This document shows positions 1 through 64,000 of a stretch of DNA of 64,000 nt, one piece after another; within the stretch, counting starts at the first letter, position 1, and the number at the start of each line of letters is the position of its first letter. The stretch is from positions 868,001 through 932,000 of the forward strand of contig NW_004457708.1 in assembly GCF_000203815.1 (NCBI RefSeq), read 5' to 3'. The notes under the pieces are model-generated. The model made no database searches, was not told the origin of the DNA, and saw only the letters and a list, made by a program, of their open reading frames with translations. This DNA comes from Cavenderia fasciculata (Eukaryota; Evosea; Eumycetozoa; Acytosteliales; Cavenderiaceae). The translations under genes and the position numbers were made by a program.

Positions 1-3000
1 GAGAGAAAGAAATTGATGAATGAAACATTGAAAAAGAAACAAGAAGAGGAACGATTATTGAAATTACAAGACGAGGAAAAGAACAAGCAATTGGAGAAAC
101 AAAAGGAAGAGGCAAAAAAAGAGTTGGATGAAATCAATTATCAGTTGATGTTGCAGGGTGCACCCATCCCATCGACAAGTGGAACTATCAGAGGCAACCC
201 ATTGGCTGCAATAGCTGCTGCAGGAGGTATAAGTGTACGTGGATCTAAATCACCACCATTGGATTTGGGAGAGTATAAGCGAAAGACTCTAGGACGTGGT
301 ATCACCTCGTTCTTTGGATTGAACCAAACCAATAACCATAGCGCTTCTAATCTTGGTACACATGGCCCAAACTCCTCTTCTGGCGGTGGAAACCCATCAG
401 AACTTAAAAAATACCCATCACACAATTCATTGGGATTAAAGAATGGATCAAACACTATGTTTCGTACCATCTCTGTACCTAGAGTGTCGAAAGGACAAGT
501 GTCACTCCAAGAACTATTCCAACACAAACAAAATAGTAGTAATAATTTGGCAGCTGCTGGCACATTGACATCGTCGGCTGTCGAAAAACTAAGAGATCTC
601 GCCAAACAACCTGCCAATCCTTCAAGACCACTCTCTTCATCTGGTTTCAAACCAATGTGGTTTGGTACATTTAATTTGGCTCAAAAATTTAAAGAAGATA
701 ATACTAAAAGACAAAGTGTTGAAAATAGATGGGATGGTAAGAAATTATAACAAAGTAATTGTGTGTTAAAAAGTATACCATTGACTAATTAGTTTCTTTT
801 TATTTATAGAATATGTTAAAACATTATTACCATCTGATTTGGAAAATGTAAAACAAAAGAAACTTCAACGTCAATTAAAGGATGAAGTTAAACAACAAAA
901 AATATTAAATGGTGATGAACTGTCATCTTCATCCGAGGAAGAGGAAGAAGAAGAAGAGGAAGAGGAAGAACAAAACCAACAAATCAATCAACAATTAATA
1001 GAGGATATTAGAAAAGATTTAAATGTTGAACATGATTATGAATATTCCGAGGATGAAGAAGATGAATTAATTGAAGAATTGGAACAATTGGAAAAACAAA
1101 ATAATAATGTTTTAATTGATGATGATGATGATATATCAGAATCTGATGATGATGATTCTGAAGAAGAAGATGAACAAGTACAACCACTACCAACAATTCA
1201 ACAACAACAACCAATTATTTTAACAACAATTGTAGACAAGGAAAAAGAAAAGGAGAAAAATGTAAAGAGATTATCAACTTCAACTTCAAGTACTACTTCC
1301 AATAGTACATTATTACCACCAACTGCAACCTTTATCATTGGTTCACAAGTAATGGAAATTGGTAAAGAAGATGAACCAGAGGAAGAATCAGATGAGGAAA
1401 CTGATGACGATGATAATCAAGAAGATCAATTTGATGAAGATGGAGCTAAAAAACAGAAAAAGCAGAAAAAGCAGAAAAAGGATAAAACTCAAGAGGTTAA
1501 ACCATTACAACCAACTGAAGGAGAACAAACTGCTTTGGATGGTGAACAACCACCTGCTGAAGAACCTATTCCCGAAGAACCATATGTTGAACCAAAGGAG
1601 GTTACAGATGGAAATATTATCATTGGTGCGTTGCTCAACAAGACTACTCGTCCCGCCAAAGAATACAAACCAAAAGAAGGTGAAATGTCATTGGCCTCAC
1701 AACGTCCACCTGATATGGTCAATATCTTCAAGTATGGTGTCATTGATATCGACTTTGCCGAGATTTTTGGTGAAGAAGAAGATCTAAGAGGTCACATTAT
1801 GTGGACTGTTGGTTCATTTGGTGTAGAAGAAAGAGATCCTGATGATTATGCTGTATTTTATACAAAGGATTGTTATATTGTTTTAAATGTATGAAAAACA
1901 AAAAGAAAAAGAAAACAAAAGAATGAAAGAGTTTTAAAATATTAATATATTTTATTTCTATTTTCTATTTTTTAGATATCAGATAATAAATTAGATTCAA
2001 AAATGTATAATGTACATGTTTGGATTGGTAAAGAAGCACCAATTGATAGAATTGGTACAGCTGCAATGATGGCACTTCAATTGGCCACTCATATGGGTGG
2101 TAAAGTAAACCACTATAGAGAAGAACAAGGCAATGAAAGCAAACTCTTCCTCGGATACTATTACAATGATGATTATAATGGAATCAAGCAAAAGAGTGGT
2201 GGTCCACAATCAGATTTTAACATTGTACCAAAGATTAGACCTGTTGGAACAACTACTCTCTTCAAGGTTGATATCCCATTGATTGGTGAAAAGAGTGGAC
2301 GTGTCTCGGTGCGTCGTGTTGCATTGTCTAAAAAGTTTGTCAAATCCTCTCCCCTCGAAGTATGTTATGTCCTCGAAAACAATGATCGTGTCTATATCAA
2401 ACTTGGTCCAAAATCAACCATCCAAACAAAGAGTTTAGCAAGATCACTTGCAAAAGAATTATCCAATTCATATGCTCATCAAGTTAAAATTATTGAAGTT
2501 GGTAAGTGTCAAAAGAAAAAAAAGAAAAAGATACAAAAGTTATTAATTGTTAATTTTCATTTGTTAGTTGGAGAATTAATGGAAAAAGAATTTTATAAAT
2601 ATATGAGTGAACAAAAGACAAAGGAAGATAGAGACAAGGATTACAAGACGACAGAAGAGGAAGAGACGATTGTTAATCTCTACCGAACCTATACCAAGGA
2701 CACTGGTAAATTGGATCTAGAGTCGATTGTTGAAGAGTACCCAATCGAATATTACGAGTTGAATAACAAGGAAGTGTTTATTCTCGATTGTACAACCGAT
2801 GTGTTTGTCTGGGCACCACGCGCGGTCAACAAGAAAAAGGTGATGGCTGGTCGCGAGTGTGGAAAGATGTTCTTTAACGAGTACGAGCGTCCTCAATGGG
2901 CTCGACTTGTATTCATTACCGAAGGTGAAGAACCACCCCTCTTTAAGCAACAATTCAAGAATTGGCCATCACCAAAACCAATCAACTTTAGTAGTATTGC

Positions 3001-4639
3001 CGAACCAATCTCCAAACCCAGCTTATTTTCATCGCCACCAAGTTACAACTTTGAAAATATTATCAATAATCTTCAGGATCAAGTCATTGAGCCAGTACTT
3101 AAAAACAATCCAAATGATACGATCGATGTGTATACCATTACATTGCCAGAGTTACAATTCTTCAAGGTGGATGGATTCTACAAGGGTCATTTCTACGAAG
3201 ATGATTGTTACATGATTATCGTTTCGACACGTAACAAGAGTACGTACAAAACGATCACATCAAACGAACCACAAACAACGATATATTGGTGGGAGGGTGT
3301 GCATGCCGATCCAAAGGGTTTCCCATCCTTTGTGCACGGACTCTTCCCCATCATCTCTCAAAAGTTTGTAGAGATGGGTCAGTTGAAACCACGTTGTTGT
3401 CTAGTCAAACAAAGAAAGGAACCAGATCATTTCCTTGGACTCTTTGGAAACAAATTGGTCATTCACAAAGGTTCAAGATTTGATATTGATATCTCTGATA
3501 AAATTTATCAATTTATCTCTTTTGGTCAATATACTTATATTCAACAAATTGATCAAGTATGAATAGAAAAAAACAAAAACAAAAAGACAAAACATAATCA
3601 ATCAATTTACTAATTTAATTTAATTTTTACTTTAGAATACAACATTATTAAATTCATTTTATTGTTACTTTTTGGTATCATTGGCACGTGAAAAGATAAC
3701 AATTTGGAGAGGTAAATTTAATAGAGTAACGACAGATGAAGAATTGGAATTGTTTGCCAGTTATTTGGATAAAGAGTACTATGTAAAATACGTGAATCAG
3801 TCAAGAGAAGGTGAATTGTTTTGGAAATCATTGCCTGGTATGATCAGAGAACCGGTAGATTATAGTCATAGAGGTCACATACTCTACAGATTCTATTTTA
3901 AAAACACAGAGTTTAGTGTCGAGAGAATCAAGAGAATGTATACATCTGATCTTGCATCAGATTATTGTTGTCTTCTTGAAACTAGAACTAAACTCTATTT
4001 TTGGATTGGTTCACAAGCTTCTGCAACTTTGTTATATATTTCAAATATTTTTATAAATGTAAATAGAAAATAGAAATAATAATAATAATAATAATAATAA
4101 TAATTATAACTAATAATTTATAATTTTAGGACTATTGTAAATATTTATCAAGAACAGTTGATTGTGTAAAGAGAGTTTATCAATATCAAGAGTCATTGAA
4201 TTTCAAACATCAATTCCCGGCATGGGATAATAAGGATGTTATTGTAGACCCATTGGAATTGAGACAACAACGATTGACCGTGCAAAGAACACTCGAATAC
4301 AGAAAGCAGTGCGAAGAGGAACAACAATTATTACGCGAATACCTCGAGTATGCCAGCAGTCTCGACGATGACGATTATCTCGAGGATTTCGAGTCGTGGG
4401 TCATGGAGAAAAAGAGTTTCCTCGATCAAGATGGAGGACATCATATCATTCGTCATAATAGTAATACCAATAATCATCTCAACAACAACAATAATAACCA
4501 TCACCACCATCATACTAATAATAATCTAAACACACCATCAACCACTCCTACCATTGTAAATGATCCAACCACTCCACCATCAGAATCTAAAAAGAAAAAG
4601 AAGAGTAAATTCCTCAATATCTTTACAAAGACAAAATAA
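1..4639 (+). CDS. Gelsolin-related protein, 5' end cut by window edge
   Basis: The reading frame is open from base 1, so the gene starts outside the window. Inferred exons are 1-736, 810-1888, 1976-2501, 2568-3556, 3636-4058 and 4130-4639, giving at least 1420 residues. The N-terminal part has a basic/Glu coiled coil and low-complexity Ser/Asn segments; the second exon carries long Glu/Asp runs. From about 1690 on come gelsolin-type repeats: 'DIDFAEIF...HIMWTVGSFG...DCYIVLNV' with 'VHVWIGKEA', then 'GRVSVRRVALSKKFV', 'EVFILDCTTDVFVWAPRA' with 'WARLVFITEGEEPPLFK', a fourth with 'HFYEDDCYMIIVS', and a last one with 'RTKLYFWIGSQAS'. No villin headpiece is visible. Such proteins bind, cap or sever actin in the cytoplasm. 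Among known dictyostelid proteins the closest type is GRP125 (phototaxis), which as I recall is shorter, so orthology is unproven. The C-terminus is a His/Asn tract followed by a Lys-rich tail. Confidence 0.87.
2502..2567 (+). other. 66-base in-frame intron of the gelsolin-related gene
   Basis: The segment starts GTAAGT and ends TTGTTAG, the normal splice signals here, but its length is a multiple of three and it has no stop in the host frame. Retention would insert 22 mostly basic residues (Lys-rich, then hydrophobic) at the end of the second gelsolin repeat. Splicing joins 'KIIEV' to 'VGELMEK', which reads naturally, so I call it an intron. Confidence 0.7.
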
Positions 4640-5010
4640 TAGAAACATAAATAATAGATCAACAAACAATAATAGTAATAGAACAACAAAATCGGAAATT
4701 AATTTTTTATTAATAATATATTTCAAACAGACCAAGAAAGACGAACCATTCATTTCTTTCTAAATAAATAAATGATCATTACAAACAAAGTATCAATGTC
4801 CTTTCTGATACACTTTATTAAAGGTTGTCCTTTTAAATACAAAAAAAGTTGTGATAAGAAGGTCTCTTGTGGATTGATGGTAGTGAGGCTTATTCTTCAG
4901 ATGGTGGATTTGAACATTGCTCTATTAGATATGAAAAAAATTAATTGGATTATTATCAGTTGGATCACAAATCTGAATAAAATTTAAGTTTTGATTACAT
5001 ACTCAAGGGA
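4640..5010. other. Intergenic, 3' flank with partial duplicate
   Basis: Contains the 3' untranslated region of the gelsolin-related gene and then degenerate sequence. Bases about 4733-4815 resemble about 5988-6090 (shared 'aaataaataaatgat' and 'cagatacac'-like words), suggesting leftovers of a duplicated 3' region. I see no convincing gene here. Confidence 0.45.
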
Positions 5011-5857
5011 TCAAATTGCAATTCCCAAAGATTGTTTCTTGGAGGATTCATCTTTGCTAGTGTTGTGTTTACCAACCAACAAAAAGGAAGGGTTGACCAA
5101 AAAGGCAGACAGAGGTTGGAGTTTGTTTATCTTGTTGTCTGAGAAGTCCCCACAGTTGGCCAGTTTGAGATAGGATAACTCCAGATCCAGAGTATCCAGG
5201 TTGAGCCCCCACATTGATTTCAATAATTTAATTTCCACAATACGATAGACAGCCGGCATGTATCGATGGTCCAGGTGGGGAACAAACAGGAGGATCCTTT
5301 TTTTGATACATTTCAGATGGAATTCTTGATTTGGGAAATTCGACCATGAATATTGGTTTCAAATAGTAACCATCTAGTTGTGGCAAAGGAATGATCTCAA
5401 CATCAGAAATTGTTTGATCCGACATATCTAGAAGAATCACATCGATTTGATAAGTGACCAATAATAATTGCACTGATCCATACTTTTCCAACACCAATTT
5501 CATATTGTAACGGACCCTTATCATCGAATCCAATGAATTCTAATTCCACATCCACAAGCGTAAGTCTTGGCACCTGTTCGTACACGAACAAAAACAGTAC
5601 GATTAATCATATATTTAATGGCCTCTTGATTAATTATAATTATCATCAAGCTGAAGGGGGTTATGATCTATTGACAGGATGTAAAATGAATCAATAAATT
5701 ATTAGTAAACTTCTTATTTTCGTAGAAAATGTCCCCACATACCAAGTTCTTGGAGGATCTTTAGTTTTCCTTGATGATAATTATCTTCGTTAATAGAATT
5801 GGATTTTAACAAGTCTTGTAATTCTTGGAGACGGGTCTCTCTTGTTTGCTCTAACAT
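5011..5857 (-). pseudogene. Decayed gene of unrecognised family
   Basis: Read leftward, an ATG at 5857 opens an exon (5743-5857) coding a helical hairpin rich in Leu/Glu/Gln, 'TRLQELQDLLKSNSINEDNY', reminiscent of a SHOCT-type short helical domain. It ends at a good donor (GTATGT) and is followed by an acceptor at 5574-5575. Downstream the protein-like sequence hops between frames: 'LTLVDVELEFIGFDDKG', then 'SVQLLLVTYQIDVILLDM' with 'PLPQLDGYYLKPIFMVEF', then 'YRIVEIKLLKSMWGLNLDTL' to a stop near 5011. At least two frame changes are needed, so this is a broken host gene. I do not recognise the family. A chain of genuine short exons is less likely because no good splice sites sit at the frame changes. 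Confidence 0.5.
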
Positions 5858-6861
5858 TCTCTAATTATTTACAGAACTAAAAAAAAGTAAGAATAAAAAA
5901 AAGTTTCTCCCTCAATAAAATGACATATGATTTGGCTTTTCAAATAATATTTATTAAAATTGTATTTTTACATAATAGTACCAACAAGAAGAAAGACTAA
6001 TCATATTCTTTCTAGAAATAAATAAATGATACCAGTACATACAAAATAAAATAAGGAAAAAAACAAGAGGGTTCCTGTTCAGATACACCAGGCTTTCTTT
6101 TGGTATACCTACCTTGGCTTGCAAACCCCCAATTACCTTTTCAAATCAAGTGTTTGGAACAAACAAAAAGTATAGATAGATAAACAATATGAATCAATTG
6201 ATTAGGGCTACTTGATCTTTGAATTTAAAAATCTTTATGATTTGTCCAATTATTTAATTTTGTTGTTAATTCATGCATTCCTCCAATCAAAAAGGGTTTT
6301 TATCTTTTTTAATTTTTTGACAAGTTCAAAATTTCAACTCACTATCATACTTGCTCCCTAAATATTTTGACAATCAAATAACAACCACTACCACCCACCA
6401 ATAGACATAATAGGTGTTGGAAAGTGTGATGTTGGAGATAACCACCCCCCCACAGACACACTCATCCTAGACCATCCATCATTCATCCAGTTATTACTGC
6501 TGGTTAGGTTAATATTCAATTAAAAACAATTGTCTAGACAACACCCAACGAGACGTGATCGAAACCTTCATATCCATCCACTCAGTCTTTTCATTTAGAT
6601 TTACTTTGTTTACCTATCTATCTATCTATCTATCTCTTGTTAAATTAAAAGGTAAAAAGATATTTATTCATCTCTCCACTGGGACACAAGGTGATGATCA
6701 TCATCCATGATTATCTCTAATCAATTAAATAATCATTAATCTAAATCCCCATCCCCAAATTAAAATTAAATTATACATTATGTTTATAAAAATATTAATA
6801 TCATTCTATTGTCCTCTTTTATTTATTGTTTTAGATAAATATATTTATAAAGCAAAAAAAA
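5858..6861. other. Intergenic region upstream of the beta-lactamase-like gene
   Basis: AT-rich with a (CTAT)n run near 6614-6634 and homology at about 5988-6090 to the segment at 4733-4815. The part just before 6862 is very AT-rich and ends in a poly-A stretch before the start codon, typical of dictyostelid promoters. No gene seen. Confidence 0.5.
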
Positions 6862-8631
6862 ATGAAGTATTCAGATAAAGTACTATTTGTATTTTATCTT
6901 TTAGTTTCCGTTATCTTTATTCATGGTAAATTTATCCCAAAAGATATTATCTTTGTTTTTAGAAATTAATATTCATTCTTTTGATTATAAAATATGTTTC
7001 AATAGGATGTCCTGATTACCCACAACCCGTCCCATTGGACCAAAATGATCCTACATTGCAAAAAGCATATGCAGAGGTAGATGCAATGATCCAAGCCAAT
7101 ATGAAGACCTATGGAGTACAAAGTTTTGTAGCAACTATTGTATATGGCGATGATTTAGTTTGGTCAAAGGCTTATGGTAAAGTTGATCCATTAAATCCAC
7201 AATCCCCTGATCTTACAATTGATAATACGTATGTCATCATATGTTTAAAATATAACGTTATATTTTAAAAATTATTTTTATTTTGTTATTTACCTTTTTT
7301 TAACTTTTCAATTTAGTGTAAGAATTGCAAGTATTACAAAAACATTTACAGATTTGATGATGTTCCAATTAAGAGATAAAGGAGTGATTGCTTTGGATGA
7401 TCCAATTTCCAAATACTATCCAAATTTCAGTATTAGAGATTCGTACCATACCAAGAGGGATATTACATTCCGTGAATTGGCATCACATCAATCGGGTCTA
7501 CCAAGAGAGGTTCCATGCAACTTTGACTTGCTTCCAACCGACAATTGTACCGAGTCGATAATTCTCGAGAGACTACAAGAACACTTCTTGATTCTTCCAC
7601 AGTACACTACCACCCATTACTCTAACCTTGGTATGGCCTTGTTGGGTAGAGCTTGTGGAAAGGCCGCCCACATGGAATACGAACAATACGTAGAGGAAAA
7701 GATCTTGGCTCCACTTGGAATGCACAATAGTTCATTCGACTATAACAAGATCAAGGATCGTATGGCCATTGGTTTGGAGTTATGGCCAAATGGTACCTAT
7801 CTCCATGCACCCATCATTGGTTTGGGATGGGGTACTCCTATGGGAGGTCTCTTTGCCACTGCCAGAGACATGGCCCGTTACGCATCGTTCTGGTTGTCCA
7901 ATGAAAGTCCAGTCCTCGACAGCTCAACCGTCAAGGAAGCTCTATCCGCCATCTACCTAGTCAACGACGGTCAAAGTGCCTACGGAACTCCATGGGAAAC
8001 ATTCTACAACCAAAACAACAATATCTGGGTACGTGAAAAGGCCGGTGCTTTGGATGGATACCGTTCTCAATTGGCTGTTATTCGTGAACTCAAACTTGGT
8101 GTCTTTTTCTCATCCATGATGTATCTCGGTCTCCAAGACCTCTGGATGTCTCAAGCTTTAGACATTTTAATCCCAGTCTATGAAGCTATGCTCTATGAAA
8201 AGAATAGTACCCCACAATTATTCGAGACCATCCCCACCTCGTTCAAGAAGGCTCCCACTCCAATCCCTCAATCTGCCTTGCACGGAGTCTACGAGTATGA
8301 AGGTAGCTTGTTTGTCGTCCAAGATGACACCAACGGTAATTTGATTGCCAACTTTGGTGGAGCACCCAATTTCAACATGACCCTTTTTGCTCAGGACCAC
8401 CCACACATCTATCGTATCAAGATTGCCGATCCAAGTATCCAATCTTGTATCTTTGTCGATGATGGTAGCAACTATGAATTGGTCTACGTCAAGTATACCG
8501 ATGGTGCATCTCATCCAGAATCCATGGAAGTAATGGGTCAAACCATGCCATGGGTATCTGAAAATCCAAGTGATGCCCAACTCTTTGAAAAAGTAAAACC
8601 AATTAGACCAACTAATTATATGAGACTCTAA
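6862..8631 (+). CDS. Secreted serine beta-lactamase-like hydrolase (class C / esterase type)
   Basis: Inferred exons are 6862-6925, 7006-7228 and 7317-8631, giving 533 residues. The first exon encodes a hydrophobic signal peptide ('VLFVFYLLVSVIFIHG'), so the enzyme is probably secreted or enters the endolysosomal route. The serine beta-lactamase fold is shown by the 'SITK' motif (SxxK nucleophile) created across the second intron, the 'HYSN' motif (Tyr of YxN) about 130 residues later, and 'GYRSQLAV' in the region of the third motif. 'PISKYYPNF' and 'ITFRELASHQSGLPRE' are typical of LACTB/AmpC/esterase relatives. The C-terminal 120 residues form an extra beta-rich part. The family contains peptidases, esterases and lactamases; the substrate cannot be told from sequence. 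The start is chosen for its A-rich context and signal peptide. Confidence 0.85.
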
Positions 8632-9413
8632 AGTAAAGTGATAGAGAGAGATAGGGAGACATTAATGGATTAATAATTGTATACATCTAAAAAAAAAAAA
8701 AAAAAAAATAATCTTTTTAAAAATAAAATCCCAAATCAACAAAAAAGAAATTTAAAGTTAATGTTAGATCTACATTTGTATTAATATTGATTTTAAATTC
8801 ATTTGCAGGTAGTGAAGTAATATTAGTATTAATAATATTATTATTTAGATCTGATCAATAAAAAGAAAGTATGGGTGATGAGAAAGGGAGGGGTAGAAAA
8901 GACAAGACATGTTTTTTTATGGCTTTCCGTGTTCGATCATCAATTTATTTCCTTTTATGTAATTTGGTTTTAACCTCACACCAACAACAATGATAATCGA
9001 ATATGCCCCCTTATTAATAAGTGGGTGTGAACCCTATAACTATCAACCATTCTATAATACTATAGTCTGAGTACTTTTAACGTACGAAAGAACCATCCAT
9101 CATATGATGATTGAAAATAACACGGAAAATAAAGAATATTAATATTGTTATGTGCTATCATCATCATCATAATCTTGATCTGATAATAATTATGGGGGGA
9201 GCATTGTTGATGTCCAAAATACATTGCTTAAATATTAATAAATCCATCATCAGTATCAATCCTTCCAAACAAGATATATCTAGGTATAATAATAATAACA
9301 ATACTATAACAACAGGGTATGTTATAAAATATAAATAATAATAATATTTTTATTTTTCTCATTAATCTTTCAGGCTCCCAAGTTACACATGTTATGTTTT
9401 TTTTTTTGGGTAG

Positions 9414-9473
9414 GTAGGACCTACTGTAGCTAGAGAGCTACCACTACATCATGTATATACATTTAATGTAGTG
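9414..9473. repeat. Cluster of three short inverted repeats
   Basis: Three hairpins follow each other: GTAGG/CCTAC (9414-9424), GTAGCT/AGCTAC with a 4-base loop (9426-9441), and CACTACAT/ATGTAGTG (arms 9442-9449 and 9466-9473). All share a TAG/CTA core. Function is unknown. Confidence 0.55.
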
Positions 9474-10641
9474 AGTATTATTATTATTATCACTAAATCC
9501 AATATTGAGAGGAGTAGTAATAGAAAAACAATAATTATTGTAATTTAAAATAATTAAAAAGACATTGTAACAGTGGTCCATTGTTTAATCTACTACTGCT
9601 ATCTGCTCTATCTATCTATCTCTCTCTATATTCCCACTCTGATATCGGTTTCAAATTTACCAATCTAGATTAGATCATAGTGAGTGTGTTATATCATTCA
9701 TTTCCTCAGTTTTGCCATGTATGGTAACAAAGCACTTATTATTTCCATTCCATTGAAAACAAACCGTATCATTCTGTTGCCATTTTTGATGGTATTGACA
9801 AGACACATAAAGAGAGAAAGGAGAGGTCTAAAATTCTTTAATTGTCAACTCTTCATCGCGATGTTGATACATCCATTCCTTTCGAATCTAAGTGTTACAA
9901 TAATAATATAGTATATGATATATTGTCCCTAACAACTTGGATGGGTTGGAGATCTTCCCCATTCCACCCACCCCCCCAAACTAACTAAACACACAATATG
10001 AGGAGGTGGGGATCAATGCATTGGAAAATAACCATATATGGTAATTTTCAAAATGGAATTATTATTGTTGGTGTACTAGTGACTGTGACTGGGGTGAATT
10101 TATGGATCCATAAACAATCAAGATCACATGTACATTGTGTTATTATGTGTATGAATGAACCCATCCCCTCTCCTCTCTTACCATACTTGGTTATATAGAC
10201 CTTTGGATTCTTCCTCTTGTTCCAGAAGAAATCCCAAATGGAGTAGAAATGGAGGGGGGTCAACACCTAATATTGTGACTCCATTATGATAAGAAAAGAT
10301 AGATTAAAGATGATTGTGATAGGGTTATATAGGTAGAGGTAGGTAGGGTGTTGTAATATTACCTTATGTATCAAAGCATGTTACATGAGGTAGTCGTAAA
10401 TTTATTAAAATAATAACACTGTGAAAAAAATCCACATATACAATCCACCCCCCAACCCAACCAACACTACTCACTCTCTTTGTTGTAACAGAAAGAAATA
10501 ATAATGAATTGTGGATGTGGTAAAAATAATAATAACAAGCAGACACCTGGTGTGTGCTTGTTGTATTACTATTGAATTATCCTGCTACTACATGTAGAAA
10601 AAAGATAGTGTGTGCGAGAGTGAGTGAGTAAGTGAGTTGGA

Positions 10642-10671
10642 TACGGGTCACATTGCATACACGTACCCGTA
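10642..10671. repeat. Inverted repeat TACGGGT / ACCCGTA
   Basis: Perfect 7-bp arms at 10642-10648 and 10665-10671 with a 16-base loop. The arms are GC-richer than their surroundings. It could be a protein-binding site or part of an RNA hairpin. Confidence 0.5.
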
Positions 10672-12304
10672 GATGCATCCGCTCCGCATTGTGGAAAGAT
10701 GATCACCACCCATCACCACCACTACTACTACCACCTCTCCTGCTTCTAGTGCTGTCAATCAACAACCACTACTACTAGCAACCACCTCCACTACGACGAC
10801 TACTACTACTACTATTCCTGCTACTACCAACAATAGCAATTATGACTTTGTTGATTATATGGTTGGTAAATCTATCAATACATCCATCCATCTCATCCAT
10901 CCCATCCATCCATCAATCCGTATGTCCATGCATCCATCCGACCATTTCATTCATTCATTCATACATCATTCCTTCCCATGTTCATTTGATTTAATCAACA
11001 ACAACCTAGCATCATTCATCAAACAACAAGATTTACTTTTCAGTATCAATTTAGATAATTCATTATTCAATCGCAATTTTTGCTCAATATAGTAGGTATT
11101 AAAGTTAGTCTTGCAAGATCGATCGTAGATAGAGTTTTTTTATCATATTTAGATTATAATATTACAATATTTTTCCCCTGCTTTTGTTTTTTTTTTAAAT
11201 TTAATTTTATATATTTATATTCCCCTATCACTTATGAATAGACACAACAACAACAACTTTCAACATCCGATAATTTAATTGATCATATTTCATTCATCAA
11301 TCAACTATATCCATTTGCGTCGTCTGCTATTCAAATATTGTCAATTTAATCCCCCATAGTATCTATCAAAAAAATTATAAAGTGTAGAAAAATAATAATA
11401 ATTTAATTTGTTGTTGGTGTTGTTCCAGAGTCTATTATATTTCCACATTTAATTTATTTCCTTTTTTATTCCATACCCATTATCATCAAAATCATACATA
11501 CTCTTTCCATCCATCCTTTTTTGCATTATTCCACAACATAAATCTTAGGATCGATAGTATCCATAAATCAATCTATATTTTTCTATTACCACGTGGATCA
11601 TATAATATCTATTTGTTTGTTTGTTTTGTGGTGTCAAAAGTAAAAATAGATTTTAGTATCCCATTCTTTTTTTTATATATTATTAATATTGTTGTTGTTG
11701 TTGTAGTCAACAGTACTATTACTACTACTACTTTTTTGGCATCCACATTCTATTTAAAAAAAAAAAAAATACCTTATCAAAAACTAACAAACAATTTTGA
11801 TTTTCCTCTTCTTTAACTTTAAAGTTTTCTAATTATATATTTCATAGGATCATTTTTTAAAAATACCTTTAATATTTATATTCAATTTACCAATTTCCAT
11901 TTTTTACAAAACAACAAAAAAAATATCAATCTCTCTATCTCTCTCTCTTTTAAAACTATAATTATTAATCTTACCATTAACAAACAAATAGTAAAACCAA
12001 ACTCAAACTATACTACTACTATTGAATTCAAAAAAAGTTAAAAGATTAATTCCAATCTCATTATCTTTATCTAACAACCTTTTTATTTTAACAAACAAAC
12101 TAGTTGTCAGCAGTGTTATATACCCGTTTTTTAAATCTTTTAAAAACAATAATAGTTTATTTATAATTTCTATATTTATTCATTCATTCATTCATTTAAT
12201 ATTATATTATTTCTTATTTATATAATTTATTTATATACTTTATTTTCAATTCAACCATTTTATTCAAATTACTTCTCAAAAAAAAACCAAAAAAAACAAA
12301 CAAA

Positions 12305-13492
12305 ATGTTTGGAGTCAATAATCCCTATTCCATAATTCAGTCTAGATATCCAATCAAGTTACCCTCTATTATCGATGTAATAAAGGAAAGCTTGGCAACC
12401 GTCAAAAGTGTAGAATTAATTGAAGATCAAACCCCTCTCTTTTGGAGTCTTTCTCATGTTTTGACAGAATTACCTTTAATTGGTGATAAGGTAACTACTT
12501 CAAAACATTCTACCAAACAAACAAACAAACAAAACTTTGATAATTCTAAAAACTAATCATTTCTAATTATACTTTTAGATTATTCAAATGCATGGATACT
12601 CACATCCAGCACATGCAACATTATTTGTATCACCAACTGGAGAAATCCCAAGAATATCCATTCCAGACTACCTTGTTAGATTGGTCAAGTTCTCACCATG
12701 CTCTAAGGAATGTTTCATTATGATCATAGTCTATATTGATAGATTAATCCAAAAGGCTGGTTTCATAGTCAACAGTTTTAATATTCATCGTTTATTAATT
12801 ACTTGTATTATGGTTGCTTCAAAATATATTGATGGTATGACAAACAAGAATGAAATGAAATCAAATAATTATTCTCTAAATAATTATCTAATTTATTCTC
12901 TTTCTCTCTTTTTTTAGATATATTTTATAATAATGAATATTATAGTCATATTGGTGGAGTAAATAGAGATGAATTAAACAAGTTGGAGATTGCATTTTTG
13001 ACATTGTTGGAATTTGATACTTCATGTCCACTACCAAACTATTTAGATTATTTCTCTCATCTCGACTGCTTTGTCTCACATATTCGCCAAATCAGACAAA
13101 AATCACAACCACAACTACAACAACCATCACTCACCACTCTTACCGCCTCATCAACTCCTATGCGCTCGAATACCAATATCATCTGTAATTCTACATCTGC
13201 CACTACATCTGTGATCTCTCACAGTTCTATCGTTCCAGTAACCGAATCATCAACTAAAATCCAAATGATTGCAAATGCATCAGTATCAAGTAATAATAAT
13301 AATATTCCAATTGCAAATCATCAAAATAACTCAAATAATAATAATAATGTAACAATGAATAATCAATCAAATACCAATACTTCAAATATATCATCAACAT
13401 CCTTTTCCTCATCATCATCAGGTAGTAGAAGGAAATCACTAGTTAGAGATCCATCCTATCTTCCAGTTGCTCCAACCATTATATCCAATTAA
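12305..13492 (+). CDS. Pho80-like cyclin (cyclin U/P type)
   Basis: Inferred exons are 12305-12490, 12579-12834 and 12918-13492, giving 338 residues. The cyclin box is clear: 'IPDYLVRLVKFSPCSKECFI' then 'IVYIDRLIQKAGFIVNSFNI', 'HRLLITCIMVASKYIDDIFY' and 'HIGGVNRDELNKLEIAFLTL' with 'LEFDTSCP', the signature order of PHO80-like cyclins. The C-terminal 150 residues are Ser/Thr/Asn-rich and disordered. Such cyclins partner Pho85/CDK5-type kinases in nutrient or phosphate signalling; the partner here is not shown by sequence. The ATG at 12305 lies in an A-rich context after a T/A-rich leader, and the protein begins just before the conserved helical region. Confidence 0.88.
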
Positions 13493-13811
13493 GAGACAAC
13501 CAACTCAATCCAACCTCAACCCAACCCAAACAAATAGCTACCTCATCCCTTTAATTAATTTGTTTGGTTCTTTAAATGAGAATCCAAACAAACCCTAACC
13601 AACACATAGTCTTTCACGAATCGCCAGTATTTTTTTTATTGGTTCCCTCCTCCTCCCCTCCCTCCCCTCTCTTAATTAATTTAAACAAATAAAACAAACA
13701 ACAAATAAATCATTTAAAGATGATGGTATTTTTCCGCAAATAACTTTTAAAAAAATACAAGACCCTCTCCTCTATTCATTTCATTAAAAAGTTTCATAAT
13801 GAATAGTAATA
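13493..13811. other. Spacer between cyclin and F-box gene 1
   Basis: 3' untranslated DNA of the cyclin gene followed by the leader of the first F-box gene. It has C/T-rich stretches and an upstream ATG (13799) that overlaps the next start. Confidence 0.5.
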
Positions 13812-13819
13812 ATGAATAA
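13799..13819 (+). promoter_or_regulatory. Upstream ORF overlapping the start of F-box gene 1
   Basis: ATG at 13799 opens a 6-codon frame (MNSNNE, stop 13817-13819) that overlaps the main ATG at 13812 in another frame. It may lower initiation at the main start if the mRNA leader includes it. Confidence 0.45.
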
Positions 13820-15707
13820 TAATAGTAATAGTAGTAATGATGATGATAGATGTTACATTGAATATAGAAAGATACCAACTATACTATTACTTCAAATTAT
13901 TGGATACTTGGACAACATTGATTTAATATGTTTGCTGTTGACTTGTAGATCATACTATTATGATTTGAAAGATCAGTATTCATCTTCTATTACCTTTAAA
14001 GGTTTAGATAGAATACAACAATTGCAACAAAGATACTCTGGTATTAAAAGTTTGTTTATTCATTCAAAAGGACCTTATCAACTCAATGGGTTTACTAGTC
14101 TCTACCGAAATGCTATTAGTGATCAGTTGATGGTTGGAAGAGATTTTGGAACTGTTGAGAGTATTAATCGAGTTGGATCGGTTCGTCAAATCATACCAAC
14201 AGATACTACTTCAACGATTACAACAATGATGATTGGTACAATGGTAGGCATTACCGCTTTCGATCAAGTGATTAGTTTGCCACCAACCATCACACGTCTG
14301 TACATTCGTAATGTCATTCAACCTCTTGTCACTGCCTATTTGGGTCTACCCAATTTAAAAGAACTCTATCTTGCTGGGTACCATCCACCAGATATCATAA
14401 CTATACCCGATAGTGTAAAGTATCTTAGGATTAGATACCAAGATACTTTTAAAGAGTTGGTTGTTCATCAAGGTAACCTTGAAACACTGGTTTTAATATG
14501 TACCGATGGTCATCTAGACAAGATTCAAGGGTTATCAAGTAGTTGTATTAAAACAATGAATCTATCTTGTAAGACGTATGGTCTCACCTCGACAACAACA
14601 CCGAGTGTACTACCATGTACATTGACATCACTCAATATTAAGGTTGGTGAACCTTTACCAGACACCTTTGTATTCCCACCAATGTTAGTGTCACTAACAT
14701 ACGCACCTGCTTGGAATGCCACCACCTATCCACTCAATATTCAAAATTTGGTAAATTTAGAGAGACTGGTTCTGACCGTCCCCGACAGGTTCAATAGAAC
14801 TGGATTTGAAATTACCTTTCCACCAATCAATCACAGCCAACTCAATTATATCGATGTCAGAAACACAACAACTAAATTACCATTAAAATATTTAAATACA
14901 TCTTGTCTCGAATCATTACTTGTTCAACATATTTCTCAAATACAGTATGACAATGATAATGATGAGACAACAACAACAACAAAATTAAATATTTTACCAA
15001 ATCTAAAGAGATTCAAAGGTCAAGCAGATTACTATCATCAAATAGCAACACTTTCAAATAATCTACAAATACTGTCAATACACTATAAATGTCACATGGA
15101 ATTCCCAAAAGGTTCATTTCCACAACTCAAAAGATTGTGTCTTAATGGGATGTATGTAGCTACAAATGGGTTGTTGATATCTCTTCCAGATAGTTTAACA
15201 TCTTTTAAATTTAAAACACCTCGTTGCCAACATGACCTTCATAAAGAGTTCCCTCCCAACTTGACATCCATCGATTATATCAAACTATCAGCATACTCGG
15301 ATAACGATATTCTTTATATTCCATCATCTCTTGAATCATTGGCAATTAAAGCTTATCAAAAAAATGGTATAAATGATTTATATACACTTCCTCAAATTCA
15401 AATTATAAATAATCAAAATAATAATCAGAATAATAATAGTTTGGATAATAATAATCAATATTATCTACCACCAAGTTTAAAAAGATTAATTGTCAACCTA
15501 GGAACATCAGATGTTACATCATTCAAATTGAGTGAAATCATCAATCGATCAAATGTAGAATCTTTAAAATTATTTGGAAATGCTCATTCAGATCAGAAAT
15601 ACGAATTAGAACTTTCTATTAAAAGATTGGGTGACGATAAAGTATTGATCATTGATAACAATTCAACTTTTGGTGGAATCATTCAATTAAAATTTACTCT
15701 GGATACG

Positions 15708-15772
<65 letters not shown>

Positions 15773-15833
15773 AATATATAATGAATTATATTTGTTGATT
15801 AAAGATAATAATCTTGAAATTATCTTTGCATAA
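13812..15833 (+). CDS. F-box / leucine-rich protein, tandem paralogue 1
   Basis: Single exon, 673 residues. After an Asn/Ser/Asp leader comes an F-box-like segment, 'KIPTILLLQIIGYLDNIDLI' then 'CLLLTCRSYYYDLKDQY'. The rest is leucine-rich with repeated P-x-S-L-x-x-L motifs ('LPPTITRLYI', 'LPCTLTSLNI', 'IPSSLESLAI', 'LPPSLKRLIV'), the architecture of the large dictyostelid F-box/LRR (FNIP-related) families. Such proteins are expected to act as SCF ubiquitin-ligase adaptors that bind targets through the repeats; targets are unknown. A 20-residue poly-Asn tract coded by AAC repeats lies near the C-terminus (about 15710-15770). Closely similar to the next two genes, most strongly in the N-terminal 100 residues. 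Confidence 0.82.
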
Positions 15834-16138
15834 CACAATTGGACCAGTATTTAGAGAGAAACGGTCCAAACAATGTAACAATCTTTCAAGGTCTCTACGA
15901 TGGTGGTTCATCACATTCAAGAAAATAATAATAATAATAATAACTAATAAATCGAGATCAAAGTAATAATAATCTATATATGTAAACGGAATTATTCAAC
16001 TTCAAGGTCACCAACTACTATGATACTATGATCGAAAATGATTCAATAATCATAAACATATCAATCGAGAGGTCTTGGTTTGAGTCAATCTTTAGTTTGT
16101 GACATTCAATTAATTTTATTGTATACAAAGTAATAATA
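15834..16138. other. Spacer between F-box genes 1 and 2
   Basis: AT-rich with an AAT run near 15926-15950. No gene seen; it probably holds the end of one transcript and the promoter of the next. Confidence 0.5.
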
Positions 16139-18241
16139 ATGAATAATAATAGTAATAATGATAATGATGATAAGAATAATAGATGTTACATTGAATATAG
16201 TAGTAATGATGATGATAGATGTTACATTGAATATAGAAAGATACCAACTATACTATTACTTCAAATCATTGGATACTTGAATAACATTGATTTAATATGT
16301 TTGTTGTTGACTTGTAAATCATACTATTATGATTTGAAAGATCAGTATTCATCTTCTATTACCTTTAAAGGTTTAGATAGAATACAACATTTGCAACAAA
16401 GATATGATGGAACGAAGAATATGTTTATTCATTCAAAAGGACCTTATCAACTCAATGGGTTTACTAGTCTCTACCGAAATGCGATTAGTGATCAGTTGAT
16501 GGTTGGAAGAGATTTTGGAGCTATTAATTGTACCAATCGAGTTGATACTATACATCAAATACCCGTGCCAACAACAGAGACTAATGAATCAAATGCATTG
16601 ATTACAACACTATTGGTTGGTACACAAATAGATATGACAAAAGAAGACAAGACGGTTCGTTTGCCACCAACCATCACACGTCTATCTATTCGTAAGAATG
16701 TACAACCACTAGTCACTGCAGCTATGGGGTTACCAAATTTAAAAGAACTCTATGTAGTTGGGTACCAGCAGTCAACCCCTAACAACAACACTATTCAGCC
16801 ATCATTAGCAGATACCCTACATCTTGATGGTGCCAGTAGTCTACGATACCTATGCATCCGAAATCAAAGTGCATTTGAAGAGGTATCAGTACCAAGGAAC
16901 CTTGAAACGCTCGCTCTATTGGGTCAAGCTCAACTAGACAAGATTCAAGGGTTATCAAGTAGTTGTATTAAAACTATGGACCTGTGTTATTGCGAGACAT
17001 ACGGTCTCGATACGACAATGACACCGATACTACTGCCACGTACATTGACATCACTCAATATTAAAGTTGAAGACCCTTTACCAGACACCTTTGTATTCCC
17101 ACCGATGCTCGTGTCCCTAACATACCAAACCAATGCGAGTGACCCACTCAATATTCAAAACTTGGTGCATTTAGAGAGACTGGTTCTGACCGTCCCCAAT
17201 ATACTTCAAACAAGGATTAATATTATCTTTCCACCAGTCACTCAGAGCAGCATCAAGTATATAGACTTGACAAACACAACAACTAAAATACAACTACAAG
17301 ATTTAAATACATCTTGTATCGAGTCATTTAAATGTCAACATATTTCACAAATTCAATATGATGAGACAACAACAACAATGACCAATCTATTACCAAATCT
17401 AAAAAGATTTAAAGGTCAAGTAGATTATTATCAGCAAATAGCAACACTTTCAACCAATCTACAAATTCTGTCGACCCACTGCATCGCTGAAATAGAATTC
17501 CCAAAAGATTCATTTCAACAACTAAAGAAATTAACTTTTGTCTATAATAGAGGACAAGTATTATCGTCTAGACCAGTATCAACCAACATGATCCCTCTTC
17601 CAGACAGTTTGACATCTTTCTCACTCAAACGCCCCACATCCGATCTTTATCACCAATTCCCACCAAACTTGATATCGATGGACTATAGTCACGTTGAATA
17701 TTCAATTATTTATATTCCATCGTCTCTTGAATCATTGTCAATTAGATCTTTTAAAAGATTTCCTAGGGATCGTATATGTTCACTTCCTACATTGAAAATT
17801 ATAAATAATAATAATCAGAATAATCAAAATAATCAGAATAATAATAATGATAATAATAATAATATTAAGAAAATTAGAAAGAATATTATTAATCAAAATA
17901 ATCAGAATAATTTAAATTATGATTATTTACCATCAAGTTTAAAAAGATTATCTGTCAATATGTTTTATGATTCTACACCATTTAGAATTAGTGAAATCAT
18001 TCGTCACTCAAATGTAGAGTCTTTAAGATTCTTTTGTGGAACACAAAACAAACCATTGGAATTGGAACTTTCTATTAGACGGTTGGAAGATGACAGAGTA
18101 TTGATCATCGATGACAACTCTACATTTGGTGGCATAGTTCAACTAAAATATACTTTGGATATGTATATTGATATGAAAATATATAATGATTTATATTTAG
18201 TCATTAAAGATAATAAACTTGAAATTTTATTTGATTATTAA
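16139..18241 (+). CDS. F-box / leucine-rich protein, tandem paralogue 2
   Basis: Single exon, 700 residues. Same plan as its neighbours: Asn-rich leader, F-box-like 'KIPTILLLQIIGYLNNIDLI', then P-x-S-L-x-x-L leucine-rich repeats. The leader contains a small internal duplication: the same 20 bases, coding roughly RCYIEY, occur at 16181-16200 and 16217-16236. Whole stretches match paralogue 1 nearly exactly ('SKGPYQLNGFTSLYRNAISD'), so the duplication is recent or maintained by gene conversion. Its Asn tract is AAT-coded and sits before the last repeat. Expected role is an SCF adaptor. Confidence 0.82.
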   Translation: MNNNSNNDNDDKNNRCYIEYSSNDDDRCYIEYRKIPTILLLQIIGYLNNIDLICLLLTCKSYYYDLKDQYSSSITFKGLDRIQHLQQRYDGTKNMFIHSKGPYQLNGFTSLYRNAISDQLMVGRDFGAINCTNRVDTIHQIPVPTTETNESNALITTLLVGTQIDMTKEDKTVRLPPTITRLSIRKNVQPLVTAAMGLPNLKELYVVGYQQSTPNNNTIQPSLADTLHLDGASSLRYLCIRNQSAFEEVSVPRNLETLALLGQAQLDKIQGLSSSCIKTMDLCYCETYGLDTTMTPILLPRTLTSLNIKVEDPLPDTFVFPPMLVSLTYQTNASDPLNIQNLVHLERLVLTVPNILQTRINIIFPPVTQSSIKYIDLTNTTTKIQLQDLNTSCIESFKCQHISQIQYDETTTTMTNLLPNLKRFKGQVDYYQQIATLSTNLQILSTHCIAEIEFPKDSFQQLKKLTFVYNRGQVLSSRPVSTNMIPLPDSLTSFSLKRPTSDLYHQFPPNLISMDYSHVEYSIIYIPSSLESLSIRSFKRFPRDRICSLPTLKIINNNNQNNQNNQNNNNDNNNNIKKIRKNIINQNNQNNLNYDYLPSSLKRLSVNMFYDSTPFRISEIIRHSNVESLRFFCGTQNKPLELELSIRRLEDDRVLIIDDNSTFGGIVQLKYTLDMYIDMKIYNDLYLVIKDNKLEILFDY

Positions 18242-18289
18242 AAATACAATAAACCAAGAAATTCACTTTACAAAAAAGAAGAAGTAATA

Positions 18290-18306
18290 ATGAATAATAA
18301 TAATAA

Positions 18307-18313
<7 letters not shown>
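18290..18313 (+). promoter_or_regulatory. Upstream ORF overlapping the start of F-box gene 3
   Basis: ATG at 18290 starts a 7-codon frame (MNNNNNE, stop 18311-18313) that overlaps the main ATG at 18306 out of frame, as in paralogue 1. Paralogue 2 lacks it. Repeat slippage of ATGAAT units could have made both. Confidence 0.45.
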
Positions 18314-18354
<41 letters not shown>

Positions 18355-20372
18355 GATGTTATCTTGAATATAAAAAGATACCAACTATACTATTACTTCA
18401 AATCATTAGTCACTTGAATAACATTGATATAATATGTTTGCTGTTGACTTGTAGATCATATTATTATGATTTAAAAGATCAGTATTCATCTTCTATTGCA
18501 TTTAAATGGTCGTTTAATAGAGTAGACACTAGATTCTCTAGTGAAGAACCTTTGATTGTGGCCAACAGACCAAACAAACTCAAAGGGTTCATCAGTCTCT
18601 ATGAAAATGAAATCGGTGATTGCAGTCAACCAGTAGAGTTTCGAGGATCTTTCACTGTCAATCATAATGGTAGTGTAGATGATGATCTAAATCAAAAACA
18701 ATCAAATGACAGTCATACCACCACTGTATTGTCGCACACACGTGATGGTCGTCCTATAGTCATGTCGACAGATATCGCCAACATGCCATTGACAACCTCT
18801 CTCACCATTCATGCAATCGTTCAATCAGATGTTGATGATGTTGCCACATCTAGGCTACCCCATCTAAAAGAATTACAATTGTTGGGAGACTACACCTTAT
18901 CAATGATGAGGTTGTGCATCAAAAACCTTCCAGACAGTCTCCGACATTTACATATTCAACGTATCAACTTTCAAGAATTACATGTCCCCCAATCCCTTGA
19001 ATCTCTTCATTTCAATCCTGAACATACTCTCGATTCCTATAATCTCAATCAGATCAAGGGATTGTCGACCAGCTCAATCAAATCACTCGATATTTCATCA
19101 TTTAACATGGTTCGTGACCTCGCCACTGTATTCCCACCGACATTGGCTAGTCTCACTATCAAATTAGTTGAACACCCAAGTGTGGATGACCTCATATTCC
19201 CATCGTCTCTAATCACACTATCAATCACTTCTTTGAGTAGAACAACCACCACCTTTGGAGTGAACCTGGAAAACCTTACATCACTTGAGAATCTAACGAT
19301 TAGAGTTCCAAATACAATGGATAAAAAGGATATTTCAATCATTCTTCCACCGACCAACAACAGTCGACTCAAAAGTCTAGACATTAGAAAGACAAATATA
19401 ACATTGTCAATCAATGCTTTACCAATTTGTATTGAAACAGTAAGGTGTCAAGATATTTCACAAATCGATCTTGGAACGACGAGCAAGGAAGAAACAAAAA
19501 CAAATTGTCTACCAAATCTAAAGAAGTTTTCTGGTAGGATGGAGTCTTGGAACAACATAGATACACTATCAACCAATTTATACAAATTCTCAACCGTGTA
19601 TCATCAAACGTTAGTACCAGACGATTCATCTGTCCTCCACTCGGTTAGAAAACTGAACCTTATGATTCCACTCGATTCCGCCAAAAATCCATCACAAACT
19701 GAACCAACCCTTCCACATAGCTTGACATCTTTAAAAGCTAGTTCATTCCATGACATGCGCAAGTTTTCAAAACCTCCTCTTGTCTTTCCAGCCACTTTGG
19801 TGTCACTCAACTATATTAGTCTATCTTTTACCCAAACTGTCTATATTCCAGTATCGCTTGAATATTTGGGAGTTAAAGCAGGTTTGAAAAAGACTTATAA
19901 TGCTATGGGTGGTGAATTCATCCTCCCAAAATTTATCATTCTAAATAATCAAAATAGCAGTAATAATAATAGTATTAATAATAATAATAATAATGAACGA
20001 CCCACAACAACACAATTAGATGTAAACAAATATTATTATCTACCACCAAGTTTAAAAAGATTAGATATTTCGATGGATACACATTGTCCAATACAAATCA
20101 GTGAAATCATCTTTCAAACAAATGTCGAGCATTTGAAACTATTGACAAAATTAAATAATACAAGAGACTTGGAATTTGATTTTAAGATTAGAAGATTGGG
20201 TGATGACAAGGTTTTAATCATCCAGGACAACTCTGCTTGTGGTGGAATCATCAAACAAAAATATACTTTGGATGTGAACAACAACAACAAAATATATTCA
20301 AATTGCTATATCAAGTTAAACGAAAATAGACATGTAGAAATATTCACCCAACCATTGATTGTCTATAGTTGA
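18306..20372 (+). CDS. F-box / leucine-rich protein, tandem paralogue 3
   Basis: Single exon, 688 residues. Poly-Asn leader coded by AAT repeats, F-box-like 'KIPTILLLQIISHLNNIDII' then 'CLLLTCRSYYYDLKDQY', then leucine-rich repeats with 'LPDSLRHLHI', 'FPPTLASLTI', 'FPSSLITLSI' and 'LPPSLKRLDI'. More diverged from the other two in the middle than at either end; the F-box and the last 80 residues ('RRLGDDKVLIIQDNS') are best conserved. Only 64 bases separate it from paralogue 2, so its promoter must be very short or lie in the upstream gene. Expected role is an SCF substrate adaptor. Confidence 0.8.
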
Positions 20373-20509
20373 TCCCAAAAATAAATTGTTTTTGTACTTT
20401 TTTAGTTTTACTTTTAAAAGGTTGTAATTTGTTTAAAAAGAAAAAATATTTATATAAATTTATTAAAAAGCTATATTACCAAACGCATTGTTGTTGAGTA
20501 ATATTTAAA

Positions 20510-23060
20510 TTAATTCTTCTTGGCACCGCCGGCTGAACCAGTCTTTTTGCCTCTGTCGTCTCTACGTGGAATCTTTCTATTTCTATTTTTGTTCTTTACA
20601 TTGTGAGTCTCATAGAAATGGTTACCAACCTTTCCTTTGTTGGTCTTCATTCTCTTTTCCTTCTTTTGTGAAACTGCTCCATCATCATCAGATTCAACTT
20701 CTGTAACTAAATTAAATTAAAATTAATATTAATACAAATATTATTATTATTTGTTTGTTTGTTTTTGTTTTTAGTTTACTTACTTTTTTCTTGATATTCT
20801 TTTCTTGGGACAACCTTGTTATTGGTTGGTTTTTGTTGTTTCAACTTGGCAACATTGGATAAAAGTACCAAACCCTTTTCTGGCATTTCTTTCTTCTTTG
20901 ATTTCTTTACAACTACCAATTCATCTTCACTGTCTACTTGCTCTTCCTCCTCTACTTGTTTGCTCTTTGATTTCTTTTTGTTATTTTGTTTGGTTGAAAC
21001 TTGTTCTTCCTCATCAACCTTTCTCTTGTTATTCTTTTTGTTATTCTTCTTCTTTGGTTGTTCTTCTTCAGATTCTTCCTCTTCTTCTTCATCGGATCCA
21101 AGATCACCAGCTGCCAAATCTTCATCAAAATCGTTATAATCAAAATCGCTGTCATCGCTATCAATGTCGTCCAACAATTGGGCAACATCGTCTTCGTCGT
21201 CGTCTTGGACAGCTTCATTGTCGTCGTTGACAACCTCTTCGTCGTCGGAGATATTTTCGTCGTTTTGGTACAAGTCGTCCCAATCTGGCTCTTCGTCAAA
21301 TGGATCGACGTAACCGTCACCTTTGGCATCCTCTTCATCAAACTCTGCCTTGACGTTGATATTCTTGAGCTTTTGGTGGACAACCAAGTTTTTAAATTCG
21401 ATCTTTTTCTTTTCTCTCTTGATTGGGGTGGCATCGGCGGCTGGAACAGCGATGGCTGTGGCGGTAGTGGCAACAGCGTCAACGTCGGTAGTTTCAGCGA
21501 CAGCGTCGACATCTTCAACCTTGACTTCAGTCTCGGTCTTGACACCCTTGGTGTTCATCGAGAAGATGGCTGGGGTACCGTCCATCATGGGTGGGGCGGT
21601 AAAGTAGGGGATACGACCCTTTTGATAATCGTACAACATGATCTTGGCGACAGCGTTGAGATTGGGCTTGTTACCCTTTTGGAGCTTACCGGTACGCTCG
21701 GCCATCTGAGTGAGGAAGTCTTCGTGGTCGGTCCACGAGGCGATAGCGTATGTCTTGACGAGATACTCCTTCTTGATACGTTTGAGCAGTTCTGGGATAT
21801 ACTCGGTAGCGTCGACGAGGTTTTCAACACGGACGACACCCTTGAGGACGAGTTCACCCTCTGTGTCACCGGTGGTTGGCACGACACCTGGACAATCGAT
21901 GAGATAGATACGCTTGGTCAAGGTGATGTATTGCCACACCTTGGTCTCACCCGGGATGGGGGCGGCTCTACACACCTTCTTGGCCTTGAGTGTGTTGATG
22001 ATGGACGATTTACCAACGTTGGGGTATCCAACAAAACCGACCGAGATTTGCTTCTTCTCGGGATGGAGACGAGCAAATTGACGCAAGAGTTGAATCAACG
22101 AACCCTTACCGAATGGATGTTGCAAACTGGCGTGGAAGGCCAAAGTTGGATACTCTTGTGACAAAATCTTGACCCAACGTGCGGTACACCATGTTGGCAC
22201 CAAATCACACTTGTTGAGTACAAAGATAAGATGTTTGTGACGAGCATTCTTTTTCAATTGATTTTCCAAATGTGAACTTCTAGTTCCCATTGGATCTCTA
22301 GCATCCAATACTTGAATCAATACATCAGATGAATCAATTACCTAAAATAACGAAATATAAAAGTAAATTAAACAAAATAATAATAAATATAAGTTACACA
22401 TTCTCTTTTCCTTTTCTTTTCATTTCTTACCTTGTATAATTCACCCCAAATTCTCTTAGAGGTACCCTTTTCGAAAATATCTTCACGACGAGCCTCTCTC
22501 ATATCGGCTTCAATCTTGATGTTGGTGTCCTTGGATGGATCGTAGGCTTGTTCAGAGATCTTGTTGAGCATGCTTTCGAGATCGACGACCGACGAGAGGT
22601 TGGGACGCTTACGTTGCTTCTTTGGGCCAAAGGTAGTCTCGAATGTCTCGGTGGTCAAGAGATTCATTTGAGTCTTTTTGGTCGAGTCTTTGAGCAAGCC
22701 CATTGGCAACTTGTTGGCGTGCAAAAGAACCTTGTATGGGTTGTGGATGGTAGCAGCCATCTCTTCACGGAAGGTCTCGAGTTGCTCTTGACTGATCGAG
22801 TTGGTGTTACCAAAATATCTTTGGTCGGGTGCGATACGAGTGCTGTGACTGGTGTCCTTGGACATGTAGGCACCGCCGAGGAACTTACCGTCACGCGAGT
22901 AGTTGGCACCCTCGCTGTACATGGCGAGACGCTTGATCGTCGCCTTTGAACGGAGATGGGTGTGACCCTTGGGCAACACACGATCAGCATTGGTTTGTAT
23001 GTTGGTCTTTTTGACTCTGTTGGTGAAACTCTTTTGTGAATGTTGTCTTGGTGGAGCCAT
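20510..23060 (-). CDS. gnl2: Nucleolar GTP-binding protein 2 (NOG2 / GNL2)
   Basis: Inferred exons, in transcript order, are 23060-22431, 22341-20784 and 20706-20510, giving 794 residues. The circularly permuted GTPase order is plain: '[10 protein letters not shown]' (G4) first, then '[17 protein letters not shown]' (G1), 'IPGETKVWQ' (G2 region) and 'LIDCPGVVP' (G3). The N-terminal '[12 protein letters not shown]' and '[20 protein letters not shown]' are NOG2 signatures; the C-terminal third is acidic then Lys-rich. The family works in the nucleolus and nucleus in late 60S subunit maturation and rRNA/ITS2 foot removal. The last exon codes a basic tail ('[20 protein letters not shown]'). A perfect palindrome TTTTGCGCAAAA lies 151 bases upstream. 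Confidence 0.94.
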
Positions 23061-23518
23061 TTTTTAAAGATCTCTTTCTTGATTTATATATATAAAAGAT
23101 ATATATAAATAAATAAATAAAGAAAAACAAACAATGAAAATTAATAATAATAACACAAGGTTTTTAAAACCGAGAGAAACGAACGAAACGAATAATTAAA
23201 TTTAATCCGATTTTGCGCAAAATTTTTTTTTTTTTTCAAAGAGAGGTAAAGTCGATTATCTTTCTCTCTACATGTATTTAATTGGGGATATATTGTATGC
23301 AATAATTAATAAACAACAAACACAATACACACCAAGGTCAAGAGTAGTAGTTTAGTTTAGTTAGTTTAGTTGTCATGAAAATTATTTTTATTAGAAAGAG
23401 AAGTATACAATAATAAAATATAAAAAATACTTTTGTATTTGGTTGTTGTCTTCAAAAAAACAAGTGGTAAATGAAAGTCGTGAAGAGAGGAGTGAGATAG
23501 AGTGTAGAGATAATAATA
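23061..23518. other. Promoter region of NOG2 and spacer
   Basis: AT-rich, with the 12-bp palindrome at 23211-23222 next to a poly-T run, and 'cgaaacgaa'-type repeats at about 23175-23200. No gene seen. Confidence 0.5.
23211..23222. promoter_or_regulatory. Palindrome TTTTGCGCAAAA, possible E2F-type site
   Basis: A perfect 12-bp palindrome that contains TTTTGCGC, matching the E2F/DP consensus TTTSSCGC, located 151 bases upstream of the NOG2 start. CpG-containing words are rare in this AT-rich spacer. Binding is inferred only. Confidence 0.45.
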
Positions 23519-23754
23519 ATGGATCTAACACTATCAATCAAATGTAAAATATGTGGAACGTTTGAATCAACATCGATTGAAGAGTTTAGATTACATGGTA
23601 TCAATCAATGTATGCCGGCGGTTGCAAGGTACTTTGATGTTGGTCGGCTGGTCGACGTAGCAAAATCACTTGAACAACTAGACCAATTAGATGTTATAAA
23701 CAAGTTTGAAAAGAAAAAGAGAAGAGATATCTTGATAAAGAAGAAGAAGAAGAA

Positions 23755-23814
<60 letters not shown>

Positions 23815-24187
23815 ATCAATAATAATGGTGACTCTATCCTACAGACTGGCAACTGGAATTGATTGATTGTGCAGCAGTCAACAATCAATTTGAAATAATC
23901 AATTGTTGTTGACAATAACAATGTCAACGATTATGATCAATTTATAGAGTCGGCGAAATGGAAACCTTGAAATGGTCCAATTCCTTCATTCTCATCGTAC
24001 CGAGGGATACTCAAATAAGGCATTAGAGTATGCTGCATCCAAAAATTTAGAACTAGTAAAGGTAACTAACTATTGTATATATGGATGTACACGCATAACA
24101 TTAATATTTATAATTTACATTCCTCAACTATTTTAGTTTATACATTTCAATCGAACCGAATCAATTACTGTGGAGGATCAATACTAA
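23519..24187 (+). pseudogene. Decayed ankyrin-repeat gene
   Basis: ATG at 23519 opens a frame with a Cys-containing start ('LSIKCKICGTFESTSIEEF', 'CMPAVARYFDVGRL') that runs into a Lys/GAT tract. Beyond it, ankyrin-type pieces of the common dictyostelid kind occur in different frames: 'LELIDCAAVNNQFEII', 'NDYDQFIESA', 'RNGNLEMVQFLHSHRTEGYS' with 'NKALEYAASKNLELVK', then across an intron (24062-24136) 'FIHFNRTESITVEDQY' to a stop at 24185-24187. The matching intron and stop show descent from a working gene; at least three frame changes separate the pieces. I call it a pseudogene, truncated compared with the long ankyrin proteins of this family. Confidence 0.7.
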
Positions 24188-25020
24188 AAAATCAATAGTT
24201 TGGTCCAAAATGGAACTGGAGACGAAGAAGATTGGTATGGGAGAATTTTACTAATCCAAGGAGACAAAGAAATATATAGGATCCAACTATTACCAACACT
24301 CACCTTTGATTATTAATGAAACCAATATGTATTACTAATGAATCGTTCGCAATAATCAATGATACACCTTAATCATCAATTGACTTTTTTCAATTTCAAT
24401 TATCAATAATAGATTTTAAACGGAATATCGCGTCAAGAAATTCTGGGATGAATTATTTGATATTCTTGAAAGCTTGGAATACAAAAGTAGTGTATCGAAT
24501 ATTTCATCCCAGAATTTCCAATGGAACTTACTCTAGATTTCCCTTTTTTTTTTTTTTACTTGCAAGCATAGAATCAAAATTCATAAATCAATATCATGAG
24601 TATTAATATAAATCATATCAATAAATAATATTATTTTCATATTATTAATTAAAATTAAAATTCTAAACTAGTGTTTGACTTTTTTCTCACGCACCAAGTC
24701 AACAAAACTCTTCATTCGTTTCAGTGCAAATTCAATGTATGTTTTTATTAATTTAATTTTAAAATTATTATTTATTATTATTGTATAGTATATACACACA
24801 CACACATAGAAAGAAAAGAGATAATTTAACACATACACATATAGTATCGATAATTCACTCTACTCTACTATATTATATTTGTTACTATTGTGAACAATAG
24901 TCACCAGAAAAGAAGAAAGAAGAAGAGAAGTTCACTTCACTTACTTGCAATTGTAAACAAAAAGGAAGGGAAAGAACTTCTAAAGAAGAAGAAGAAGAAG
25001 AAGAAAATAGAGAAAAAGAG
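24188..25020. other. Intergenic region with an imperfect inverted repeat
   Basis: Contains a fold-back pair at 24437-24453 and 24503-24519, short poly-T and CA runs, and the A/G-rich leader of the RING gene (GAA repeats at 24980-25005). No gene seen. Confidence 0.5.
24437..24519. repeat. Inverted repeat, 17-base arms
   Basis: Arms 24437-24453 (GAAATTCTGGGATGAAT) and 24503-24519 (TTCATCCCAGAATTTCC) are complementary over 15 contiguous bases (24437-24451 with 24504-24518), with weaker pairing inward. The loop is 49 bases. It could be a hairpin transcript or the remnant of a fold-back element; there is no coding sequence inside. Confidence 0.5.
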
Positions 25021-26239
25021 ATGAGTTCACAACCACAACAACAACAACAACAAGCTGGAGAACCAAAGTATTGGTGTCATCATTGTAAAAAATATATACA
25101 AGTTGGTAACCCTGATGAGTTGGTATGTCCAACTTGCGAGTCAGAGTTTATTGAGGAGGTTGAAACACCACCTCCTCAACCACAACAACAACCATCCCCT
25201 CCTTTACGTCAAACAACTCAACAACAACAACAACAACAACAACCAAATGTATTTGGTTTCCCTTTTAATATGTTTTCACCAATGGTACAACAAACCAATT
25301 CCAATCCCAACAGTAGAACCTCTCAACAACAACAACCATCGACTCAACAACCATTACCTGCACCACAACCACTTCAATTCGATCCAATATCTGCATTATT
25401 CCAACAACTTGGTGGCGCAAATACAACGTCATCTACATCTACTTCACCATTTGGTACTACTACCACTATTCACTTTGGTAATGTCGACCCTTCCACTCTG
25501 TTTGGAGGTAGAAATGGTAATGGTGTAGAAGGAGACCAAACATTTTTAAGGTATGTTAATTTATTTAGAATTGATCAAGATGATGAAGATGAACAAGATG
25601 AAGAGGAAAGATTACTGTTCGAGGAAGAAGAAGAGGAAGAGGGACAATCATCTGGATCTGGAAATTCCAATGCTGATACTACTGATGAAGATGATGAAGA
25701 CTTACCAAACCGTTTCTACTCTGTAACTTTTCGTTTTAATAGTATATTAAATTCTTTGACTCAAGGTACTGGCATGCCAATGAATGTTTTCATGTCGGGA
25801 GGACTTGGAGGACCAGCTATGGTTGGCAATCCAGGTGATTATTTCACAGGTGGAGATTGGCAAGGTTTTCTCAACCAATTATTTAATGCTGCTCAAAAGT
25901 ATGTAAACTCTAAATCATAAAAATAAATAATAATAGTATTAATTTAATTTATTTTATTTTAGGAATGGAACACCACCAGCATCAAAAGAAGAAATTAATA
26001 AATTAAAAAGAGATAAGGTCGACCAAGGTATTTTGGATCAAAAGGTGGATTGCTCAGTTTGCAAAGAGGATTTTGAAATTGGTCAAGACTATCTTGAATT
26101 ACCATGTACTCATATTTATCATCCAAATTGTATATTGCCCTGGTTGGACATGCACAACAGTTGTCCAGTTTGTAGATATGAATTAAAGACTGACGATAAA
26201 AATTATGAAGCACATAAAAAAAATCAAGAAGAAGAAGAA

Positions 26240-26288
<49 letters not shown>

Positions 26289-26320
26289 GTAGCAGCACAT
26301 CAACAACCTCAACATCTTAG
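25021..26320 (+). CDS. RING-H2 E3 ubiquitin ligase, RNF126/RNF115 type
   Basis: Inferred exons are 25021-25898 and 25963-26320, giving 411 residues. The N-terminal zinc ribbon 'YWCHHCKKYIQVGNPDELVC' with 'PTCESEF' and the C-terminal RING-H2 'CSVCKEDFEIGQDYLELPC', 'HIYHPNCILPWLDMHNSCPV' and 'CR' together define the RNF126/115 (BCA2) family, which ubiquitinates cytosolic quality-control and trafficking clients. Between them are Gln/Pro/Asn-rich and acidic stretches. The 'DQGILDQKVDCSVC' linker is family-like. The intron lies just before the RING. The C-terminus is an AAT-coded poly-Asn run and a Ser/Thr tail. The start ATG follows an A/G-rich leader and sits 15 codons before the first zinc ligand. 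Confidence 0.92.
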
Positions 26321-26698
26321 TTTGTTGTTGGGATTTATATTTATACATACATATTTATAATAAAGTTATACTTTAATAACTTTTTTTTTTTCCAATATTA
26401 AGCGTTGGAAATTCATTAATAATATAGTTTTTTAAAATTATAGTACAATACTTTATTTTTTAAAGGAGGAGAGAGAGATTTGGTATATCTAAATAAGTTA
26501 ATTTATATTGATGTGTGATGGTGAGTGGATGGTGATTGTTTTGATTGATTATTATTATATATATGTTAATTAAATAAATAAATAAATTTTATGAAAGAAA
26601 ATAAATTAAATAAATAATGGTGATGTGTTTTGTTGATTTGATTACGATGGTTATTATTACTACTATTATTATTAATACAAAATTATATTATTTGAATC
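26321..26698. other. Spacer between convergent genes
   Basis: AT-rich 3' flanks of the RING gene (+) and the RhoGEF gene (-), with T and AAAT runs. No gene seen. Confidence 0.5.
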
Positions 26699-29600
26699 TT
26701 AAACATTTGGTCTTTTTGAAATTGAATTTGCAATTTCAGCATTTAAAGAAACATTCAAGGAGGAAACTTGTTTACTCATTGTTGGGAAAAGAGGAGCTCC
26801 AGCAGGTGGTTTTCCAATTGGTGGTTTGGTAGTACCCTTTTTATCAGAGTCTGAGGAGGAGGAGGAAGATTTGTTAAGATTGATTGATGAAAATATTTTG
26901 TTGAGTGATGGAGGACCTGATTTTGGTTTCTTTTCTTGAAGTGATGAGGTTCCATCGTTGTTGGCAATGACACTTTCAAGATCAGCTTTGCTGAGTGTTG
27001 CTCTACCCATGGTCGATCCATTCGAAGCGCGGACAGTACCGTACTTGTCAGTGGTCGACGGACTGCCATTTGGAGGCGATGGTGTTGATTCCATACGCAT
27101 GTGTTCCATTTTCAATTGTGAAGTTTCCTCTGCCATTCCTTTGAGACGTTCTTCTCTTTGTAACAAGGTCATGTTGTGGAATGTTTGTTGACGTGTCAAT
27201 AAACCTGCGTTTGGACCACCATTACCACCACTGGCCTGTCTTTGGATCTGTTGTTGTGATTGTGAAAGTGGTGATTCACTTCCACTGGCTCCAACACCAA
27301 CTCCACTACTACCTCCATTTCCACTAGCTTGTTCAAGCTGACCAGCTCCACCAGCTACACCAATTTCCATTTGTTTGTCTTCTTCGCCAGCGATAGCTTC
27401 ATTTGGGTTGGATCGAATGGTTGCTCCTCTAACTGCTCTTCCTTTGACTTTAATATTTGCAAAATAATTATCAATGTATGTTTTAGCTTGACCTGCTCTT
27501 TCAACTGCTCTTTTTTCCAATTCTTTTTAAAAAAAATAAATAAATTAATTAATATTAACATTTCAAACTCTTCTCTTTGGATATATTTATAAATATATTA
27601 TTATTAATATGTTTATGTTTTTTGTTTATACATACTATCACTAATATCATATTGATTATTAATATCACCAAAAACTTTTGTAAAATGATCAAACCATATT
27701 TTTTTGGAATCTTCATTTTCAGTTTGCAAAGTAAAAGTGGAGCTTCTTAATTCAATCTCGATACAACTTTGGTACATTGGGTTGCTTGGGATATCTACAA
27801 TTTTAGGTGAAGGGAATAAATCTTCAATCTTTACAAATTTGAATTTCGCTTTACTAAATAATTTATTTGATGATGGCTAAATAATAATAATAATAAAATT
27901 AGTACTATATTATATATTGTATGTATATGTATGTTATGTATTATATATATATATACCTTTGAGAAAATCATAATATCATTAAATAAAAATATATATAATT
28001 TTTTAGTTTTCTCTTTTGAATGACCAAGTTGAGAAACATAACCTTCATGAACATATCTTCTATCTGCAACAACAAGATTCTAAAAATAATAAATAATTAA
28101 ATAAGTATGTAAGTAAATAACATTATATTTGTTTGCCTTTGTCTTTGTTTTTGTTTTGTTTGTTTTTTGTACATACTGGGAATTTACCAACTAATTTGTT
28201 TTGAACTTCAATTACTTTAAGAGAATTATCAGCTCTTCTTTTAGTATCATTGATAGAGATGGCAACTTTCTTAATGATATCCAAACCTTCAGAGATATGG
28301 GTAAAATCTGGATGAGAGGATTCAGTGTGTTTGAGTAGGTCTTGTAGTAAGAGTACGTAACGTGGGATACGTTGGACTGGAGTAATGAGCAATGATTCCA
28401 AACGTGATCGTGGAACTGTTTTTTCCTCTGCCTGTTTGATAAAGGATGTGAATTTAATGTCTTTGCTGCACGCCTCGATACGTTGGAGTGAAAAGTCAAA
28501 GTTTTTGACATAGTCTGTATAGGCCTTTAGATAGACACCAAGTGTACAAAAGCATTTGCCAAGGATCGAATAGGGAGTCCAACTCTTTAGAATATTTTCA
28601 ACGTCAAACATTAATTGTGTGTTGATGGCAATGATCGAATCCAAACCACCAAATATAAACTTGACATCATCCTGTGACACTATATCACTCTTTCTCAATG
28701 GATCGATAAAATGTGCCGACAATTGTCCCAATGTATTTAAATAAGTTCTTTCAGTATTATAAATCTCTTGAACAATATTCCATCTATATCTGTATAATAT
28801 TTCTACAAATTAAATCAAAATATTAATATTGTTTTTAAAAGTTTGTTTGTTTGTTTTGTTCTTCTTTCTTACTTAATTTTCTAAATGGTATCATTTGTTT
28901 ATATCTTCTATAACATTTTTGGATTTTAATGGCTGCTTGTTCTTGTTCTTTGGTGTATGTTTTGGGAGTTGGTGGGAGTTTGCGACTGGGTGGTGGTGGC
29001 AATGGCTTCTTGGGTGGGGCGTGTGCACTAGTTGGACCTGGACGATAAATAGAGAATCTTGGGTTAAAGATGGTTTGTCTGTTGAGTTTGGGTTGACCTG
29101 GTGCTCCTACTCCTCCATTTTGTCCACCTCCAAATGCTGCAATGACAGCTGCCGATGGACCATTTGGATGTTGTTGCTGTTGATTAGCATTGTTGTTAAG
29201 TACTGATTTACGTATTTGTTGTGATGGTGATCCTCCTCCACCTGCATTTGGACTACTACTCAAAGGTGGTCTGTTTCCAGTATTGGGTGGTGCACCACCA
29301 ACTGGATGATGATGATGGTTGGATGTTGGGGGAGCTGGATTATTAGTTGGAGCCATAACAAAACATCTAGTGACTCTGAATCGATTCCCACCGGCTAACA
29401 ACTCCAACTCTTTCTTTTCTTGTTCTTTGAGATCGTTGATACGCTCTTTATTGCCCAACCCCAACTCTTTAAGGAAGTTTTCGTGTAACTCCTCCTCTTC
29501 TTCGTCGGTTTCGTCGTCCGAGTCCTCTTCCTTGTTTTCAATCAATGTCCCATCCTCGATAAATGAGCTGTCGCCCAATGTACTATTCGAGTCGGACCCA

Positions 29601-30341
29601 TCATCAGACAATCGTTTGGATATGACACTACTAGTGTCTGGTGACAACAAAGAGTTGGATGATGTATTGGGAGACATACTAATTCTAGTTGGACTACTGT
29701 TGTTGGGTGATGAATCTCCACCAATATGAGAATGAACATTCAAATTGGACATGGAAGTAGATGAACGTGGTGCTGTTTTTGGTGGTGTCTTGGCAGGTGG
29801 TTTTAAAGGTAAACTTGCCAAGTTACCACTACTTGTACTTTTACTATTTACAATTGATGGAGATGGAGATGGAGATGGTTGTTGTTGTTGACCTTGGTTG
29901 TGGTCATGATGAAGAAGATTCTCAGACGATGCAGAAGCCGACACTGAAACTGAAGCAACTCGTTTAGGTGGAGTCGTTTTGATTTGTGCACTGCCTCCTC
30001 CAACATTACCACCTACACCTACACCACCTGACGCTGACACCAGTCCAGAGGTAGTAGGAACAGTTCCAGGTTTCAAAATATGTGATGTTCTTAGAGGTGC
30101 TACTCCAATGACTCTTGGTTGCTGCTGATCACCTCCTTGTGGTAATAAAACACTTGGTGGTGCTGTTTTTCTTTTTGATTCTGTAAATTTTGTGTGTTTG
30201 AGTGTGTGTGTTACAATTACAACCAAACAAATTGTGTGTATGTGTGTTTTAAGAAAGATATCTGTTAGGATCGATCACCTTGTGTTATCTATCTTTACTT
30301 ATATCTATCTTTACTAACTTACCTTCAATCTCTGCATTCAT
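26699..30341 (-). CDS. RhoGEF with IQ motif, DH and PH domains
   Basis: Inferred exons, in transcript order, are 30341-30323, 30180-28873, 28802-28177, 28079-27957, 27876-27636 and 27522-26699, giving 1046 residues. The first 430 residues are low-complexity Pro/Ser/Gly with an acidic patch. An IQ motif ('EQAAIKIQKCYRRYKQMIPF') precedes the DH domain ('WNIVQEIYNTERTYLNTLGQ', 'LLITPVQRIPRYVLLLQDLL', 'THISEGLDIIKKVAISIND'), then a PH domain ('GYVSQLGHSKEKTKKLYIF', 'LFNDIMIFSK', 'FTLQTENEDSKKIWFDHFTK'). The tail is disordered Ser/Gly/Gln with a basic end. DH-PH proteins activate Rho/Rac GTPases at membranes; the IQ motif suggests control by calmodulin or a myosin light chain. The first coding exon is only 19 bases. 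The substrate GTPase is unknown. Confidence 0.92.
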
Positions 30342-31574
30342 TTTTCACTATATATCGTGAGTGATTGATTGATTGGTTGATTGATGAACCGTGTTCTAGT
30401 TTACTCTAAAGTACTCTCTAGTTTGCTAGCTATATATAAATACAAATATAAATATAAATTGTTTTTCTTGTTTTTGTTGATGATAACTAAAGTAAAGTAA
30501 AGTAAAGATAAAGAGGGATACGGGTAAATAAAGATGAAAAAAATAAATGTGATGGAACGAATTTTTGATCAAAATGGTTTTCGCACAAAACAACAATACA
30601 ATTGTTACAAGACGGTAATCAAGCAACAATTCAATTAAAAGTACTATACTTTCGCTTTCTTTGTGGTTGGTGGTCTTTATGTTTGGTTGTTGTTTGTTGA
30701 TGTTGATTGATATGTTATAACAAGTAAGCAGATTATTAATTGTATTGTTGGTGTTGGCTTATTGCTGTTGTTGTTGTTGTTGTAAATGTATGATGTATTA
30801 ACAAGAACGTAAGGAAAGGAAATGAAATGAAAGAATGGATTGAAACGGCGGCGGCGGCGGAGGAGGAGGAGGAGTTGATTGATCAAAAGGTTCAATTCAA
30901 TCCCTTTCTCCTCCGACACCGTCGACTACTAATATGAGCGTGTGAGTCCGCTTCCGTCACCCCTCACCCTCACCCTCTCACTCTCTTTGTTTTCTTGGTT
31001 TCGTCTAGAGGGGGGTGTTGTTAGGGTTATCATCGCGAACTGGGATCAACTGTGGTCACAAGTTGCAACCGTTGTTGGATTATCATTATTAATCCATGGA
31101 CACAAACAAGTGTTATGATGAATAGGAATATATATTTATATATATTTATATATAGACTCTATTTATAGTGTGGCAACGGCCATCCTTGAATTTGAATCGT
31201 CATATATTACATTTGTGGGTGATGGTGGTGGTGGAACTTCCAAGTTGGATGATAATGATGATGATGACCTATGCTATAGTATTATTCTCTGTGTGTTTAT
31301 TACTTTTTTTATGTTGGTGTCCTCTATCTCTGATCAGATGATGGATGCTCTCTCTCTCTGCTATAAATGAAAACAATTTAATTGTTGATGAGTTGTGTGA
31401 TATTAGTTAAACGATAAGACCAACCAACAATTCGTGGTAAGGGTAGCGCTTGGTTCCTACTGACTACTGCTGTGAGGTGGATAATATAATAAACAAAACT
31501 GATCGATCAAAAATTGTTGCTTTCAAATAAAAGCGGTAGGTGCATATTGAAAACAATGCAAACTTTGTTTCAAA

Positions 31575-31919
31575 GTGGGAGATGAGATTCATACTGCAGC
31601 CCAACCACTCGATCAAGGTCAGATAGAACCGAGTCGAGTAGCAGCTAAGATAAAAGCTTATAATCCTATAATTAGTACTAGAGACAAACAAGATAGAATG
31701 AAAGTCTTCCTTTCTTGTCTTGGACAACAATCAACTAACTGGAAGTTCGTGATGGATGAAGGACAGGATATCCACTCACACAGGTTTTATCACCACTCAT
31801 CTTCATCTCTCACTATACACACAGTTATGCATTCTCATCACACACACACAAACATAGCAGCACACACACCACCTATTGTCATTGTCTCATTCATTTCAAC
31901 TGAAGTGTACCCTGCGTAG
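31575..31919 (+). other. Orphan coding-like patch, function unknown
   Basis: An open frame whose first 65 residues look coding: 'AAKIKAYNPIISTRDKQDRM' and 'KVFLSCLGQQSTNWKFVMDE', with codon use richer than the surroundings. The second half is His/Thr-rich and looks like translated CA repeat. The order 'DRM..FLSCLG.....W' has a weak, unproven similarity to Gag-type sequences of retroelements, in which case this is a small fossil fragment. No terminal repeats or other parts are seen nearby. Confidence 0.25.
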
Positions 31920-32197
31920 TGTGGTACACATACTACACCCCTATCTCACACACTCTAGGATACTGTTGATATCTAAAATCAATGATCAGTGTTGATGATG
32001 ATATGATATTGTTCTGTTCGTTCATATGTTTAATCATATGAGAGTGTAGATTGAACAACAAATGAATGTAATGTGTTCATTCAACAACAATATAGAATGT
32101 GTGTTGTGTGTGATGTTGTTGTGTGGAAATGGATCACTCCTACTACTACTATGACTACCATGGTAATCTATCGTTGTTGCTGTTCTGTTGCATCTTC

Positions 32198-32238
<41 letters not shown>

Positions 32239-33184
32239 CTTTGTTGCAATAGTGGGTGAAAGGGGGAGTGCGTATTAATAACAATATGAATGGAATGTGT
32301 TTGTTCAAAAATTTTGGATGGCTGTGGAATAATACATTATTCTTATGACCGACATTTTAGAGTAGGATAATATGGTGGATGGGATCCAAATCATACAGGT
32401 GGTAGATATGATACAAGTATCGATTATCTCTTGTTACAACAACAAACAACTAAAATGACAATAACATGCATGCATATGACTTTCGAGAAAATAGTAGTAG
32501 ATTAGATACTACCCTCCTACTACTACTACTACTACTACTACTATTGCATTTATAATCAATGAGTGATTGTAAATGCAATCACCAAATCTGTGAGAGAGTG
32601 TGTGTGGGTATATGATATGAGTGGGAGAGAGAGTGATCATCATGACAACTTATTCTACGACTTTGCATTACTTTTGTGTTCAGAAGTAATAATAATAATA
32701 ATCATAATTATATATGATCATCAATTGAACAGAGAGAGTGGGATTAAAATTAATCAGTAATAATAGTCCATCCATCATATCCATCAGTTTCATTCAGTGT
32801 TTGTTTGTTTATATTATATTAATTTATTATCCTTCATTCATTCAGTCAGCTTTAATAATACTATTAGTAAAGTAAAAGAGTCATTCTAAATAATAATATC
32901 AATCATAATATAATAATTTTAATCAATCCAGGTAAATTTAAATCAATCCAAGGAATCAAATATTTTTTTATAATCCACATATTTATTTTCATTTCCATTC
33001 CCCAAAAAAAATACATACATACATACAGAAAGAAAAAGAAAAGAAAAAGAGATAAAGAAAGAAAGACAGATTATTAAAAAGTAATTATTAAACAGGATAA
33101 TTTATTATTATTATTTATACACTCGGGATTTATTAATATTAATAATAATATAATCTATCTATATACTTACTTACTTATTTTTTT

Positions 33185-33188
33185 AATT

Positions 33189-33270
<82 letters not shown>
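33185..33270. repeat. ATT/TTA trinucleotide run
   Basis: Nearly uninterrupted TTA repeats end in TTAG directly before the cupredoxin reading frame. The final TTAG could act as a splice acceptor for a leader intron. Confidence 0.8.
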
Positions 33271-33291
33271 GTGAGACTACTTTATGTGACA

Positions 33292-34611
33292 ATGATACTA
33301 TTGGTGCTTGGACAGTTGGTCTGGGCAGATGTTCGATTCCCACTTTTATATGATGAAAAAATAGCTCCTTCTCTCATGGTCGAAGTTGGCCAAGGTGTGC
33401 AATGGGTACGTAACCAAAACGACCACGAGAAACACACAATTGTCATAAAGAAGATTGGCGGCGACCAAGTTGCATCTTATGAATTTAACAATGATATCGA
33501 GCACGTTTTCAACTCGGTCGGAGAGTATCTCTACGAATGTTCCGAGCATCCAGATGCCCCCAAGTTCCGTATCTCTGTTGCCAACCCAACTGCAGAATAC
33601 CCAGGTGGTGTAACTAGCCAAGATCTTGCCAACAAATACCAAGAATCCATTAGACAAGAAGCCCAACAACAAGCTCTAGCTGCTCAAAGAAATCAACAAG
33701 GTCAACAAGATGCTCATAATGCCAATAATGGAAACAATGTCAATAATGCAAATAACGCAGAGAATGCCAACAATGCAAACAATGCAAACAACGCAAACAA
33801 TGCAAACAACGCAAACAATGCAAACAATGCAAACAACGCAAACAATGCCAACAATGCAAACAACGCAAATAACGCAGAGAATGCCAACAATGCAAACAAT
33901 GCCAATAATGCCAATAACGCAAATAACGCAGAGAATGCCAACAATGCAAACAATGCCAATAATGCAAACAACGCCAACAACGCCAAGAACAGCGATGATG
34001 CAGCCAACTGGGTTATCAAGCAATACACTGATCGTACCAACCTCTACAGACTCCAACAAGAAGAGGCCCATGAAGCCAAGGTATCTCCAAATGCTGGCCC
34101 ACGTATCGGTCCATTCCCAACCATCCCAGAGAATGTTGTCAACCAAGCCCCACTCAGTCAACAAGAAAGAGAGGAACAAGCTCAACAAGGTGCACAAGAA
34201 GCCAACAATGCCAACAATGCAAACAATGCAAACAATGCCAACAATGCCAACAACGCCAACAACGCCAACAACGCCAACAACGCCAACAACGCCAACAATG
34301 CAAACAATGCCAACAATGCAAACAACAAGCCAGACACCAAGATCAAACCAGATGCCAACGGTGCCAACAATGCAAACAATGCCAACAATGCCAACAACAA
34401 GCCAGACACCAAGGTCAAACCAGACACCAAGGTCAAGCCAGATACCGATGCCAAGCCAAAACCAAGCGAAAATATCGAACCAACTGTCGACGAAAACAAC
34501 AAAGAAACCAACTCTGATGCCAAAGAAGGTGACGCCAAGGCTGTTGCATCCTCTGTTGTTATTAATATTACATTACTTGTTGCCACTTTACTCGCTTCAT
34601 TATTACTCTAA
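33292..34611 (+). CDS. Secreted cupredoxin with Ala-Asn-Asn repeats and GPI-like tail
   Basis: 439 residues from the ATG at 33292. A short hydrophobic signal ('MILLVLGQLVWA') leads into a plastocyanin-like domain of about 90 residues: 'SLMVEVGQGVQWVRNQNDHE', 'KHTIVIKK' and 'EYLYECSEHPDAPKFRISV'. His of KHT, Cys of ECSEH and the following His fit a type 1 copper site; the usual axial Met is not evident. Two long tracts of (A-N-N)n, with occasional A-E-N, then K-P-D-T-K repeats follow; a conserved linker ('NWVIKQYTDRTNLYRLQQEE', 'GPRIGPFPTIPENVVNQAPL') separates the tracts. The last 25 residues are small then hydrophobic ('SSVVINITLLVATLLASLLL'), like a GPI-anchor signal. So a cell-surface copper protein on a flexible stalk is likely. 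The frame is open upstream to the TTAG at 33270, so a spliced leader exon adding 'RLLYVT' is possible. Confidence 0.8.
   Translation: MILLVLGQLVWADVRFPLLYDEKIAPSLMVEVGQGVQWVRNQNDHEKHTIVIKKIGGDQVASYEFNNDIEHVFNSVGEYLYECSEHPDAPKFRISVANPTAEYPGGVTSQDLANKYQESIRQEAQQQALAAQRNQQGQQDAHNANNGNNVNNANNAENANNANNANNANNANNANNANNANNANNANNANNANNAENANNANNANNANNANNAENANNANNANNANNANNAKNSDDAANWVIKQYTDRTNLYRLQQEEAHEAKVSPNAGPRIGPFPTIPENVVNQAPLSQQEREEQAQQGAQEANNANNANNANNANNANNANNANNANNANNANNANNANNANNKPDTKIKPDANGANNANNANNANNKPDTKVKPDTKVKPDTDAKPKPSENIEPTVDENNKETNSDAKEGDAKAVASSVVINITLLVATLLASLLL
33709..33990 (+). repeat. 9-bp coding repeat, Ala-Asn-Asn tract 1
   Basis: Tandem units of GCN AAC AAY (also AAT AAY, and GCA GAG AAT variants) encode A-N-N and A-E-N. 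Runs with the same order of synonymous variants recur (the A-E-N unit returns every 15 to 40 residues), a sign of higher-order block duplication. Confidence 0.85.
34201..34404 (+). repeat. 9-bp coding repeat, Ala-Asn-Asn tract 2 with KPDTK units
   Basis: A second run of GCN AAC AAY units, interrupted near its end by two K-P-D-T-K type inserts that continue as their own short repeat to about 34455. Confidence 0.85.
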
Positions 34612-34768
34612 AAAAAAAAAAGAATAGAAATGAAAAGAAAATAATTTCATAACTCACAAAACAAGATAACAATAAGAACAAGAATAATAAGTACTTACTT
34701 TTCAATCTTTATAATATAATTTAAATATCATTTTAAAAAAATAATAAATAATAATAATAATAATATCC

Positions 34769-34806
34769 AATCCAATCCAATCCAATCATATCATATCATA
34801 TCATAT
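34769..34806. repeat. CCAAT and CATAT pentanucleotide runs
   Basis: Short tandem CCAAT units pass directly into CATAT units in the spacer between the convergent cupredoxin and NAXE genes. Confidence 0.7.
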
Positions 34807-34902
34807 ACCTTTCCCACAAAACAAATAAATAAATAAAAAAAACATTTTTAAAAAATATATATAAATCAAAAATATATCTGTATAATGTATCAATACAATA
34901 TT

Positions 34903-35407
34903 TTATAAAGTTGGGGATGAAGGTAATGAAATATCTACAACTTGTTCACAATCTGGAAAGGTTGGTAGATTTAATTCCATTTCTTGGCATAGTTGAGGTG
35001 GCATGAACCTACCACCCAACCAATGTTTTCCTCTGTATTCTCTTGAACATAGTTTTGGTGATGTTAATGACACCAACATATCTGGTTCAAATGTATTATG
35101 AATATTTCCTAAAATTAAATAAATAAATAAAATAGAGGTCAGTTTCAAGGATTCAGGGTTGTTGCTTTTTCCATTTCTTACCCTTTTCAATATCCCAACC
35201 AGAGGGAATATCAATTGAAGCAATTGGGACTTGTGAGGTTGTGAGATCGGCAATAATGTCTTTAAATGGTGGACGGATATCACCTTTGAAACTGTATCCA
35301 AAGATTGCATCAATCACCAATCCATATTGAGATTTAATAGTTTCCTTTGGGAAATGATCGATAAATCCAACTCCTGTCTTTTCAGCTTGTAATACCAATC
35401 TCTATAA

Positions 35408-35463
<56 letters not shown>

Positions 35464-36247
35464 ATATTAACCAAAAGAATGTATACTATTTCAATATTTT
35501 AATGTCATATGAATGTAATGTAATCGTCATCGATGATAAAGGAGGAAGTTGGAAATCCAAGTTAGTTGTTTCCCAATCCAACCCGTTTGTCTATCTACAG
35601 ATCTATCTACCTACCTTGTATAAATCCTTATCAGTTCTTTTGGGGTAATACACATCAACTTGGTATCCAAACAATACTAAATGTCTTGCAGCCACTAAAC
35701 CATCACCACCATTATCTTTTAAAAAAAAAAAAGTCAGTATGATTGATAGATTAGAGGAAGATCACCAAAACCCGATACAAGATCAAGATCAGAACGTGTT
35801 TGGTTTTTGAGTAGAGTGACTTTTTGATTGGTCATCAATCAATTTTAATCTTTCAATCTCTACTCTACTCTACTCTAAAAGTATTATGTCTGTTTGTCTG
35901 CAGACAGTGTCAAGATATAGGATAGATCGATGATGATGATAATGATGATAATGATGACTTTTTACTTACTTCCAGGACCACAAATAGCCAACACCTTTTT
36001 ATTAGCTAATCTTGAAGGTGGATATGATTTCATAACTGAACATGAGGCTGCTAGACCTGCCAATTCCATCAACTATCATCATAGATACAATGAATGAATG
36101 AATGAGTAAATGAACACATATATATTCTATTTCTATTTCTATATTTCAATTTACCTGATCAGTACTGAATCCATAGATTGGTCCCAACAACAAGTCATCT
36201 ACTTTGATTGATTCAGCTTGATTTAAATATTTAATTAGTGATGTCAT
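34903..36247 (-). CDS. naxe: NAD(P)H-hydrate epimerase (NAXE, YjeF N-terminal family)
   Basis: Inferred exons, in transcript order, are 36247-36155, 36072-35970, 35715-35615, 35401-35182 and 35108-34903, giving 240 residues, the usual length of the stand-alone epimerase. '[19 protein letters not shown]' (assembled across an intron) is the family fingerprint with the NNGGDG loop, followed by '[17 protein letters not shown]', '[15 protein letters not shown]' and '[17 protein letters not shown]'. The enzyme interconverts R and S forms of hydrated NAD(P)H so that the dehydratase can repair it. No clear mitochondrial presequence is seen at this start ('[20 protein letters not shown]'). Divergent from the peroxisomal protease gene, with about 570 bases between starts. 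Confidence 0.93.
35405..35463. repeat. AAAT tetranucleotide run in a NAXE intron
   Basis: About 14 units of AAAT lie inside the third intron, next to its acceptor side on the coding strand. Confidence 0.85.
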
Positions 36248-36818
36248 CCTTTTCATAATAATAATAAGAAATGATTATTACTACTATTATATATATACTA
36301 GTAATATAACAAAACGATCAAAGAATGATACATTTTCATCGAACTTGCTTCAATTAAATTTTTAATAAACTTCAAAGTGCTTGTTCGGAATATTATAAAA
36401 TTACGAACTACGGGGGGTGTACTTTAGTAAAGATGTTGATGATAATAAGATTAACATTATTATTATTATTATTATTATTTCATATGACGATTAACAGATC
36501 ATTCTCTCTTATTGCCCATTTATGGAATAGGATAGAGTATGTGTGTGGTTTGGGGGTGGTGTGAATCGATGCATCGAAACGAATGAATGGGTGTGCGATT
36601 TTTGATTGACCAACAGTCTAGTCAAAATTCATTCTTCTTTCTTTCATTTCGCATTCAATATCTTTATATATTTTGTTTGTTGTATATATATATATTTATA
36701 TTTATATTGACAATAACTACGACTAACGACTATTGTATTGTACATTCATTTAATTTAATAAAGGATTCGAAACAAAGAAAGAAAGAAAGAAAGAAAGAGA
36801 TTTAGATTAGTGGTAGTA
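36248..36818. promoter_or_regulatory. Divergent promoter, NAXE and TYSND1-like genes
   Basis: Shared upstream region of about 570 bases with ATT runs, a TATA-rich stretch near 36683-36710 and GAAA repeats just before the protease start. No coding sequence is seen. Confidence 0.5.
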
Positions 36819-36850
36819 ATGAATAGTAGTAATAGTGACGATGATGGTAT

Positions 36851-36883
<33 letters not shown>

Positions 36884-39438
36884 GAAACAGAATAATGATA
36901 AAGATTCAATAAGACAATCATGTGTAATAGTTAGAATTAGAGGACCTTCAGAGACACATAGACCATATATTTCAACGTCTACTGCATCATCATCATCGTC
37001 CTCACCGTACCCATCATCATATCCACCATCATCGTCATCATCTTCATCACATCCTATTACAACTCAATCTAATAGTCATGCCAATGGTTCAAATGGACCA
37101 TCTGCATTTTCCCATTCATTGTATGTGTTTGACTCAACATATTTAATATATATAATATATATATATACTAATACTTTTATTGTTATTTGTTTGTTTGTTT
37201 GTTTATATAAGTGATGGTAGAATAACAACAAGCTGTAGTGGATTTATAATTAATTTAGAGAATGGGATAGTGTTGACATCACCATCAATCTTTTTACCAT
37301 TCTTGACGAGGGTGACTGGAGACACTAGCAATCACTATTCGTTGTTGCCGGGTAGTGACATTGATGTAATGTGTAACAACAATAGGGTGATCAACAACCA
37401 AGACATAAAGACGAGCAATCAACTGTCCATCTACAAATTGGCCGACGAAAGAGTATACGACCCGCTCAACCAATGGCATTCGTGCCGGTTCTTGGGTTTT
37501 ATTGAAGGTGCCGACGCCAACATTGCCATATTCAACCAATTAAAGAGCTACTTTGTGTTAAACAATCAGTTTGAATGTTCGTTGGGATTGGTTGTCCTAA
37601 AGGTCAACGAATCGCTGCGGGCCATCGACTCGGCCTACCGAAATGTTTTGTTTGGCAACTCATTGGCCATGCACAGCGGGTCACCCGTGACCGTGGTTGC
37701 ATCACCGTTTGGGTACATCTCTCCGACGATATTCCTGAATTCACTCTCGACTGGCGTCATTTGCAACTGCATCCAAGAACGAACCTACTCCCAACCCTCA
37801 CTCTATCTCACCGACGCCAGGTGTTTGCCTGGCAGCGAGGGTGGTGGCGTCTTTGATAACGATGGACGTCTAGTTGGCGTTGTCGCCACCCCCATCAAAT
37901 CCAAAGACGACAAATCTCCCTTTAACCTCACTCCTCTTATCCCCGTTCACACCTTTATCATGGCATTGGAAAAACTATCAAAAAAGGAAAACATTAATCT
38001 ATTTCCAGGGACAACAAATATAGGTAGTGGAGGGATGGGTTCTCTTTCATCTTCATTTCCTTCACCTTGTCCTTCTAGTGATGGATTATTGACATCGCTA
38101 AAGAATAAGATTGTATTGGTTAAATTTAAGGATACTTGGGGATCGGGTGTAATCATATCAGACGATGGATACGTGTTGACGAATGCGCATTTACTGACAC
38201 CAACCATCCCCGCATTAAAGGCGTCTACGACGGCTGCATCAATTGCGTCGCTTCAGTCCCCGACAGTGTCTTTATCAGAGAATAGTTATCCACCTTCACT
38301 ATTTGAAAACTATCAAGTCGATATTCGAGTCAACTTTGCATCGATTGTTGGAAAAGAGGCGGTCGAGGGACACTCTTGGTACAGGGGTGCGATTGAATAC
38401 ATTTCACATACACATCTAGACATTGCATTGCTACGTATTAAAAGACACATTGAATCTGACCGATTCCATCATGTCACTTGCAATACATTGGCCAATCCCA
38501 AGCATGGAACCAAAGTGTCTGTACTTGGATTCCCACTTGTCCCACCATCACAAAACCCATCGATTAGTGTCACCTCTGGTATCATATCCAATATTGTTTG
38601 TATAGATGGTTGTGCAGTTAGTTATCAAACAACTGCTCCTGTTCATAGTGGTAATAGTGGTGGAGGTTTATTTGATTTGTAAGTAGTAAAAAAAAAAAAG
38701 AGAAAAAAGAAAAAGAGAGAAAAGAAAAATCTAGATTCATTAATAATATTTATTATTTATTATTTATAATTTACATTTATTTAATTCTTTAAAGGAATGG
38801 TAATTTTTTAGGAGTTGTAACATGTAATGCAAAACAAAAGAATGGATCGATTATTACAGATCTGAATTTTTCAATTCCTACAACCTCTCTTGTACATTTT
38901 TTTAATTATTCAAATAAGCAAGGTATGAATTTAAATATGAATATGAATATAAATATATATATGTCAGTCAATCTACTGTTTAATCTGCACACACATCTGA
39001 TCATTGTGAAAAAATCACACAACGAGATGAAGATTAGAAGTACTAACCCAAAAAGGATATAAGTAATAAGTACTAATGATCATCATTTTTATTTTCATCA
39101 TCTCTCTATTCTATTATTACATTTTACACTTTTTGGTTTGGAAAATGCAACCAGATTCCAGTGGATTGGATATGATGAGATTGAGTAAAACCAACAAATT
39201 TTTGAAAGCACTATGGAAGTTGCAAATCACTTCATCACCCCAAAGCGGTAACCCTCCTCCTCCTCCTCTTCCTCCTCCACCATCCCAAAATGACCAAAGC
39301 AAAAATAGCAATAACAGCAGTTATAATAATAGCAATCATTCATCACTAAATTCTCATCACCAGCAAAAGCACACAACATTGGAAGAAACCACATTCCATA
39401 ACAAGAGAAGAAATTCAAATTTAATTTCAAAATTATAA
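36819..39438 (+). CDS. Peroxisomal processing protease, TYSND1/DEG15-like, with SKL tail
   Basis: Inferred exons are 36819-37120, 37212-38678, 38795-38922 and 39155-39438, giving 726 residues. There are two trypsin-like halves. The first ('SGFIINLENGIVLTSPSIFL', 'LPGSEGGGVFDNDGRLVGVV') has no evident catalytic His and a Glu inside the usual GNSGGP-like loop, so it is probably inactive. The second is complete: 'GSGVIISDDGYVLTNAHLL' (His), 'HLDIALLRIKRH' (Asp) and 'APVHSGNSGGGLFDLNGNFL' (Ser). This layout is that of TYSND1/DEG15, which trims PTS2 leader peptides in the peroxisome. The last residues are SKL, a canonical PTS1, which strongly supports the last exon and its 232-base intron. Family-unlike inserts: Gln/Ser-rich N-terminus and a Pro/Asn/Ser/His stretch just before the SKL end. 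Confidence 0.9.
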
Positions 39439-40230
39439 AAAGTAGTAGTAAATAGTAGTAGTATCAAGAGAGCATGAGGAGCATGAGGATAACGTCATCA
39501 TCCAACCAACAGTACCACTCACTGTGCACTGACATTGAATCACATAATATAATAATAATAACAATAAAAGGCACTCACAAACACTCAGCAGAGTGAGTGA
39601 GTGTATATATATATTTCACTATCAATATCAATCAATCAATCAATCAATACATATGAGCACAGTCGCAACTGGAACTGACGATCGATTCCTATATAGAGAA
39701 AAGAGATAAAAATAAATAAAATTGATTCCCCCCTGTTAAACCAGATTGTCAGTTCCAACATTACTGCTCACTGTTGAGCAAATTGTGTATGTATGTCTGT
39801 GGTGTGCTGTATGTATAGGTGGTGAATGGTGGTGGTGGTATTATGAGACGAGAAGATCCAGTGTTTTTAGTTGATTCATGCGGTATACTAGTATTCCAGC
39901 CACTCTATTCTATTCAAATCTTTTTCTTTTCTTTTTTTTGTTTTTATTCTTCCAAACTTTACAAAGATATGAATGAAAATTTCCGGCTACTGTATCGTCG
40001 ATGCCCTTTAGTTGTATCGCATTTCCCTCATTTCTTCTATATCTCCACTCCTCCTTTTTTTCTACTCTTTCCTCCTCTCTCTGATCCCCTCCCTCCCCAC
40101 AACCCTTTATGGCAAACACATTTATAGCTGCTGGTGGTAAGATCAAAGTATTGGTGATATGATATGATCCTATACCAAGCAATGAGGATTACTTGTATAA
40201 TCTATGGGGGGATGGCTACTACTACTTCTA

Positions 40231-40330
40231 CGCCAACAGCGAGTCGGGGGTAGGGAGGATTCCCCAGCAATGGATGAGGAATGTGGGTCCCACCAACCAG
40301 TCGCTGTCGCAGTCGCTTGCGACCACACCC
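40231..40330. other. GC-rich structured island, candidate non-coding RNA
   Basis: About 63 of these 100 bases are G or C, against roughly a third in the flanks. Possible stems include GGGG/CCCC at about 40246-40265, GTGGG/CCCAC around 40283-40293 and GTCGC/GCGAC around 40310-40323. No long open frame with coding character fits. In AT-rich genomes such islands often mark structured RNA genes, but I recognise no RNA family. Confidence 0.35.
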
Positions 40331-40776
40331 GACACACATCAAGATATACATGATTGCAATCCCGTATAGTCAGAGGGAGGGTCGTTCAGAGAGAGGAGGA
40401 AAGAGTAGAAAAAAGGAAAAAGATCTTTACAGAATTTCCTTTTATATTGCTTTTACGGGTAACAGGATGCCCATAAGCAATGGATCGATGGTTAGTGGTT
40501 AGTTTGGGAGGGTTGGTTGGTGGTGGTGATGGATGTACAATCCAACAACGTCGTCTACAACAACTGCTGCTGCTGCTGATGCTTGACTTGACATGATATT
40601 CATGTTTGTTGTTGGTAAATCAGCTACAAGGAGTAGTGGTCCCCCACCTCGCCGAGTAAACATGATGATTTTTGATGGATGTTGATCATGCTAATGATAA
40701 GGGGTAGCTTGGCAAAAAGATAGTAGACCAGTCAACCAACCAACCTATTCACAATGTCACACATCTCAACACTCAA

Positions 40777-40812
<36 letters not shown>

Positions 40813-41061
40813 GTTGTCCGAAATGTGGGTGTGGTGGTGTTGATGGGGTGGTTAAAACAAATCACAACAAGAGCAAAAAAGGATTGTCGTCGAAATAGAG
40901 TAGGAGGAGGTGTGATGTGTGATAGAGATGTAAAGCTGGAATTATTATTCCCTCCAACATCAACTACTACTACTCTTTCCTCTCTTTCTGTTCTGTTCTT
41001 GTTGTTTTGTTGAGGATTAAATAGGTCTACCTTAAAATGATGAAACTGGCCAGTTCGTCGT

Positions 41062-41074
41062 GGGGGGGGGGGGG
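41062..41074. repeat. Run of 13 G
   Basis: An uninterrupted homopolymer of G followed soon by TTCCCCCT-like sequence. Such runs are very rare beside the many A and T runs in this window. Confidence 0.8.
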
Positions 41075-41166
41075 ATGTTCCCCTAGCTAGTTGTGATCGT
41101 CGACAACAATAACCAAACCAATAAATAAAACACAGTCTCTCTAACCTAAGGATCGTTTAGATCAGA

Positions 41167-41220
<54 letters not shown>
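41167..41220. repeat. AAT trinucleotide run
   Basis: About 18 units of AAT in the long spacer upstream of the Rv3378c-like gene. Confidence 0.85.
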
Positions 41221-43030
41221 TTAATACTCGGATAATATTATTATATAGTATTGCCAGGTTCTACTACCTACCTACCTACACACCACTAACTTTGAACACA
41301 CCAATTCGTACTGCCTGCAGCTACCTCTATTCTTTAGTCTAACACATATCTCTCCCTCTCTCCCCTTCCCTACTACTTGTAATTATAATATTTAAGAAGA
41401 TCATCCTCCACTTTTAAATTTTTCAGTTCATTTTGTTTGTTCAAAATCAATTGATTAGATTCAGTTTGTCAAATCTTTTTATTTTTAAATCTATTTCCAT
41501 TACGTTCCACTCCACTTTATCCATCCATCTATCCATCCATCCATTAACAACCATCAATCAACCCAACCAACAAATAAATTTTAAAAAACAGTCTCTGCTT
41601 TTTTTTAATTTCTGTTCAAACTTTCCTCCTCCTTTTCGAACCATCGAACCTTTATTGTTATTGTAGTTGTTCCGATATAATCCACCTATAATCTCTGTCA
41701 TTTTTGCCTTTTAAAACTTTTGAGGAAATACCAAATTTGCGAACGTCCCTCATCCACCTTCCACCTTCCACCTTTTCAACAACACCAGTACCGTCAGATC
41801 AATATCATCATATTTCATTGGTACTGTCGTCAATAATACAACATACACACCCTACCCTACCCTTCTTTTCAATCCACCGATTTAAAGAACTTTCTAAACA
41901 AACACGTGTGTGACAGACATTCTACACATTTCTCCAGACTAGGAAAAAAAAAAAAACAAAAGTCAACTAACCCAACAACAACACCAACAGAAAAACCCTT
42001 CCAGTTGCCTATTTCCCGCTTCAATTTAAGAGAATAGAATACCCTACCCCAACCGGCAGTCGACAGTCGAAACATATCCCTACGAAACCAAAGGACTTTT
42101 TGAAAATCCACAACCATAAATCACAACCAATCGCCAGACTTTAAATCATTGCTTTGTTCAACAACAACAACATCATAATCAATCAATATTGTCTTCATCA
42201 CTATCTCACCGTTTCTTACACACTCACACTATATAATTTAAACAACCCTTTTTTTTTTCCAACAATCCAATCAATCTGGTCTACGATCTGTCAACCAACC
42301 TCTTTACCAAAATACCATCATCATCATCATTAAATCTCACCCAGTGTATTCGAGTTCATTGTTATTTAATACCACATCTCTTTCTTGTTTAGTCTGACAC
42401 TCATTGTTTTGACAGGTACCACCACCACCCAACCCTAACCCGCTCACTTTGACATTAGCACGAACCCGCCAGATCGCCAACAAGCACTACAAAAAAATAT
42501 TATTTCTGTATGTATATCCGTATACCATCATCCATTGACATCCCTATTTATGTAGTAGAAAGAGAGAGAGAGACAGACAACGAGAGAGAGGGGGAAAGAG
42601 AATGACATCTGGTTGAGTGTCAACAACAAAATAGCAACCACAACAAACAACAACAAGTGATTGATCAATAGTGTCACTACTGGCAACTCAGTCGACGAAT
42701 GAACAACAAATGAAAGATTGGGATCGATCAGTGAATGCAATCGATTGAATGAATGAATGAATGATGAAGAAAGGAAAGGAAAGGAAATGTAAATTAATTT
42801 ATTAATATTAATTTTAATTTTGAAATAACGTCATCACATCACAACAGGTTCATTGCCACAACCAGTAGTTTAAAAAGCACGAGCTCGTTTACAATTATTT
42901 TTAATCAATCACCATCACCATCTTTTCCATTGCTCACAAAGCTATAATAATAATAATAGTAGCCATCACAACAATATTGCCAACGGCCCATTAATATCTT
43001 CATCATCTCCATCCATCCATTCATTCAAAA

Positions 43031-44259
43031 ATGGTAGTCATGTCACTAGAGACCGATGAAATTGCAGCCATGGTTAGAAAATCTGGCACCAAATCAATGG
43101 TTTTTGCTTATGATGGAACCCGAAGAAGCCACCTTATCCAAGAAGTATCAAAGACTGGTAAGTTGTTTAAACTTCATTGTTAACCCCCACCCGCCCATCG
43201 ATGGGATGCCCTTTGAATTTTTTTCAAACAACCCAACATCCTTCCATCATTTTCTCATCCTTTCCTACCCCACCTTCACCTAACATTATAACCAATAATC
43301 TGAACTTGATTCATTACATGAATCATCAAAGGTTTCAGGTAAAAAATCAAAGGAGAAGGAGCTCAGGCCAGTTCCCATCGTCGTTGCGCGACACCCAACA
43401 TCGTCTTCGTTGTCATCAAATTCTCGATTTGGACCTTGTTTTTTGTTTTTTTGTAAAATTAATTAATTGTCCTCGTTTAAATTAATTAGAACCCTTCCCC
43501 CAACAACACCCCTCCAACCCAACCGTTCATCCAACCTACCGCGCACTCTTTCATTTGTCAACTGTTTTTTTTTTTGATTTTTATTTTTGGCTTCAAGAAG
43601 AATCTTCCCAAACGATTCATTGAAGTATGGGAATGATCATTCATTCCATTTTTAACATTTAGAAAGAGAGAGAGATAATTATCTCCAACAACACTTTAAT
43701 TTAATTATGATGGTCTTTGAATATTAATCTAAAATCTTTCTTTTGTTGATTTTCCTCTTTTTCTCTCTCTTTTTATTTGTAGAAGGACCAGATAGCGAGA
43801 AATTATCGATCGATTGGAACGACTATTCCAAAAATGCATTCAAAAAGATGTTAGAGATTAGTGTTTTGATGTTTGCACATGGATTACAAGAGATTACCTA
43901 TCCAATGTGGTTCCCAACACTAGGCAAGAGAGGCAAGGAATATACACCAAAGTTTATCTCTTATATGTGGGGATTGAACACTCTCTACAGTGACCCATAT
44001 CTTCGTGAAAAGTATGAGGCCGATGGCATTAGAATCATCTTTTATGGCGAGTGGAGAGAATTATGTCGTCTTGGTGAAGACCCAGAGTTGGAAAGATTAT
44101 TGGAAAAGATCCAAGAAGACTCCAAACACAGAACCAAGAATGTTTTATTGTTTGGAACAAATATCTCTTCTCCTGCAACTGTTATGGCTAATCTTGCTAT
44201 TGATCATTACAAGAAATATAATAAGAGTATGAAATCAAATTAAAAAAAAAACAAAACAA

Positions 44260-44291
<32 letters not shown>

Positions 44292-44982
44292 GTATGATAG
44301 TTTAAATATTAACTTTTTTCTATCTCTATTTTTTATTTCTATTTCTATTTTTATTTTTAGCACCAACAAGAGAAGAAATGATTATGGATTATTATGGGTA
44401 CCCATTATCAGATGTTGATATGTATGTTGGATTCGATAGATTTGTAACCGATGGAAGACCACCAATCATTTCAGAGAATGGAAATGAGAATCTTTATTTT
44501 ACAGTTTCTCCACACTCCTTTTTTAATATCTCTGTTGTATGTATAAATATTAAAATAATATATATATATATATTTGATATTTAATTATTTATTCTTAATT
44601 TATTAATTAATTAATTATTTGTTTGTTCAATATTTATTTATTTATTTAGTTGAGATCAATTTTATTTGATCATTTATTTAATAGAACAGTAGCAAATACT
44701 AAAGAGTATGATTTAACTAGATTGGATATCAAGAGTATGCACTCATTCTATTCTAAAAACGAAAAGACTGCTCTTGGAGTTGGTAACATTCAATTAAAAG
44801 GTAATTTCTGGTATCCAATGTCTGACATTAAAATGTCGACTTCATTCATTTCCAACTCGTCCGACAAATCATCCAAACACAACAGCAGCAGCAACAACAA
44901 GGAACTCTCTCCTAAAAAGATGACAACTTTGACTAAACTTATGAATCAAATCAATGGAGCCAGCCGAAAACAAAAACATTGA
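43031..44982 (+). CDS. Tuberculosinyl-transferase-like protein (Rv3378c homologue, cis-prenyltransferase fold)
   Basis: Inferred exons are 43031-43157, 43783-44226, 44361-44536 and 44650-44982, giving 359 residues. Landmarks line up in order with mycobacterial Rv3378c as I remember it: 'VFAYDGTRR' (FPFDGTRR there, with the catalytic Asp), 'MFAHGLQEITYPMW' (FEHGIETVISPIF), 'IRIIFYGEWREL' (VHVLFYGDYKKRL), 'TPTREEMIMDYYG' (PPTRREIIEGYYG), 'DMYVGFDRF' (DMFIGFGRF), 'LYFTVSPHSFFN' (LYFTVAPSYYM) and 'LRSILFDHLFNR' (LRRILYDHIYLR). Rv3378c moves the diterpene tuberculosinol onto adenosine or water and has a UPP-synthase-like fold. The amoebal protein probably handles an isoprenyl diphosphate, but substrate and acceptor are unknown. 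It has no signal peptide; the extra 60 residues are a Ser/Asn/Lys-rich C-terminal tail. The first intron, 625 bases, is unusually long. The homology spans all exons and crosses the splice sites cleanly, which supports the gene model. Confidence 0.82.
43158..43782 (+). other. Unusually long first intron (625 bases)
   Basis: Starts GTAAGT and ends TTTGTAG. Most introns in this window are 60-230 bases. It contains C-rich patches and is richer in C than neighbouring introns. Confidence 0.65.
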
Positions 44983-45507
44983 TAAGAAATCAAAACAAGT
45001 ACCAATTAATAATCTTGTTGAAGAATATCAAGTTTAAATTAAATAATAATAATAGTAATAGTAATAATAGTAATAATAGTAATAATAGTGATAATAGTAA
45101 TCAAAATCATAGTATTAATAATAACAAATGTACATTCAAATTAAATAGTAGTAATAATAATCATCATTCACCTAATCAATTAACCATTAACATCCCAGTA
45201 TTTATTGTAGCAAGTTTTTAAAATCCAATCATTCATCCAACACTACCGTTGTAACATTAAAGTAGTAGTAGCAATTAATAATAATAATAGTTTCTTTTTT
45301 TTCAAAACTACTACTCTTCTCTTTTTTTCCAATTTCCAAAGCAATTCAAAATAATAATAAATATTTTAATACAAAAACTATTATATAATTAGGTTATTCC
45401 CTATTTATATTTAGTTTGTTTTTTTTGTTAGTTTAAATATTAATATTTTTAATAATATATTATTTGTTTGTTTATTTTATTTTGATTTATTTCTTTTTTT
45501 TTCTTTC
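44983..45507. other. Spacer between convergent genes
   Basis: AT-rich 3' flanks of the Rv3378c-like gene (+) and the nucleotidase gene (-), with AAT/AGT repeats at about 45044-45110. No gene seen. Confidence 0.5.
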
Positions 45508-47988
45508 TTAATTTGACATTTTATCAAATGAAGCACCACCAGAACTTTCATGTGGCATTGCAACTGTGTTGGCATTGAAATGATAGAACAATGGGTAATT
45601 GAGAAGATTGAGATAATCGGAAGTGTAGAGATCGGCGTATCTTTGAACTTGCATAGAGAAGAAGGTGGCATTGGAACCACTCTTGAAAAGACTGCCAAAG
45701 TATTTGTTGTAGGCTTCGTTCAACTTGTTGGTGGCTTCTTTGATGTGTTGGTGCAACACTGAAATATCGGGTGGAGTGGTCGACTCACTGTCCAATCCAC
45801 GGTAGATTTCGGCTCTGATAAACTCGAGATTCAACAAATGAATGTTTGTGTTTTTCTGTTCGCCCAAGACACGCAATTCGTGTTGCAGTTCTGGTACGAC
45901 CAACAAGTTTCTCCATCCATGTGACTTTTTCGATTTGATAATGTCGGCAAAGATGTGGTCACCAGTGTACAAGACACGGTTGCCCTTGGCACCAGTCAAC
46001 TTTTGGAAAAGTGACAATGAACCGCCGTGGTATACCTTGCCGGCCTCGAAACGGTCCTTGACGTGGGTGATCATCAGGTTGCCCGTGTTAATGTCAACCT
46101 CTCGGATGGTCGTGCCCTCTGAGAAGAATCTTGGCTTGTCGGCACCGACAATAATCACATCAAAGTAGTCTCTCCACGACTTGTACTTTGGATTGGTGTC
46201 GTTTAACAAATAAGACATCACCTTGTTGGTGTAATAGAATTCACTATTGGTCAACAAAAATACCTTGTTATTATTTTGTCTTAATCTATCAAATAATACA
46301 TTTGCTTGTGTCTTTTTAATATATCTAAAAAAAGGTAGAGGAAAGAATTTGTTATTAATAATCAAGACTATCAAATCAAGAATATATATTGATTGATTTA
46401 CCTTGGCATATCATCCAAAACTTTAGATTTAAGAGTACCATCGTTATGAACAAGATCCATAGCTTCTCTGAGATCTTGGAACAAGTTGGAATAGGATAAA
46501 TCACCTACGTTGTTTCCTTTGATGGCTTGAATGGTTGGCTTTGGAACATCGGCACGTAAAAGTTCCAATGGTGGTGAGTTGGCTTGTTGTTGTTCTTCGG
46601 CAAGTTCCTCTGTAATCTTTAAATTGGATTCAGTTTCAAAGAATTCAACTAGATCAGCATATAAACTGGCTTCTGGTAATGTAAATAATGTATTTAATAA
46701 ATAGAATCTAAATTTGAAATAATAATAAATAAATAAATTAGACATAAATTAAATAAATATTTTGTTTGTTTTCTTATATTACCTTCTACCAATATCATCA
46801 TTTGGAACTCTCATTGATGGATAATATTCATAAGTTTCCTTTGATGTATAGGTGGTTCTACCATGAATACAGAGGGCAATGTTACCAAAACTATCGATTT
46901 TGAGGAGATTACCCAATTCCTTGTCCAAGAACAAACCTCTGATTGGGAACTTTGGATCGTAACGAAGTTTTTTGATGGTGGTTGGGTAACCCAATCCAAT
47001 CAATCTCTCGAGTACCATATCATAAGCCAATTCCTCAAAATCTGGTGAATTGTAAACTGCAATAGTATAATCCATATCGACTAAAATTTAAAATAAGAGA
47101 CATAGATAGGATTAATAAAAAGTTCCATCATTCTCTTTTGAACCATTTGTTTTGTTTTTGCATACATCCATAAAATTCGATACGGTCTAATCTAAGATCA
47201 CGGTTTACAAAGATTCTCTTTAACATTTCTCTCTTGTGGATTGGTGGTAATGAAGATGATGGTACATCCTTGTAGTTTCTTAATTCTTCATCAGTTGGTG
47301 GATTTGATAAATCATCTAATAAAAGAAAAAAAAAGGAAATAATAATAATAATAAAATAAATATTAATATTTGGGTTCCAAGATATAGTGATTGATATAAA
47401 TATTGACATACTCAATGAAAATTGACCCAATTTGTTTGTAGTACCTGGAGAAATGATATTTTCTGATTTCTTGCCGTCTTCCCTATTGATATGATGATTA
47501 TTATTATTTAGTTGATAATTATTATTATTATTAAAGTCAAAATGATGGTTCATTTTGATTGGTTATTTTAAAGTAAAAATAATAATTATAATTAATTGAA
47601 TGTTTAATAAGGTATTAAGGTAGAGTAGAAAGAGGTAGGTAGTAGGTAAATAAATAAAATTATTAAAGTATTAAAAAGAATAGAAAAAAAGGTTAATTAA
47701 CTTTGTTACCAATGTATACAGATATTTTATTTCATCTCTATTCATCTGTTCATGCCATTCCATTCATAATCCTATTTGTTAAACTCTCATTGTTGTTGTC
47801 GCCTTCTTTTTAAATCCCTCCAAATGAATATGAAATAACTATATATGCTATGCCTATGCCTATGCCTATACAATACAATACAATGATACATACTCTTGTC
47901 TTCTCTTCTCCATCAACATACCAGCACTTGAAGTACGGAGTTGAGTTTGGAGTCTTGGAGCATGTGGAACATCTGGTGTTTGTGACAT
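45508..47988 (-). CDS. Cytosolic purine 5'-nucleotidase (NT5C2 type, HAD superfamily)
   Basis: Inferred exons, in transcript order, are 47988-47894, 47482-47412, 47315-47166, 47080-46783, 46707-46402 and 46324-45508, giving 578 residues, close to human NT5C2 (561). The HAD nucleophile motif 'FYGFDMDYTIAVYNSP' is built across an intron; 'FLLTNSEFYYTNKVM' is motif II, and 'YTGDHIFADIIKSKKSHGWR' carries the motif IV Asp. 'VNRDLRLDRIEFYGFDMDYT' is a family signature. The enzyme dephosphorylates IMP/GMP in the cytosol. The start at 47988 ('MSQTPDVPHAPRLQTQLRTS') gives a family-like length. An alternative start at 47553 in the preceding intron reads in frame into the second exon with an Asn/His-rich leader, so two mRNA forms are possible. 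Confidence 0.9.
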
Positions 47989-48460
47989 TATTATTATTAA
48001 TAATCTTTAGTTATCTATAAGATGATGATGATTCTTTAGAGAGATAGATAGATAGATAATGAATTGATTAAAGGTTGATAGTGAGTGATAGTGATGATTA
48101 AATTAAATTTTAATTATTAATTAATTAATCCTGTGGTTAGATTATCTGTATGTATGTTATATTATATGTGTGTGTTAATTAAATATATATTATTATATGA
48201 TACTAAAAAAAAAAATGGTTGATTTATGAAGATGCATGAAATTAAATATCAATTTTTGTGAAGTTGATCAAACACAAAACCAAACATCTTTGTGTTAAAA
48301 ATTAATTTTTATTTTCTTTCTTTTTTTCAGCGAATCGATGCTCACTCATACTCCGTTTTAGGGTATTACTCGATTCGATCATTTATTGAATATTTTAAGA
48401 CACAAACAACAACAACAAACAAACCTTTGTTATTTCAACAACTAGATTGATTGGACTTGG
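47989..48460. promoter_or_regulatory. Divergent promoter, nucleotidase and TTL-like genes
   Basis: 472 bases of AT-rich DNA with GATA repeats near 48041-48058 and ACAACA repeats just before the TTL-like start. Shared upstream region for both genes; no coding sequence seen. Confidence 0.5.
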
Positions 48461-49873
48461 ATGATGAAGCTAGGGTATGACATTAAGGCAAATTTAACAT
48501 ATCACAAGATACTCAGAGATGTGTACTTTAAGAAAGACGATCGATGGGTACCTGTAGACGCAGACACTGCACATGTATGCGAGACGATCGCTGACGCTGT
48601 CAAGCTGGGTGCATCAGACACACGAGACGACAATGGAGAGCGTATCGTACCTCTACTAGTCAGCAATCGCACCTTGGAGTATAACTCGCAATATGGCTAT
48701 ATCCGACCATTCAACAATGAATACTATCAACGTATCTATGACCGTGACGATGAACTCGAAAGAATTAATAATAACAATAATAATAATAATAATAATGAAC
48801 AACTGTCATCATCATCATCATCATCAACAACCAATACAACATCACCAACACTCAATCATATCATATCGGAACAACAACATCAACAAGAAGAACAAGACAA
48901 CGATGATGTATCAGCTACACCAGTCGAAGGTAAATTACAACTTCGAAAGGTCAATTTTAATGGTATTATACGTAATGCAATTGGTGGATTTCATTTAATG
49001 ATTGATAAGTTTGTTTTGACCAAGACATTGGCTAGATCGGATTACTTGGTACCAAGTATACTAGTGGAACATGGTGTTGTAACTGGTACGTATGGAATGG
49101 ATGGTGATATGTCGGATAAACCTGATCGTGTGTGGTATCTTAAAGACCCGAGACTCAACCGTTCAAAAGGTATCCAATTATTTAAAAAGTTGGATGATGC
49201 ACTTGAAATATGCAAGGCAGATCCTTCTAAAAGATACATTGTACAACGAGAGATGGTTCCATTACTACTCAACAATACCTACAAATTTGACATTCGTGTC
49301 ATGATCCTATTTACATTCTCACCGACCTCTACCAACCTCTATCTCTTCAAGGAAGGTGTCATCAGGTCGACAGGTGCCAAATACGAGCGTGGTAGCACCG
49401 ACACGCAACAACAATTCACCAACTTTTGCTTTCAGAAAGAGATGAACCCGGAATTTGAAAACATCCTTCCTCTACGAGACTGGGATACACAAGACAAGAC
49501 ATTCAAGAGAATTCAACAGGCAGTGTGCGAGATATTCACTAATTTCATGCCTCGACTAAATCAACTTGGTCACCAAGGATACACCATCTTTGGATTGGAC
49601 TTTTTAATCGATGAACTCGAGAAACTCCATCTTTTAGAGGTCAACTATTCACCAAGTATGTTTATTGCAAGCAGTGAAAATGTCAAATCTATCTGTAGAC
49701 GTGCCATCTCTCAAATACCTGCTTTGGCACTTGAACCTATCCTATTCTCAACTACTCCCATCACTGGAGATTGGATTCACTGTTTAGAAAGAGTTCATCT
49801 TAAAAAGAAAGTAAATAATGACAACAAAGATGATGATGATGATGAAGATCTTGACAATTTTAATCTATTTTAA
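48461..49873 (+). CDS. Tubulin-tyrosine-ligase-like (TTL domain) protein
   Basis: Single exon, 470 residues. After about 90 residues without recognised motifs and an Asn/Ser/Gln insert, the ATP-grasp TTL core follows: 'DRVWYLKDPRLNRSKGIQLF' (nucleotide-binding lysine region), 'YIVQREMVPLLLNNTYKFDI' with 'RVMILF', and 'GYTIFGLDFLIDELEKLHLL' with 'EVNYSPSMF' (acidic metal ligands and the Asn of EVN). Such ligases add amino acids, typically Tyr, Gly or Glu, to tubulin or other proteins. Subtype and substrate are unclear; the core looks nearer to the single-domain TTL/TTLL12 type than to long polyglutamylases. Two ATGs stand in tandem (48461 and 48464). The C-terminus is an Asp/Asn-rich tail. Confidence 0.82.
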   Translation: MMKLGYDIKANLTYHKILRDVYFKKDDRWVPVDADTAHVCETIADAVKLGASDTRDDNGERIVPLLVSNRTLEYNSQYGYIRPFNNEYYQRIYDRDDELERINNNNNNNNNNEQLSSSSSSSTTNTTSPTLNHIISEQQHQQEEQDNDDVSATPVEGKLQLRKVNFNGIIRNAIGGFHLMIDKFVLTKTLARSDYLVPSILVEHGVVTGTYGMDGDMSDKPDRVWYLKDPRLNRSKGIQLFKKLDDALEICKADPSKRYIVQREMVPLLLNNTYKFDIRVMILFTFSPTSTNLYLFKEGVIRSTGAKYERGSTDTQQQFTNFCFQKEMNPEFENILPLRDWDTQDKTFKRIQQAVCEIFTNFMPRLNQLGHQGYTIFGLDFLIDELEKLHLLEVNYSPSMFIASSENVKSICRRAISQIPALALEPILFSTTPITGDWIHCLERVHLKKKVNNDNKDDDDDEDLDNFNLF

Positions 49874-50109
49874 ATCAAAATAGATTATCTAAATCAAATC
49901 AATATTAAATCAAAATATAATTATATTTTATAAATATTATTCTACAATTTATATTATATTTTATTTATTTATTTATTAATTATTATTCTGTTGTTGTTGG
50001 TTTGTTGGTTTTATCTATCTAATTCTATTATTAATTAATTTAAAAGTACATTTGATTGATTGATAATAGTGTACAATTATATCTAAATCTATATCTTTGT
50101 GTTTTTGAT
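49874..50109. other. Spacer between convergent genes
   Basis: AT-rich 3' flanks of the TTL-like (+) and uniporter (-) genes. No gene seen. Confidence 0.5.
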
Positions 50110-51306
50110 TTAATTCTTTGGAACTTGTTCAACAAATTCACCGTGTTCAGATAAATGATAAGATGCAGCATATTCTAATTTCTTTAATTCTTCTTCCTTT
50201 GTATCCAATAATTCAAGTAACCTAAAAAAAAAAATAAGGGATTGTTAGTGTCTTGTAACTTTTTTAAAATATTCTTATATTTACTTGTTATATTCACCAA
50301 CTGGGAACTTTAATTTGTTGAATAATTTAGCTTGCTTTCTCTTGAATAGTGTATCGGTCAAAGCTTCAAAAGTGTATTCAGTCTTGGTGAGAGTGAAATA
50401 GGTGTAACCAATCAAGACGGTTCCAAAACTGACAAAATAGGTGACTGGTTCCATAATGTCCCATGAAAGATCCCACCATGTCAAACGACCAATGACACCA
50501 GCTTGGAGTACCAAGTAACCCAAACCAGCCCAAATGATACGATGAGCACTGTTTGTCGATCTTCTATCAATATCTTGTTTGATTGGTTCATATTTGGCTA
50601 GGTTGGCCTTTACCTTGTTAATCTCTTCCTTTTTCATTTGAATCAATTTTTCTAATCCAACTCCTTTGTTTTCAATATCCAATACACTATAAATAAATAA
50701 ATAAATAAAAGAAAGGAAATTAATTATTAGATTACATTGATTCAAATCATTATTGATTGATTGATTGATTGATTGGATTCAACATACTAGTATAAAGATT
50801 GATAAACATGATTTGGTTTAATAAAGACGGAATTTGAAATATTTGGTACGGCACTGTTTGGAAGATGAATGATGTTACCAGATTGAGTCAATGCATTAGA
50901 GAGTGGTGTTACTTCATTATCCTTGAAACCAGATTCAATAGCCAAATTCTTAAAATCATCAAATGTAATCTTGCTACGTGGATCTAAATCTAATCTTTGT
51001 CTTAGTTTTGTGGCATTTGAACCTTTTAGAATAGTTCCAAAATCGGCTGCAGATGTTGTTGATTCTAATAAGGAAGATATGATAAAGTAAAAGTATAAGT
51101 ATAAAAGTGTTTGTTATAAATTTCATGAATGATGATATGGAGGGTCGGTCGTCGATCATCCTATCAATCGTATTTTTTTTCTGTTAGAAGTCGTGTCTGT
51201 GTCACATACTAATTGCTTGAGATGCATCTAATCTTTGGTATAATTGAGCTGATCTTTGTAGTGATGCAGATCTTCTGAATAATTGGTTTACTGCTTGTGC
51301 GTACAT
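50110..51306 (-). CDS. mcu: Mitochondrial calcium uniporter (MCU)
   Basis: Inferred exons, in transcript order, are 51306-51210, 51064-50788, 50686-50285 and 50221-50110, giving 295 residues, short like the Dictyostelium MCU. The pore signature is 'WWDLSWDIMEPVTYFVSFGT', the conserved W-D-x-x-E-P filter between two membrane spans ('IIWAGLGYLVLQAGVIGRL' and 'YFVSFGTVLIGYTYF'). A coiled coil ('LIQMKKEEINKVKANLAKYE') precedes TM1, and a C-terminal helix follows TM2. The N-terminus is Arg/Ser/Gln-rich without acids ('MYAQAVNQLFRRSASLQRSA'), a mitochondrial presequence. The channel sits in the inner membrane and carries calcium into the matrix. Dictyostelid MCU is reported to work without EMRE. 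Its N-terminal domain ('DLDPRSKITFDDFKNLAIES') is unlike the animal one. Confidence 0.93.
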
Positions 51307-51782
51307 GTTTTATCTCTTCTCTATATATAATTTACAAACTAAATCTATCTTTGATCATCACTCATCATCATGAATGGGGTTCTGCCTTCCACAGATATTA
51401 TTCAAAAAAAAAAAAGAAAAACCCAAAGACACTCGAAAAAAAATCACACAAAAAGGGTGTCTCTTTGTCTTTGAATTATTATTTTGCCAAAGATGAGGAA
51501 ATAAATATTAATAATATTATTCACTAAAGATTTAAGTTTTTTTATTATTAAATTATTTTATTCATTTTTAAACATGAGATTGGTCGTATGTATTCCATCC
51601 ATAAATTTAAAAATATTTAAATTTGTTCAGTGAAAAAAAAAAAAAAAAGAATCATGTCAGAACCCACATCTTCATCATCATAGTTGGTAAAAGATCATTT
51701 AGTTTATATTTATTTATTTTTAATATTTCTTACTTCTTGAATCTAGGAAGAGAAAGATAGATAGATAGATAGATAGTAGAAG
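51307..51782. promoter_or_regulatory. Divergent promoter, MCU and RSU1-like genes
   Basis: AT-rich 476 bases with poly-A runs at about 51407 and 51633-51647 and a GATA run directly before the RSU1-like start. No coding sequence is seen. Confidence 0.5.
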
Positions 51783-52817
51783 ATGGGAGCCAATCTAGCC
51801 AAAGAGCTTGATAAAGCTAAAGCACAAAACATTACAGAGCTTGACCTCAAAGACAAGGGAATCGATGAACTCCCCTCAAACATTGGCAATCTAGATCAAC
51901 TCAAAAAGTTAAACCTCTCTAAAAATAACCTTAGAAAGTTACCTACTACTATAGGTATGTCATCAGATACTGATCAGCTGCTGTATTGCTAATACTAATC
52001 TAATCATCTTTTTGTTGTTTCCAAAGGTAATCTTCGAAACCTTGTATCACTTAGTTTATTCCAAAACAGTTTGAAAGAGTTACCACATGAACTCACTCAA
52101 TTAACCAACCTTGAAGCACTCAACCTCAGTATTAACAAACTACCAAGTTTACCAAGAGGTTTTGGTTCATTTAATCATCTCTATTTCTTGGATTTATCTT
52201 ATAATAGGTATGTAATATATTAATATATTAATATATATAAAGTAAAATGAATATATTATTAATGTTTGTATATATATATACATATATATTTTAGATTGAC
52301 AGAATTAACAACACAAATTGGTTTGATTACAACATTGAAAGAATTACATCTATCATTTAACAAGTTGACAGAGTTACCAGCCGAGATTGGTAAATGTTTG
52401 GATTTGGAGATATTCAATTGCAGTAATAACAAGATTGAATTGTTGCCACCAGAGATTGCCAATTGCAACAAGTTGAGATTGGTCAATATCGTCAATAACA
52501 AGATAGTATGGATTCCACCACCATTTGGAAAGATTGAAAAGTTGGAAAAGATCGATATCTCACTCAACCCAATCGACAAGGTATTGCAACCACATGCAAT
52601 GCGTGGACCCGATGTATTGATCAAATACATTAAATCTGATGAATACGATCAGACCTATTACAAGGAAACTGGTAAACCAAGACCTTCTACCACTACACTC
52701 TCAACATCTCCTCCAACTACTCCACCAACTACAGATGAAGCTTCTGCTGATCATCCACCTCATAAACATGAACCTGAAGAAACTTCAACAACCTCTACAG
52801 CAGCAACAAGTTCCTAA
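51783..52817 (+). CDS. Ras suppressor protein 1-like leucine-rich repeat protein (RSU1)
   Basis: Inferred exons are 51783-51954, 52027-52207 and 52295-52817, giving 291 residues (human RSU1 has 277). At least seven typical 23-residue LRRs follow an N-terminal cap: 'ITELDLKDKGIDELPSNIGN', 'LVSLSLFQNSLKELPHELTQ', 'LPRGFGSFNHLYFLDLSYNR', 'LKELHLSFNKLTELPAEIGK', 'LRLVNIVNNKIVWIPPPFGK'. 'LPRGFGS' in the middle and 'VLIKYIKSDEYDQTYYKETG' after the last repeat are RSU1 features and separate it from other LRR proteins. RSU1 binds PINCH in the integrin-linked kinase complex in animals; in amoebae it presumably acts in adhesion or Ras/Rap signalling. The last 45 residues are Thr/Ser/Pro-rich. Gly at position 2 leaves N-myristoylation conceivable but the context is weak. 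Confidence 0.86.
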
Positions 52818-53112
52818 AAAACAAAAGAGACAAAAAAAAACAAAGAGATCCTATTATTTATTTGTAACATCATCCATCCATCCATCCACCTTACCTTTTT
52901 CCATTTCCCAATCAATATCATCAATCAATTATAAACGATCCTCCTTTTTTCCTTGATTAAATTAAAAAATCTATTTTAATTTGTTTTGTCGTTTTTTTTT
53001 TTTTTTTTTGAGAACATCGTTGTTGCTTTCTCAAAGCAAATAATATCTATTTTTATATATTACCCTTTACTTTAGTATATATATAGATAGATAGATATAG
53101 TTGTTAGGAAGA
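52818..53112. other. Short spacer
   Basis: 3' end of the RSU1-like gene and promoter of the CCNDBP1-like gene, with a 17-base poly-T run at about 52993-53009 and GATA repeats near 53086. No gene seen. Confidence 0.5.
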
Positions 53113-54326
53113 ATGGCAAGTTATGATGCAGTTGTTAAAAAGTTTGAAGTAGCAATCAGTGAATTAGAGATCAAGACACCTTTTGATGAATCATTCACTA
53201 GACCTACTAGAATTCATGTAGCTAAAATATCAAAGACTCTTTCTCACGAGGTTACTAAACGTATGATAGTATAGTAAAAGTATTTGTAATCATTTACTAA
53301 TTTGATTTGATATATCTTTCTCTAGTCGCATTATTATTACAAGAATTAAGAGCCAACCCAGAGTTCTTTGAAAATATAGAGGAATGTGTTGATGTTTTAT
53401 CGTCAATGTTTAAGGGATTCACAGCCTATGCTTGTGACTCGTTGTACAGATTAGGAAAGAGTCACTTTTTAAGAGTATACAAATCGATATTGGATATGAT
53501 CCTAGACTACAAGGAGAATGAAGAACGTTTGGGTGACGAAGAAGAGAATATAGTGTCAAAGGATAGAATCGGTACTGCTTGGAAATCATGTGAAATGTTT
53601 GAAAAGCTACCTCTAAGCAATTATCATGCCATCGTCGAACGTGGATTGGAAATCTTTGCCACCGTCAACGATGCATTTGAAGAAGTTGATGATATATACG
53701 ATGCAATTGAAAATTATAAACTTCGTTGTCAAGAAGCTAAAGATAAACAACAAAATGATGAAAATGATGATGAAGATGAAGATGAAAAAGAAAAGAAACA
53801 AAAGATACAAGAAAAGAAACAAGAAGATGAAGAAGAAGAAGATGAAGAAGAAGAAGAAGATGATGATGAAAATGTTATATTGGATGATGAAGATGATGAT
53901 GATTTTGTAATTGATCAAGAAGATGGACAAGATGAAGCACAAATGATGAATGAAAAGGAAATGAATAATGTCGATGATTTACATACGGTCATTGATTTTA
54001 TCATCGAGATGTTTTATGCAGTTGACATGCACGTCAAAAATATCATTGGAGGCAAGGATCAAGACGATGTATCATACGAATCAACCGAGATTATTGGTCA
54101 TATGGACAGTGTCATTCAATCATTTAGCCAACTTTCAAGCATTATAGATGATGTGGCCAGTGGCATTTACCCACCTCAAAACGAAGAGTTTGTAGTTGGA
54201 CAAATTGCATTCCTCGACTCGGAATCTAGAAAACTCAAACAAGTACTCGAAAAGATGGGTGTTCAAAGACCACCAACCAATCATCAAGAAATCATTTCTC
54301 AATTAGAAGTTGTTAAATTATCTTAA
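53113..54326 (+). CDS. GCIP / cyclin-D1-binding protein 1-like protein
   Basis: Inferred exons are 53113-53260 and 53326-54326, giving 382 residues (human CCNDBP1 has 360). All-helical, with the family's landmarks in order: 'ISKTLSHEVTKLALLLQELR' near the N-terminus, 'RIGTAWKSCEMFEKLPLSNY' with 'VNDAFEEVDD' in the middle (human: AVWEACDQFTQLPRDN), and 'SIIDDVASGIYPPQNEEF' towards the C-terminus (human: LVLSLYPP). Between the halves is a 75-residue Asp/Glu/Lys-rich insert, longer than in animals. In animals the protein binds cyclin D and HLH factors and restrains growth; here the role is unknown. The CDS starts in a GATA-rich leader and the first ATG is used. Confidence 0.8.
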
Positions 54327-54580
54327 TCAAAACACATACACTCCCTTTCACATCCCACCAACTTACCTATACCAAATTAAAATAATAATAATAATATTGA
54401 TTTAATAAATAAATAAATACCTATATTATTATTGGTATACATATACACACACACACACACAAATAATCCCTATTTATATAAATAAATAAATAAATAATGT
54501 ATTTTTTTTTTTTTTTGGTCAATCTCGTGATTGATTTATTATTATTTTTGATTTATTATTTTTGATTTTTGATTGATTTA

Positions 54581-55819
54581 TTATTGAATATATTCATTTT
54601 CATTTAAATACCAATCATCACCTTTTTTATGGAAATGAATTGGTACCCATGGCATACCCTTTGCTTTTCTATCGGCTGCCAATTTTCTTTGAGCTTCTTC
54701 AACCTTTGACTTTTCTCTTGTCATTTCTTTGGGTGCTTTTTTATCGGCTGCTTCAAAGACACCTCTCCATACATTGGATGAATCAGTCTCGTAGAGGGTA
54801 TGTGGAGTTTGGATGATTGATGGAGTCATACCCTTTCTCTTAAAGAATGTAGTATGATCATTCTTTTTGTACTCCGAATTGATTGTGATTTCTTGGTCCC
54901 AACATCCTTTAATCTTTTGTAATTTCTCCTTTCCTTTATAGACTGTTGCCTCCATAGCATTGTACGAACCATACAACAGTGGTTTGGGATAGAGAGTTGT
55001 CTTTATACGATAGTCATGTTTGTTGCTTGTCATCTTGGTCTTGCCAACAAACTCACTAAAGTTTCTAAGGAATCTAACGGCGATCGTTGCCATACTGATT
55101 CTGTACTCTTCGTCGTGTTGTTCCAATTTAATGACAAAGTCACCATCGAGTGTGAATTTAAAGTAGGTACCCATAAAGTTGGTACGTGCTGGCATGAAGT
55201 AGGCGGCTGATACACCAGCCTCCTTGTTGTAGGCCATGGTACAGCTGATTGGGAATGGGTGGTGTTGAATCTGCTCTGCAATGACTTGAACATGTTGTTT
55301 GGCGCCATTTTCAGCGTCTGGCAACGAAGCACTGCCTTGGAGTGTCTCTCCAAGTACTGGATTCAATGGTTTCTTGGTCAAGTCATCGTATACCTTGAAT
55401 GTCGACATGTAGTAACGGTACACCTGGAACATACGTTCCTTGTCGTCTTTGATGCCGTTTGCCTTGATCAAGAGGTCGAAATGAGCTGCATAGTTTTCTG
55501 CAAAGAAACTAAGCGAAGATCTAGGCAAGATGAAAGAACCTGGAACAGTCATATGAGTTAGGTCAGAATTCAACTTAAAATTCTTTAACATCATTCCCAA
55601 TGCAGCAATATGTGATCCACTACCAACAGCATCATCAATTTCATCAAGATTCATTGTAACCACAGGTGTAGTTGTAGTTGTAGTTGTACTAGTAGTTGAA
55701 GTTGTTAAAGTATCTGGTGATTGAGCCTCTGAATGATCCACTTTCAACTCTTCAGGTACTACTTCTTCAACTTCTATAAGTTCCTTTTTCTTTTTATCCT
55801 TCTTATCTTTTTTTCCCAT
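54581..55819 (-). CDS. Oxysterol-binding protein, tandem copy 1 (intronless)
   Basis: Single exon, 412 residues. Lys/Asp-rich start ('MGKKDKKDKKKKEL'), acidic linker, Thr tract, then a lipid-transfer ORD domain: 'GSFILPRSSLSFFAENYAAH', 'KPLNPVLGETLQG', the lipid-phosphate motif 'EQIQHHPFPISC', 'GTYFKFTLDGDFVIKL', 'KPLLYGSYNAMEATVYKGKE' and 'KVEEAQRKLAADRKAKGMPW' at the end. The short ORD-only form lacks PH domain and FFAT motif. Such proteins carry sterol or PI4P between membranes. The residue after HHP is Phe, one residue more than the canonical HHPP. Unlike its two neighbours it has no intron, so it may have been retroposed or lost the intron. Confidence 0.9.
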   Translation of the reverse strand: MGKKDKKDKKKKELIEVEEVVPEELKVDHSEAQSPDTLTTSTTSTTTTTTTPVVTMNLDEIDDAVGSGSHIAALGMMLKNFKLNSDLTHMTVPGSFILPRSSLSFFAENYAAHFDLLIKANGIKDDKERMFQVYRYYMSTFKVYDDLTKKPLNPVLGETLQGSASLPDAENGAKQHVQVIAEQIQHHPFPISCTMAYNKEAGVSAAYFMPARTNFMGTYFKFTLDGDFVIKLEQHDEEYRISMATIAVRFLRNFSEFVGKTKMTSNKHDYRIKTTLYPKPLLYGSYNAMEATVYKGKEKLQKIKGCWDQEITINSEYKKNDHTTFFKRKGMTPSIIQTPHTLYETDSSNVWRGVFEAADKKAPKEMTREKSKVEEAQRKLAADRKAKGMPWVPIHFHKKGDDWYLNENEYIQ

Positions 55820-56293
55820 TTTCTCTCTATAAAATAAAAGAATAAGATTGAAATGATTAATATCTATGTTTATTATTATTATTATTATGATTCATCATTC
55901 GTATATATATATAACATACATGTAATAGATTGATATTCAATAGATCAATGATCAACAACAATGATGAAAACTCAAAACACAATCATATGAAATTTCGGTC
56001 GGGGCCAAAAAAGATCTCTAATCTTTTTTGCAACAATTCAATTGTGAATGAATAATTATTTTAAAACAAACTATATTTAGAATTGGATTAATTAATTATT
56101 GTTTAATATTATCCTCTTTTCATCTTCCCTACCTATATCTATATCTCTCTCTTTGTCTCCAAGAGTATCTAGAACCAAAAATTAATATAGGTCTTTTTTT
56201 TGAATATTTTTTGAAAATTAGATAAATATATGTATATGTATATGTATATTTAATTGTTTATTGTTTATTACTATTATTATTTATTATTTATTA
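55820..56293. other. Spacer between OSBP copies 1 and 2
   Basis: AT-rich with ATT and AT runs. Holds the promoter of copy 1 and the 3' end of copy 2. No gene seen. Confidence 0.5.
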
Positions 56294-57632
56294 TTATTTT
56301 AATATAATTTCATTATCATTTAATAACCAATCATCACCTTGTTTATGGAAATGAATTGGTTTCCATTCGAAACCTTTTTCTTTTCTTTCAGCTGCCAATT
56401 TTCTTTGTGCTTCTTCAACCTTTGTCTTTTCTTTTGTAATGTCTTTGGGTACACCAGATTTGGCAGCTTCAAATAGATCACCCCAAACCTTGGTAGAGTC
56501 TGTATCGGCCAATTCCTTTGGATAGACTATTTTCGATGGGATCATACCCTTTCTCTTTAGGAATGGTGTATAGTCGTCTTTTTTGTATTCCGTGTTGATC
56601 TTTAGTTCTTGGTCCCAACACCCTTTAATCTTTTGTAATTTCTCTTTACCATTGTACAAAATGGCTTCCATTGAATTGTAGGAACCGTACAACAATGGTT
56701 TTGGATAATACGATGATTTAATACGATATTCATTCTTGTTACATGTCAGTGTAGTCTTGCCAACATATTCACTAAAACTTCTAAAAAATCTAATAGCCAT
56801 CGTTGCACAGGTACTCTTGTACACTTCATCGAATTTATCCAATTTGATAACTACCTCTCCTTCAAGTGTCAGTTTAACATAAGTTCCCATAAAATTACTA
56901 CGAACTGGGTGATAATAAGATACCGAAACTCCAGCTTCCTTGTTATAAACTGTTGAACAACTAATTGCTAAAATTAAAAAACAAATAATATTAAATTAAT
57001 ATAAATATTCCATTAATACATATTCAATTATTATTTGTTTGTTTGATTGTTTGTTTATATATATATATATATTTACGTGGATGATGAGATATTTGTTCAG
57101 CATAAATATGACCTCTTGATTCATTAAGATCTTCATCACAAAAATCGACATAACCTTGGAGAGTCTCACCGAGGACTGGATTCAATGGTTTCTTTGTGGT
57201 ATCTTCATGGATCTTTAGTGATGTCAATAGGTATCGATAGACTTGTAGGAATCTTTCCTTTTCATCTTGTATGGTATTAGCCTTGAGTAAAAGATCGAAA
57301 TGCGATGAACTATTCTCAGAGAAATAGGTTAGAGATGACTTGGGTAACACAAAAGCACCGGGCAAAGCAAAAGATGAGAGGTCAGCTCCCAACGTTAGTT
57401 TCTTGGCAAGTGATGTTATTACTGATAGACTTGGAGATCCATTGGCAGTTGCTTCATCTATTTCATCTGTATTCAATACCAATGTATTGGTGGCAGTGGT
57501 AGTGGTTGATGTTCCATCAGCAGCAGTATCATCGGTATTTTTAAATTCCTCTGGTATTTCCTCTTCAACCTCTAATCTCTTATCCTTTTTCTTTTTATCC
57601 TTTTTTTCTTTTTTGTTATCTTTGTTTCCCAT
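56294..57632 (-). CDS. Oxysterol-binding protein, tandem copy 2
   Basis: Inferred exons are 57632-57077 and 56967-56294, giving 409 residues. Same ORD-only plan as copy 1: Lys/Asp-rich start, 'GAFVLPKSSLTYFSENSSSH', 'KPLNPVLGETLQGYVDF', the motif 'EQISHHPPISC' (canonical HHPP, formed across the intron), 'FMGTYVKLTLEGEVVIKL', 'KPLLYGSYNSMEAILYNGKE' and 'KVEEAQRKLAAERKEKGFEW'. The intron splits the codon right after HHP. It is a likely cytosolic sterol/PI4P transfer protein. It is closer to copy 3 than to copy 1 in the N-terminal half of exon 2. Confidence 0.9.
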
Positions 57633-58745
57633 TTCTTCTTCTTTTTCTATCTAAATTAAATATCGTTGTGTTAATAAATTAAATCTATATTTTTTAATTT
57701 AATTTAATTAGGAGGAACCCATTTATTTTAATTAATTGAACAATAATTATTGTAAATCTCTTACATTGATTTATGATGATGATGATATTGTTGACGATGA
57801 CGATAACGATGACGATGATGTTTTAAAACCAGAATAGTGTAGTGTCGTTGTGGGGGGTTAGGGTTTTAAGTGTATGTTTTTTGAATGATGTACAAAAATG
57901 ATCTAGTCTGTAAAGAGTGATTTTAAAAACAACAACAATGTGATTTAAAGTATAAGTAAAGAGTAGAGATAGAGAATATATATATATATGTATGTGTATA
58001 AACAATTCCTAGTATTGTTGTTGTTGTTGTTGTAAGGTAGAATGCAGCAGCAAAAAAAGTAATTAACTGAATTTTACTGTTGAATTTAAACGACACCCGA
58101 AATTCCGGACAACGGTTGGCTCCCATGCAATTAACACCAAGACAAGATTTTCCCTTTTATATCTTTTCTTCTTTTGATATTTACTCTTTTTTTTTTTTAT
58201 ACTAATAGTAAATAATAAATAATAATTCTAAAACCTATTATGCTTTGGATAATAATAGTTGATTTATAATTATAATTATCTATCTATTTTTATAGGGTTA
58301 TATTTATATATATTTATATGTGTGACTTGATTGATTATCTAATCTACAGGTGGTTGCTTGATCTTACCCTTTTTAAAAGAGTGGTGATGATAGTGGTGTC
58401 ACGTCATTGTGCTGAATGAACGAATGAGAGTTTTGGTAAACTTGATGTCAAAAGGCATAAACAATTAATTGATTATTACTTTTAATGCAAATCATCTGAA
58501 CGATGTGCATCATAATGTCGTGTGCATTTTGCCAAAATAGTCTTTTTCTTTTTTAATCAATCAATGACGAAACATTAAATCAATCACACACAGACACAGA
58601 TAATATTAATGCATTAATATTAATATCCGGCATGTGACTCATTACCTGAATATCCAAGCGAAAGATAGATAGATTCTTAAGTAAGTACTTTTTGTAAATA
58701 TAATACATAATATTGTATATGCTCTATTTATTTATTTATTTATAC
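57633..58745. other. Intergenic region between OSBP copies 2 and 3
   Basis: 1.1 kb, AT-rich, with GAT/GAC repeats at about 57775-57820 and a (TTG)n run near 58016-58033. No gene seen; promoter of copy 2 and 3' flank of copy 3. Confidence 0.5.
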
Positions 58746-60028
58746 CTATCTATTGTCGTTGTTGATGTTGTTATTGGATATGAATAGATTATCATTTAAT
58801 AACCATTCATCACCTTGTTTATGGAAATGTTTTGGTACCCATTCGACACCATTTGCTTTTCGTTCGGCTGCTATCTTTCGTTGTGCTTCCTCAACCTTTG
58901 TCTTTTCTCTTGTAATGTCTTTAGAGGTACCTGATTTGGCAGCTTCAAATAGGTCGCCCCAAACCTTGGTAGAGTCTGTATCGAGTAGCGAGCTTGGGAA
59001 TTGTATTTCGGTGATTGTCAAATCAGTTCTTTTACATAGTGTTGTATAATCATCTTTTTTATACTCTGAATTAATCTTTAGTTCTTGATCCCAACATCCT
59101 TTAATCTTTTGTATCTTTTCCTTGCCCTTGTATACTTTAGCCTCGACGACATTATTTGATCCAAAGAGCAATGATTTTGGACAAAATGTAGTTTTGATAC
59201 GATAGTCATTCTTGTTGCAAGTCAACTCTACTTTACCCAAATACTCTACGAAATCTCTTAGGAATCGAATGGCAATCGTTGGCATGGTCGATTTATACAC
59301 TTCACCAAATCTGTCCAATTTAATAACCATCTCTCCTTCAAATGATAGTTTAACATAGGTTCCCATAAAATTACCACGGACTGGGTGATAATAAGATACT
59401 GATATTCCTTCTTCTTTACTATATACATGAGTACAACTAATTGCTAAAAACAAACAAATATTAATAAATATTAATATATTTATATTTTTTAATATTATTA
59501 TTATTATTATTTTTACATACGTAAAGGATGATGAAGTATTTGTTCTGAAAATACATGTACTCTTGAAGAGGTTGATCCTTTTTCTTGGTTTGGGATGTCA
59601 GCATAGGCTTGACATGTTTCACCGAGGACAGGATTTAATGGTTTTTTCTTTTCACCAGATATCCTTGGAGTACTCATAAAATATCTATATACTTGTAGGA
59701 ATCTTTCCTTTTCATCTTGTATATTATTGGCTTTGATCAATAGATCAAAATGGGCACAATAATTTTGAGCCACTCTGGTGATAGTTGATTGTGCCAAGAT
59801 GAATGAGCCAGGAACCACGAATGAATTAACATCAGATCCCACCTTTAACTTTCTAAAGGCATTTGCAATTGCTGACATTCCTAATGCCTCACCCGTACCA
59901 CTTACAGCAGCATCATCAATTTCTTCCAAACTTGTTGTTGTTGTTGTTGCACCAGATGCCTTTACAATTGGTTCAATTTCCTCTATAGGTTCCATATTTA
60001 TTTTTAAAGCACCTCTATGAACCATCAT
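58746..60028 (-). CDS. Oxysterol-binding protein, tandem copy 3
   Basis: Inferred exons are 60028-59521 and 59443-58746, giving 401 residues. Unlike the other two copies it lacks the Lys/Asp-rich N-terminus and starts 'MMVHRGALKINMEPIEEIEP'. ORD motifs: 'GSFILAQSTITRVAQNYCAH', 'KPLNPVLGETCQAYADI', 'EQILHHPLPISC' across the intron, 'FMGTYVKLSFEGEMVIKL', 'KGKEKIQKIKGCWDQELKIN', 'KVEEAQRKIAAERKANGVEW'. One extra residue (Leu) follows HHP, as in copy 1. 'CPKSLLFGSNNVVEAKVYK' shows changes in a loop that is constant in copies 1 and 2 (KPLLYGSYN). A start at 60025 is equally possible because two ATGs are adjacent. Confidence 0.88.
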
Positions 60029-60682
60029 TTAATAAAAAATATTAATATTAGTACCAATATTATTTATTTATAGGTTGCCCCATGACATATAGATTCAGAG
60101 AGAGAGTGGTTGTTTAAATGTTTTGTTTTTTACCCACATTATATATATTATTTACTCGATGTTTTATATTATTATTAATACTTTTAATGATTGATTGATT
60201 GATTATTATCTCTGTTGGTTGTTAAATCACTTTAAATATTAATGAAACATTGTGTTTGTTGAATGGTTAGTTGCTTTGTAGAGAATGATTAAAACAAATT
60301 TCAAAAGAAATATGACGATGCCCAATGACACATGCGATGTTTGCCGGTTTTTTTGCATCGCATCAACAAAGTTTTCTGTCGGAGAATGTCGTAATCAAAA
60401 AAATGATCTTATACTTTGGGAAAGAAAATTCAGCATCTCAAAGAAATAATTGATTGAGAGAGAGACAGTTTTTGTTTTTTTTTTTTTGGGATGGAATAAT
60501 AAATATTAATTATTATTATCACTTTGCATTATTATTATTTTGATTTTAAAATTACAACTACAAAAGAAGAATTAAATTTTTTAATTGATTGGACAAATGT
60601 GGGAGGGAGGGGTTATTATTATTATTGTTGTTGGACGAGGGAAGGGTCATTGTTGCTACTAACTATTATATTATTATTATTA
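60029..60682. other. Intergenic region upstream of OSBP copy 3
   Basis: Contains a hairpin with arms ATGCGATG (60332-60339) and CATCGCAT (60356-60363) and poly-T runs. The part near 60683 is the 3' flank of the kinase gene. No gene seen. Confidence 0.5.
60332..60363. repeat. Inverted repeat ATGCGATG / CATCGCAT
   Basis: Perfect 8-bp arms with a 16-base loop, about 300 bases upstream of OSBP copy 3 and richer in CpG than its flanks. Confidence 0.5.
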
Positions 60683-62419
60683 TTAATTTTTTGTTTTTTT
60701 TTTTTTTATTCTCTTTAGAGTTTCTATAATTTGAGCAATTAATTGATGTGTTATGCCTGGTTTGGCCTTTTCAGCATTGTCGAATGCCATCTTTAGCTGT
60801 GCAAGTGAATTGATTACATTTTCGTCTTGAGTATTGTTGAGTAATTTTGATAAAACGGGATAAATGACAGAGGTGAGGGCAGAGGCACGGGCAGCTGGCT
60901 TGGCAACAGCACCATTGGTGGCGGGTGACGATGGGGTGGCGGTAGTAGTGACAGCGACGGGAGCAGCTGCTGGAGCGGGTGTGGTAGCAACAACTGGAGT
61001 GGCTGGCTTGGATGTGGAAGATGATCGTGGCTTATTATCATTATTATTATTGTGATCATTGATATGAGTATTTTGCATATTATTTGACAATTGGGTAGTT
61101 GTAACTGGAGCTGGTGTACTTGCAACGGGTTTAGCTTGTACAACAACTGGTGGTGGGGTGACAACGGGAGCAGACTTTTGTTTGACGGTAAAGTTCCAAC
61201 CGTCATCTTCGTCTTGTGAGTTCTTGTCTCTGTCGTCGTCATCGCCACCGTCGTCTTCCATGGCACCGCCATTGAGATGGATCCACTTTTGACGACGTTC
61301 AATGAGGTCGGTGAGACAGCTGGTCTTTTTGGCCGACTTGATAAACTTGTTGTTCTTGAGCAAGTCTTTGGCGGTGGGACGGAGATTGGGGTCCTTGTTG
61401 AGACACATTGCGCAAAACTCTTTGAATCCCTTTGAAAAGTTACCTTCGAGTTGAGGAGGTGGGTCCTTTGGAATCAAAAACAAGGCACGCATTGGGTGCA
61501 AGTCGGCTCTGGGTGGCTCGCCCTTTGCCATCTCCAAGGCTGTAATACCCATACTCCAAATATCTGCCTTGCTATCATACCCAGTCTGTTTAATAACTTC
61601 TGGTGCCATCCAAAATGGTGTACCTACAAATGTATTTCTCTTTGTCATTTGATCTGTCAATTGACCACTAACACCAAAATCTAAAAAAATATAAGAAAAA
61701 AATGTTATTACATAAGATTTGAATCGATCAAGGTTCTATTACATACCAGCTAATTTTACATCACCATTGGCAGCCAAAAGAATATTGGCAGCTTTGATAT
61801 CTCTGTGAATCTTGCCTTCAGAATGAAGGTATTCAAGACCCTTTAACAACTCTCTTAAAATGATTGCAATCATTATTTCGTCGATTGGACCTGGCTTCAT
61901 TAAATCCAATACAGAGCCACCTGCAAGATACTCCATAATAATCCACAACTTTGATCCTTTGAGGAATGAACCATGATATTTAGTTACAAATGGACTCTCG
62001 CATTGTGAAAGTACATTAATCTCTTGTTGAATATCTTCAATTTCATCTTCTGCATCATCCAAATCAATAATCTTAATTGCTATGGTTTCTCCTGTTTTCT
62101 TATTAATTCTAAAATATAGAAAAAAAAATGAAATGATATAAGTGAAATGGTTAGATTAGAAAAGAAAAGAAAAGAAAAGTATGTATATGCTTGTACAATT
62201 TGATCGCTTACCCTTTGAAAACTTCACCAAATGAACCTTTACCAATCTTTTCTTGCTTAATAAATAATTCTTCTGGGTCTCCTTTCTTGCTTGCCTATTG
62301 TTATTGTAACAAATAAATATCTTTGTTAGTCTTGCTACTACTTTTTTTTTTATTCTACACTTTCTCTGTTTGTCTCTCTCTATCTTTCTTCATCTATCTC
62401 TGTGTTATGCTCTTACCAT
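60683..62419 (-). CDS. svkA: Ste20/GCK-family kinase, severin-kinase (svkA) type
   Basis: Inferred exons, in transcript order, are 62419-62417, 62294-62212, 62108-61747 and 61680-60683, giving 481 residues. The kinase domain is complete: '[12 protein letters not shown]' (P-loop), '[12 protein letters not shown]' (Lys), '[12 protein letters not shown]' (catalytic loop), '[20 protein letters not shown]' with '[10 protein letters not shown]' (DFG and activation loop, GCK signature). The C-terminal part is Asp-rich then Pro/Ala/Thr-rich, ending in a helical region ('[20 protein letters not shown]') like MST3/MST4/SOK1 partners that bind Mo25. The Dictyostelium severin kinase phosphorylates the actin-severing protein severin and acts in cytokinesis. 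The first coding exon is just ATG, followed directly by GTAAGA. Confidence 0.9.
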
Positions 62420-63240
62420 TTTTAAATTTATATAAACTTGTTGATGTTTGTTGTTGTTGTTGTAGTTGTCTTTACTATTTTAAAATTTACAAATATTTGA
62501 TTGTACAAAAAATAAAAAAAAAATGATGTATGTATTATCTTCTTTTTAACGTGATGATTGTCCTCGAGGATAATATGAATAAAATGTTTTTTAAATAATT
62601 ATAAAATACAGGTTATATATTTATAAAAGGTTATATATAACTTGTTGTTATTGTTGATGTTGATAGTATATGAATGTATGTATTGTTACAGAAATATTAA
62701 TATATGTATAAAACAACTAAATTCAAAAAAGACTAGTCTTGGTAGTAGTACTGATGATTTTTGTCGTGTGATTGATGATGGTTGAAAAAAAAGAAGAAGA
62801 ATGTAGGTTGTCTGAAAGAGATGTATATAAATAATGTATAAACGACTCTAGATAACTTTAAAGATTACGTATTGTTATTATTATTATTATTATGTCCTGT
62901 TTGATTTGGTATTATCTCTTTTTTTTTATCTGTCTATGTCTTTTGTGTGATTAAAAAAAAAAAAAAAAGTTTGAAAAAAAACCCAAACAAAAGTTTTAAA
63001 AAAACAAAGAAAAAATAGGAAGATTAGTTTTAGGGAGAGAGGTCTATCTAGCTCTACAAGTAGTGAACAAAATCAAATTTATTAATATATTTGATAGAGA
63101 GGGAGGAGACCTAACTAATAATAAGGACACCGATTCTTACAACCCACACCCTTTTCTCCTTTCAAAAGCAATGAATGAAAAACGTGCGTGGGGTTGTATT
63201 TTTGACTACACCCCATCACTACTCTCAAAAGAGATATATT

Positions 63241-63280
<40 letters not shown>

Positions 63281-63742
63281 TAATGAATGAAAATTACTTA
63301 TTCATAGTGAGATCTCTAAATGACTAAACATAACATAATGAAATGACCGAGTGGATCAGCTGATCGATTAGTATTCTGCCATTTATGGTCAGACCTTGCA
63401 CAGATCAAATTTCAAGAAATGCAATTGTTTTTTTATTTGATTCAAAATATCTCTATTAACTTGAAATGGCATCCATCATATGAAGGTTCATTTTAGTTAG
63501 TTTAATTGTTGAATAGATAGATAGATAGATAGATAATAATAGAACAGGTAAGTCTCATTAAAAAGAATATCTCATCAAACACACCTCTCTTTACCCCCTC
63601 CTCTCTCACCCTACTTTTAAAAAATCAGTCCTCTATCTTTATTCATTCTTCTTCTTTTCAATCATATTTATATATATCTCATTCAATTTCAACATTCATA
63701 TTTATATACACATATATAAACTTACACTCTACTTTATAAAGA
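62420..63742. other. Intergenic region between kinase and urate oxidase genes
   Basis: 1.3 kb, AT-rich, with poly-A runs near 62955, a GA run at about 63246-63280 and a GATA run at about 63518-63534. The 150 bases before 63743 are C/T-rich and look like the urate oxidase promoter and leader. No other gene seen. Confidence 0.5.
63246..63280. repeat. GA dinucleotide run
   Basis: About 16 GA units in the spacer upstream of the urate oxidase gene. Confidence 0.8.
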
Positions 63743-64000
63743 ATGGCAACATTGATTGATAATAGATATGGTAAAGCACGTGTACGTGTATTAAAGGTAA
63801 ACAAGAATGGAGATCATCACTCTGTGTTTGATTTTGATTGTTGTGTATTGTTAAAGGGTGACTTTTCCGATACCTACTATACCGGTGCCAACGACAAGGT
63901 TGTGGCGACCGACTCTACCAAAAACACTGTCTACTTGTTGGCTCAATCTGAGCAATTCAAGTCGGTTGAAGAGTTTGGTGTTATTGTTGGCAAGCATTTC
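63743..64000 (+). CDS. Urate oxidase (uricase), 3' end cut by window edge
   Basis: 86 codons are visible, open to the last base. 'YGKARVRVLKVNKNGDHHSV' is the uricase start with the catalytic Lys; 'LLKGDFSDTYYTGANDKVVA' and 'TDSTKNTVYLLAQ' carry the TD-x-x-KNT signature with the catalytic Thr; 'VEEFGVIVGKHF' matches the family's 'EEFA..L..HF'. The enzyme oxidises urate to 5-hydroxyisourate, normally in the peroxisome. A PTS1, if present, would be outside the window. A GTAAAC at 63797 is not used as a donor because reading through gives the family sequence. The ATG at 63743 follows a C/T- and A-rich leader. Confidence 0.92.
   Translation, partial: MATLIDNRYGKARVRVLKVNKNGDHHSVFDFDCCVLLKGDFSDTYYTGANDKVVATDSTKNTVYLLAQSEQFKSVEEFGVIVGKHF

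What the first reader, a model, noticed from the sequence alone, without database searches (positions are those of the whole stretch)
43031..44982. Eukaryotic homologue of the mycobacterial tuberculosinyl transferase Rv3378c
Seen: seven motif blocks, including DGTRR, FYGEWR, PTREEM..YYG, DMYVGFDRF, LYFTVSP and LRSILFDH, follow the order and spacing I remember for Rv3378c, and homology continues across all three splice junctions. Known: Rv3378c makes tuberculosinol and 1-tuberculosinyladenosine in M. tuberculosis. Inferred: this amoeba makes a related terpene nucleoside or another prenyl conjugate. Four exons with host-like splice signals argue against contamination and for an old transfer or an ancient family.
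Basis: partly seen in the sequence, partly recalled or inferred. Interest (0 to 1): 0.88.

Follow-up and report, generated by a model that had tools for sequence, protein, structure and literature searches.

The report
Amoeba relative of tuberculosis terpene-nucleoside enzyme
A social amoeba carries, as an ordinary spliced gene shared with its relatives, a cousin of the enzyme with which the tuberculosis bacterium makes a terpene-nucleoside lipid, a gene that had been described as restricted to mycobacteria.

The parts
43031..43157 (+). exon 1 (residues 1-42 and first base of codon 43)
   Evidence: open frame, GT donor at 43158
43158..43782 (+). intron 1, GT...AG
43783..44226 (+). exon 2
   Evidence: own-genome search matches residues 42-191 here
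44227..44360 (+). intron 2, GT...AG
44361..44536 (+). exon 3
44537..44649 (+). intron 3, GT...AG
44650..44982 (+). exon 4 with stop; conserved WYP motif, then low-complexity tail
43112..43126 (+). DGTRR motif, D28 = Rv3378c D34
43824..43826 (+). codon Y57 = Rv3378c Y51, a residue changed to Phe in crystal entries 3wqn and 4kt8 by their titles
   Evidence: coordinates counted
43941..43943 (+). codon Y96 = Rv3378c Y90, changed to Phe in entry 4kt8 by its title
   Evidence: coordinates counted

Best explanation
This is a single-copy nuclear gene of Cavenderia fasciculata for an enzyme of the Rv3378c family. Shown: family membership, predicted fold, kept active-site residues, presence in ten named dictyostelid species, no second copy and no detected class II diterpene cyclase in this genome. 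Inferred: the gene came from a bacterium into the ancestor of dictyostelids. Inferred: with Mg2+ held near the DGTRR loop the enzyme ionises an allylic diphosphate and hands the cation to a nucleophile instead of to isopentenyl diphosphate. Inferred: because the cyclase that stands beside most of the bacterial genes is missing, the donor is acyclic, most likely geranylgeranyl or farnesyl diphosphate. My split for the acceptor: water (terpene alcohol) 0.35, adenosine or another purine 0.3, another acceptor 0.25, no prenyl chemistry 0.1.
Against: No substrate, product or expression data. The bacterial majority reads N where D34 stands (74 of 75 rows), and five of eight distant rows read G, so this residue alone does not define the chemistry. 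The cyclase search was six-frame and exon by exon, and itself warns that an empty answer without a genome known to match shows nothing; only the PF13243 search has a positive in this genome. The root of the family and the direction of transfer are not resolved (p 0.424). Several dictyostelid rows fail the letter make-up test of the tree program, so their place is less sure than the support values say.
Confidence: 0.6

Rival explanations
1. The amoeba enzyme is a true prenyl-nucleoside transferase: it joins a diterpenyl or sesquiterpenyl chain to adenosine or adenine, as Rv3378c does.
For: Rv3378c is the tuberculosinyl transferase that makes 1-TbAd (PMC11476799, passage). The amoeba protein keeps D34, Y51 and Y90, and D34 separates Rv3378c and dictyostelids from 74 of 75 main bacterial rows. 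Dictyostelids are known to make the prenylated adenine discadenine (recalled, no call).
Against: Acceptor-site residues for adenosine are not known to me from any call. Discadenine is made by another, known isopentenyltransferase (recalled). Kolavelool synthase is described as using water (PMC8131916, passage).
Confidence: 0.3
2. It is a terpene-alcohol synthase that quenches the cation with water, giving for example a geranyllinalool- or geranylgeraniol-type alcohol.
For: Tuberculosinol and kolavelool formation are described as hydrolysis of allylic diphosphates (PMC8131916, passage); the Herpetosiphon enzyme accepts C16 building blocks (PMC9440906, passage).
Against: The Herpetosiphon enzyme was not compared by sequence here; it probably belongs to the distant branch that reads G at position 34 (assignment recalled, from gene order), not D.
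Confidence: 0.35
3. It is an ordinary cis-prenyltransferase for dolichol-type chains that only resembles Rv3378c.
Against: No Pfam cis-prenyltransferase match for it or for any of 56 family members; no cis-prenyltransferase chain among the 8 PDB sequences matched at E up to 10; clearly nearer to Rv3378c.
Confidence: 0.04
4. Dictyostelid and mycobacterial genes share one direct transfer, for instance amoeba and mycobacterium exchanging the gene.
For: Both read D at position 34 against N in 74 of 75 main bacterial rows; a joint clade is not rejected (AU p 0.0912 and 0.136).
Against: Log-likelihood 22.4 and 16.5 worse. Rv3378c groups with three Chloroflexota loci at 99/92, 100/91 and 100/100, and is 49.6% identical to the best of them against 32.7% to the best dictyostelid.
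Confidence: 0.07
5. Bacterial contamination of the assembly.
For: Apart from dictyostelids, the relatives found are bacterial.
Against: Three GT-AG introns; host-like G+C; flanked by open frames of eukaryotic type such as tubulin-tyrosine ligase and oxysterol-binding protein families; the same gene in ten named dictyostelid species as one clade.
Confidence: 0.01

Closest known systems
Rv3378c, tuberculosinyl transferase / tuberculosinol synthase of M. tuberculosis (PDB 3wqk, 3wql, 3wqm, 3wqn, 4kt8, 4cmv, 4cmw, 4cmx)
   Same: Full-domain homology, fold, GTRR loop, D34, Y51, Y90
   Different: 26.7% identical; eukaryotic, spliced, with a low-complexity tail; no partner cyclase gene detected; reads YDGTRRS instead of FDGTRRW; not the nearest relative in the trees
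Kolavelool synthase of Herpetosiphon aurantiacus (HaKS; named in PMC8131916 and PMC9440906, passages)
   Same: Described as of the cis-prenyltransferase family and as hydrolysing an allylic diphosphate. Its sequence was not compared here. Loci L103/L104 have the order cyclase - homologue - methyltransferase, which fits the O-methylkolavelool cluster as I recall it
   Different: If L103-L105 are that branch: distant in the tree, G at position 34, next to a cyclase
Chloroflexota proteins; related database proteins bear JGI names such as tuberculosinol/isotuberculosinol synthase or adenosine tuberculosinyltransferase
   Same: Median 28.7% identical to the amoeba protein over the 75 main bacterial rows, same conserved residues except position 34
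   Different: N instead of D at position 34 in 74 of 75 rows; mostly with a class II diterpene cyclase and a histidine kinase (63 and 60 of 79 locus records)
cis-prenyltransferases (UppS, DHDDS)
   Same: Fold
   Different: No detectable sequence match

Membership tests
Rv3378c-type terpenyl transferase/synthase family | sequence homology over the whole catalytic domain | tested here: met
   E 2.9e-29 single sequence, 2.7e-54 profile, residues 9-296 / profile positions 4-302
Rv3378c-type terpenyl transferase/synthase family | cis-prenyltransferase-like fold, nearest to Rv3378c | tested here: met
Rv3378c-type terpenyl transferase/synthase family | GTRR loop with D34, and tyrosines Y51 and Y90 | tested here: met
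   present in the window protein (D28, Y57, Y96) and in 16 or 17 of 18 dictyostelid rows; importance of Y51/Y90 inferred from crystal entry titles
1-TbAd pathway (Rv3377c + Rv3378c) | partner class II diterpene cyclase in the genome | tested here: not met
   PF13243 only at one locus that I read as oxidosqualene cyclase; partner cyclase query found nothing, without a positive control; so it is not filed as a tuberculosinyl transferase
1-TbAd pathway (Rv3377c + Rv3378c) | transfer of a terpenyl group to adenosine | not testable with these tools
   needs enzyme assay or lipid mass spectrometry
Canonical cis-prenyltransferase | Pfam cis-prenyltransferase domain | tested here: not met
   no such match for the window protein or any of 56 family members at E up to 1

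The most novel reading that the evidence does not exclude
Social amoebae make a prenylated nucleoside or purine with this enzyme, and have done so since the group arose. Terpene-nucleoside chemistry would then be an old trait of bacteria-eating amoebae and free-living Chloroflexota, which the tuberculosis lineage later recruited against macrophage lysosomes.
Probability: 0.2. Interest if true: 0.92.

Novelty: new variant of a known kind. Interest (0 to 1): 0.75.

Why it matters
[quoted passage not shown] Here relatives are shown in a eukaryotic group that has genetic tools and in dozens of Chloroflexota genomes. That gives a tractable host (laboratory Dictyostelium) in which to ask what this chemistry does in a phagocyte. 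It also gives a concrete candidate for the bacterial source, the open question of that paper: Chloroflexota loci with an Rv3378c-like and an Rv3377c-like gene side by side.

Tried and rejected
Contamination: rejected (introns, neighbours, ten named species). Ordinary cis-prenyltransferase: rejected on sequence and on the gap in Z. A restriction-modification Pfam hit (PF18273, E 0.023, 15.4 bits against a cut-off of 25) is taken as noise, as are weak NCBIfam hits among the 56 rows of A4 (NF005683 in 6, best E 3.4e-4; two others in one each). First genome-contig scan with dictyostelid rows alone found nothing, and the second protein search with the same rows found one clearly non-dictyostelid protein, P0017, among 17; only with it was the bacterial family reached. 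Viral contigs and phages: no relative. Plasmids: no relative of the enzyme in 72,556 records; 147 records hold a cyclase relative, those listed at about 29-31% identity, mainly rhizobia and Streptomyces. Sister relation to Rv3378c: disfavoured, not rejected. Place of the dictyostelid clade inside or outside the main bacterial clade: unresolved (low supports). Synteny with other dictyostelids could not be tested, since I had none of their genomic DNA. The neighbouring 5'-nucleotidase was considered as a pathway partner and left as a coincidence.

Limits of counts: one search scored only 8000 candidates and lists 120 of 2346; of these 120, 14 are dictyostelid or dictyostelid-like and 106 are not, and only three of the 106 bear an organism name (all Chloroflexota). 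The scan depends on two short patterns and returned no mycobacterial locus, so it is no census. One search counts 79 locus records, including some fetched twice (for example L062 and L106) and some cut short by contig ends; its distances on the minus strand are rough. The 102 rows leave out open frames under 230 residues, duplicates, L019 and the short recuts; one search also drops three dictyostelid rows (P0015, P0016, P0112), and searches use 69 and 63 rows. In one search rows L081 and L087 have very long branches; the bootstrap had not settled.

Full report
Observation. The window lies in a 31.0 Mb genome of 21 contigs. The gene at 43031-44982 splices from four exons to 359 residues. Its public counterpart is DFA_04055 of Cavenderia fasciculata (P0001), identical up to residue 302; the public model then takes a different splice and loses the WYP motif, whose W and P are invariant in the six aligned dictyostelid proteins. 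phmmer against the PDB chains returns Rv3378c and nothing else significant (E 2.9e-29; next 0.036); a six-row dictyostelid profile raises this to 2.7e-54. No Pfam family above its cut-off and no NCBIfam family matches it. Across 56 family members only weak Pfam hits and a few weak NCBIfam hits appear (best 3.4e-4), so no curated model seems to exist for this family.

Active site. On 102 aligned rows (tallied), position 34 is D in Rv3378c and in 16 of the 17 dictyostelid rows that have a letter there, N in 74 of 75 rows of the main bacterial group, and mixed in eight distant rows (G five, D two, N one). Y51 is kept in 17 of 18 dictyostelid and 74 of 75 main bacterial rows; Y90 in 17 of 18 and 75 of 75. 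In the distant rows Y51 is kept in 5 of 8 and Y90 in 7 of 8. Crystal entries of Rv3378c with bound substrate carry Y51F or Y51F/Y90F by their titles, which I take as a sign that these tyrosines matter for turnover. The papers on that structure were not held, so the mechanism is inferred.

Distribution. Named hits are Cavenderia fasciculata, Acytostelium subglobosum, Heterostelium album, Tieghemostelium lacteum, Polysphondylium violaceum and five Dictyostelium species. PMC6156593 (passages) places its six study species in dictyostelid groups 1 to 4 and mentions a split of branches 600-400 million years ago; that its older names are these same species is recalled. The gene tree puts C. fasciculata with Acytostelium and one Heterostelium protein, and T. 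lacteum with the Dictyostelium species, as expected for descent from a common ancestor, though the unnamed P0014 joins the second side. No other eukaryote appeared by name among the 17 hits or the 120 listed; the other 2226 were not shown. One copy was found in C. fasciculata. D. discoideum, D. citrinum and Heterostelium have at least two, and one D. citrinum copy (P0112) has lost both D34 and Y51.

Bacteria. Adding the metagenomic protein P0017 to the profile gave 2346 matching proteins. A pattern scan of genomes of 84,980 species found 65 loci, 64 by title in Chloroflexota and one in Legionella erythra; it returned no mycobacterial locus, so it is not a census. Sampled rates were 24 of 400 Chloroflexota genomes, 49 of 396 in the class of Longilinea, 2 of 143 in the order of Legionella and 1 of 398 Pseudomonadota, the query genome itself. 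Of 79 locus records, 63 have a class II diterpene cyclase relative and 48 have it within 100 bases; 60 have a histidine kinase relative; 16 have no cyclase relative, among them cut contigs and the distant loci L099-L102. In L110 the order is homologue, cyclase, histidine kinase, response regulator. Eight of nine such cyclases inspected show a DxDD pattern.

Place of Rv3378c. In three trees it groups with three Chloroflexota loci (99/92, 100/91 and 100/100), and it is 49.6% identical to the best of them. The cyclase beside one of these (L110) matches PDB 6vpt, named Cyclase, at E 1.7e-150, against 2e-45 for the next chain; I recall 6vpt as Rv3377c. No relative of the enzyme was found on 72,556 plasmid records. 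This bears on the origin of the TbAd genes, which PMC11476799 (sections 11 and 12 read) assigned by base composition to plasmids from plant-associated bacteria. Actinomycetota could not be sampled here.

Mechanism. Most of the bacterial genes sit beside a cyclase that would supply a cyclised diphosphate. In the amoeba genome a protein domain of that kind was found at one locus only, which I read as oxidosqualene cyclase, and class I terpene synthase matches at three places (two genes by PMC6156593). So either the amoeba enzyme uses an acyclic prenyl diphosphate or its cyclase was missed. The acceptor is open. I put adenosine or another purine at 0.3 and water at 0.35.

Literature. Rv3378c alone: 45 papers, 40 listed, listing seen only except those cited. 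Rv3378c with Dictyostelium: one paper, where both words stand only in the reference list. tuberculosinol synthase: six papers. tuberculosinyl with Chloroflexi: none. terpene nucleoside: 35 papers, 25 listed. diterpene synthase with Anaerolineae: one, on another enzyme by the start of its abstract. Herpetosiphon kolavelool synthase is in print, so the family was already known outside mycobacteria if that enzyme belongs to it. The library holds open-licence papers only, so a subscription paper could exist.

Verdict. The homologue is real, old and host-owned. It is a new variant of a known family: eukaryotic, and without its usual cyclase partner as far as could be seen. Its product is unknown and testable.

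Noticed in passing
L109, L110, L111 (G477, G414, G163): Chloroflexota loci that are the nearest kin of Rv3378c in the trees carry a class II diterpene cyclase right next to it on the same strand; that of L110 has PDB 6vpt (recalled as Rv3377c) as best match: a candidate source of the TbAd gene pair.
   Followed up: partly
L009, L012, L035, L110 and other Chloroflexota loci: Recurrent order of Rv3378c-like gene, class II diterpene cyclase, histidine kinase and response regulator (Pfam-tested in L110 only); why a terpenoid pair travels with a two-component system is unexplained.
   Followed up: partly
L062 10001-12572; G001:C24:243473-244314: Legionella erythra has an open-frame homologue beside a cyclase reading in two pieces, and a second broken copy elsewhere. 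Described only.
   Followed up: no
L099 4897-5853 and 8557-9213; L105 5161-5844: Distant homologues lie near or next to a haloacid-dehalogenase-type hydrolase, as Rv3378c has Rv3376 in its locus (PMC11476799, passage).
   Followed up: no
window 45508-46410 (-): The convergent neighbour is a 5'-nucleotidase family protein (PF05761, E 1.7e-90), a purine-linked enzyme; probably chance.
   Followed up: no
window 44650-44982: Public gene model DFA_04055 differs after residue 302 and drops the conserved WYP motif, probably by a wrong splice.
   Followed up: yes
P0112: A Dictyostelium citrinum paralogue has K at both the D34 and Y51 positions and is probably inactive.
   Followed up: no
P0015: A Heterostelium protein joins a homologue lacking the DGTRR stretch to a long second part and bears an F-box name; perhaps a gene-model fusion.
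   Followed up: no
Chloroflexota family members: Marine diterpene-purines were suggested to come from Rv3378c-like enzymes of the microbiome (PMC7180734, passage); these Chloroflexota gene pairs are a concrete candidate. No held paper joins agelasine and Chloroflexi.
   Followed up: no
window 33187-34611 (+): An open frame with very long Asn-Ala repeats.
   Followed up: no
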